Assembly (NCBI GenBank): GCA_903873915.1
Contig: CAIQQH010000115.1
Coordinates: forward strand, 1 to 37,889
Direction of reading: 5' to 3'
Source: an uncultured Flavobacteriia bacterium
Lineage (GTDB): Bacteria > Bacteroidota > Bacteroidia > Flavobacteriales_D > Crocinitomicaceae
Length of the DNA stretch: 37,889 nt
Part shown: positions 1 to 37,889 of the stretch, piece by piece
Numbering within the stretch: position 1 is the first letter of the stretch
Layout: each line of letters starts with the position of its first letter
Position numbers and translations under genes: made by a program
The notes under the pieces: model-generated
What the model was told of the DNA's origin: nothing
Database searches by the model: none
The model's input: only the letters and a program-made list of their open reading frames with translations

Positions 1-200
1 GAACTCAAGCCTATTAATTCGGAAGCCTTTTTTAAATCTAGGGTGTCTGAGGAGGTGTCAGCAATTTCGCTGGACCGCTCCTCAAATGCCTTTTTCACGG
101 CCAGTTCTATGAGTGTTGAAACCATCTTTTTAAGACGGGTTTCAAACTCTCCTATCGAGAACTGCCAAATTGGTCGCTGGGAAAATTCTTTATGTTCCAT
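1..200 (-). CDS. Excisionase-like helix-turn-helix protein, partial (runs off left edge)
   Basis: Reading the minus strand from the ATG at 200 gives an open frame of 66 codons that leaves the window without a stop. It starts MEHKEFSQRPIWQFSIGEF and reaches TLDLKKASELIGLSS. The last part resembles the first helix of the HTH_17/excisionase fold (a 'tvkEAAelLgvs'-like motif), preceded by a charged helix (about residues 20-45). Small proteins of this kind commonly sit beside tyrosine recombinases in Bacteroidota integrative elements and act as recombination directionality factors or regulators. Here it lies just downstream of, and on the same strand as, the recombinase at 314-1435. The fold assignment rests on an incomplete HTH, so the exact function is inferred. 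Confidence 0.6.
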   Translation of the reverse strand, partial: MEHKEFSQRPIWQFSIGEFETRLKKMVSTLIELAVKKAFEERSSEIADTSSDTLDLKKASELIGLS

Positions 201-256
201 ACCACAAAGGTCTGAAACATTTATCACATAAAATCCTGTGCGTCAGACATTTATTA

Positions 257-272
257 TTGACAGACTTGTCAA
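257..272. repeat. Perfect inverted repeat, possible operator
   Basis: TTGACA-gact-TGTCAA is a perfect 6-bp inverted repeat with a 4-bp spacer, about 57 bp upstream of the HTH gene start and just after the recombinase stop. The position suits a regulator or excisionase binding site in the gap between the two mobile-element genes. The function is inferred. Confidence 0.35.
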
Positions 273-313
273 CTTTAGCGGGATTTTGAGGTGGGGCGCG
301 GACCTCTTCGTTG

Positions 314-1435
314 TCAATAATCCTCGGAAAAATCAGAAAATTTTATTCTAGGAATGGAATTCACCGCCTCAATTTTCTTGCTATCGACAATGTGCGCATA
401 AATTTGAGTGGTGGTAATGGATTTATGGCCGAGCAATTTACTTACCGTGTAAATGTCAATTCCATTCGTTAGCAACAAGACCGCGTGAGTATGTCTGCCA
501 CAATGAAAGGTAATGTGTTTGGTTATTCCTGCACTCACCACCCAACGAAACAAAACAACATTCAAATAGGCGCTGTATTTTATCCCAACAAACACTTTTG
601 CATTGTCAGGTCCTCTTTCGGGCAATAAGTCAAACGCGGAATCATTGATGGGTAGGTATTCTTGTCCGCCCGTTTTCTGTTGCTTGAATACAATCTCGTA
701 GCCATTGGTTTCTGAATAACGAATCTGCTTCCAGTGTAAGGCGTTGATGTCCGACCAACGCATGCCCGTTAAACAACTGAACAAAAAGGCGTTTTTCAGC
801 ATCGGATAGGTACACGGAGTCTTTGCTAATTTCTCTAATTCTTCAAAAGACAAATGTTCTCGGTGTGTTTCGGCTTGCTTGAAACTATCGATGTAATCCG
901 CGATGTTCTCTTGGATTACTTTTTCTCTAAATGCCAAACCAACGCACGCTTTGAATTTATTGAAATAAGTGTGACGGCTGTTTTGGGATAAGGGTGTTCC
1001 ATGCTTGGTCTTTGCTTCGAACTCCAAATAGTTCTTGAACTTCCGTGCAAGGTCTAAATCCACTTCTTCCATCAACACGTTTTTTCCAAAGCACTTGATG
1101 AATTGTTTCATGCTTCCATCCCAATTTCCATAATTGCCTGTCGAGTCAAAACGCTCCAAGCCTTTCTTTTCAAAGAAGCCAACAAAGTTCTCTTTCGTAT
1201 GATCTTTTCGATGGATGCCCACCTTCTTGTCTTGCATGTTAATCAGGGCTTCCGCACGCAAACGCTCTGCGAGTTCAAATGTCATTTTGTTCTCTCTGCG
1301 CTGTTCCGTGTTTTCAGGGTTGGTGTAGAGTGTCAGTTCCAACGATTTTCGTTGTCTTTTTCCATTGTTAAAAGTGTGTAAATACAGGGCCGTTTTCCCA
1401 CCTTCCATTTTTCTTTCTTTAATACTTACGTTCAT
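314..1435 (-). CDS. Site-specific tyrosine recombinase / integrase
   Basis: Phage-integrase-family recombinase, 373 residues from the ATG at 1435 (MNVSIKERKM); an in-frame ATG at 1465 would add ten residues but fits the family less well. An N-terminal arm-type DNA-binding region (about 1-90) is followed by a SAM-like core-binding domain (about 95-185) and a catalytic domain (about 195-360). The full catalytic set is visible: R226 in CLTGMRWSD, K254 in QQKTGG, H311 and R314 in HCGRH, H337 in LLGHKS, and the nucleophile Y346 in QIYAH. It probably catalyses integration and excision of the element whose other end lies left of the window. It reads away from mnmE, with its start 182 bp from the mnmE stop. 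This is the usual arrangement of an integrase beside its attachment site. Confidence 0.93.
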   Translation of the reverse strand: MNVSIKERKMEGGKTALYLHTFNNGKRQRKSLELTLYTNPENTEQRRENKMTFELAERLRAEALINMQDKKVGIHRKDHTKENFVGFFEKKGLERFDSTGNYGNWDGSMKQFIKCFGKNVLMEEVDLDLARKFKNYLEFEAKTKHGTPLSQNSRHTYFNKFKACVGLAFREKVIQENIADYIDSFKQAETHREHLSFEELEKLAKTPCTYPMLKNAFLFSCLTGMRWSDINALHWKQIRYSETNGYEIVFKQQKTGGQEYLPINDSAFDLLPERGPDNAKVFVGIKYSAYLNVVLFRWVVSAGITKHITFHCGRHTHAVLLLTNGIDIYTVSKLLGHKSITTTQIYAHIVDSKKIEAVNSIPRIKFSDFSEDY

Positions 1436-1448
1436 TGTAGCGATTTTG

Positions 1449-1495
1449 TGACACACGAGTGGCACACGTGCCCTCCTGTGTCAGATTTGTGCCAC
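1449..1495. repeat. Two interleaved inverted repeats upstream of the integrase
   Basis: TGACACA (1449-1455) pairs with TGTGTCA (1477-1483), and GTGGCACA (1459-1466) pairs with TGTGCCAC (1488-1495). The two dyads interlock in the gap between integrase and mnmE. They could be arm-type integrase sites or an integrase-promoter operator. Confidence 0.4.
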
Positions 1496-1590
1496 AAGGT
1501 TATACAAAAGACACAAAATAACACAATTTACTTTTCAACACGAACAGCCCTCAACCTGTTGATTTCATTGGGTTTACAAGAAAATTGCTT

Positions 1591-1610
1591 GTGCTGTTTT
1601 GTGCTGTTTT
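1591..1610. repeat. Tandem decamer gtgctgtttt x2 beside the putative att site
   Basis: Two exact copies of gtgctgtttt lie seven bases from the mnmE stop codon, and a related gcggtgctta follows. Short direct repeats next to an attachment core are common binding sites for integrase or accessory factors; that role is inferred. Confidence 0.35.
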
Positions 1611-1617
1611 GCGGTGC

Positions 1618-1635
1618 TTACTTCCCAATACAGAA
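1618..1635 (-). other. Putative chromosome/element attachment core in the 3' end of mnmE
   Basis: The last 18 bases of mnmE on the minus strand read TTCTGTATTGGGAAGTAA, encoding the C-terminal FCIGK and stop. As I recall it, this is the same 18 bases described as the attachment site of Salmonella genomic island 1 in trmE/mnmE. An integrase gene sits immediately downstream. The match could come from protein conservation alone, because FCIGK is nearly invariant. The second, element-distal copy should lie left of the window. Confidence 0.5.
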
Positions 1636-2985
1636 CTTAGCAAAGATATTCCCCAACAGATCCTCCGTCGATATATCCCCTGTAATCGTTCCGAGGTCGA
1701 ACATGGCCTGACGGATGTCCATCGCGATGAAGTCGGCGGTGATCTGCATGTCGAGGTCGGCTTGGGCCTTTTCGAGGGAGCTGATGGTGCGGCGAAGAGC
1801 ATCCACGTGGCGGGCATTGGTGACGATGGTTTCGTCGGCCAAGGAGAAGTCGCCAGCAATGGTGTGTGTCAAGATTGTACGCAATTGATCGACACCTTCG
1901 CCAGTGCGGGCAGAGAGCCATAGCGCATCTTTATCGCAAGATTCAGTTGTTTTTTGTGAAATATCGGACTTATTGCAAAGCTGTAGCACAATTTTGTCGG
2001 GGTGAATGTCGCGCAATTCGCGCACCCATTGGGCGACTGATGTGATGCTTTCTGCGTCGGATCCGTCACTCAAGCAAAGGACAATTTTCGCCTGCTTGAT
2101 CTTCTCGCGGGAACGTTCGATCCCCATGGCTTCAATCTCCTCAGCGCCCTCGCGAATGCCTGCCGTGTCGATAAACCGAAAGAGCATGCCTTCGATGTTC
2201 AAGGTCTCCTCGATGACGTCGCGCGTGGTGCCTGCGATGTTGCTCACGATGGCACGCTCCTCCCCAATGAGTTGGTTGAGTAAGGAACTTTTTCCTGTGT
2301 TCGGTGCGCCAACAATAGCGACAGGAACTCCATTCTTGATGGCATTCCCCAAGGCAAAGGAAGCTTCCAAACGATGAAGATAGCGCAAGACTTCATCCAC
2401 CAATATTTTCAACTGCGTGCGATCGGCGAATTCGACATCCTCTTCTGCGAAATCGAGTTCGAGTTCAATTAGCGAGGCAAAATGAATGAGTTTTTCACGA
2501 AGTGCTTTCAATTCGGAAGAAAAAGAGCCCCGCATTTGATTGAGTGCGATGTCGTGGGCATTTTTCGTCTGTGCAGCAATGAGATCAGCGACGGCTTCGG
2601 CTTGGGAGAGGTCCATTTTTCCGTTCATGAAGGCACGCATGGTAAATTCTCCCGGTGTTGCCAAGCGGCAACCACTGTGCAGAAGCGTATCGAGAATTTG
2701 CTGTTGGATGTAAGGCGAACCGTGGCAAGAAATTTCCGCGGATTCTTCACCAGTGAAACTCTTTCCTTCGTGAAAGACGGAGATTAACACCTCATCAATC
2801 AATTCGCCCGAAGGTGAACGAAAGGTTCCGAAATGAATGGTATGCGAATGTTTGGAAAGAAGGTCTTTCGAAAAGCAGAGAGACACGTTGCCCAGCGCAG
2901 CCTTACCCGACACCCGAATGATTGAAATCGCCCCTACCCCACTTCCGGTGGCAATGGCACAGATGGTATCCTTGGAATTTCGCAT
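1618..2985 (-). CDS. mnmE: tRNA uridine-5-carboxymethylaminomethyl modification GTPase MnmE
   Basis: MnmE works with MnmG to install the (carboxymethyl)aminomethyl group on wobble U34 of certain tRNAs, using 5-formyl-tetrahydrofolate and GTP. The protein has 455 residues, the normal length. The N-terminal folate-binding domain opens MRNSKDTICAIATG. An inserted G domain follows: P-loop GAPNTGKS (226-233), G2 TTRD (253-256), G3 DTAG (273-276), G4 NKSD (338-341). The C-terminal FCIGK holds the catalytic cysteine. A perfect -7 element (2990-2997, TACCTTTG on the minus strand) ends only four bases before the ATG, so the transcript may be leaderless. Its partner mnmG lies about 19 kb away. The 3' end appears to be the integration target of the neighbouring element but still encodes an intact C terminus. 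Confidence 0.97.
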   Translation of the reverse strand: MRNSKDTICAIATGSGVGAISIIRVSGKAALGNVSLCFSKDLLSKHSHTIHFGTFRSPSGELIDEVLISVFHEGKSFTGEESAEISCHGSPYIQQQILDTLLHSGCRLATPGEFTMRAFMNGKMDLSQAEAVADLIAAQTKNAHDIALNQMRGSFSSELKALREKLIHFASLIELELDFAEEDVEFADRTQLKILVDEVLRYLHRLEASFALGNAIKNGVPVAIVGAPNTGKSSLLNQLIGEERAIVSNIAGTTRDVIEETLNIEGMLFRFIDTAGIREGAEEIEAMGIERSREKIKQAKIVLCLSDGSDAESITSVAQWVRELRDIHPDKIVLQLCNKSDISQKTTESCDKDALWLSARTGEGVDQLRTILTHTIAGDFSLADETIVTNARHVDALRRTISSLEKAQADLDMQITADFIAMDIRQAMFDLGTITGDISTEDLLGNIFAKFCIGK

Positions 2986-2989
2986 GGCA

Positions 2990-2997
2990 CAAAGGTA
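2990..2997 (-). promoter_or_regulatory. -7 element TACCTTTG of mnmE
   Basis: Perfect Bacteroidota -7 consensus TAnnTTTG on the minus strand, four bases upstream of the mnmE ATG. This spacing predicts a leaderless or nearly leaderless mRNA. No clear -33 TTG is visible at the usual distance. Confidence 0.5.
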
Positions 2998-3000
2998 AAA

Positions 3001-3029
3001 AAGAAAGGGGGAGAACTTGCGCCTCCCCC
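3001..3029 (-). terminator. Rho-independent terminator of the DUF2490 gene
   Basis: On the minus strand, a GGGGGAG / CTCCCCC stem (3023-3029 with 3007-3013) with a 9-base loop is followed by TTTCTTTTTT. It lies between the DUF2490 stop and the mnmE promoter. Confidence 0.7.
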
Positions 3030-3108
3030 CTCATCAATTTTGCTCAATTGGATTAACTATCAATAAGGTCAATTTTTAGTTTTCTTCAAACCAAAACACT
3101 TTTCATAC

Positions 3109-4008
3109 TTACGATTTTTTCTTTTTTTGAAACGCCTTATTGAAATTTTCAAAAATGATATAAACCTGCAAAATATTATTCTTTTCAATCACATGTCCCG
3201 TTTCAATAAATTGTCCAGAGGCATCAATTTTACTCGTAAATGTGTTTTTATAAATGGCTGAATAACCCAATTCAAATCGCATAGGGAAATCCCAATTTGG
3301 TTTGTATCCCAACATCACGAAAGATCTGTTTTGATCCCAAATTTTATCGTTGGATGTGTTTTTGCCCATTCCAATAAACAATTCGTTCCACGCAGTTAAG
3401 TAAAACGTGTTTTTCTCAAGTGTTTTGTGGTTTAAAGGTACCGTTGCTTTTAAAAAATAACGAGCTCGCATTTTTCTGCCGGTACTTGGAAAATCCATCC
3501 CGTATGAGTAATCAACAAACTCGCTTTTATCCGTTGTAACTTTCGTTCCAAAGTATCTAAATTCATAGCGATAACGTTGGTCTAGCGTTACTCTGCCATT
3601 GAAAATTTTATTGCTCAAAGTAAATTGAGGACAGATCCTAAATTCGGGTTGAACTTTATTCGTCGAGCCTGATTCAAAAGATGAAGTATATGTTTCCCAA
3701 AAACCAATCGGAGAAAGCGAAAAACGCACATTTTCATTGAGTTGATAATGGACCCATGGACGGTAGACATGCTGAAAGTTGTTTTTAAACATGTTATTCG
3801 AATGTCCGTCTAAATCGGAAGGATCCGATGTGCGTCTGTATTGATAATCCAATTGCCATCTCCATTTATCTTTGATTACTCCATTAATTACAGTCTCGGT
3901 CCAAAACGAATTTCTACTAACAACCTCTCTTTCATCTGTTGTTTGGGCCTTAACCGCCGAAAAAACAAACAGGAAAAATAGTATAGCTATAAAGGATTGT
4001 GTTTTCAT
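3109..4008 (-). CDS. DUF2490 family outer-membrane protein
   Basis: 299 residues with a clear signal peptide (MKTQSFIAILFFLFVFSAVKAQ, cut near 22). The rest is rich in alternating aromatic/polar strands, with a KWRWQLDYQYRRT segment near the start, and resembles the Bacteroidota DUF2490 family of predicted outer-membrane beta-barrels (about 250-300 residues). The biochemical role is unknown. It is divergent from the DUF47/PiT phosphate genes across a 359-bp AT-rich gap, which raises but does not prove a link to phosphate uptake. A -7 element, TAGTTTTG, lies at 4029-4036, 20 bp upstream of the ATG. The lysine-rich C terminus (FQKKKKS) is unusual for a barrel ending in a beta strand. Confidence 0.75.
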   Translation of the reverse strand: MKTQSFIAILFFLFVFSAVKAQTTDEREVVSRNSFWTETVINGVIKDKWRWQLDYQYRRTSDPSDLDGHSNNMFKNNFQHVYRPWVHYQLNENVRFSLSPIGFWETYTSSFESGSTNKVQPEFRICPQFTLSNKIFNGRVTLDQRYRYEFRYFGTKVTTDKSEFVDYSYGMDFPSTGRKMRARYFLKATVPLNHKTLEKNTFYLTAWNELFIGMGKNTSNDKIWDQNRSFVMLGYKPNWDFPMRFELGYSAIYKNTFTSKIDASGQFIETGHVIEKNNILQVYIIFENFNKAFQKKKKS

Positions 4009-4367
4009 ATGGTTTAGATTTTAAAGGTCAAAACTATGTTAATTAATATTTGGTTAATATATAGCACAACTTTAATTAAACTTTTAATAATGTTCATAAC
4101 GTTTTCATAACACTTTATTAAATGAAGAAAATAAGCTTATATAATTGTACAACAGCTGTTTATGTGTTATAAGTGTTTGATTTTCTATCCTTACACTTAA
4201 CGTTATATTAACATTGACGATTCATAAAATCCATTATCTTTTGATTTTCAACACATTAACATCTTTTGTTCTTTGTTCAATTTACACTAAGTTATATTTA
4301 GGTTAACAATACCATGGGATTATTCTCTCTCTCGTCAAAGGGTTACATTTGCCCAAAAACTCTATTT
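4009..4367. promoter_or_regulatory. AT-rich divergent promoter region, DUF2490 / DUF47-pit
   Basis: No gene is seen. The minus-strand -7 element TAGTTTTG is at 4029-4036. On the plus strand there are two candidates: TTTG (4272-4275), 17 bp, then TATATTTA (4293-4300); and a perfect -7 TACATTTG (4344-4351), 16 bp before the preferred DUF47 start at 4368. No clear Pho-box-like direct repeat was recognised. Confidence 0.5.
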
Positions 4368-5012
4368 ATGGCATCTTTTTTAAAATTCTTTTTACCGAAA
4401 GACCGCGTGTTCTACACGTTATTTGAAAGCGCTAGTGGCAATCTCGAAAAAATTGCACAGAAACTTGTGCTAGTTGTGAATGAACCAGATTTCAACAAGC
4501 GCGCGGTCATCATTAAAGAAATGGAAGACTTAGAGCATCAAAATGACTTATTGACACATACTATATTTCTTGAACTGGGGAAAAATTTTATAACGCCTTT
4601 TGACCGCGAGGACATTCACAGCCTTGCAACAGCGCTGGATGATATCGCTGACTACATTTATGCAGCCGGAAAAAAAATCAATTTCTACAAAATAGATCCA
4701 ACTGTTGATTCAGGCATTCAAAAAACGGCTGACGCCATTCAACAAGCGGTATTGGCCGTGAATCAAGCCGTGATAGAATTGCGCAACTTGAAGAACACAC
4801 AGAAAATTGTTGAATGTGTAATCAGAATCAACAGCATCGAAAACAGCGCGGATGATTTGTTTGATTTGAGCATCGAGAAATTGTTTGATTCAGATGTTGA
4901 CGCAAAAGAACTGATCAAGAAACGTGAGATCTACCAAGTGATGGAAACGGTTACAGACAAGTGTGAAGACGCTGGAAATGTGATTGAATCTATCGTAGTA
5001 AAATACGCTTAA
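4368..5012 (+). CDS. DUF47 (PhoU-like) phosphate transport regulator
   Basis: DUF47 proteins are PhoU-like helical bundles, usually encoded just upstream of a PiT phosphate transporter and thought to regulate it. The ATG at 4368 gives 214 residues and the family-typical start MASFLKFFLPKDRVFYTLFE. The upstream in-frame ATG at 4314 adds 18 residues that do not fit the family, and it precedes a perfect -7 element at 4344-4351. Acidic helix residues typical of PhoU metal-binding patches are seen (EMEDLEHQND, REDIHSLATALDDIADYIY, ENSADDLFD, TDKCEDAGNVIE). The transporter gene follows after 32 bp, almost certainly in the same operon. No truncation or fusion is apparent. Confidence 0.9.
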   Translation: MASFLKFFLPKDRVFYTLFESASGNLEKIAQKLVLVVNEPDFNKRAVIIKEMEDLEHQNDLLTHTIFLELGKNFITPFDREDIHSLATALDDIADYIYAAGKKINFYKIDPTVDSGIQKTADAIQQAVLAVNQAVIELRNLKNTQKIVECVIRINSIENSADDLFDLSIEKLFDSDVDAKELIKKREIYQVMETVTDKCEDAGNVIESIVVKYA

Positions 5013-5044
5013 CACTACCCATTTACTCACTTAATTAAAAGAGT

Positions 5045-6484
5045 ATGTTCACTTTATTAATCGTCGTCATCATCATTGCATTGCTCTTTGACTTGGTAAA
5101 TGGTTTCCACGATGCAGCAAACTCTATTGCTACGGTGGTATCGACGAAAGTGCTTACACCGTTTCAGGCGGTTCTTTGGGCGGCAACGTTCAATATCATT
5201 GCATTTTGGGTTTTCGACATGAGCGTTGGGAATACCGTAGCGAAAACTGTAGATAGCAGTGCGATAAACTTATGGGTAATTCTAGCAGGACTATTGGCGG
5301 CTACATTTTGGAACTTGCTTACCTGGTGGTTTGGGATTCCCTCTTCTTCTTCGCATACCCTCATTGGTGGATTCGCGGGGGCTGCTGTAGCACACGCAGG
5401 ATTGGGAGTGATTGACACTACAGAAATCCTTAAAGTAGTGGCCTTCATTTTTTTGGCGCCCATTATTGGCGGCGTGATTGCCTTTGTCATTGCGCTCGTC
5501 ACGATCAGCCGTTCCTTCTATAAAAAAATGTTTGTAATCTTTCTCCTTTCTGGCGGCACGTTCTATGGGATGCTGTACATGATCGATTACATGGACATGA
5601 AGCCAATCATGATGTATATTACCTTGGGGATGATTACGGTATTTATCCTGGTTTACATTTGGTTTGAAATCAAGTACGGCAAAAAACCTTCTTCTGCAAA
5701 AGAATCGATGATGCACAAGCGTCTTCAGTTGCTTTCTTCTGCAGCATTTTCACTTGGTCATGGTGGAGCCGATTCTCAAAAAGTAATGGGAATTATCTGT
5801 GCTGCTTTGATGGTTTACGGAAACTACGCGAGAGATGAAAATATTTCTGTGCATAAAGACCTTCAGGTAACTGAAATGATTCAAATCGAATTCAAGAAGG
5901 CAGACGGAAAACATGATAAGTTCAAGCCTGAGCTCGAAAATGGAGACAAGCTCTTGGTATACACACGCGGTGAGAAAGTATTCGATGCGTCGAATGACTC
6001 GTTGATTTTCGATGACAAAACATTGAACACCAACTACCAACACGCTGACCTTTTCGAGGAACACATCGATCCAGAAACAGCTGAATTGCTGAAAGACCAC
6101 AAGTTAAAATCTAAAGTACACTCCGATACGATGCCATTCTGGATTGCATTCGGATGTTACTTTATGATTGGTATTGGAACATTGATGGGCGGTTGGAAAA
6201 TCGTCAAAACAATGGGAACCAAGATTACAAAAGTTACACCGTTGGAAGGTGTTTGCGCCGAAACGGCTGGAGCACTCACGCTATTTACGGTAAGTCAAAT
6301 GGGAATTCCAGTTTCTACTACGCACACCATTACCGGTTCCATTATCGGAGTTGGTGCAATTCGAAGATTGAGCGCAGTGCGCTGGGGCGTTACCATTAAT
6401 TTATTGTGGGCGTGGATTCTTACTATTCCTGTAAGTGCTGGACTTGCTGCATTGTTCTACTACATCATTATGCTATTCCAATAG
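5045..6484 (+). CDS. pit: Inorganic phosphate transporter, PiT family
   Basis: Low-affinity inner-membrane phosphate (metal-phosphate/H+ or Na+) symporter of 479 residues. The two inverted PiT repeats are clear: GFHDAANSIATVV (20-32) with IPSSSSHTLIGG soon after, and the second repeat VSQMGIPVSTTHTITGS near the C terminus. Hydrophobic segments surround both. A middle part (about 205-365) begins EIKYGKKPSSAK, keeps the FSLGHGGADSQKVMG motif, then carries a charged soluble insert of about 100 residues (VTEMIQIEFKKADGKHDKF onward), as often seen in Bacteroidota PiT proteins. It is paired with the upstream DUF47 gene and followed by a terminator at 6526-6557. Confidence 0.93.
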   Translation: MFTLLIVVIIIALLFDLVNGFHDAANSIATVVSTKVLTPFQAVLWAATFNIIAFWVFDMSVGNTVAKTVDSSAINLWVILAGLLAATFWNLLTWWFGIPSSSSHTLIGGFAGAAVAHAGLGVIDTTEILKVVAFIFLAPIIGGVIAFVIALVTISRSFYKKMFVIFLLSGGTFYGMLYMIDYMDMKPIMMYITLGMITVFILVYIWFEIKYGKKPSSAKESMMHKRLQLLSSAAFSLGHGGADSQKVMGIICAALMVYGNYARDENISVHKDLQVTEMIQIEFKKADGKHDKFKPELENGDKLLVYTRGEKVFDASNDSLIFDDKTLNTNYQHADLFEEHIDPETAELLKDHKLKSKVHSDTMPFWIAFGCYFMIGIGTLMGGWKIVKTMGTKITKVTPLEGVCAETAGALTLFTVSQMGIPVSTTHTITGSIIGVGAIRRLSAVRWGVTINLLWAWILTIPVSAGLAALFYYIIMLFQ

Positions 6485-6525
6485 GAATTTAGAATTTGAT
6501 GCCAAAGCAATTCAAAATGAAATAC

Positions 6526-6557
6526 AAGAGGGGGTGGGTGATCATCCCCTTTTTTTT
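6526..6557 (+). terminator. Rho-independent terminator after pit
   Basis: AAGAGGGG pairs with CCCCTTTT around an 11-base loop, with an unbroken run of eight T. It is placed about 40 bp after the pit stop. Confidence 0.65.
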
Positions 6558-6587
6558 GATTCCTCCAACAACATAGAGTGAGTGTGA

Positions 6588-6605
6588 GTCCCGAAGTATC
6601 GGGAC
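6588..6605. repeat. Short perfect hairpin GTCCCGA-agta-TCGGGAC
   Basis: 7-bp arms with a 4-base loop in the pit-pirin gap. It has no T tract, so it is not a standard terminator. Function unknown. Confidence 0.45.
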
Positions 6606-6623
6606 AAGATACGGGAGCGATGG

Positions 6624-6673
6624 AAAACAGAGTGAGAGTGAACCGCTCTCGCTTTTCACTCTCACTCTGTTTT
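6624..6673. repeat. 19-bp perfect inverted repeat (GAGTGAGAGTGAA family)
   Basis: Left arm 6624-6642 (AAAACAGAGTGAGAGTGAA), 12-base loop, right arm 6655-6673, with every arm base paired. A run of T follows, so it may act as a terminator, possibly bidirectional. A diverged relative is at 15922-15957, indicating a dispersed intergenic family. Confidence 0.7.
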
Positions 6674-6726
6674 TGGGGGGATTAATTAATTTTACATTAT
6701 TCATTTTTAATTTTTAACTCCCACCC

Positions 6727-7749
6727 ATGTCCTCTTTCCTCCGTTTCATCCCCCTTGGCTTTCAATGGGAAACACGCGATCCATTTCTTTTTTGCGTTCA
6801 TCACGAAGACCAATATCCAAAAGGAAATGGAAAGCTAGGTCCAGCAGCGTCATTGGCGGGCCGACACCTCGGACAAGATTTCATCGTGAAAGACGGATGG
6901 CGCATGTATCACGGCCAAACAATTCCGGGATTTCCTGGTCATCCGCACCGTGGATTTGAGACCATTACTGTTGTAAAAAAGGGCTTGGTGGATCATGCCG
7001 ATTCTACCGGAGCTGCTGGTCGTTACGGCAATGGTGATGTGCAATGGATGACCGCAGGAAAGGGCGTTCAGCATTCGGAAATGTTTCCTTTACTGAATGA
7101 AAAGGGTGATAATCCTGCTGAATTGTTTCAAATCTGGCTCAATCTACCGCGAAAAAGCAAGATGGTAGAGCCACATTTCAAGATGTTTTGGAATGAAGAT
7201 ATACCGCGCTTCACAACATCAGACGACAAGAACAATCAGACGCAAGTTGAAATCCTCGTAGGTCAATTCGATGGAAAACACGCGCAAGACTCACCGCCAG
7301 ACTCGTGGGCGGCCGATGCACAAAATCATGTTGCTGTCATCAATTTGATCCTCGAGCCAAATGCTGTATTTACTATTCCCGCATCGGTGAAAGGCATTCA
7401 CAGAACACTCTATTTTTACTCCGGTGACAAATTGCGCATTGAAGGAGAAGCATTTCCAGAATACCATGGCGCTGATGTTGATCCAGATGTCGACATTACA
7501 CTTCAAAATGGTGCAAGCGGGTCGAAGGTGCTCATTTTACAAGGGCGACCGATCAACGAGCCTGTTGTACAACACGGACCATTTGTAATGAATTCCAAAC
7601 AGGAGATCTACGAAGCCTTTGAAGAATATCAACGCACACAATTTGGTGGTTGGCCTTGGCCGAAATACGATATGGTGCATGACGCGAAGGCGGGGCGATT
7701 TGCGCTGCATGCGGACGGAACTGTAGAATTAAAAATGAAAGATGAATAA
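6727..7749 (+). CDS. Pirin family protein
   Basis: Bicupin metalloprotein of 340 residues, with MSSFLRFIPLGFQW at the start. The N-terminal cupin carries the four metal ligands at family spacing: H72 and H74 in GHPHRGFET, H116 and E118 in VQHSEMF. A C-terminal pirin-C domain contains KVLILQGRPINEPVVQHGPFVMNS-like residues that close the fold. Pirins bind Fe or similar metal; some act as quercetinases, others as transcription cofactors, and the substrate here cannot be told. The end is slightly long, with an extra tail (FGGWPWPKYDMVHDAKAG). It appears to be a single-gene unit followed by repeat-rich DNA. Confidence 0.9.
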   Translation: MSSFLRFIPLGFQWETRDPFLFCVHHEDQYPKGNGKLGPAASLAGRHLGQDFIVKDGWRMYHGQTIPGFPGHPHRGFETITVVKKGLVDHADSTGAAGRYGNGDVQWMTAGKGVQHSEMFPLLNEKGDNPAELFQIWLNLPRKSKMVEPHFKMFWNEDIPRFTTSDDKNNQTQVEILVGQFDGKHAQDSPPDSWAADAQNHVAVINLILEPNAVFTIPASVKGIHRTLYFYSGDKLRIEGEAFPEYHGADVDPDVDITLQNGASGSKVLILQGRPINEPVVQHGPFVMNSKQEIYEAFEEYQRTQFGGWPWPKYDMVHDAKAGRFALHADGTVELKMKDE

Positions 7750-7762
7750 TGAAGAATTTAGA

Positions 7763-7950
7763 GGACAAGGGACTTAAATTTGGTTACGAGTTAGTAGTTA
7801 CGAGTTACGAAAATTGGACTAGAGACCGCTCAGCTAATGGACTAGAGACACTTCTTCGCTCGTTGAGCTTCGAAGGACGAGGGACAAAGGACTTGGTTTT
7901 AGTTACGAGTTACGAATATTGGACTAGAGACCGCTCCGCTGATGGACAAA
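7763..7950. repeat. Duplicated intergenic repeat, TTACGAGTTACGA type
   Basis: A 47-bp segment at 7796-7842 (agttacgagttacga, then aattggactagagaccgctc) recurs at 7901-7947 with about four differences. Each is preceded by a GAGG(G)ACAA(A/G)GGACTT stretch. A related TTACGAGTTACGA block lies between sdhA and sdhB. The open 95-codon frame across it (7749-8036) is a by-product of the repeat, not a gene. Confidence 0.75.
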
Positions 7951-8032
7951 AGACAGAGTGTACATTGGTTGCTCCTCAAATTCCTGAAAGGACCAAATTC
8001 CTAATTTTTAATTCTTCAGCCTTAATTTTTAA

Positions 8033-8479
8033 TTAGTTTCGTTTTTTCTTAAAAAACTCCACCAAAAGTTCACTGCATTCGGCTTCGAGAATGCCATTGG
8101 TGACGAGCGTTTTTGGGTGGTACAATTCCGACTTGTATCTACCCGCGCCTCTTTTTAGATCGCGTGCACCGAAGACAACTTTGTCTATTTGTGACCAGTA
8201 CAAAGCTCCGGCGCACATCACGCAGGGTTCCAATGTCACATACAAGGTGCAACCTGAAAGGTATTTTCCACCAATATTTTCAGCTGCCGCAGTAATCGCT
8301 TGCATTTCGGCGTGGGCAGTAACATCGTGCAGGTGTTCTGTAAAATTGTGTGAGCGTGCAATGATTTGATTGTTCACCACCACGACAGCTCCAACAGGCA
8401 CTTCGTCCTGATCAAAGGCTTTTTGGGCTTCGTGTAATGCTTGACGCATGAAATATTCATCATTAAACGGAGAAATCAT
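8033..8479 (-). CDS. tadA: tRNA-specific adenosine deaminase (TadA) or close deaminase
   Basis: Cytidine/deoxycytidylate-deaminase-fold zinc enzyme, 148 residues. The zinc and catalytic motifs are H56-A-E58 (TAHAEMQAI) and P85-C86-V-M-C89 (LEPCVMCAGA), at TadA spacing. TadA converts A34 to inosine in tRNA-Arg(ACG). The N terminus (DEYFMRQALHEAQKAF) and the GARDLKRGAG segment agree with TadA rather than with cytidine deaminase. Guanine deaminase is a less likely alternative. The start at 8479 gives the normal TadA length. It is divergent from the LD-carboxypeptidase gene. Confidence 0.88.
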   Translation of the reverse strand: MISPFNDEYFMRQALHEAQKAFDQDEVPVGAVVVVNNQIIARSHNFTEHLHDVTAHAEMQAITAAAENIGGKYLSGCTLYVTLEPCVMCAGALYWSQIDKVVFGARDLKRGAGRYKSELYHPKTLVTNGILEAECSELLVEFFKKKRN

Positions 8480-8548
8480 TCTATTAAATTTTGAGGCTTG
8501 AAATTACAAATTCCATTGTCCTCTATTCCATTCCGTGGCTTAAAATTG

Positions 8549-8556
8549 TACTTTTG
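8549..8556 (+). promoter_or_regulatory. -7 element TACTTTTG before the LD-carboxypeptidase gene
   Basis: Perfect TAnnTTTG ending six bases before the preferred ATG at 8563. It supports that start over the in-frame ATG at 8491 and suggests a leaderless transcript. Confidence 0.45.
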
Positions 8557-8562
8557 AATTCA

Positions 8563-9474
8563 ATGAGTTTATCGGCACATATTCCCTCCCTGCATAAAGG
8601 TGACTTGATTTATATCACAGCACCTGCGAAATCAATTGATGCTTCGTATGTGCATTATGCGGAAAATTACCTGTTGAATCGGGGCTATCGCGTAGAAATT
8701 TCCGCGCACTGCCTTGGCGAACACCACTATTTCTCGGGAACTGAAGCCCAACGCGCACTGGACTTCAATAAAGCCATTCACAACCCAGAGGTTAAAGCCA
8801 TCTTGTGCGCGCGCGGCGGCTACGGATGCATCCAAATAGTGGATCAAATTGATTGGGACGAATTTTCAGTAAACCCAAAATGGATTATCGGTTTTAGCGA
8901 CGTCACCGTACTCCATCATCGCCTGCAGCACTTAGGCTTCCCTAGCATTCATGGAAGTATGCCCCTCAATTTTGAAGAAAACAGCAAAGAGGCATTGAAC
9001 ACCCTCATAAATGCTGTTTCTGGAAGCCCCTACTCCATTCACTCGCCCATTCATTCATTAAACAGGTTCGGCGAGGTGGAAGGAATCGTTGTTGGCGGTA
9101 ACCTAAGCATCATTTACAGCTTGCTGGGCACAAAAGATAAGACGTGTTTTGACGGGGGAATTTTATTCATCGAAGATCTTGCTGAGCAGCTTTATCACCT
9201 CGACAGAATGTTGCATTCCTTAGTAAGATCTGGTGCTACTCTAGGATTAAAGGGTCTGATTGTTGGGAGTTTTAGCTCCATGCAAGACACGGCTGTGCCA
9301 TATGGAAAAGACATTGAAGAAATCATACGTGAACATTTTGGTGGCTTAAACATTCCGATTGCCTTTGGTTTTCCCGCAGGACATATTCCGGACAATCAGG
9401 CATTGGTTTTTGGAGAAAAAGCGAGGTTAAATGTAAATGAATCCGGGGCAAAACTTTCGTTTAGAAACGACTAA
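8563..9474 (+). CDS. LD-carboxypeptidase (peptidase family S66)
   Basis: S66 serine peptidase of the LdcA type, which removes the terminal D-alanine from muramyl tetrapeptides during peptidoglycan recycling. From the ATG at 8563 it has 303 residues and starts MSLSAHIPSLHKGDLIYITAPA, the family pattern; the ATG at 8491 would add 24 unrelated residues upstream of the -7 element. The catalytic triad can be placed: S112 in GFSDVT, E204 in FIEDLAEQ, H274 in PAGHIPDN. The oxyanion-region ARGGYG motif is at 83-88. Its stop codon directly abuts the stop of the convergent T9SS gene, with no base between. It has no signal peptide, so it is probably cytoplasmic. Confidence 0.9.
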   Translation: MSLSAHIPSLHKGDLIYITAPAKSIDASYVHYAENYLLNRGYRVEISAHCLGEHHYFSGTEAQRALDFNKAIHNPEVKAILCARGGYGCIQIVDQIDWDEFSVNPKWIIGFSDVTVLHHRLQHLGFPSIHGSMPLNFEENSKEALNTLINAVSGSPYSIHSPIHSLNRFGEVEGIVVGGNLSIIYSLLGTKDKTCFDGGILFIEDLAEQLYHLDRMLHSLVRSGATLGLKGLIVGSFSSMQDTAVPYGKDIEEIIREHFGGLNIPIAFGFPAGHIPDNQALVFGEKARLNVNESGAKLSFRND

Positions 9475-9843
9475 TCACATCACAATCACTCGGCGTACAT
9501 GCCGTTCGCCATCGGATAAGACGGTACAAATGAAAACACCCGAAGGCATTTCATCCATGTAAACATTTCCTTCAGGACCAATCAGCCAAGTGCCTACATA
9601 CGTTCCAAGGTCGCTATAAACCGTCACTTGCGCCCCCTCGGGACCAACAATGGTAAAATTACCTGAAGAAGGATTCGGGTAAACTCGGACATCTACCTCG
9701 GACAATTCAACACGGCTTGACATTTTGATGATTTCATTGGTTTGTTCCTTCGCTTCGGTGGATGAACCTTGTAAATGCTGTTCTTCTTGCGCAAATGCAA
9801 TGGTAGTCAGACACATTGCATACGCTACTAATCCCTTCTTCAT
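9475..9843 (-). CDS. Small secreted protein consisting mainly of a T9SS type A sorting domain
   Basis: 122 residues from the ATG at 9843 (MKKGLVAYAMCLTTIAFAQ, a signal peptide cut near 18-19). An in-frame ATG at 9882 would put extra residues before the signal peptide. A short Gln/Glu/Thr-rich linker (19-48) leads straight into a type A C-terminal domain: VRVYPNPSSGNFTI (52-65), YSDLGTYVG, MDEMPSGVFICTV, and a basic end RRVIVM. No separate cargo domain is present, which is odd, because these domains normally address a larger protein for type IX secretion. It may be a remnant or a genuine small surface protein. Confidence 0.75.
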   Translation of the reverse strand: MKKGLVAYAMCLTTIAFAQEEQHLQGSSTEAKEQTNEIIKMSSRVELSEVDVRVYPNPSSGNFTIVGPEGAQVTVYSDLGTYVGTWLIGPEGNVYMDEMPSGVFICTVLSDGERHVRRVIVM

Positions 9844-10089
9844 GTCAACTGGTTTTTTAAGACAAACCGCTTTTTTAATCAAATGTTACAGCAAATCATT
9901 CATTTTCGATGAAAACATAGGTTTTCGGTTGAAACCCGGGGCTAGGAGAAACAACCCTTTTATTCCTTGCGCTTACCCCAAGAACAAACCAGGAGTTGGA
10001 TTAAACTCCACCTGCGCACTCTATTTTGGTCCGCTAACTTATAATCAATCTAAATAAGAACCTTTCCCCGAATACATTGTTCTAAGCAT

Positions 10090-10097
10090 TAAATTTG
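10090..10097 (+). promoter_or_regulatory. -7 element TAAATTTG of sdhCAB
   Basis: Perfect TAnnTTTG 34 bp upstream of the preferred sdhC ATG. No convincing -33 TTG at the usual distance. Confidence 0.45.
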
Positions 10098-10131
10098 CAT
10101 GGTACTTTTTAAAACCGTAAGAACTACATTT

Positions 10132-11061
10132 ATGAGCAAGTCAGCATTTCTTTCCTCGTCAATCGCTAAAAAATATTGGATGGCGATTACTGGATTATTT
10201 TTGTGTCTTTTTCTCGTTGGTCACTTGTTGGGGAACCTTCAGTTGATTCTAAAAACAGGAGAAGAAGGACGCAGAGCCTTTAACGAATATGCGTACTTTA
10301 TGTCGCACAACATCGTCATCAAGGTGATGTCCTACGCCACTTATCTGTCTATTTTGTTTCACGCCATCGACGGAATTATGTTGGCGGCACAAAATAAGAA
10401 AGCGCGTCCCGTGGGCTATGCGTACAGCAAGCCGGGAGGGAATTCATCTACAGCTTCCCGCAACATGGCGGTGCTTGGAAGTGCTATTTTCATCTTCATC
10501 GCGATTCACATGTCGAATTTTTGGTGGAAAGCGAAATATTCTTCTGACCCAATGCCTTTGCATAAAATCACTAAAATAGTTGAGGAAGAAAGCTATGATC
10601 CAACAACTGGTATGCCATTAAAATTACAAATCGAGTACACTTTAGCATTAACAACGAAAGGAGATTACACTCCTCTTGTGCGTAAAAACACCATGAATAA
10701 TCAAGAACAGGTGTACGCGAAAATTCAAGATGGCACAAAAATTTTCCAGGCAAATTCAGATATTGAATTGGGTGAAGGCTACAAAGATTTGCACTCACTT
10801 ACTGTTGCCTTCTTCGGTCAAGACAGAACAAACGAAGGTGTTCCTGCGAATAAATATGCTGGCCTAGCTGTAGCGCTTTATGCATTGGCGATGCTTGTCT
10901 TGTCCTTCCACTTGTGGCATGGATTCTCTTCTGCCTTCCAATCGCTTGGTGTAAATCACCCGCGCTACACACCTGCCATTCGCACCTTCGGAAAAGTGTT
11001 TTCCATCATCGTGCCTTTGTTGTTTGCCATTATTCCTATCATTCTTTTCATCAATAAATAA
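10132..11061 (+). CDS. sdhC: Succinate dehydrogenase cytochrome b subunit (five-helix b558 type)
   Basis: Membrane anchor of the succinate:quinone oxidoreductase. The ATG at 10132 (MSKSAFLSSSIAKKYWMAI) is preferred; the ATG at 10099 would add 11 residues. 309 residues with five hydrophobic segments (about 14-35, 60-85, 112-132, 241-262, 288-308). Histidines in or next to membrane segments suit two haems: H31 (VGHLLGN), H59, H77, H126, H260 and H263 in FHLWHG. Between the third and fourth helices there is a long hydrophilic stretch (about 137-238: YDPTTGMPLKLQ, YAKIQDGTKIF), longer than I expect for Bacteroidota SdhC. First gene of sdhCAB, 11 bp before sdhA. Confidence 0.92.
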   Translation: MSKSAFLSSSIAKKYWMAITGLFLCLFLVGHLLGNLQLILKTGEEGRRAFNEYAYFMSHNIVIKVMSYATYLSILFHAIDGIMLAAQNKKARPVGYAYSKPGGNSSTASRNMAVLGSAIFIFIAIHMSNFWWKAKYSSDPMPLHKITKIVEEESYDPTTGMPLKLQIEYTLALTTKGDYTPLVRKNTMNNQEQVYAKIQDGTKIFQANSDIELGEGYKDLHSLTVAFFGQDRTNEGVPANKYAGLAVALYALAMLVLSFHLWHGFSSAFQSLGVNHPRYTPAIRTFGKVFSIIVPLLFAIIPIILFINK

Positions 11062-11072
11062 GCTGATACCGT

Positions 11073-13085
11073 ATGTCTAAGCTAGATGCAAAAATACCGG
11101 CTGGTAACATTTCAGATAAATGGACCGACCACAAAGACCACTTAAAGCTCGTTGCACCAAACAACCGTCCGAAGATTGATATCATCGTTGTAGGTACTGG
11201 ACTTGCCGGCGCTTCTGCTGCGGCTTCTCTCGGTGAAATGGGCTACAATGTGAAAGCATTTTGTTTCCAAGATTCACCGCGTCGTGCGCACTCTATTGCC
11301 GCACAAGGGGGAATCAATGCAGCAAAAAATTACCAAAACGACGGTGACTCTGTGTACCGCCTGTTCTACGATACCATCAAAGGGGGTGACTACCGAGCAC
11401 GTGAAGCAAATGTTCACCGTTTGGCGGAGGTTTCTGGAAACATCATCGACCAATGTGTCGCTCAAGGCGTTCCTTTTGCACGTGAATACGGCGGCTTGTT
11501 GGATAACCGTTCTTTCGGTGGAACACAAGTTCAACGTACTTTCTACGCAGCTGGTCAAACTGGACAACAATTATTGTTAGGAGCTTATTCGGCTTTATCG
11601 CGTCAAATCGGTGTTGGACATGTAAAGATGTACAACCGTCACGAAATGCTCGACTTGGTAAAAGTAGATGGCAAGGCACGTGGAATCATCGCGAGAAATC
11701 TCGTGACTGGTGAAATCGAACGCCACTCTGCACATGCAGTAATCATTGCATCGGGCGGATATGGAAATGTCTATTTCTTGTCAACGAATGCGATGGGAAG
11801 TAACGTGACAGCAGCATGGAAAACGCATAAGCGTGGGGCCTTGTTTGCTAATCCATGTTTCGTTCAAATTCACCCGACCTGTATTCCCGTTCACGGCACA
11901 AACCAATCGAAACTGACCTTGATGTCGGAATCCTTGCGTAACTCTGGACGTATTTGGGTGCCGAAGAAAAAAGAGGATGCTGAAGCGATTCGTGCTGGAA
12001 AGATGAAACCTACCCAAATCGCAGAAGACGACCGCGACTACTTCTTAGAAAGAAGGTATCCTGCGTTTGGAAACCTTGTTCCACGTGACGTGGCATCACG
12101 CGCAGCCAAAGAGCGTTGCGACGCTGGATTTGGAATTGAGGCAAATGACACGAATGAGGGTGTTTACCTTGACTTCTCTTCAGAGATCCTTTCAAAAGGA
12201 AGACAAGCTGCTTTTGGACAAGGCGATCATGCCCCAAGTGACGCAAAAATTCTTGAACTTGGAAAAAAATGGGTGGAAGAGAAATACGGAAACCTTTTTC
12301 AGATGTACGAGAAAATCACCGATGAAAATCCGTACGAAACACCAATGAAAATTTATCCAGCCGTTCACTACACGATGGGTGGCGTTTGGGTTGACTATAA
12401 TTTGCAAAGCACCATCCCCGGATGTTTTGTGGCCGGAGAAGCAAACTTTTCGGATCACGGAGCGAATAGACTTGGTGCTTCGGCCTTGATGCAAGGTTTG
12501 GCGGACGGATATTTCGTATTGCCTTATACAGTTTCTGATTATTTGGCGGATGAAATCCGTACGGGGAAAATTTCAACGGAATCTGCAGAATTTGAAGAGG
12601 CCGAGCAAAATGTTCGCAATCAAATCAACACCTTCCTAAACAACAACGGTACAAAATCAGTAGACTCCTTCCACAAACGACTTGGACTCATTATGTGGAA
12701 TAAAGTCGGAATGGGCAGAAGTGAACAAAGTCTTACAGAAGCAATTGCAGAGATTGAAGCTCTTCGAGCTGAATTTCACAAAGATGTTTTCGTTCCTGGA
12801 AGTGCTGAGGAATTGAATCCCGAACTGGAAAAGGCAATGCGCGTTGCAGACTTGATGGAGCTCGGACAATTGATGGCTCAAGACGGCCTTCAACGCAAGG
12901 AATCATGTGGAGGTCACTTCCGTGAAGAATACCAAGATACAGAAGGTGAAACTCTTCGTGATGACGAGAACTTCAAATTTGTTGGCGCTTGGGAATACAA
13001 GGGTGATGACATTCGTCAGGAAGAACTTCACAAAGAAGCATTGAATTACGAATTTATTAAAATCGCAGCACGAAACTATAAATAA
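11073..13085 (+). CDS. sdhA: Succinate dehydrogenase / fumarate reductase flavoprotein subunit
   Basis: FAD-carrying catalytic subunit, 670 residues, oxidising succinate to fumarate in the TCA cycle. The dinucleotide-binding motif GTGLAG is at 41-46, and the histidine expected to bind FAD covalently is H73 in [11 protein letters not shown]. The capping and catalytic region holds IHPTCIP and [18 protein letters not shown] with the active-site arginine. [21 protein letters not shown] and [14 protein letters not shown] follow, both typical of the family. The Bacteroidota form is longer than the E. coli SdhA. It is cotranscribed with sdhC; a 79-bp repeat-containing gap separates it from sdhB. Confidence 0.97.
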
Positions 13086-13160
13086 TTACGAGTTACGAAT
13101 TACGAGTTACAAGTGTGACTCTAACTCCGTAACTAGTCACTTGTAACTAGTAACTTATAA
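13085..13160. repeat. TTACGAGTTACGA repeat with hairpin inside the sdh operon
   Basis: Repeats of TTACGAGTTACGA / ATTACGAGTTAC, then an inverted repeat AGTTACAAGTG (13105-13115) with CACTTGTAACT (13138-13148). It fills almost the whole sdhA-sdhB gap and is related to the block at 7763-7950. A hairpin here could stabilise or attenuate the operon mRNA; that is inference. Confidence 0.65.
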
Positions 13161-13164
13161 AGAT

Positions 13165-13929
13165 ATGGCATCAAAATTCATCAATATAACCCTTAAAATC
13201 TGGCGTCAGAAAAACGGCACAACAAAGGGTGGTTTGGAAACATACGGCTTGAACAATGTTTCAACGGACAGTTCATTCTTAGAGATGTTGGATCAATTGA
13301 ATGAGCAACTCATTAACGAACGCAAGAATCCTGTCGCATTTGACCACGATTGCCGCGAAGGAATTTGTGGAATGTGCTCGTTGTACATCAATGGTCGTGC
13401 GCACGGACCAGACACCGGAGTAACGACTTGTCAATTGCACATGCGTACCTTCAAGGATGGAGAAACGATTTATGTGGAGCCGTGGAGATCGCGTGCCTTC
13501 CCTGTGATCAAAGACTTGGTGGTTGACCGCAGCGCTTTTGACCGCATCCAACAAGCGGGAGGATTTGTTTCCGTGAACACTTCAGGAAGAACCATCGATG
13601 CCAATGCTACACCTATTCCAAAAGCAGATGCAGACAAAGCCTTTGAAGCGGCGGCGTGTATCGGTTGTGGGGCGTGTGTGGCATCGTGTAAAAACGGTTC
13701 AGCCATGTTGTTTGTTGGTGCGAAAGTTTCACAATACGCATTATTACCACAAGGTAAAGTTGAGGCACAACAACGCGTATTGAACATGGTGCGTCAAATG
13801 GATGAAGAAGGATTCGGAAATTGTACCAACACAGGTGCGTGTGAGGTGGAGTGCCCGAAAGGAATCTCGATAGAAAACATAGCGCGCATGAACCGTGAAT
13901 ACCTCAAGGCCATCGTAACAGAAGACTAA
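13165..13929 (+). CDS. sdhB: Succinate dehydrogenase iron-sulfur subunit
   Basis: Electron-transfer subunit linking the flavin to the quinone site, 254 residues. The N-terminal [2Fe-2S] ferredoxin domain has C63, C68 and C71 (CREGICGMC) and C89 (VTTC). The C-terminal two-cluster domain has C165, C168, C171 and C175 ([11 protein letters not shown]), then C220, C226 and C230 ([11 protein letters not shown], with PKGIS next), giving the [4Fe-4S] and [3Fe-4S] ligands. The start at 13165 gives the usual [15 protein letters not shown] beginning. A strong terminator follows at 13955-13980, closing sdhCAB. Confidence 0.97.
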
Positions 13930-13954
13930 GATTTCAAGTATATTTCTTGTAAAG

Positions 13955-13980
13955 AGTCCGCCAATGGTGGACTTTTTTTG
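13955..13980 (+). terminator. Rho-independent terminator of sdhCAB
   Basis: AGTCCGCC (13955-13962), loop AAT, GGTGGACT (13966-13973), with one G-U pair, then a T run. It lies 26 bp after the sdhB stop. Confidence 0.8.
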
Positions 13981-14017
13981 TGATAAAAGCGTGCAAACGC
14001 ACGAAAATTGACGTGAC

Positions 14018-14051
14018 TTTGCCGAACATTTGGTATTTTGTTTTACATTCG
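14018..14051 (+). promoter_or_regulatory. Promoter of the PA-domain T9SS gene
   Basis: TTTG (14018-14021), 22-bp spacer, TACATTCG (14044-14051): a Bacteroidota -33/-7 pair with one mismatch in the -7. The ATG at 14074 is 22 bp downstream. Confidence 0.5.
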
Positions 14052-14073
14052 TGCAAACTAATTTAAAACTCGT

Positions 14074-15831
14074 ATGAAAAAATTATTACTAACAATTGCT
14101 GTTGTCGGGTCGGCGTTGCTTTCTCAGGCACAAGTGATTTGCGCGGTGCAGTCACCCGCAAACATCGCAGGCAACTACGACTTCACGTGGGCAGATCCTG
14201 CTTCTGGGTGGGGCACACCAGACTTTTTAATTCCTGGAACATTCATTACTGGTCAATTGATCATGGTAAATGACGGTACTCCTGGAACAAATGCAACGTA
14301 TGGAAACAACCTTTCAGAAGAAGGATGTAACCCATCATTGCCAAACGCTTATGCTGGAAAAATTTGTGTTATTCGTCGCAATACATGTGAATTCGGTTTG
14401 AAAGCATTGGAAGCTCAAAATGCTGGAGCTATCGGTGTAATCGTTATCAACCGTGACCCGGCAGTTATTGCAATGGGAGCTGGTGCTTCTGGAGCAAGTG
14501 TAACTATCCCTTGCGTGATGGTCACAAGCACAGATGGACAAGCAATGATTGACCAAATGGCAATCGGACCGGTTAGTGCATTTATCGGGAACAAAGCTGG
14601 TTTATATGCAAATGACGGCGGAATTACACCTGGAACATCTTTGATTTCTAAGTATTCGGGTGTTGCTTCATCTTTGGCGCAAAACAATACTGAATATAGC
14701 TTTGCTATCGGTACTGAAGTAGTAAACTGGGGTTCTGCTGCACAATCAAACGTTACGGTAAACGCAAAAGTAACTGATCCTACAGGAGCTATTGTTTACA
14801 ACAACACGGTAACAATTACTTCACCTATGCAATCGGGAGATACAGTAGATGTATTCCCTGGAGGCGCATACTCTTTCCCTGATTTCTCATTGCCTACTTA
14901 CGCTCCAGGTAGATACTCGGTGTCCTACACATTGTCTTTATCTGGTGCGGATGATTATGCTTCGGATAATGCTGTAAGCTCAGACTTCACGGTTTCTGAC
15001 TCTATTCTTTCTTACGCCTTGCTTGATGCTACAACAAATCACCCTGTATCAAACAACGGATACCGTCCATCTACAAACAACCAAACATTCTCTACATGTA
15101 TGGTGATTAGCGATCCTAACGCTAGCCGGATTGGTGTAAATGGTGTTTATTTCTCTGCTTCTACAGCTGCAACCTCAGGTGTTGTTCTTACAGGTGAAGA
15201 AATCGCGTTGAACTTGTACCGTTGGGATGATCCATTTGTTGACTTGAACGACGCTGCGCTTGCATTTACGGCCTTGACTTCAGTTGCTTCTGGATTCTAT
15301 TACTTCCCTAGTGATCTTCAAAGTGAGACAGTTTATGGTGCATTTGATGCTCCTGTAGTTCTTCAAGACGGATTGCGTTACCTTGCTTGTGCGCAAACGG
15401 TAAACTTGAGCATCTACCTAGGACACGATACAAAAACAAACTACACATGGAACGAAGCATATTACTTGCAACCAATTTCTCCGAACGAGAGTGATGCTGC
15501 ATGGTTCGCTTCAGGATTTGGTGCTGACGCAATTTCTGCAATGGCGGTAAACATTTACGATGTGGCTTCTCAAGGAATTGAGGAAACTACATTGGAAGGT
15601 GTTGCTTACCCGAACCCTGCAACTGATGTTGTCACTGTTTCTATGAAAGCTGAAGGTACTGCTACACTTACTGTAACTGATGTTGCTGGTAAAGTGGCGT
15701 TCTCTAACGCAATCAACCTTGTAAACGGTAAATCACAAATCAACATCGCTTCTCTTGAGGCTGGTGTTTATGTGTTCAATGTTGTTCTTGAGGATGGTAA
15801 AACATCACAATTCAATGTTGTAAAAAGATAA
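14074..15831 (+). CDS. Secreted PA-domain protein with T9SS type A sorting domain
   Basis: 585 residues. The signal peptide (MKKLLLTIAVVGSALLSQAQ) is cut near 19. A protease-associated (PA) domain spans about 80-170, with GKICVIRRNTCEFGLKALEAQNAGA and the GVIVINRD strand, and paired cysteines (C89, C109, C114, C149 approx.) that may form disulfides. A beta-rich middle part (about 190-500) contains alternating Thr/Ser/Asn strands and a CARDB-like segment (SNVTVNAKVTDPTGAIVY) but no peptidase motif that I can see. The C-terminal YPNPATDVVTVS...GVYVFNVVLEDG part (about 510-585) is a type A sorting domain. It is probably a surface-attached or secreted protein; the ligand is unknown. It is monocistronic, with its own promoter and terminator. 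Confidence 0.88.
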   Translation: MKKLLLTIAVVGSALLSQAQVICAVQSPANIAGNYDFTWADPASGWGTPDFLIPGTFITGQLIMVNDGTPGTNATYGNNLSEEGCNPSLPNAYAGKICVIRRNTCEFGLKALEAQNAGAIGVIVINRDPAVIAMGAGASGASVTIPCVMVTSTDGQAMIDQMAIGPVSAFIGNKAGLYANDGGITPGTSLISKYSGVASSLAQNNTEYSFAIGTEVVNWGSAAQSNVTVNAKVTDPTGAIVYNNTVTITSPMQSGDTVDVFPGGAYSFPDFSLPTYAPGRYSVSYTLSLSGADDYASDNAVSSDFTVSDSILSYALLDATTNHPVSNNGYRPSTNNQTFSTCMVISDPNASRIGVNGVYFSASTAATSGVVLTGEEIALNLYRWDDPFVDLNDAALAFTALTSVASGFYYFPSDLQSETVYGAFDAPVVLQDGLRYLACAQTVNLSIYLGHDTKTNYTWNEAYYLQPISPNESDAAWFASGFGADAISAMAVNIYDVASQGIEETTLEGVAYPNPATDVVTVSMKAEGTATLTVTDVAGKVAFSNAINLVNGKSQINIASLEAGVYVFNVVLEDGKTSQFNVVKR

Positions 15832-15849
15832 TCCACTAACTGGATAGTG

Positions 15850-15882
15850 AAAGGGGCGACCAGTGATGGTCGCCCCTTTTTT
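15850..15882 (+). terminator. Strong Rho-independent terminator
   Basis: AAAGGGGCGACCA (15850-15862), loop gtga, TGGTCGCCCCTTT (15867-15879), followed by further T. A perfect 13-bp stem just after the PA-domain gene. Confidence 0.9.
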
Positions 15883-15911
15883 GTTGGATGGGTTTGGTCC
15901 TCACCCCTAAT

Positions 15912-15980
15912 GAAACAGCGTGAGAGTGAAGAGCGAAAGCGTTGAAACTTCACTCTCTTTTATTTCGCTCTCACTCTCCA
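15912..15980. repeat. GAGAGTGAA dispersed inverted repeat, second copy
   Basis: GAGAGTGAA (15922-15930) pairs with TTCACTCTC (15949-15957), while GAGCGAAA (15931-15938) can alternatively pair with TTTCGCTC (15963-15970), giving competing hairpins. It resembles the 19-bp palindrome at 6624-6673. The rest of the 15832-16204 gap holds terminators at both ends and a purine-rich stretch near 16080-16100; no gene is seen. Confidence 0.6.
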
Positions 15981-16151
15981 ACTCACTCTTTCATCAAAAC
16001 GACTCTTTTATTGCCTTATTCATCAACCCCCTCAACATTCATAAAAAAGTTCGATACTTAAGAAATTTCCAAATATTTCGAGGGGGATTAAGGGGGAGGT
16101 TGTTTTAGGAAATGAATTTCTAGTTGGGAGAATGAAAGAGTATAAGAACAC

Positions 16152-16176
16152 AAAAAAGGCGACCAAATTGATCGCC
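16152..16176 (-). terminator. Rho-independent terminator of the beta-barrel gene
   Basis: On the minus strand, GGCGATCA pairs with TGGTCGCC (one mismatch) and TTTTTT follows. It lies about 30 bp past the stop of the gene at 16205-17020. Confidence 0.75.
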
Positions 16177-16204
16177 CTTCATTATGATTAAAACTAACTC
16201 TCGC

Positions 16205-17020
16205 TTAAAAGTTCAATGTCAATCCAAAAATTAATGGATTCGCCTGTGGGTTGTTTGTTGTGTAGAACAAGGGTAGCAATCCATAACTCGCAAATGCGCC
16301 CCAGCTGCCGTATCCAATGCGAACGGTCCCGTCCAAACGGAACGTTTGCAAACCAAACTGTCCTTTCTGCACTGACACTACATTTTTTCCATCGTCATAC
16401 GCACGTTTGTAACGTGAGGCTATTTTAACACCACCTACAATTCCTGCAGCTACATAAAATGACTTGTCGGCATCTGCATTGCTGTTGAATTCAAGCAATA
16501 AGGGAACGGTAAGGTAGGTCGCCTTCAATTTATTTTTTGTGTAGTTAAGCAAGGTGTCTTGATATGCGACAAGATCTGCTCCTTCATCAGCGATTTGAAC
16601 TGTAGGTACGTAGTTATTGCGAAATGCCACCTGCGTAAAGCTGAAACCAAGACCCGTAGTGATTCCTAAATATTCTTTTGCAATGGGGAATTTGTGCTCA
16701 AAAACATTTAAGTTCCACACCATAGATTTACCAATGTCGTTTTTCAAGTAATCCGAAGTTCCAAAATCTTGGTTGAATTGATCGTTCATGAGCATGAGGA
16801 AACCCATGTCTAATCCAGCCCAATGCGCTTCAAACTCCTTGTCTTCTTTTGAATCTCCTGGTGCAGCATCAATGGTGTCCATTTCCGCTTCATCAGAATG
16901 GTCAATGAGAATAATCTCCACTTTTCCCATGTTCATGCGGGTGGTATCGCGCTTTGTCTCTTCTTTCTGTGAAAATGCATGAAGTGAAACCATACATAGC
17001 ACTATCGCCGTCTTTTTCAT
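16205..17020 (-). CDS. Outer-membrane beta-barrel protein (PorT-like fold)
   Basis: 271 residues with a signal peptide (MKKTAIVLCMVSLHAFSQ, cut near 18). An acidic periplasmic-looking segment (about 35-65, EIILIDHSDEAEMD) comes before repeated amphipathic strands (FEHKFPIAKEYLGITTGLGFSFTQVAF, LKATYLTVPLLLEF, YVAAGIVGGVKIASRYKR, DGTVRIGYGSWGAFASYGLLPLF) and a terminal phenylalanine (LIFGLTLNF), the classic barrel-insertion signal. It resembles the Bacteroidota outer-membrane beta-barrel group. The ligand or role is unknown. The acidic region ahead of the barrel is reminiscent of proteins encoded beside sigma factors, but none is adjacent here. It has its own terminator. Confidence 0.75.
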   Translation of the reverse strand: MKKTAIVLCMVSLHAFSQKEETKRDTTRMNMGKVEIILIDHSDEAEMDTIDAAPGDSKEDKEFEAHWAGLDMGFLMLMNDQFNQDFGTSDYLKNDIGKSMVWNLNVFEHKFPIAKEYLGITTGLGFSFTQVAFRNNYVPTVQIADEGADLVAYQDTLLNYTKNKLKATYLTVPLLLEFNSNADADKSFYVAAGIVGGVKIASRYKRAYDDGKNVVSVQKGQFGLQTFRLDGTVRIGYGSWGAFASYGLLPLFYTTNNPQANPLIFGLTLNF

Positions 17021-17107
17021 ACTCGTATTTTTAATTGATTTAAGCGCGTTTTCTCGCTTTTGTAGGGTTAGACCTTGATTCTACTAAAAAGTTACAGCAG
17101 GGGTGGT

Positions 17108-17488
17108 TTATTCTTCCCAATCGGTCATGAAATCATCGAGGTCGCGACGATCTTTTTTCGACGGCTTGCCTGTTCCGAATTGTCTATAGGCGTTTTGAGC
17201 CAATTGGTATTGACGCAACTTTTCGCGCTCTTCGTCCGTGGTTGTGTCGAGCAGATATTCAGGAACTAATTTTGGTCCAACGCGTTTTTCCAAAAGCTGG
17301 ACAACAGAATACGTAAACGACGCTGTATTGTGAGAAATGGATAGAAGATCGCCAACTTTTGGTTCGCGTGAAGGTTTGACGTTAGCCCCATTGACTTGCA
17401 CCCTGCCTTTTGAAATCAATTCAACGGCATGCGAACGCGTTTTTGCCAAACGCACCGCCCACAGGTATTTATCCCATCTCAAACTCAA
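17108..17488 (-). CDS. S4-domain RNA-binding protein (Hsp15 / HslR type)
   Basis: Heat-shock protein 15 family: an S4 RNA-binding domain that in E. coli binds stalled 50S subunits carrying nascent chains. The S4 core is clear (RWDKYLWAVRLAKTRSHAVE, then ISKGRVQVNGANVKPSREPKVGD), followed by a charged tail ending FMTDWEE. The only in-frame ATG (17539) lies deep in the upstream gene and adds 17 residues that no family member should have. A TTG at 17488 gives SLRWDKYLW at the start and a 20-bp overlap with mmcQ, so I prefer it (126 residues); a second TTG lies at 17482. Likely last gene of desaturase - mmcQ - hslR. Confidence 0.82.
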   Translation of the reverse strand: MSLRWDKYLWAVRLAKTRSHAVELISKGRVQVNGANVKPSREPKVGDLLSISHNTASFTYSVVQLLEKRVGPKLVPEYLLDTTTDEEREKLRQYQLAQNAYRQFGTGKPSKKDRRDLDDFMTDWEE

Positions 17489-17822
17489 GGCGTGCTTTTT
17501 TAGAAAGAGATTCGATAATGCATTGATAAGAATGGTCAATGAGACTATAAAACAAGGCGTCAGTTACATCGCTGTTTACAGAAACGGTGTTCCAATGTGT
17601 TTTACTCATGTGCCAGCCCGGCTGAATTCCCTCGTAAGATTCCCTCAACTCGACAGCATATTCTGGATTTGCTTTCAGATTTACCCCAGAAAAATCATCC
17701 ACATCGGCAAGCGCGAACATTTTGTTGCACACTTTAAAGACCAATGTTTTTTGATCGAAAGGGAAATGTTCTGTTACTCCTTTTTTCGCCAAACAATATT
17801 CTCTGTATGACTCAAGGTTCAT
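17469..17822 (-). CDS. MmcQ/YjbR (DUF419) family protein
   Basis: 117 residues, matching the MmcQ/YjbR family, a double-wing DNA-binding-like fold of unknown cellular role. Family marks are: MNLESYREYCLAKKGVTEHFPFD at the start, VFKVCNKMFALADV, the basic/aromatic GWHMSKTHWNTV, and LIDHSYQCIIESLSKKAR at the end. It starts five bases after the desaturase stop and overlaps the S4-domain gene by 20 bp, so it is cotranscribed. Nothing in the neighbours defines its function. Confidence 0.85.
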   Translation of the reverse strand: MNLESYREYCLAKKGVTEHFPFDQKTLVFKVCNKMFALADVDDFSGVNLKANPEYAVELRESYEGIQPGWHMSKTHWNTVSVNSDVTDALFYSLIDHSYQCIIESLSKKARLEFEMG

Positions 17823-17827
17823 TTTAC

Positions 17828-18934
17828 TTAATGAATAGCAGGTGCGTTGTCATATCGACCCAAACGGTACAACATTCTTGTGTGCTCAGTCAGTGCAGAC
17901 ACGAATGTTTTGTAAGAATGGTAAGGCAGCTGGTATTCCGCTGCTGTCTCGCGTACAATCTTTGAAATCTTGCGGTAATGAATGTGACAAATGTTCGGGA
18001 ACAAGTGGTGTTCAACTTGATAATTCAATCCACCAACATACCATGAAAAAAGGCGTGCGCCAGGCGCAAAGTTCGCAGTATTGTACAATTGATTCACCGC
18101 CCAATCTGCCTGAATGTTTCCAGACTCATCAGGCATTGGGTAATCAGAAACCGGTGTAACGTGTGCGGGTTGGAAAATACTTGCCAATGTCAATCCGGCT
18201 ACAAAATGGCTCGCTAAAAACCCAAGGACGATAAGCCACCATGGTGCTGGCACTAAATAAATTGGCAATGCAATAAACACAGCTGCATACACAACTTTAT
18301 TCACGATTAGAACTGCTAGATGTTTCGCAAATGTTATTTTCTGAGTTCCTATCAACCCCATTTTCTTGTAACGTACTGCTTGATTGTAATCTTTAGACAC
18401 GAACCAAAGCAATGTCATCAGACCATAGAAGAACCACGCATAGATGTGTTGAAATTTGTGAAATCTTCTACGCTTTTCGTGCGGGGAAAAACGTAAAACT
18501 GGTCCTGGATTGATGTCTTCATCCATGCCTGTAACATTCGTATAGGTGTGGTGAAGAATGTTGTGTTGAATTCTCCAGTTTACATCACTTCCGCCCAAGA
18601 AAATCATGACGTTTCCCACAAGCTTATTCACCCACTCTTTACTCGAGTACGCACCGTGATTGGCATCGTGCATGACAGAAAGACCAATACCAGCCATTCC
18701 AAAGCCCATGATTACCCAAAGCAACATAATCAACCAATAGTTTTCTACAACGGTCATCATCAACACAAATGGAGTGAAATAAATGGCCAACATAGCAAAA
18801 GTCTTGAATACCATTTGAATATTTGCGTGACGCGAAATGTTCTCCTTTTTAAAGTATTCGTTTACTCTCTTTTTCAGAGTTTTGTAAAACTCGTCGTTGT
18901 GCCCCGATGCAAATTTAACACTTGAAATGTCCAT
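17828..18934 (-). CDS. Fatty acid desaturase (acyl-CoA / front-end desaturase-like)
   Basis: Membrane di-iron desaturase, 368 residues from the ATG at 18934 (MDISSVKFASGHNDEF); the ATG at 18970 lies upstream of the -7 element at 18957-18964. The three histidine boxes are HDANH (89-93), HNILHH (124-129) and QVEHH (306-310). The Q in the last box is typical of front-end and linoleoyl-CoA desaturases, although there is no cytochrome b5 domain. Hydrophobic segments lie at about 45-65, 68-90, 160-182 and 210-255. It probably inserts a double bond into membrane acyl chains to adjust fluidity; regiospecificity cannot be told. First gene of a three-gene run, divergent from ispG. Confidence 0.93.
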   Translation of the reverse strand: MDISSVKFASGHNDEFYKTLKKRVNEYFKKENISRHANIQMVFKTFAMLAIYFTPFVLMMTVVENYWLIMLLWVIMGFGMAGIGLSVMHDANHGAYSSKEWVNKLVGNVMIFLGGSDVNWRIQHNILHHTYTNVTGMDEDINPGPVLRFSPHEKRRRFHKFQHIYAWFFYGLMTLLWFVSKDYNQAVRYKKMGLIGTQKITFAKHLAVLIVNKVVYAAVFIALPIYLVPAPWWLIVLGFLASHFVAGLTLASIFQPAHVTPVSDYPMPDESGNIQADWAVNQLYNTANFAPGARLFSWYVGGLNYQVEHHLFPNICHIHYRKISKIVRETAAEYQLPYHSYKTFVSALTEHTRMLYRLGRYDNAPAIH

Positions 18935-18956
18935 GCAATTTGGTTTAAGTGAGGTG

Positions 18957-18964
18957 CAAAGATA
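18957..18964 (-). promoter_or_regulatory. -7 element TATCTTTG of the desaturase gene
   Basis: Perfect TAnnTTTG on the minus strand, 22 bp before the ATG at 18934. A TTTG (minus strand, 18980-18983) lies 15 bp further upstream, slightly short of the usual spacing. Confidence 0.55.
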
Positions 18965-19061
18965 CGACATTCAATGAGTCAAACCTAACAATACGTTACG
19001 CGCTATCATTAAACAATATTCTCCTTAACTTTGTTAGAACTTGTAAAATAAGCGTGTACTC

Positions 19062-20996
19062 ATGTTCAATTGCCCTGAAAACCATTTGCCTTATTGCCTT
19101 GATTTATTGACTCGGCAACGACTTCACACACTAGAAGTACACGTTGGGAACATAAGTTTGGGTGGTGCTGCGCCAATTCGCGTTCAATCCATGACAACAA
19201 CAGACACCATGGATACGGTAGCATCTGTAGAACAATCCATTCGTATGATTGACGCGGGCTGCGAGTTGGTGCGTTTAACTGCTCCGAGCAAGAACGAAGC
19301 TGAAAACTTAAGAAATATACAGTCGGAATTACACGCAAAAGGATATTCAACCCCCCTTGTCGCCGACATTCACTTTACACCAAATGCCGCTGAAATTGCC
19401 GCGGGAATTGTCGAAAAGGTGCGTGTGAATCCCGGTAATTATGCAGACAAAAAGAAATTTGAAGAAATTGAATATACCGAAGAAAGTTACCAAGCTGAAC
19501 TAAAGCGCATTGAAGAGAAATTTACCCCACTTGTTTTACTTTGTAAAATGAATGGGACAGCAATGCGGATAGGCACAAATCACGGTTCGCTTTCTGACAG
19601 GATCTTGAGCCGTTTTGGTGATACACCACAAGGAATGGTTGAATCAGCAATGGAGTTCATTCGCATCTGCGAAAAACACGATTACCATTCACTTGTCATT
19701 TCTATGAAGGCAAGTAACACCTTGGTCATGGTTCAGGCCTATAGACTTTTAGTAGCAACCATGTTAAAAAACGGACGATGCTATCCGCTTCATCTAGGCG
19801 TTACAGAGGCCGGGGATGGTGAAGATGGGCGCATAAAATCCGCTGTAGGAATTGGGGCATTATTGGAAGATGGACTCGGCGACACCGTCCGTGTTTCGTT
19901 GACTGAAGCGCCAGAGTACGAAATGCCAGTTGCACGAAAATTGATTGCAAAATATACCAAACGAAGCAATAATTATCCCCTGCCAGAAGGACAGATTCCG
20001 AGTTATTCCCCGTATCACCAAGAACGCAGAAAAACACGCCAACACCACAATATAGGTAGCGACCACGTTCCTGTTGTTGTTGCAGATTTATCAACGAAAA
20101 AGGAAATCACACCAGCGAATTTTTTCGCCTTCGGATATACCTATTCAGTTCAATTGGACAAGTGGACCATTTTGGATCAGGCAGCTGATTATGTGTACAT
20201 CGGTTCAAAGACCTTAGACTTTGAATTACCAGGACACCTCGGTGTAATCGTCGATTTTGACATCTGGAAGAAAGAGTACTCAAACAAAGCCGGATTTTCA
20301 CCCTTACTTTCACTAGATGATGCTCCTTCGTTTCCGGAAGACATCGCTGCCTTTTTAGCAGTAAAGGCAGAGGATGATTTACCAGTTGATTTGCTTCGTT
20401 CACGACCAAGGCTAACGCTCATTGGGTCAACTGAATACGACAACAAGACACATGTTTTTCGTTACTTTTATTTGAATTTAGCGAAATTTGAACTTTTGAA
20501 TCCTGTCGTCCTTCAGTTCACTGAAAACACCACAGACGAAGAAACCTTCCAATTAAACGCGTCATCAGATGCGGGATCGTTGTTGATTGATGGCTTTGGA
20601 GATGGGCTATGGTTAAAGAGTGATCAGCCAAGAAAAGTGATTAACTCGACTGCCTTTGGAATTTTACAAGCCACACGCTCACGCATTTCCAAGACCGAGT
20701 ACATCTCGTGTCCATCGTGTGGACGCACGCTCTTTGATCTTCAAGAAACAACAGCGAAGATTCGCCAGCGCACCTCTCACTTAAAGGGACTTAAAATCGG
20801 AATCATGGGTTGTATCGTGAATGGTCCGGGAGAAATGGCTGATGCCGACTACGGATACGTAGGTACAGGGCAGGGGAAGATTACCTTGTACAAAGAGAAG
20901 GAAGTTATTAAAAAGAATGTGCCTGAGGAAAAGGCGGTAGATGAACTCATCGAGCTGATTCGCTCCAATGGCGACTGGATCGACGCACAGTTTTAA
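19062..20996 (+). CDS. ispG: 4-hydroxy-3-methylbut-2-en-1-yl diphosphate synthase (IspG/GcpE), long form
   Basis: Penultimate enzyme of the MEP isoprenoid pathway, reducing MEcPP to HMBPP with a [4Fe-4S] cluster. 644 residues, the long three-part form known from Bacteroidota, Chlamydiae and plants rather than the 370-residue E. coli form. The N-terminal TIM barrel has VQSMTTTDTMDT, DIHFTPNAAE and KVRVNPGNYADK. A central inserted domain (about 290-540) follows. The C-terminal reductase part has C550 and C553 in CPSCGRT, C584 in GCIVNGPGE and the catalytic glutamate E591. The start at 19062 is the only ATG giving a normal N terminus. It ends at a bidirectional terminator shared with mnmG. Confidence 0.97.
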   Translation: MFNCPENHLPYCLDLLTRQRLHTLEVHVGNISLGGAAPIRVQSMTTTDTMDTVASVEQSIRMIDAGCELVRLTAPSKNEAENLRNIQSELHAKGYSTPLVADIHFTPNAAEIAAGIVEKVRVNPGNYADKKKFEEIEYTEESYQAELKRIEEKFTPLVLLCKMNGTAMRIGTNHGSLSDRILSRFGDTPQGMVESAMEFIRICEKHDYHSLVISMKASNTLVMVQAYRLLVATMLKNGRCYPLHLGVTEAGDGEDGRIKSAVGIGALLEDGLGDTVRVSLTEAPEYEMPVARKLIAKYTKRSNNYPLPEGQIPSYSPYHQERRKTRQHHNIGSDHVPVVVADLSTKKEITPANFFAFGYTYSVQLDKWTILDQAADYVYIGSKTLDFELPGHLGVIVDFDIWKKEYSNKAGFSPLLSLDDAPSFPEDIAAFLAVKAEDDLPVDLLRSRPRLTLIGSTEYDNKTHVFRYFYLNLAKFELLNPVVLQFTENTTDEETFQLNASSDAGSLLIDGFGDGLWLKSDQPRKVINSTAFGILQATRSRISKTEYISCPSCGRTLFDLQETTAKIRQRTSHLKGLKIGIMGCIVNGPGEMADADYGYVGTGQGKITLYKEKEVIKKNVPEEKAVDELIELIRSNGDWIDAQF

Positions 20997-21000
20997 AATA

Positions 21001-21035
21001 AAAAAAGGTCTCGAATTAAATTTCAGACCTTTTTT
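21001..21035. terminator. Bidirectional terminator between ispG and mnmG
   Basis: AAAAAAGGTCT (21001-21011), 13-base loop, AGACCTTTTTT (21025-21035). A/T tracts on both sides let it serve convergent ispG and mnmG. Confidence 0.85.
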
Positions 21036-21045
21036 ATTTTCAATA

Positions 21046-21061
21046 TGTTTCACGTGAAACT
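21046..21061. other. parS-like site 1 (TGTTTCACGTGAAACT)
   Basis: 15 of 16 bases agree with the parS pattern TGTTNCACGTGNAACA, with a perfect 14-bp palindrome (GTTTCACGTGAAAC) at its core. It overlaps the mnmG stop codon. ParB binds such sites near replication origins. Confidence 0.7.
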
Positions 21062-22931
21062 ACCTTCCCAAATGAATGAGTAGAACAGATATATCACTAG
21101 GAGAAACCCCACTTATTCGGGTTGCTTGACCAATATTCACAGGTCTTATTTTAGTAAGTTTCTCTCTAGCCTCAGTGCTTATGCTTAACATCGTTGTAAA
21201 GTCTGTATTCAATGGTATAATCACATCCTCCAATCGGTTCATCTTGTGAGCCTGTTCTTCTTCGCGTGAAATATAACCCTCGTACTTCATTAAAATCTCA
21301 GCTTGTGAAACGATATCAGGGTGATCTTTTGTCAAGCTTTCAGCTAAGTTTTTTAAATCTGAATTCACATTCAGCAGATCAGAAATTTCTATGTGTGGAC
21401 GAGTAATAATGCTCGACATTTTAACCTTTTGAATCAATATTGCTGAACCTTTTTCTTCGAGAGTTTGGTTTAATTCCTCAGGAGAAACGCTTGTTTCCTT
21501 AAAGGCACGAATCAATTTTTCTGTGCCCTCGTTTTTAATTTCGACCCTTTTCAAATCACCTTCATTGGCCAAGCCTATGACAAAACCAATGGGAGTAAGT
21601 CGAACATCCGCATTGTCCTGACGTAGTAGAATTCTATACTCGGCACGACTAGTAAACATCCGATAAGGCTCCTTCGTTCCTTTTGTAATCAAGTCATCAA
21701 TTAGAACACCAACGTATGCTTCGTCTCGATTTAAAATGAACGGCTGATCACCATGTACCTTCCTGTGCGCATTAATTCCAGCCATTAAGCCCTGACATGC
21801 CGCCTCCTCGTATCCAGTCGTTCCATTGATTTGGCCGGCAAAAAAGAGATTGTCGACCAACTTCGTTTCCAAGGTGTGCTTCAACTGTGTAGGCATAAAA
21901 TAGTCATATTCGATCGCGTAACCAGGGCGGAACATTTTAACATGTTCAAAACCAGGAATGCTTTGCATTGCTTTATATTGAATATCTTCAGGCAGAGATG
22001 TGCTAAACCCATTCACATAGATTTCCACAGTACGCCAACCTTCAGGTTCGACAAAAATTTGATGTCGGTCACGGTCTGCAAAACGATTGATTTTATCCTC
22101 TATGCTCGGACAATATCGCGGACCACTAGATTTAATAGCCCCATTAAACATTGGAGAGCGGTCAAATCCTGTTCGAAGAATATCGTGGGTGAGTTCATTG
22201 GTATATGTAATGTGACATGGGCGCTGTTGGGAGAGGGGAGAGGTGTTTCCAAAACTAAATTTAGACGGGGCCTCATCGCCGTGTTGAATGTCCATTTTCG
22301 AATAGTCAAGAGAACGACCATCCACACGCGGGGGAGTTCCAGTCTTCATTCGACCCGCCTCAAACCCCAACTCAACCAATTCCTCTGTAATTCCAAATGA
22401 CGCTTTTTCCGCAGCGCGTCCGCCACCGAATTGTTTTTCTCCGAGATGAATCAAACCATTCAGAAAGGTTCCATTGGTTAAGACTACGCTTTTGCCATAT
22501 ACCGAAATACCGAGAGAAGTTTTAATTCCACGTGCGGAACCGTTTTCAACGATCAGACCTGTACACATGTCCTGCCAGAAATCAACATTTGGATTTTCTT
22601 CCAAAAGAAATCGCCATTCTTCAGCGAACTTCATTCGGTCATTTTGAGTTCTGGGAGACCACATAGCTGGGCCCTTTGAAAGATTTAGCATCCGAAATTG
22701 AATTGCACTTTTGTCGCTCACGATACCAGAACCACCGCCGAGCGCATCAATTTCACGTACAATTTGTCCTTTCGCCACACCTCCCATTGCTGGATTGCAG
22801 CTCATCTGCGCTATGGTATTCATGTTCATTGTCACCAACAAAACCTTTGAACCCATCTTTCCAGCAGCGTTTGCGGCCTCACATCCAGCATGGCCTGCAC
22901 CGACCACAATTACATCGTATTCTTGAAGCAT
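21060..22931 (-). CDS. mnmG: tRNA uridine-5-carboxymethylaminomethyl modification enzyme MnmG (GidA)
   Basis: FAD-dependent partner of MnmE in wobble-U34 modification, 623 residues, the normal length. The Rossmann motif GAGHAGCEAA follows VVV near residue 10. The family signatures VLTNGTFLNGLIHLGEK and MKTGTPPRVDGRSLDYSKM are present, as are GYAIEYDYFMPTQLKHTLETK, GQINGTTGYEEAA and FTSRAEYRILLRQDNADVRLT. The C-terminal helical domain ends DISVLLIHLGR. It is the last gene of a minus-strand run DUF4175 - HATPase - ybeY - mnmG, and parS-like sites lie at its stop, in its leader and in the end of ybeY. mnmG (gidA) is an origin-proximal gene in many bacteria. Confidence 0.98.
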   Translation of the reverse strand: MLQEYDVIVVGAGHAGCEAANAAGKMGSKVLLVTMNMNTIAQMSCNPAMGGVAKGQIVREIDALGGGSGIVSDKSAIQFRMLNLSKGPAMWSPRTQNDRMKFAEEWRFLLEENPNVDFWQDMCTGLIVENGSARGIKTSLGISVYGKSVVLTNGTFLNGLIHLGEKQFGGGRAAEKASFGITEELVELGFEAGRMKTGTPPRVDGRSLDYSKMDIQHGDEAPSKFSFGNTSPLSQQRPCHITYTNELTHDILRTGFDRSPMFNGAIKSSGPRYCPSIEDKINRFADRDRHQIFVEPEGWRTVEIYVNGFSTSLPEDIQYKAMQSIPGFEHVKMFRPGYAIEYDYFMPTQLKHTLETKLVDNLFFAGQINGTTGYEEAACQGLMAGINAHRKVHGDQPFILNRDEAYVGVLIDDLITKGTKEPYRMFTSRAEYRILLRQDNADVRLTPIGFVIGLANEGDLKRVEIKNEGTEKLIRAFKETSVSPEELNQTLEEKGSAILIQKVKMSSIITRPHIEISDLLNVNSDLKNLAESLTKDHPDIVSQAEILMKYEGYISREEEQAHKMNRLEDVIIPLNTDFTTMLSISTEAREKLTKIRPVNIGQATRISGVSPSDISVLLIHLGR

Positions 22932-22940
22932 CTTGCAAAT

Positions 22941-22956
22941 TGTTTCACGTGGAACA
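22941..22956. other. parS-like site 2 (TGTTTCACGTGGAACA)
   Basis: Fits TGTTNCACGTGNAACA at every defined base; the two N positions differ, so the palindrome has one asymmetric pair. It lies 10-25 bp upstream of the mnmG ATG, where bound ParB could influence expression. Confidence 0.75.
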
Positions 22957-22977
22957 AAATTACAACCACATCAGCCT

Positions 22978-23403
22978 TTATGTTTCACGTGAAACATACT
23001 TATCTATATAATAATTCTCTTTTGAGCGCATTATTCGTGATTCCTCCTCGGATTTATCGCCGTAGCCACACAAATGCAAGACACCATGTACACAAACACG
23101 TTTTAATTCCAATTCACGTGTTACTGTATTTTCAAAAGCATTTTCATACACACGGTCTATCGAAACAAATAGATCGCCCGATATTTCAGTGTGCTCTGAA
23201 TAGTCAAATGTGATGATATCCGTATAATAATCGTGTTTTAAATACTGTTGATTCATTTCTAATAAATGCGCGTCTGAACAAAAAATCAAGGTAATTTCGC
23301 CAATTGAGCAACCCTCTTCAACAGCAACTTCATTCAACCAAAAAGAAAAAAGTTCCAAAGAAAACTCTGGAACTTCTACGTTTATGCATTCAAACGATAT
23401 CAT
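22978..23403 (-). CDS. ybeY: Endoribonuclease YbeY (rRNA maturation factor)
   Basis: Zinc-dependent RNase needed for 16S rRNA 3'-end maturation and 70S quality control, 141 residues. Family features: DIITFDYSE (62-70) and the metal motif HGVLHLCGYGDKSEEE with H106 and H110. The third ligand, a histidine in E. coli (HGxLHLxGYDH), is replaced by D116, as I recall also in other Bacteroidota relatives. The N terminus is short. It overlaps the upstream HATPase gene by four bases (ATGA), so translation is probably coupled. Its last codons (VSRET) are formed by a perfect parS-like sequence, so the protein end and a DNA site share the same bases. Confidence 0.93.
   Translation of the reverse strand: MISFECINVEVPEFSLELFSFWLNEVAVEEGCSIGEITLIFCSDAHLLEMNQQYLKHDYYTDIITFDYSEHTEISGDLFVSIDRVYENAFENTVTRELELKRVCVHGVLHLCGYGDKSEEESRIMRSKENYYIDKYVSRET
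22981..22996. other. parS-like site 3, perfect palindrome (TGTTTCACGTGAAACA)
   Basis: All 16 bases fit TGTTNCACGTGNAACA and the site is a perfect palindrome. It lies inside the 3' end of ybeY, 24 bp from site 2. Confidence 0.8.
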
Positions 23404-23816
23404 TGTTTTGAAAAGTAAATGGTCACCGTTTTACCTAAATTATCAAACTCGACATCATCCGAAAGATTTCGCATCAAAAAAATTCCTCGACCATTTTCCT
23501 GAAGAATGTTTTCCGGCGCAGTAGGGTCGGGTAAATTGGTAGAATCAAACCCTGGACCTTCGTCAGAAACACTAAAACAAAAGCTTTCACCACCATCGGC
23601 AACAGCTACGTCTACCTCAAGGTTTTCTTGACGCCTGTTGCCATGAATAATCGCGTTATTCACCGCCTCTGTGACAGCAATCAATACGTTGCCATAATAA
23701 TCCTCATTCACTGATAAATCAGCGCACACGCGGTCTATTAACGTCTCCACTTTTCCTACATGCTCAAATGACGATGGTATTCTAAGTGTTTCAATAAGTT
23801 GGTATCCTTCTTTCAT
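23400..23816 (-). CDS. HATPase-fold ATP-binding protein (RsbW/SpoIIAB-like anti-sigma regulator family)
   Basis: 138 residues of a GHKL ATPase fold with no sensor or dimerisation domain, like RsbW-type serine kinases that switch partner regulators. The N box AVNNAIIHGN (about 70-79), G1 DEGPGFD and G2 GRGIFLMRNLSDD are all visible. No partner (STAS antagonist or SpoIIE phosphatase) is encoded in this window, so its target is unknown. It lies 11 bp after the DUF4175 gene and overlaps ybeY by four bases, so its place in the run looks fixed. The start at 23816 gives the usual length. Confidence 0.85.
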   Translation of the reverse strand: MKEGYQLIETLRIPSSFEHVGKVETLIDRVCADLSVNEDYYGNVLIAVTEAVNNAIIHGNRRQENLEVDVAVADGGESFCFSVSDEGPGFDSTNLPDPTAPENILQENGRGIFLMRNLSDDVEFDNLGKTVTIYFSKQ

Positions 23817-23827
23817 CGCTCTACCGA

Positions 23828-26800
23828 TTATAACGACCGATTGAAGTACTCGTTTGCTTTGTCCTTGTAATACTTTCTGTACACCGGATCTATAGCACGA
23901 AGTAGATCAATTTGTCTTAATTTCTGTCGGTTATACTCATCAAACAAAATATTGTTACCGTTATTTTCATTTTTTCCAGAAGTCGATTCACGCTTTTCTT
24001 CAAAGCCCCTTTCCATCATGGCTTTTTCACTTTCCAACAAACGCGTCAAAATTTCCTTTTGCCGGGTAATTAGATCCTTCGAAAACTGCTTATTGATCAA
24101 GGCCCGCTCTTGCTCTTCCAGCTCTTTAATCAAAGGATTCAACTGATTTCCTTTTCCCTTTCCCTCTTTGTTCAATTCGTTTCTCAACTGCTCCAAACGT
24201 TGACGAATCGCTGTTTGTTCCGCAGCCATCTTCGCAATCTCTTTGTTGCCCAAACCCTGCATTCCCATGCCCTCTTGTCCCGGTTTGTTGCCTTGACCTT
24301 CCCCTGGCTTTTCCCCTGGTTTTTGACCTCCAGGATTTGGTCCTTTCTGCATCTGCTCCAATTGCTTTTTAAGCATCTGCTTCATGTCGCTTGAGTTCAT
24401 TGATTCTCCACTTTTCGGTTTCGAACCTCCAGGCTTCGAACAAGAACCGCTGCCCGCTTTTTGGCTCTGCATCTGCTGCTGCATTTGTTGCAAACTTTCA
24501 TTCAAGAGCAAAGCCAAATTATTGTAAGAGGTCATTACGGTCTGTTGATGGATACCAAGATTTGACTTTCGGTGTTCATCAATATCCTCCAAAGACAAGT
24601 TGTGATTCTCTCGGATCGTATTCAACTCCTTATCCACAAAAGAAGCAATCTTCGGTTGTCGTTTCGCCAATGCCATTAAACTATCACGAACGATCTTAGT
24701 ATCATCGATTATTGCGCGCTGTTTGCGGCCATATCTTCTATATGCCGGGTCGTTACTACCAATGCTTGCAAAACGTTTCATTACCTCTTCCTGGTCGAAA
24801 CTTAAGGCCATCAAACTTTCTAAAATATTGCGCAAGGAATTCATGTCCTCTTCCTCCTGCTGTTGATTTGCCTGCTGCTGCATCGCATCCATCTGCTCAG
24901 CCATTTCCTTCATTCCCTCTGCTGCCGACTTCTGGTTCTCTCCCGCTTTCTTCTCCTTGGAATTCTCTAAGCCTTCTTTTGCTTCATTTAAGTCCTCACT
25001 TATTTCACCCTCCTTTTTTTCAGTATCACCTAAATCCATAGGTCGTTCCAGGTCTTTATTTAGCTCATTCAACTTCTTTAAATCCTCCTTCAACTCATCA
25101 AACTTTTTGTTGATCTCATCCTGCTTTTTAATCGCGTCCTCCTTCTTTAATTTTTCACCCTCAACGTCTTTTTTAAGATCTTCCTGTTCTTTAGCAAGCT
25201 CTTTCAGCTCCTTCTCTATATCATCGATTTTTTCGTTTACCTGAAGACGCTTCAACATTTCTAAACTTCGATCCAACTGCTTCTTCATGTCCTCTGAAGA
25301 CTGCTCGATTTTATCTAAATTCTCCTTCAACTCTTCTTTGTCATTTTGCTTTAGGAGCTCTTCCAATTTCTCCAACAACTCCTTCAATTCATCGTCCATC
25401 ACTTCATTCAACAACTTCTCAATCATCTCTTGCTTGTCGAGTAACTCCTGGTCCATTTCAGAAAGTTGATCTTTCTGCTGAGTACTTTGCTGCATTTGTT
25501 CTTGCATTTGTTCCAAAGATTTCTTGATACTCTCTTGTTCTTTTTGCAACTGCTGCACTTGATTCAATTTGTTCCAATCGCTATTCTTTGAATTCATGAT
25601 GTCCTTCTTCATTTTCTCGACATCCTTCTGAAAATCCTTGGTGCGATTTAGAAGACTGGACAAATCATTCTGAATCTTCTCCTGATCATCCTCACGCTTC
25701 TCATTCAACTCCTCCAAGGATGGTAATTTATAGGTGAAAACTTGACTTCGCGTTGACTTCACACCATTCACCCCGTCATTGTCGGAAACCACAAAATAAT
25801 ATTCAATGCGGTCATTTAATTTTACTTTCTCACGGCGAAAATCTACTGCAAAATCAAAGGGAATATCAGTTCCTGCGACCTTCCTAACGGACAAGCGTTC
25901 TTCACGGCGTTTGCCATCTTCTGAAATAAGTGTGTAAACGAACTGCAAATTGGTTAAGCCATAATCATCCGTTACCTGACCAGAAAAGAACCGTAAACCG
26001 TCGGATATAGTGTCTTGTACTTCATTCACAACAACAGAAGGGTAGGCGTCTTTTATAACACTCAACTGAAAACCATTTGAGTCAACCTTGTTGTGATAAG
26101 CGTTCTTCATGTAAATGTTGACGCGCGCCATTTCGGTGAGCTTTTTAGACATGGTAAAGCCTTCGCTTGTAAATCTCTTTTTGACTCCGTTGAACACAAA
26201 ATCAACATAGCTTGTGTTCTTCGTTAAGACACTCCAATCGATTATCGTTCCTTCCGGAACAGTGAGATCTCCCGCATTCGCAATCACTTCATCTTGCTTT
26301 CCTAAGTAAGCGGGGTAGGACAGCTTCGCCTCCATTTTACCAATGGCTGATCGACCAAAAACAGTCAATTGATACGCATCGCTGCTGAATTCATTCGCCT
26401 CAAAAAAGAAAGCGCCAGATTCTTTCGGTTTGCGGACGATTCCCGTAAACACATTTTTTGCCTTTCGTGTCATTAAAAACTTTCCGTTCTCACTGACTAA
26501 ATAGATGTGATCTGGAAAATCCCGACCTTTTAAACGAACTTCTACAGGAAAGTCTTCCCCTTCTTCAATTGAAGTGTTTGCGTTGCTTAAAACGAAAGAA
26601 AAGGGCGCGATTGGTTTAAATTCCTTTTGGTAATTCACCACGCGATTGGTTCCTTGTAAGAGGAGAGAAGGGGCCGCAACTCCCACAACGACAAAAATCA
26701 AGAAAATCGGAATTAGGAATTTCGCATACTTCTTGTTTTCCTTGAAATCAATCGCCGAAGCAAAAGGGACGGTTGTTAGGGCGTTGGCACGCTGAAAGAC

Positions 26801-27196
26801 ACTGGCTCGAAGCAATTCTATGTTTCCCGCATTCGACGCTAAATCATCCTGCAGTTGAAGAGTGTTTTTAAGTCGGTCTGAGATGTTTGGAAAAAATGTT
26901 CCGATAATTTCTGATGCCTGGTATCGATCGATTCGCGCACCGAACGAATAAAGTTTTAGCAATGGAATGGCAATGAAACGAAGTAAAATCGCAAGGTTAA
27001 GTAGAATGAATCCAAAGAAAAACAGCGCACGCATTACCGACCCAAAACGTCCAAAATATTCCAAGGTCGTCGTGAACAGGAATGTAAATAGAAACACTCC
27101 TACAAACAACAAGACACCACGAATCATCTGGTTTTTATAATACTTCCGGATAAACGCGTCTATCTGTTCCAACAATTGATCAAATGCACTACCCAT
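23828..27196 (-). CDS. DUF4175 family membrane-anchored coiled-coil protein
   Basis: Very large protein (about 1122 residues from the ATG at 27196; GTG 27265 and ATG 27253 are upstream options, but MGSAFDQLLEQIDAFIRKYYKNQ matches what I recall of the family start). Hydrophobic helices at about 24-44, 52-75 and 160-178 suggest an inner-membrane anchor. Beta-rich domains (about 190-500) follow, then a long Lys/Glu/Gln coiled coil (about 505-800) with many KKDxEKLKKE-type heptads. Near 950-1015 there is a Gly/Pro/Lys low-complexity part (GPNPGGQKPGEKPGEGQGN). The C-terminal segment ends YKDKANEYFNRSL. Function unknown; the conserved neighbours (HATPase, ybeY, mnmG) do not explain it. No frameshift is seen. 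Confidence 0.85.
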   Translation of the reverse strand: MGSAFDQLLEQIDAFIRKYYKNQMIRGVLLFVGVFLFTFLFTTTLEYFGRFGSVMRALFFFGFILLNLAILLRFIAIPLLKLYSFGARIDRYQASEIIGTFFPNISDRLKNTLQLQDDLASNAGNIELLRASVFQRANALTTVPFASAIDFKENKKYAKFLIPIFLIFVVVGVAAPSLLLQGTNRVVNYQKEFKPIAPFSFVLSNANTSIEEGEDFPVEVRLKGRDFPDHIYLVSENGKFLMTRKAKNVFTGIVRKPKESGAFFFEANEFSSDAYQLTVFGRSAIGKMEAKLSYPAYLGKQDEVIANAGDLTVPEGTIIDWSVLTKNTSYVDFVFNGVKKRFTSEGFTMSKKLTEMARVNIYMKNAYHNKVDSNGFQLSVIKDAYPSVVVNEVQDTISDGLRFFSGQVTDDYGLTNLQFVYTLISEDGKRREERLSVRKVAGTDIPFDFAVDFRREKVKLNDRIEYYFVVSDNDGVNGVKSTRSQVFTYKLPSLEELNEKREDDQEKIQNDLSSLLNRTKDFQKDVEKMKKDIMNSKNSDWNKLNQVQQLQKEQESIKKSLEQMQEQMQQSTQQKDQLSEMDQELLDKQEMIEKLLNEVMDDELKELLEKLEELLKQNDKEELKENLDKIEQSSEDMKKQLDRSLEMLKRLQVNEKIDDIEKELKELAKEQEDLKKDVEGEKLKKEDAIKKQDEINKKFDELKEDLKKLNELNKDLERPMDLGDTEKKEGEISEDLNEAKEGLENSKEKKAGENQKSAAEGMKEMAEQMDAMQQQANQQQEEEDMNSLRNILESLMALSFDQEEVMKRFASIGSNDPAYRRYGRKQRAIIDDTKIVRDSLMALAKRQPKIASFVDKELNTIRENHNLSLEDIDEHRKSNLGIHQQTVMTSYNNLALLLNESLQQMQQQMQSQKAGSGSCSKPGGSKPKSGESMNSSDMKQMLKKQLEQMQKGPNPGGQKPGEKPGEGQGNKPGQEGMGMQGLGNKEIAKMAAEQTAIRQRLEQLRNELNKEGKGKGNQLNPLIKELEEQERALINKQFSKDLITRQKEILTRLLESEKAMMERGFEEKRESTSGKNENNGNNILFDEYNRQKLRQIDLLRAIDPVYRKYYKDKANEYFNRSL

Positions 27197-27337
27197 CACA
27201 CGTACTTTTTGGCTTAACCTACTAAAATAAAACATATTCTTCAATTCGTTCATGGTGAACGACACTCAACAACGAAAAACGTCACTTTTAGTGCTGTATA
27301 ACAGCCATTGAATCTTATTCCCTCCGCGAAATCTCAT

Positions 27338-27345
27338 TATCTTTG
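27338..27345 (+). promoter_or_regulatory. -7 element TATCTTTG of gltX-folB
   Basis: Perfect TAnnTTTG, 16 bp before the gltX ATG. A TTG at 27308-27310 is 27 bp upstream, too far to be certain as the -33. Confidence 0.55.
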
Positions 27346-27361
27346 CGCAAAATAGTTTTAC

Positions 27362-28891
27362 ATGTCTGACAAGCCAGTACGCGTTCGATTCGCGCCATCA
27401 CCCACAGGACCATTGCACATGGGGGGAGTAAGAACAGCTCTTTACAACTACCTCTTTGCAAAGAAATACAAGGGAACATTCATCATTCGAATTGAAGATA
27501 CAGATCAGACACGCTTTGTTCCTGGGGCACAAGACTACATCATGGACTCTTTGAAATGGTGTGGAATTCTGCCGACTGAGGGTCCAGGTATTGGTGGAAA
27601 TTACGGTCCTTACGTGCAATCAGAACGCAAAGATATGTACCGTCCTTATGCCGAACAATTGGTAAAGGACGATGCCGCCTATTATGCTTTTGACACAGCG
27701 GAGGAGCTGGAAGACATGCGCGAACGTGCAAAACAAATGGGAATGCCTAACTGGCAATATAACCATGTGACACGCACCACACTTAAGAACTCAACAACGC
27801 TTCCACAAGATCAAGTAGACGCCATGTTGGCTGAGGGTGTTCCTTATGTCATACGAATGAAAATGCCGCGCAATAGAGATATTCGCTTCGAAGACATCAT
27901 TCGCGGATGGGTGGTTGTAAACACGAACAATCTCGATGACAAAGTCTTGTTTAAAAGCGACGGCATGCCCACATATCACCTTGCCAATATCGTTGACGAC
28001 CATTTAATGGAAATTAGTCATGTGATTCGTGGGGAAGAATGGTTACCGTCTGCACCGCTGCACTTTATGTTATATGAAGCATTCGGATGGGATTGTCCAC
28101 AATTTGCACACTTGCCCTTGTTGCTTCGTCCTGACGGAAATGGAAAACTATCGAAGCGCGATGGTGATCGTCTTGGATTTCCTGTATTCCCAACAGACTG
28201 GCATACCGCTGAAGGAGAATTGTATTCAGGGTACCGTGAAAAGGGTTACTTCCCTGGGGCCTTTATTAACATGTTGGCTTTCCTTGGGTGGAACCCTGGC
28301 ACGACACAAGAACTCTTTTCTTTGGAAGAATTGTGTGAGGCATTTACCCTTGACCGTGTTTCCAAAGCAGGAGCGAAGTTCGACCCCGACAAAACCAAGT
28401 GGTTCCAGCAACAATATTTGCGCATGACACCAGAAAAAGAGTTGGGTGAAATGCTCGCATCAGAAATGGAGTCGCCTTTGGATTTAGAATCCCTCGAGAC
28501 CATTTGTCATCTCATGAAAGAGCGAGCAACATTTATTCGCGATATTTTATCTGATGGTGCTTATTTGTTTGAAGCTCCAACAACATACGACGAACAAACT
28601 GTTTCCAAAAAATGGAAAGATGACTCAGCAGAAGTTTTGGGTGAGTGGAGGGGCATTTTAGAAAACATCGCGTCTTTTACACACGATAGTATAGAAAACG
28701 CCTTCAAAAATTTCCTTTCAGAGAAAAATTTAGGAATTGGCGCTGTTTTGCCTCTTTTCCGACTTTTATTGACAGGAACAGGAATGGGGCCGAGCATGTT
28801 TGAAATCTCAGAATTCCTTGGCAAAGAAGAATGCTTATCACGTATGAATCAAGGACTTATAGAAGTAGAGGCATTGAAAAATCAAGCATGA
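27362..28891 (+). CDS. gltX: Glutamyl-tRNA synthetase
   Basis: Class I aminoacyl-tRNA synthetase charging tRNA-Glu, 509 residues, normal length. The HIGH-type signature is PSPTGPLHMGG (11-21) and the KMSKS-type signature is KLSKRDGDRLG in the middle. Other family marks are RIEDTDQTR, YVQSERKDMY, IRGEEWLPSAPLH and FAHLPLLLRPDGNGKLSKRDG. The C-terminal anticodon-binding domain has lower conservation, ending VEALKNQA. Its stop overlaps the folB start by four bases (ATGA at 28888-28891). Divergent from the DUF4175 gene. Confidence 0.98.
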   Translation: MSDKPVRVRFAPSPTGPLHMGGVRTALYNYLFAKKYKGTFIIRIEDTDQTRFVPGAQDYIMDSLKWCGILPTEGPGIGGNYGPYVQSERKDMYRPYAEQLVKDDAAYYAFDTAEELEDMRERAKQMGMPNWQYNHVTRTTLKNSTTLPQDQVDAMLAEGVPYVIRMKMPRNRDIRFEDIIRGWVVVNTNNLDDKVLFKSDGMPTYHLANIVDDHLMEISHVIRGEEWLPSAPLHFMLYEAFGWDCPQFAHLPLLLRPDGNGKLSKRDGDRLGFPVFPTDWHTAEGELYSGYREKGYFPGAFINMLAFLGWNPGTTQELFSLEELCEAFTLDRVSKAGAKFDPDKTKWFQQQYLRMTPEKELGEMLASEMESPLDLESLETICHLMKERATFIRDILSDGAYLFEAPTTYDEQTVSKKWKDDSAEVLGEWRGILENIASFTHDSIENAFKNFLSEKNLGIGAVLPLFRLLLTGTGMGPSMFEISEFLGKEECLSRMNQGLIEVEALKNQA

Positions 28892-29241
28892 AACATACAA
28901 TTGAAGTCAACGGAATAAAAATTTATGCTTTTCACGGCTGCTTGCCAGAAGAAGAAAAAATTGGAGGGCATTATGTGGTTGATGTTATGTTAAATACAAA
29001 CTTCAGCGAAGCAGCCTTAACCGATGAACTTTCAAAGACGGTAGATTATGTATTAATCCATCAAGTAGTCAAAGAAGAAATGGCCATTCGATCAAAATTG
29101 ATTGAGCAGGTTGGTCAGCGCATTGTGGATCGGATAAAACGCGAAGCGACGGGGATAAATTTTTTACGTGTCAAGGTAACAAAACTCACCCCACCGATCA
29201 ATGGGGATGTCGACAATGTTGCTATCCTCATTGAGGAATAA
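28888..29241 (+). CDS. folB: Dihydroneopterin aldolase
   Basis: Enzyme of folate biosynthesis that cleaves 7,8-dihydroneopterin to 6-hydroxymethyl-7,8-dihydropterin and glycolaldehyde. 117 residues from the ATG at 28888, normal FolB length. Family motifs: IKIYAFHGCLPEEEKIGGHYVVDV near the start, TVDYVLIHQVVKEEM in the middle and VKVTKLTPPINGDVDNVAI at the end, which includes the lysine (KLTPP) expected in catalysis. The longer open frame from 28831 lies inside gltX and is not used. Translation is probably coupled to gltX. Confidence 0.93.
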   Translation: MKHTIEVNGIKIYAFHGCLPEEEKIGGHYVVDVMLNTNFSEAALTDELSKTVDYVLIHQVVKEEMAIRSKLIEQVGQRIVDRIKREATGINFLRVKVTKLTPPINGDVDNVAILIEE

Positions 29242-29259
29242 TTTTTTTTGGTATATTTG
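29231..29259 (+). promoter_or_regulatory. Promoter of tRNA-Cys
   Basis: TTG (29231-29233), 18-bp spacer, perfect -7 TATATTTG (29252-29259), ten bases before the tRNA. The -33 lies inside the last codons of folB. Confidence 0.7.
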
Positions 29260-29269
29260 CACACCTAGT

Positions 29270-29340
29270 GGTTTCGTGGCCGAGCGGCTAGGCAACGGTC
29301 TGCAAAACCGTGTACAGCGGTTCGAATCCGCTCGAAACCT
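29270..29340 (+). tRNA. tRNA-Cys (anticodon GCA)
   Basis: The cloverleaf is complete: acceptor GGTTTCG pairs with CGAAACC, and the D arm is GGCCGAGCGGCTAGGCAA. The anticodon stem ACGGT/ACCGT holds loop CTGCAAA with GCA at 29302-29304, and the T arm is AGCGGTTCGAATCCGCT. The base after the acceptor is T (U73), the cysteine identity discriminator. CCA is not encoded. It is followed directly by a terminator. Confidence 0.97.
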
Positions 29341-29344
29341 CAAC

Positions 29345-29376
29345 CAAAAAGCCCGGTGCAACGCACTGGGTTTTTT
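29345..29376 (+). terminator. Terminator after tRNA-Cys
   Basis: AAAAAGCCCGGTGC, loop aac, GCACTGGGTTTTTT: a stem with a G-U pair and a T6 tract, 5-36 bp after the tRNA. Confidence 0.8.
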
Positions 29377-29425
29377 GATTTTACAGCCATCAAGCAAGGC
29401 TTGAATGGCGTGTAAAATCAAAAAA
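29371..29425. repeat. Near-perfect 20-bp inverted repeat at the start of the tandem array
   Basis: TTTTTTGATTTTACAGCCAT (29371-29390) is the reverse complement of ATGGCGTGTAAAATCAAAAAA (from 29405) except for one extra base. The second arm belongs to the 248-bp repeat and recurs at 29655 and 29903. Confidence 0.65.
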
Positions 29426-29654
29426 TTCAGTTGACTTTCGCAGAAAGGCAGGGCCTTTTGGTTGATATGCGCCCATAATCCTGGATCATGTAATAATCCG
29501 CTCGCGACCTAATCCTAAATCAACAAATCTCAATATAAATGTTTGACCCCGATGGGGTCGTGAAAACCTAAACAATACAAAAGCAACGGATGTTCGACCC
29601 CGATGGGGTCATATCTACAAATATGCAACAAGAAGCATACAATAGCTCATTAAC
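29407..29654. repeat. 248-bp tandem repeat, unit 1
   Basis: The unit begins ggcgtgtaaaatcaaaaaat and is followed at once by a second unit of exactly the same length, about 95% identical by eye. It contains two GACCCCGATGGGGTC palindromes (29545-29559 and 29596-29610) and AATCCGCTCGCGACCT (29495-29510), which matches the tRNA-Cys 3' end (29325-29340) at 14 of 16 bases. No credible coding frame. Confidence 0.85.
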
Positions 29655-29923
29655 GGCGTGTAAAATCAAAAAATTCAGTTGACTTTCGCAGAAAGGCAGG
29701 GCTTTTTGGTTGATATGCGCCCATAATCCTGGATCATGTAATAATCCGCTCGCGACCTAATCCTAAATCAACAAATCTCAATATAAATGTTCGACCCCGA
29801 TGGGGTCGTGAAACCCGACACAATACAAAAGCAACAGATGTTCGACCCCGATGGGGTCGTATCTACAAATGGGCAACAAGAAACATACGATAGCTCATGA
29901 ATGGCGTGTAAAATCAAAAAATA
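29655..29923. repeat. 248-bp tandem repeat, unit 2, plus about 20 bp of a third
   Basis: Second unit 29655-29902 with palindromes at 29793-29807 and 29844-29858, then a truncated third start at 29903-29923. 29699-29713 (GGGCTTTTTGGTTGA) is the exact reverse complement of 15 bases at the tRNA-Cys 3' boundary and trailer (29340-29354). The rest of the gap to 30049 holds a promoter for the next gene. Confidence 0.85.
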
Positions 29924-29999
29924 CAAGGTCATTATTGTTGATTCACACACAACAACAGAACACCATTCACTTCAAGTTTAAATGACTTTTTTCCAGACC

Positions 30000-30033
30000 T
30001 TTGCATTCATTTCATTAAAACATAATACATTCG
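30000..30033 (+). promoter_or_regulatory. Promoter of the small membrane protein gene
   Basis: TTTG (30000-30003), 22-bp spacer, TACATTCG (30026-30033), the same variant -7 as before the gene at 14074. The ATG is 16 bp downstream. Confidence 0.5.
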
Positions 30034-30049
30034 TAACTAAAACAAAAAA

Positions 30050-30418
30050 ATGAAGACTGTCATTATTCAAATTCTTTTTTCAATAATTTTTATACCCACT
30101 TGTATAGTATTAGTAAAGGCGGATATCAATTTGTGGATACCTGGCGGTGTGACTATTGTTTTGGTACTTGGTATACACGGTGTCAAACGCATTGTCAGTA
30201 ACTTTAAGTTTAACAAAAAAATGAACACAGAACAATCACCAAAGGAATTAAAGAAACTTATTACAACCATAGCGTCTGAAGGCTCTGATGAGATGGGTGC
30301 TGCTGAGATAAGCAAAATAAAAGTTTGGCATGATGAAATGATTGTTAAAATTGATACTGGAGAACTCAAAACACTTGGTGATTTAGCAAACTACATTGAT
30401 AACAAGGCTCCAATTTAG
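30050..30418 (+). CDS. Small two-helix membrane protein, unknown function
   Basis: 122 residues that I do not recognise. Two N-terminal hydrophobic helices (about 4-23 and 29-46), separated by KADINLW, anchor a soluble C-terminal part. That part contains MNTEQSPKELKKLITTIASE and a helical stretch (EISKIKVWHDEMIVKIDTGELKTLGDLANYIDNK). It stands alone between the repeat patch and an empty 266-bp stretch, with a promoter of its own. An ATG at codon 57 (30218) could alternatively start a soluble form. Possibly an accessory gene; only the open frame, promoter and membrane segments support it. Confidence 0.6.
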   Translation: MKTVIIQILFSIIFIPTCIVLVKADINLWIPGGVTIVLVLGIHGVKRIVSNFKFNKKMNTEQSPKELKKLITTIASEGSDEMGAAEISKIKVWHDEMIVKIDTGELKTLGDLANYIDNKAPI

Positions 30419-30684
30419 AAATCTGAGCAAGAAGCAATTGATTAAGAACAACACTATGAAAAGTTGCATCTTAAAACAATCAATTTGAGACACTTCGTCT
30501 TCAATACAAGCCACGCATTAACGAACTAAAGTTCCTTCTCGCCCTAAAAATTTAGTGCGCAGAGGCCTATAAAACCTCGTAAATACATTATAAACAATTA
30601 GTTATTGAAAAAAATTTTGTGTTTTATTAAAAATCTATAAGTACTTTTGTCCTCATTATCACGCACTTATATCTTTATTTTTTC
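30419..30684. promoter_or_regulatory. Non-coding gap with promoter of the small lipoprotein gene
   Basis: Only a promoter is seen: TTTG (30616-30619), 22-bp spacer, perfect -7 TACTTTTG (30642-30649), 35 bp before the ATG at 30685. The remaining bases show no gene or strong hairpin. Confidence 0.6.
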
Positions 30685-30912
30685 ATGAAACGAATTCTGC
30701 TTATTCTACCTTTACTTGCCGCTTGCGGTACAGACAATCCTGTTGCTTCAAATGGTATGTGTACGTGCAACAAGGAAACACAGCAACAAAACACAGATGG
30801 TTCTTTTTCTACCACAAACATCACAGCACCAACGCCCGACGCTTGCGAAAAAGACGGAGTCATCGAATATTCCTCTTCACGCAAGTACAGAATGGTTTGG
30901 CATTGCAACTGA
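30685..30912 (+). CDS. Small cysteine-containing lipoprotein, unknown function
   Basis: 75 residues with a short signal and lipobox LLAAC (lipidated Cys14). The mature part holds four further cysteines (C26, C28, C54, C74), enough for two disulfides, and a Thr/Gln/Asn-rich middle (QQQNTDGSFSTTNITAPTPD). It ends RMVWHCN. I do not recognise a family. The promoter at 30616-30649 supports expression. No operon partner. A hypothetical periplasmic or outer-membrane lipoprotein. Confidence 0.65.
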   Translation: MKRILLILPLLAACGTDNPVASNGMCTCNKETQQQNTDGSFSTTNITAPTPDACEKDGVIEYSSSRKYRMVWHCN

Positions 30913-30987
30913 TCATTCGATTATCGCATACTTCACTCAAATTCATTTTTCTTCGGGGTCAACACGACACTATCCAAAATAAGGGGC

Positions 30988-30995
30988 TACCTTTG
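30988..30995 (+). promoter_or_regulatory. -7 element TACCTTTG of the SDR-CPBP-SDR-7TM cluster
   Basis: Perfect TAnnTTTG 17 bp before the ATG at 31013; likely the single promoter of the four-gene run. Confidence 0.55.
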
Positions 30996-31012
30996 CGCGA
31001 AATAACCACTGT

Positions 31013-32008
31013 ATGGAAATTCTTGTTACCGGTCCTGATGGCGTGCTTGGAAGTAATCTAGTTCGTGAACTAATCAGCCGCAACTACGCGGTAAGTGTAC
31101 TTGTTGAACCTGGAAAGGATCCCCTCACATTAAAAGGATTGCCAATCACCATCATTCATGGAAACATTCTCGATGCCGAATCAATCGATAAGGCCATTGG
31201 GGGTAAAGATGTTGTATTTCATTGTGCGGCAGCTACCAGCGTTTATCCACCCCGAAACGAAATGGTTAATCGGGTAAATATCGACGGAACTCAACATGTG
31301 ATCGATGCTGCACTGAAACATGGCACAAAGCGCCTGATCTATGTAGGAACCGCAAATTCCTTTAGCTTTGGTTCTTTAGAAACACCTGGTATTGAAGACA
31401 CTCCATACCTTTCGGTTCAATATGGACTCGACTACATGGATTCAAAGTACAAAGCACAACAATTGGTTCTTTCAGCAGTCAAAGAAAAAGGCTTGCCCGC
31501 ATTGGTTGTAAACCCAAGCTTTATGATTGGGCCATATGATTCTCGGCCTAGCTCTGGTGCGATGATTCTTGCAGTGCACAAAGGGCGTGTTCCTGGATAT
31601 TCCAATGGAGGAAAAAACTTTGTTGCCGTAAAAGATGTTGCTACAGCTATGGCGAATGCCATTACCATGGGTAGAATAGGTGAATGCTACATTGTTGGAA
31701 ATAAAAACCTTTCCTACAAAGATGCCTTTGCTCTTATCGCGAAAACCATTGGTGCAAAAACACCAACCCGTCGATTGACTGATTTTATGGTGCAAGCATA
31801 CGGCAGAATGAACTCGTTCTTCGCGGGAGTTTTTGGATATTATCCTGGAATTACAACAGAATTGTCTAAGATTTCAACGGAAAACCATTTCTACTCTGCC
31901 GCTAAAGCTCATCGCGAATTACACATGCCACAAACTCCTTTAGAAGTTGCAATCAAAGAATGTTTTGAATGGTTTAAAGAAAACAATTACCTCGACAAGA
32001 AACAATGA
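31013..32008 (+). CDS. NAD(P)-dependent epimerase/dehydratase, extended SDR
   Basis: 331 residues with an extended short-chain dehydrogenase fold. The nucleotide-binding GxxGxxG is GPDGVLG near residue 7, DVVFHCAAATS is the usual strand, and YxxxK is Y-M-D-S-K. SIDKAIGGKDVVFHCA and VNPSFMIGPYDSRPSSG match the dihydroflavonol-reductase / HpnA-like branch that acts on lipids, steroids or flavonoid-like substrates. The real substrate is unknown. It overlaps the next gene by four bases (ATGA), so the two are translated together. It starts the cluster at 31013-34275. Confidence 0.88.
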   Translation: MEILVTGPDGVLGSNLVRELISRNYAVSVLVEPGKDPLTLKGLPITIIHGNILDAESIDKAIGGKDVVFHCAAATSVYPPRNEMVNRVNIDGTQHVIDAALKHGTKRLIYVGTANSFSFGSLETPGIEDTPYLSVQYGLDYMDSKYKAQQLVLSAVKEKGLPALVVNPSFMIGPYDSRPSSGAMILAVHKGRVPGYSNGGKNFVAVKDVATAMANAITMGRIGECYIVGNKNLSYKDAFALIAKTIGAKTPTRRLTDFMVQAYGRMNSFFAGVFGYYPGITTELSKISTENHFYSAAKAHRELHMPQTPLEVAIKECFEWFKENNYLDKKQ

Positions 32009-32760
32009 AATACCAAACACTTGATGTAGATCTGTCCTGGCAGTTCGATGATTTGACCTCATTCTTACCGATTGTTCTTTCGTTGGTCTTCTTTGTTGTC
32101 TATTGGTTTACCGCGCAATCATCTGTCATTAAAAACCGCTTTTATGCAGCACATGACCTTGACACAGCGTCGCGCAAACACATCTTTTTTACAAAGTACT
32201 TTGGCTTCCTTACGATGGGGGTAATTCCTTCTTTGATTTGTCTCTTTTTCCTTCCAAAATATACCCTTGCTGATTACGGCCTAACCTTTATTCCATCGAC
32301 AACATTGTTTACTGTTGTTTGGACCCTAGGGCTTTCTGTGTTGCTTATTCCCCTGGCTTACTTCAGCGCTAAAAACCCAAAGAACCTTGTGAACTATCCT
32401 CAAATTCGGGCTAAAGTATGGACTCAAAAAACAGTGTTCATCGCAGCGCTTGGTTGGGCTTTGTATTTGTTCGGTTATGAGTTTTTGTTCCGCGGAACAC
32501 TCTTGTTCCCTTTGGTTGATGCCATTGGTGTTTGGCCAGCTATTGCTGTGAACATTGCGCTTTATTCTGCAACACACATTCCAAAAGGCTTGGATGAAAC
32601 GATTGGTGCTATTCCTCTTGGCCTTGTTTTGTGTTTACTCACCTTGGCCTCTGGCACCATTTGGATTGCTTTTCTTGTGCATGTTGCTATGGCGTGGACG
32701 AACTGCTTTACTGCACTAAGGTTTCATCCCGACATTCATTACCAGCCCAAACAAAAATGA
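32005..32760 (+). CDS. CPBP (CAAX/ABI) family intramembrane metalloprotease
   Basis: 251 residues and about six to seven hydrophobic segments (about 17-36, 62-82, 94-115, 142-160, 177-192, 200-235). The family motifs are EFLFRG (the EExxxR-type motif with one E) with FLFRGTLLFPLV, then SATHIPKG and FLVHVAMAWTN holding the second and third catalytic histidines and an asparagine. CPBP members include prenyl-protein proteases and bacteriocin-immunity proteins; the target is unknown here. Its ATG overlaps the previous stop, and its stop overlaps the next start (ATGA at 32757-32760). Confidence 0.85.
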   Translation: MKYQTLDVDLSWQFDDLTSFLPIVLSLVFFVVYWFTAQSSVIKNRFYAAHDLDTASRKHIFFTKYFGFLTMGVIPSLICLFFLPKYTLADYGLTFIPSTTLFTVVWTLGLSVLLIPLAYFSAKNPKNLVNYPQIRAKVWTQKTVFIAALGWALYLFGYEFLFRGTLLFPLVDAIGVWPAIAVNIALYSATHIPKGLDETIGAIPLGLVLCLLTLASGTIWIAFLVHVAMAWTNCFTALRFHPDIHYQPKQK

Positions 32761-33572
32761 TCGGAGAGCTGAACGGAAAGGTGGCCATCATCACGGGTTC
32801 AAGTCGTGGCATTGGACAAGAAATTGCGCTGGAATTGGCCGCGAAGGGCGCGAGTATCGTGTTAAATGGGCGCGACGCCGGTCGTCTTGCAGAAACCGAA
32901 AAACTCATACGCCAATATCACAGCCGGGTGATCAGTGTCTGCTGTGATGTTTCACTTAAAGAAAGTGGGAAAGAGTTGATTGATCGCGCGCTTGAGGCTT
33001 TTCAACAAATTGACATCCTGATCAATAATGTTGGGGTTTCTATGCGTGGAACTGTGGCAGAAGTAAATCCAGACGTGTTTAAAACAGTGTTTGATAGCAA
33101 TGTGTTGGGCACAATCAACCCAACGATTCCAGCCTTGCCTTACTTGCGTCTAACAAAAGGAAGCGTCGTGTTTATCTCAAGTTTGGCAGGCATCCGTGGT
33201 TTACCCTTTCTATCGGCTTATGGCGCATCTAAAATGGCTTTGCGAGGAATCGCTGAATCCATTCGCATTGAAGAGGCCAAGTATGGAATCCATGTCGGGT
33301 TGATTTATGTTGCCATGACAGATATTGCGCACAACAAAGAAGCAATTGGTGCAGATGGAAAAATGGTTGTTCTAGATTCGCGAAAAGACCGTAAGGTGCA
33401 AAGCACAAAATCTGTAGCACAGGCGGTCCTTAGAAACATTAAAAGAAGAAAATTCATCAGTACTTTAACTCGTCTTGGAAAACTAAACGCCTTCCTTCAG
33501 TCGCGATTTCCAAGCTTAGTTGAGCGTATTATTTTAATGAACATTAAAAAGTTCGAGGAGGGAAGTAAATAA
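32757..33572 (+). CDS. Short-chain dehydrogenase/reductase
   Basis: 271 residues from the ATG at 32757; the open frame extends up to 32631 but that part lies in the CPBP gene. Classical SDR: cofactor motif TGSSRGIG, NNVG (NILINNVGVSM-like), catalytic Ser in VVFISSLAG and YGASK with Tyr and Lys. The shape (long C terminus, IHVGLIYVAMTDI) is like DHRS7 or 3-ketosphinganine reductase type enzymes that reduce lipid keto groups; this is suggestive only. It overlaps the preceding gene by four bases and lies one base before the next. Confidence 0.9.
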   Translation: MIGELNGKVAIITGSSRGIGQEIALELAAKGASIVLNGRDAGRLAETEKLIRQYHSRVISVCCDVSLKESGKELIDRALEAFQQIDILINNVGVSMRGTVAEVNPDVFKTVFDSNVLGTINPTIPALPYLRLTKGSVVFISSLAGIRGLPFLSAYGASKMALRGIAESIRIEEAKYGIHVGLIYVAMTDIAHNKEAIGADGKMVVLDSRKDRKVQSTKSVAQAVLRNIKRRKFISTLTRLGKLNAFLQSRFPSLVERIILMNIKKFEEGSK

Positions 33573-33573
33573 G

Positions 33574-34275
33574 ATGTTGATCGGTAAAGATTTTGAAAAA
33601 ATTGAATGGGACTTCATGGGTTTACACCTTTTGGAACCCAACGCTATGATTGGTGATGTCATTATTTTTACTCTAGCTATAACGCTGGCTATAAAGGTTA
33701 AAAAACACAGTAAACAGCCCGTATTTTTCACACTTTGGAAATGGTTTTTCATCATTTTTGGAGTTGGCTTCTTGGTGGGTGGCTTCGGACATTTATTTTA
33801 CAATTACTTGGGTTTAACCGGAAAATATTTTTCTTGGTACAGCGGAATGTTTGCTGCGCTCATGATTGAGTTGGCGATGATTTCTATTTTTCCAATCGTT
33901 GAATGGCGAAAAAAACTTCAAGCAATATCCTACATTAAACTTGTTTTGTCTATTGCGATTGCCACCTATATTTATTTTACCGTTGACCTGATTGCCGACC
34001 CATCAAAAGGATTAATCGTGCCTACGCTAAACTCCGTTGTTGGGTTGGGATTGTCTTTGGGTTTTCTTGGGTATTATTACCAGCGAAAAATAGATCTATC
34101 GTTTCGTTATTTTTGGATCAGCACACTCATTTTAATTCCTTCAGCCATTTTTCAGGCCATGAAAATAAATGTACATCAATGGTTTGATAGAAATGACATG
34201 AGTCACGTTCTACTCATTACAAGCATCGCTCTCTATTTCGCCGCAATCAAGAAATATTATAAATCCTTAGGATAA
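33574..34275 (+). CDS. Seven-helix membrane protein, unknown (CREST-like features)
   Basis: 233 residues with about seven hydrophobic segments. Polar residues sit where they are often functional: E21-P22-N23 before the first helix, G72-H73 in FGHLFYN, and D208-M-S210-H211 with H201 and D205 just before the last helix. This pattern loosely resembles alkaline ceramidase / PAQR-like (CREST) membrane hydrolases, but I cannot confirm homology; it may simply be an uncharacterised Bacteroidota DUF family. The start (33574) is one base after the SDR stop, so it belongs to the same transcript. Confidence 0.75.
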   Translation: MLIGKDFEKIEWDFMGLHLLEPNAMIGDVIIFTLAITLAIKVKKHSKQPVFFTLWKWFFIIFGVGFLVGGFGHLFYNYLGLTGKYFSWYSGMFAALMIELAMISIFPIVEWRKKLQAISYIKLVLSIAIATYIYFTVDLIADPSKGLIVPTLNSVVGLGLSLGFLGYYYQRKIDLSFRYFWISTLILIPSAIFQAMKINVHQWFDRNDMSHVLLITSIALYFAAIKKYYKSLG

Positions 34276-34282
34276 GCTTTTC

Positions 34283-35116
34283 TTACCTCACAATGTGCAG
34301 GGTGCTGTAGGTTGTAATGAGCTTTCCTTCTGTGTCTCGGGCGGTCACATAATACACATAATCACCTGTAGGAACCACCTCACCATTCATGGACAGACCT
34401 TCCCATTGGAAATGCAAATCCGTTGTTTGAAAGACTGTTCGGCCCGCGCGATCAATGACCACACAACTAAAACTACCGCTCTCTATTTTATCCTCTGAAA
34501 TGTTCAATTGAAGGACCTCGTTTACACCATCCCCATTTGGAGTAAATGTGTTTGGTAATGCGAGCTCAAGTGTTGATGAACCTTGAGTTATCATTTCGTT
34601 CTCTGTGGACTCTATTGTGCTTACACTTCCTTCCGTGACAACTTGACTTGCCGAAACAAGCGGTGCTAATTGTGTTTCTTCCGCAACAATCGTTTCGTCT
34701 AAACGCTCATTTACTTCTTCAAGAACGGGGTCAAAAGAAATGTAAGGATTTTCGTATTGCGGTGTGTTCGGTGTGAGATCGTCTGAAAGAATTGTGTGGT
34801 TTTCTGTTGCTTGTTCTGGCGAGTCTTGTGTGGTTTTTATGCTTTTCTCCTCATTAACGAAAGGCGAAGTTTCAATTGAGGATGGTGTTTTTTGAGGTGT
34901 TTCTTTACCACTCACCACATAGTAGGCTACAACAGCAACTGCCGCAGAGGTGGTAACACCAAGAACCAATTTGGTGAGCATAGACATCCCAGAAGCCGCA
35001 GCAGCAGAGCCTCCAAGTTGCGAAGAAATATTTTCCCACAACTCAGGGCGCACCCGTGACTCCAAACCGTTCAGTTTGTCACTAAATAAATCCCTTATGG
35101 TATCTTTTTCACTCAT
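34283..35116 (-). CDS. Putative anti-sigma factor with C-terminal T9SS type B sorting domain
   Basis: 277 residues. The N-terminal about 45 residues (MSEKDTIRDLFSDKLNGLESRVRPELW) resemble the cytoplasmic part of Bacteroidota anti-sigma proteins. One membrane helix lies at about 46-69 and there is no cleavable signal. A Thr/Ser/Glu-rich periplasmic linker (about 70-185) follows. From 187 a gliding-motility-associated (type B) domain begins: LPNTFTPNGDGVNEVLQL, then VVIDRAGRTVF and PTGDYVYYVTA to the end. Such domains normally belong to exported surface proteins, so its placement on a membrane-anchored regulator is unusual. It overlaps the sigma gene by four bases. Confidence 0.82.
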   Translation of the reverse strand: MSEKDTIRDLFSDKLNGLESRVRPELWENISSQLGGSAAAASGMSMLTKLVLGVTTSAAVAVVAYYVVSGKETPQKTPSSIETSPFVNEEKSIKTTQDSPEQATENHTILSDDLTPNTPQYENPYISFDPVLEEVNERLDETIVAEETQLAPLVSASQVVTEGSVSTIESTENEMITQGSSTLELALPNTFTPNGDGVNEVLQLNISEDKIESGSFSCVVIDRAGRTVFQTTDLHFQWEGLSMNGEVVPTGDYVYYVTARDTEGKLITTYSTLHIVR

Positions 35117-35637
35117 TTCTTTTCCAATCGTTCGCGCAAATACGCTCGTGCACGGGAGTATTGTGACTTCGATGTGTTCTCTGTTACACCTAAGGTTTGC
35201 GCGATTTCTGCGTGCGAATACCCTTCTATAGCAAACATATTAAACACAACCCTGTAGCCATCTGGCATTGCTCTAACGAGCTTCATCAAGTCCTCCGCCA
35301 TCATTTCTTCTTCGATAAACGCGTTGTTTTCCAGTTTATATCCCACATCTTCAATGTCGAGATCTCCTTTAAACTTTACTTCTTTACGAATTTGATCGAG
35401 TGCAGTGTTCACCATGATGCGACGAATCCACCCCTCCAAAGAACCCTCTTTCTTAAAGTCAGAAAGCTTCATAAAAACCTTCACGAATCCATCTTGCAAC
35501 ACATCTTCTGCCTGCTCTGTATTCTTTGCATAACGCAAACATACAGACAACATTTTTCCCGCAAACTTATCAAACAACTCTCGCTGCGCCCTGGCATTGC
35601 CTTTCACACATTCGTTGACTAGCGTAATATCATCCAT
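35113..35637 (-). CDS. ECF-type RNA polymerase sigma factor
   Basis: 174 residues from the ATG at 35637 (MDDITLVNECVKGNARAQ); an ATG at 35652 would add five residues. Sigma-70 region 2 is seen in AQRELFDKFAGKMLSVCLRYAKN-TEQAEDVLQDGFVKVF. Region 4 (about 115-172) has MPDGYRVVFNMFAIEGYSHAEIAQTLGVTENTSKSQYSRARAYLRERL, the classic HTH. It directs transcription of an unknown regulon. The following gene begins with an ATGA overlap and encodes the likely anti-sigma partner. Confidence 0.93.
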   Translation of the reverse strand: MDDITLVNECVKGNARAQRELFDKFAGKMLSVCLRYAKNTEQAEDVLQDGFVKVFMKLSDFKKEGSLEGWIRRIMVNTALDQIRKEVKFKGDLDIEDVGYKLENNAFIEEEMMAEDLMKLVRAMPDGYRVVFNMFAIEGYSHAEIAQTLGVTENTSKSQYSRARAYLRERLEKK

Positions 35638-35734
35638 AGCGCACTCAGACAAAAAGACATATATGTTTCCAAAAAGGTTGCATGCGCTTTAAAGTTAGGT
35701 ATAAAACAAGTAATTTCGAGTGGTTAATTGCGCT

Positions 35735-36997
35735 ATGAGATACATCGCTACGTTTATTTTGAGTTTTCTTTTTGTCTTTTCAGGCCCCTCGCTTTTTGCG
35801 CAAACTGGAGACGCTTTTCCAAAAATTAAAAATGGAAAATGGACTGGTGCACTCTTACTTGACTCATCTGCCTTATTGTATTTCAAGTTTGATGTGACAC
35901 AAAAGGAAGATGGAACGTACCGACTCACCGTAATGAACGCTGATGAAAAAATCGAGTTGACTGACCTCGTTATGAAAAACGATTCTCTACATGCTAAATT
36001 TCCTTTTTTCAACTCTAAATTTGTTTGGAAAGTCACTAAAAAGGGCTTGTCCGGATACTGGCAGAACCTCCAAAAAGGAGAGAACTATCGCATACCCTGT
36101 TCTATTACATATGGCGATTTTTACCATCCGCTCCGTTTTTTAAGTACGTTCTACCCCCCAAGCAACATTCATGGAATCTGGGAAGCAACCTTTGATCCTG
36201 GCACTGATGACGCTTATCCTGCAGTTGGTGTTTTTAAGCAGGAAGGACAATGGATAAGTGGTACTTTTCTAACCGAAACAGGAGATTATCGTTTTCTAGA
36301 AGGAATTGTTTTGGCAGACAGTGTTGTCTTGTCTTGTTTAGACGGGGCACACGCCTGGATGTTCACTGGACGCATGAAAGGCGACACGCTACGAGGACAT
36401 TTCTACAGCGGGAAACACTGGAAAGGAGAATGGATGGCTGTGCGGAATGAAAACGCCTCGCTTCCTGATCCAGACACATTAACGAAAACCGAAACTTTTG
36501 AACCTTTCCGTTTCACGATAAACGCCGCAACATCCGAAGTGACATCTAGCGAATTTAATTTTCCTGGTGAAGATTATAAAAACAAGGTGACAATCATTCA
36601 GATTATGGGGTCTTGGTGTCCAAACTGCCTGGATGAAACTCGATATTTCTTATCTCTTTATGATAAATACCATGCACAAGGTTTGGAAATTATTGCTGTG
36701 GCTTATGAAACCGGGAAAGACCCTGCGCAGCATCTTGAACGAATTAAACAATTGCAGCAGCGACTAAACATACCTTATCAAATTGTGGCTGGCGGTACCT
36801 CGAGTAAAGCATTGGCATCAGAACAATTCAGTATGTTGACAGACATCATATCCTTCCCAACGGCAATTTTCATTGGACGCGATGGACAAGTGAAAAAAGT
36901 ACACACTGGATTTAGTGGTCCTGGAACTGGTTCTTATTATACCGAATACACCGAAGAAACAGAACGCTTTCTTCAGGAATTACTTCAAGAAAAATAG
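35735..36997 (+). CDS. TlpA/peroxiredoxin-like thiol-disulfide protein
   Basis: 420 residues from the ATG at 35735 (MRYIATFILSFLFVFSG); an ATG at 35720 would add five residues before the signal peptide, cut near 22. The N-terminal two thirds are a beta-rich domain of unknown role (repeated GxWxG-like strands, GKWTGALLLD, IHGIWEATFD, GHFYSGKHWKGEW). The C-terminal thioredoxin fold has the active site W294-C295-P-N-C298 and cis-proline P375 in SFPTA. Probably a periplasmic oxidoreductase. Divergent from the sigma operon; the stop lies three bases from that of rpiB. Confidence 0.85.
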   Translation: MRYIATFILSFLFVFSGPSLFAQTGDAFPKIKNGKWTGALLLDSSALLYFKFDVTQKEDGTYRLTVMNADEKIELTDLVMKNDSLHAKFPFFNSKFVWKVTKKGLSGYWQNLQKGENYRIPCSITYGDFYHPLRFLSTFYPPSNIHGIWEATFDPGTDDAYPAVGVFKQEGQWISGTFLTETGDYRFLEGIVLADSVVLSCLDGAHAWMFTGRMKGDTLRGHFYSGKHWKGEWMAVRNENASLPDPDTLTKTETFEPFRFTINAATSEVTSSEFNFPGEDYKNKVTIIQIMGSWCPNCLDETRYFLSLYDKYHAQGLEIIAVAYETGKDPAQHLERIKQLQQRLNIPYQIVAGGTSSKALASEQFSMLTDIISFPTAIFIGRDGQVKKVHTGFSGPGTGSYYTEYTEETERFLQELLQEK

Positions 36998-37000
36998 TTG

Positions 37001-37432
37001 TTAAAGCGCTATTTTCTCCACCCGTTTTTGATGTCTTCCACCTTCGAATTCAGTGGTTAAAAATACTTCTACCATTTCCTTTGCTTCATCCATAGAAATA
37101 AAACGCGCCGGTAAAGCCAAAACGTTTGCGTTGTTGTGCAAACGCGCCAATTCTGCGATTTCCTTTTTCCAACACAAAGCGCTACGAATACCAGAATGTT
37201 TATTCGCCGTCATATTGATTCCGTTTCCAGACCCACAAATAAGTATTCCACGCATCCCCGGATTCGCTTCTATTAGTTCTGCAACTGGATGAGCATAGTC
37301 GGGGTAATCGATGCTCTCTTCCGAAAAACAACCAAAATCCTTAATTTCATACCCTAAGTCCCGCAAATATTGACTTACTTGTTCTTTGAGTTGAAATCCT
37401 GCATGATCTGCGCCGATTGGAATAATCTTCAT
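37001..37432 (-). CDS. rpiB: Ribose-5-phosphate isomerase B
   Basis: Interconverts ribose 5-phosphate and ribulose 5-phosphate in the pentose phosphate pathway. 143 residues from the ATG at 37432 (MKIIPIGADHAGFQLKE); the ATG at 37483 would add 17 residues but sits on its own -33 element. Family residues: D9-H10, the proton-abstracting cysteine C66 in CGSGNGI, HNNANVLALPAR and the SMDEA segment. LacAB/RpiB-like but not the allose enzyme as far as can be told. It is the last gene before the right-hand non-coding region. Confidence 0.95.
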   Translation of the reverse strand: MKIIPIGADHAGFQLKEQVSQYLRDLGYEIKDFGCFSEESIDYPDYAHPVAELIEANPGMRGILICGSGNGINMTANKHSGIRSALCWKKEIAELARLHNNANVLALPARFISMDEAKEMVEVFLTTEFEGGRHQKRVEKIAL

Positions 37433-37452
37433 AATGATGTGTTTTGGTCTTT

Positions 37453-37483
37453 CAAAGGTAAGGCTTATGCACAATGCGTCCAA
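37453..37483 (-). promoter_or_regulatory. rpiB promoter with DnaA-box-like site in its spacer
   Basis: Minus strand: TTG (37481-37483), 20-bp spacer, perfect -7 TACCTTTG (37453-37460), 20 bp before the ATG. The spacer contains TTATGCACA (37465-37473), a DnaA-box match. Confidence 0.6.
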
Positions 37484-37889
37484 GTTTTAAACATTCAAGG
37501 CTTTTTATAGAATGAAAAACACAGTAAACATTGAGTTTTAAAGACGAGGTTTCACACATCAAAAACGATAAAATTGTGAATTAGGGTTAACAACTATTCA
37601 AACATTTGTCTTGCACAGCTCAACAATTTTAAGAAAGCAAAATGCAAACGACATACGCAAGGAAAGTTTTGGTGACTTTTGGTTTATTTATGAAAAGGGT
37701 TTGACACATATATTCATCACTTCTTCCAAAGAAATTATCCACATCGCTAATAAATTCTAAATTGTTAATTAAGTGATAACATACTTGAAATCAAATAGTT
37801 TATATATTTTAAAACGTGTTGATAAAGGTTGTACATTTGTTGATGACCAATTTTCCAAGTAAAACGAAGTCATTTTTCACACATATCAA
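37484..37889. other. AT-rich non-coding region, possible oriC-like sequence
   Basis: No gene in more than 400 bp. DnaA-box-like 9-mers: TTATCCACA (37735-37743, perfect), TTATCAACA on the minus strand (37817-37825), TTTTTCACA (37873-37881), TAATTCACA on the minus strand (37575-37583), plus TTATGCACA in the rpiB promoter. Between them 37744-37815 is very AT-rich, which would suit an unwinding element. The right end runs off the window, so no flanking gene helps. This is a candidate only. Confidence 0.45.

What the first reader, a model, noticed from the sequence alone, without database searches (positions are those of the whole stretch)
21046..22996. Three parS-like sites flanking mnmG
TGTTTCACGTGAAACT at the mnmG stop, TGTTTCACGTGGAACA in its leader and TGTTTCACGTGAAACA in the end of ybeY form a cluster within 2 kb. 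Random occurrence of even one 16-mer of this kind in 38 kb is very unlikely. It marks a probable ParB loading zone, and hence origin proximity. One site lies within a coding end and another in a leader, so ParB may affect these genes.
Basis: partly seen in the sequence, partly recalled or inferred. Interest (0 to 1): 0.7.

Follow-up and report, generated by a model that had tools for sequence, protein, structure and literature searches.

The report
Chromosome centromere sites flanking mnmG
Three copies of the bacterial centromere sequence parS flank one gene in this flavobacterial genome, and the same arrangement recurs in many genomes of the phylum beside what base composition suggests is the replication origin, so it is an ordinary part in a well-kept place that may help to find origins which the usual marker gene misses.

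Summary
In detail: three parS-like 16-mers at the stated places, 0.02 expected in shuffles, and no other place with at most one mismatch in the 2.8 Mb draft genome. The genome also encodes ParA and a ParB with the parS-type residues R173 and G201. They are best read as the parS cluster of the chromosomal ParABS system. Of 174 exact sites listed in 107 Bacteroidota genomes, 169 lie within 1 kb of mnmG (listings were cut). In seven single-contig relatives mnmG is within about 5% of the genome of the best GC-skew switch; dnaA is 17-41% away in five. In 13 of 81 mnmG loci a DnaA-box cluster lies 4-6 kb from the mnmG start. The site in the ybeY end is read in three frames across close loci, so selection acts on DNA. 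Several Saprospirales, Hymenobacter and Adhaeribacter genomes carry parS elsewhere, so it is not simply an mnmG operator. The kind is known; its fixation at mnmG is the useful addition. ParB binding and effects on mnmG or ybeY are untested.

The parts
21046..21061 (.). parS site 1 (one mismatch), overlapping the TAG stop codon of mnmG
   Evidence: the same overlap with TAG in L080, L083, L093 and L095
22941..22956 (.). parS site 2 (exact), 9 bases before the mnmG start codon
   Evidence: offset of 6-10 bases in 17 of the 18 closest named loci (L079-L095, L143), 29 in L090
22981..22996 (.). parS site 3 (exact), encoding the C-terminal VSRET of YbeY
21060..22931 (-). mnmG (gidA), tRNA-modifying enzyme, 623 aa
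   Evidence: Pfam GIDA 1.9e-159; TIGR00136 9.7e-248
22978..23403 (-). ybeY, endoribonuclease, 141 aa
   Evidence: Pfam YbeY 2e-26
37433..37889 (.). Candidate oriC, tentative: AT-rich non-coding stretch upstream of rpiB, cut by the contig end, with DnaA-like boxes at 37465, 37735 and 37817
   Evidence: against: 0, 0 and 1 boxes in the same gap of three same-genus genomes and 0 in L086
37001..37483 (-). rpiB, neighbour of the candidate oriC; homology starts at 37432, the likely start codon
   Evidence: Pfam LacAB_rpiB 1.8e-58

Best explanation
The three palindromes are the parS centromere of this Fluviicola-like (Crocinitomicaceae) chromosome. The chromosomal ParB, encoded with ParA on another contig, would load as a CTP-dependent clamp at these sites, spread over the mnmG-ybeY region and be moved by ParA, so that the newly copied origin region is segregated first. 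The cluster is near oriC, which in many genomes of this phylum is not beside dnaA. Shown here: the sequences, their near-uniqueness in the genome, their conservation beside mnmG, the coincidence of mnmG with the GC-skew switch in single-contig relatives, and a ParA/ParB pair with R173 and G201. Inferred: ParB binding, clamp loading, segregation, and origin proximity in this very genome.
For: Three sites against 0.02 expected, none elsewhere in the genome with at most one mismatch. parB (E 1.9e-52) follows parA. ParB has R173, N178, G201 and R204 and the motif GERRFR (numbering set by an ungapped register on the KSR motif, not by an alignment with the Caulobacter protein); passages of PMC7383237 give R173/G201 for parS binders and Q173/R201 for Noc. 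Exact sites occur in 76 of 99 genomes, the own included (reversed control in 3 of 99), and in 87 of 118 genomes drawn from the phylum (control 1 of 118). Of listed exact sites, 73 of 75, 28 of 28 and 68 of 71 lie within 1 kb of mnmG; chance is about 0.13% per site in a 3 Mb genome (arithmetic). In 80 named mnmG loci, 57 hold a site with at most one mismatch, control 0 of 80. In seven single-contig genomes mnmG is within about 5% of the genome of the best skew switch. Strict DnaA boxes TTATCCACA: 30 in the bin 4-5 kb from the mnmG start over 71 sequences that cover it, reversed control 1. Three reading frames in the ybeY end.
Against: No binding or segregation data exist here. The own genome is a draft, so its skew was not tested. 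Site 1 deviates at its outermost base. 23 of 99 and 31 of 118 genomes have no exact site; of the 23, 15 were searched again and 14 have a site with at most one mismatch, not always at mnmG. Of 47 listed one-mismatch sites 14 lie away from mnmG. The share of coding on each strand does not place the origin at mnmG consistently: G077 and G157 disagree and G061 favours dnaA. Own ParB has A at position 170 where the paper gives G, and K at 184, which is usual in Noc though variable in ParB.
Confidence: 0.93

Rival explanations
1. The palindromes are operators of a transcription factor that controls mnmG and ybeY.
For: One site lies 9 bases before the mnmG start codon, an offset of 6-10 bases in 17 of the 18 closest named loci.
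Against: Of 169 listed exact sites near mnmG, 47 lie past its stop codon. In five Saprospirales-type genomes and G222 sites lie away from mnmG, and in two Hymenobacter, Adhaeribacter and G172 about 25-31 kb from it. The sequence is the parS consensus and the genome has a ParB with R173 and G201.
Confidence: 0.03
2. The sites are parS and ParB loading there also regulates mnmG or ybeY, coupling tRNA modification to the segregation state.
For: Site 2 is in the mnmG leader and the three sites bracket the gene. A review passage lists regulation of gene expression among ParB functions (PMC7333895).
Against: Position relative to mnmG varies (121 before the start, 47 after the stop, 1 inside), and some lineages have the sites off mnmG. 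No expression data.
Confidence: 0.15
3. Noc-type nucleoid occlusion sites rather than parS.
For: Noc and ParB are related families with similar sites (PMC7383237 passages); own ParB has the lysine at 184 usual in Noc, and Noc chains are among the matches in solved structures.
Against: Own ParB has R173 and G201, not Q173 and R201; one parB_part match in the draft genome; the sites are clustered at one place.
Confidence: 0.01

Closest known systems
Chromosomal ParABS system, parS sites (consensus TGTTTCACGTGAAACA)
   Same: Sequence, clustering, ParA and ParB in the genome, place near the replication origin (in relatives).
   Different: parAB is not beside the sites; the sites bracket mnmG and overlap coding sequence; one overlaps a stop codon.
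parS clusters used to set the origin in twelve gut bacteria, two of them Bacteroidetes (PMC10197239, passages read)
   Same: parS clusters and GC skew mark the origin, which does not always go with dnaA.
   Different: The passages read do not name the gene at the cluster; here it is mnmG in many genomes of the phylum.
oriC beside mnmG in Mariniflexile and Algorimicrobium (PMC11278836, PMC12843772, passages read)
   Same: Text of both puts oriC at mnmG by Ori-Finder 2022 and GC skew; in Mariniflexile dnaA did not fit the skew.
   Different: parS is not discussed: the only hit for 'pars' in each was 'parsimony'. The figure legend of the Mariniflexile paper says the reverse of its text (oriC at leuB and dnaA, ter at mnmG).

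Membership tests
parS site of a chromosomal ParABS system | Match to the 16-bp parS consensus | tested here: met
   Two exact, one with one mismatch
parS site of a chromosomal ParABS system | Clustered rather than scattered over the genome | tested here: met
   All three sites with at most one mismatch lie within 2 kb; genome 87.5% complete
parS site of a chromosomal ParABS system | parA and parB in the same genome | tested here: met
parS site of a chromosomal ParABS system | ParB with parS-type specificity residues | tested here: met
   R173 and G201, also N178 and R204; A170 and K184 differ from Caulobacter (G170, A184)
parS site of a chromosomal ParABS system | Near the replication origin | tested here: inconclusive
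   Met in relatives: GC skew in seven single-contig genomes, DnaA-box clusters in 13 of 81 loci. Not testable in the own draft genome
parS site of a chromosomal ParABS system | Bound by ParB and needed for segregation | not testable with these tools
   Needs ChIP-seq or binding assays
Noc binding site (NBS) | Cognate protein with Q173 and R201 | tested here: not met
   R173 and G201
oriC (candidate at 37433-37889) | Cluster of DnaA boxes in an AT-rich non-coding stretch, conserved in relatives | tested here: inconclusive
   AT-rich gap upstream of rpiB is conserved; boxes with at most one mismatch: 3 in the window, 0 to 3 in five close loci, 0, 0 and 1 in three same-genus genomes

The most novel reading that the evidence does not exclude
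Over much of Bacteroidota the centromere, not dnaA or parAB, is what stays with the origin: parS sites bracketing mnmG are a relic of an ancestral dnaA-mnmG origin region, kept through selection on DNA even inside coding ends, so that parS can locate the origin in genomes and metagenomes where dnaA misleads; and ParB loaded in the mnmG leader may tie tRNA modification to segregation.
Probability: 0.15. Interest if true: 0.65.

Novelty: new member of a known kind. Interest (0 to 1): 0.42.

Why it matters
dnaA is often used to set the start of bacterial chromosomes, but in five of seven single-contig relatives tested it is 17-41% of the genome away from the GC-skew switch. A parS cluster at mnmG gives a simple marker of the origin region that works on contigs, useful for rotating genomes and for growth-rate estimates from read coverage, and says where to look for oriC in this phylum. 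It also names a locus for testing how Bacteroidota segregate chromosomes; a passage of PMC10197239 reports no known condensin in the two Bacteroidetes studied.

Tried and rejected
DnaA boxes between 20 and 23.5 kb of the window: none with at most one mismatch, so oriC is not at the sites themselves. Local GC skew of the window is dominated by the stretch of the DUF4175 gene and does not place an origin. The candidate oriC upstream of rpiB is conserved as an AT-rich gap, but DnaA boxes are missing in L086, L326 and L327, so it is only a candidate. Rfam at gathering scores found one tRNA in the window and nothing in the five other sources given. An mnmG-operator reading was rejected on the exceptions. 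The share of coding on each strand was tried as an origin marker and is inconsistent. Literature: ten searches, of which three showed only part of their hits (8 of 51, 10 of 43, 15 of 201), listed no title on parS at mnmG across Bacteroidota. Only open-licence papers are held, and Livny 2007, the main parS survey, was not held, so this is no claim of absence from print. No paper was read whole; passages only.

Counting notes: listings were cut. Of 76 genomes with an exact site, 47 were listed; the other 29 were searched again, which listed exact sites for 19 (of the ten left, G067 appeared, and G061 and G077). Of 87, 43 were listed. In one search the rows of G000 and G046 were dropped because they had been counted. 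One-mismatch sites listed: 33 of 47 within 1 kb of mnmG. Ten genomes of the class without an exact site were searched again at one mismatch: six have such sites beside mnmG (G131, G135, G149, G176, G203, G215), three only elsewhere (G105, G139, G191), one none (G188); positions compared by eye. The sampled genomes and the 80 named loci overlap in part. The skew samples were 20 stretches (three genomes) or 10 stretches (four genomes) of 20 kb, so positions are good to about 5-10% of a genome; the four were sampled on a grid centred on mnmG, which gives roughly a one in ten chance each that mnmG comes out best. In G029 and G061, 8-15% of positions score better than mnmG.

Full report
WHAT IS THERE. 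The three sites are at the stated places. Two fit TGTTNCACGTGNAACA exactly and one has a changed last base. Shuffles give 0.02 sites with at most one mismatch. In the own genome, a draft of 137 contigs and 87.5% completeness, no other place has at most one mismatch; 24 places have two mismatches, against 18 with at most two for the reversed pattern. The window is the whole contig C115. Pfam names the neighbours: IspG (GcpE), MnmG, YbeY, a histidine-kinase-like ATPase, a DUF4175 protein and a tRNA synthetase of the E/Q class. The closest named loci bear the titles Fluviicola, Crocinitomicaceae, Cryomorphaceae and Flavobacteriales, with a few MAG titles from other groups.

THE PARTNER PROTEINS. 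One parB_part match lies on contig C6, next to parA; the next but one frame looks like dapB (name recalled). The closest solved structures are ParB proteins, with Noc chains also matched. At the four positions that passages of PMC7383237 give as deciding between parS and Noc sites, this ParB has R173, H179, K184 and G201: the two residues that contact the differing bases are of the parS type, and the lysine at 184 is usual in Noc but variable in ParB. The numbering rests on an ungapped register, not on an alignment with the Caulobacter protein. dnaA is matched in two pieces on two other contigs.

CONSERVATION AT mnmG. In 99 genomes (own included) 76 have an exact site; the reversed pattern occurs in 3. 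In 118 genomes drawn from the phylum 87 have one; the control occurs in 1. Where both the site and mnmG were listed, 169 of 174 exact sites, in 104 of 107 genomes, are within 1 kb of mnmG (73 of 75, 28 of 28, 68 of 71): 121 before the start, 47 after the stop, 1 inside. Of 47 listed one-mismatch sites, 33 are. In 80 named mnmG loci 57 hold a site with at most one mismatch and 50 an exact one, with 0 of 80 for the control. Of the 23 without, 19 bear titles of Saprospirales, Hymenobacter or Adhaeribacter (some genera placed from recall).

SELECTION ON DNA. In 19 sequences, the window and its 18 closest named loci, the site next to ybeY is read as VSRET or VPRET (12), as FHVEH or FHVKH (2), and in a frame in which the site itself supplies the TGA stop (2). 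In L088 only the stop codon overlaps it, in L093 it lies outside, and in L083 no frame was found. The protein ending differs while the DNA stays. At the 3' end of mnmG the site overlaps the TAG stop in the window and in L080, L083, L093 and L095, which would explain the changed outer base there.

ORIGIN. In three single-contig relatives sampled with 20 stretches and four with 10, mnmG is within about 5% of the genome of the best GC-skew switch, by raw skew and by third-position skew corrected for gene direction. The nearest dnaA distance by raw skew is 17-41% in five, 6% in G061 (16% by third positions) and zero in G106, where dnaA is about 55 kb from mnmG. parB, located in three, is 28-47% away. 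Against: the share of coding on each strand disagrees in G077 and G157 and favours dnaA in G061. In G152 dnaA is about 7 kb from an mnmG flanked by two exact parS sites, which suggests that dnaA and mnmG once shared the origin region and that dnaA left in many lineages (inference); in G165 and G212 they are about 370 and 250 kb apart. parS sites with at most one mismatch were also seen beside mnmG in G029, G061, G077 and G106, and none in the stretches away from mnmG in all seven. DnaA boxes (TTWTNCACA, three within 600 bp) cluster 4.3-5.9 kb from the mnmG start in 13 of 81 sequences, mainly Cytophagales by title, and elsewhere in 4 (the window, L091, L113, L153); with strict boxes 5 clusters, one of them (L113) 6 kb upstream. 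In L096, L103, L105 and L155, 4 to 7 boxes lie in and beside a gap before a TPR-type gene (Pfam run on L103 only). The text of two species descriptions places oriC at mnmG with Ori-Finder 2022 and GC skew (PMC11278836, PMC12843772; passages), though a figure legend in the first says the reverse; that program scores lineage-specific indicator genes (PMC10225481, passages), so they are not fully independent.

EXCEPTIONS. Ten named genomes without a site at mnmG were searched whole. Of seven from Saprospirales-type titles or a Bacteroidetes MAG, six have two sites within 3 kb of each other away from mnmG and one (G221) none. In G224 the pair directly follows a ybeY-like gene, and the next gene matches Peptidase M1; in G219, G220, G223 and G225 sites lie beside or in the end of a threonine-synthase-like gene (the ybeY and threonine synthase names there are from recall, and only the G224 neighbour was run on Pfam). 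In the two Hymenobacter genomes one site lies about 31 kb from mnmG, and in Adhaeribacter three sites spread over 220 kb with the exact one about 25 kb from mnmG, taking contigs of equal length as the same records in the same direction. In G172 the one exact site is 25.5 kb away. G127's site lies at a contig end beside a ybeY-like frame. Thus parS is tied to the region, not to mnmG.

IN THE WINDOW'S FAMILY the exact oriC is open. The gap upstream of rpiB is AT-rich and long (627-663 bp, 76-82% AT in three same-genus genomes) and in the window holds three DnaA-like boxes before the contig ends, but the boxes are not conserved. It lies 14 kb from the sites in the window; rpiB is about 5 kb from mnmG in L084, L086, L090 and L094 and 8-12 kb in the three same-genus genomes.

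VERDICT. These are parS sites of a standard ParABS system, very probably beside the origin. The kind is known. The degree of fixation at mnmG in the phylum, the loss of linkage to dnaA and parAB, and the frame-independent overlap with ybeY were not seen together in the listings and passages that I saw, within the limits of the library.

Noticed in passing
37433-37889: AT-rich non-coding stretch with three DnaA-like boxes upstream of rpiB, cut by the contig end; possible oriC.
   Followed up: partly
L096, L103, L105, L155 (4.4-5.1 kb after the mnmG start), L137 and L126 (4.8-6.0 kb): Clusters of DnaA boxes downstream of mnmG, mainly in Cytophagales: likely oriC.
   Followed up: partly
L113, 6.0-6.6 kb upstream of mnmG: A DnaA-box cluster on the other side of mnmG in Echinicola salinicaeni, against the common place in its relatives.
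   Followed up: no
L273, L274, L275, L276, L277, L278: parS pairs away from mnmG, beside ybeY-like or threonine-synthase-like genes in several; it is not known whether oriC or mnmG moved.
   Followed up: partly
L156:200-660: Four exact parS sites between about 100 and 540 bases upstream of mnmG in a Bacteroidetes MAG.
   Followed up: no
L284 near 6283: An exact site (TGTTGCACGTGGAACA) inside an MreB-like gene (name from recall), away from the mnmG cluster of the same genome G043.
   Followed up: no
L082, just past the mnmG stop: A 16-mer resembling parS but with two mismatches after a TAA stop, perhaps a decaying site.
   Followed up: no
19062-20996: Long IspG (644 aa) that Pfam GcpE matches in two separate stretches.
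   Followed up: no
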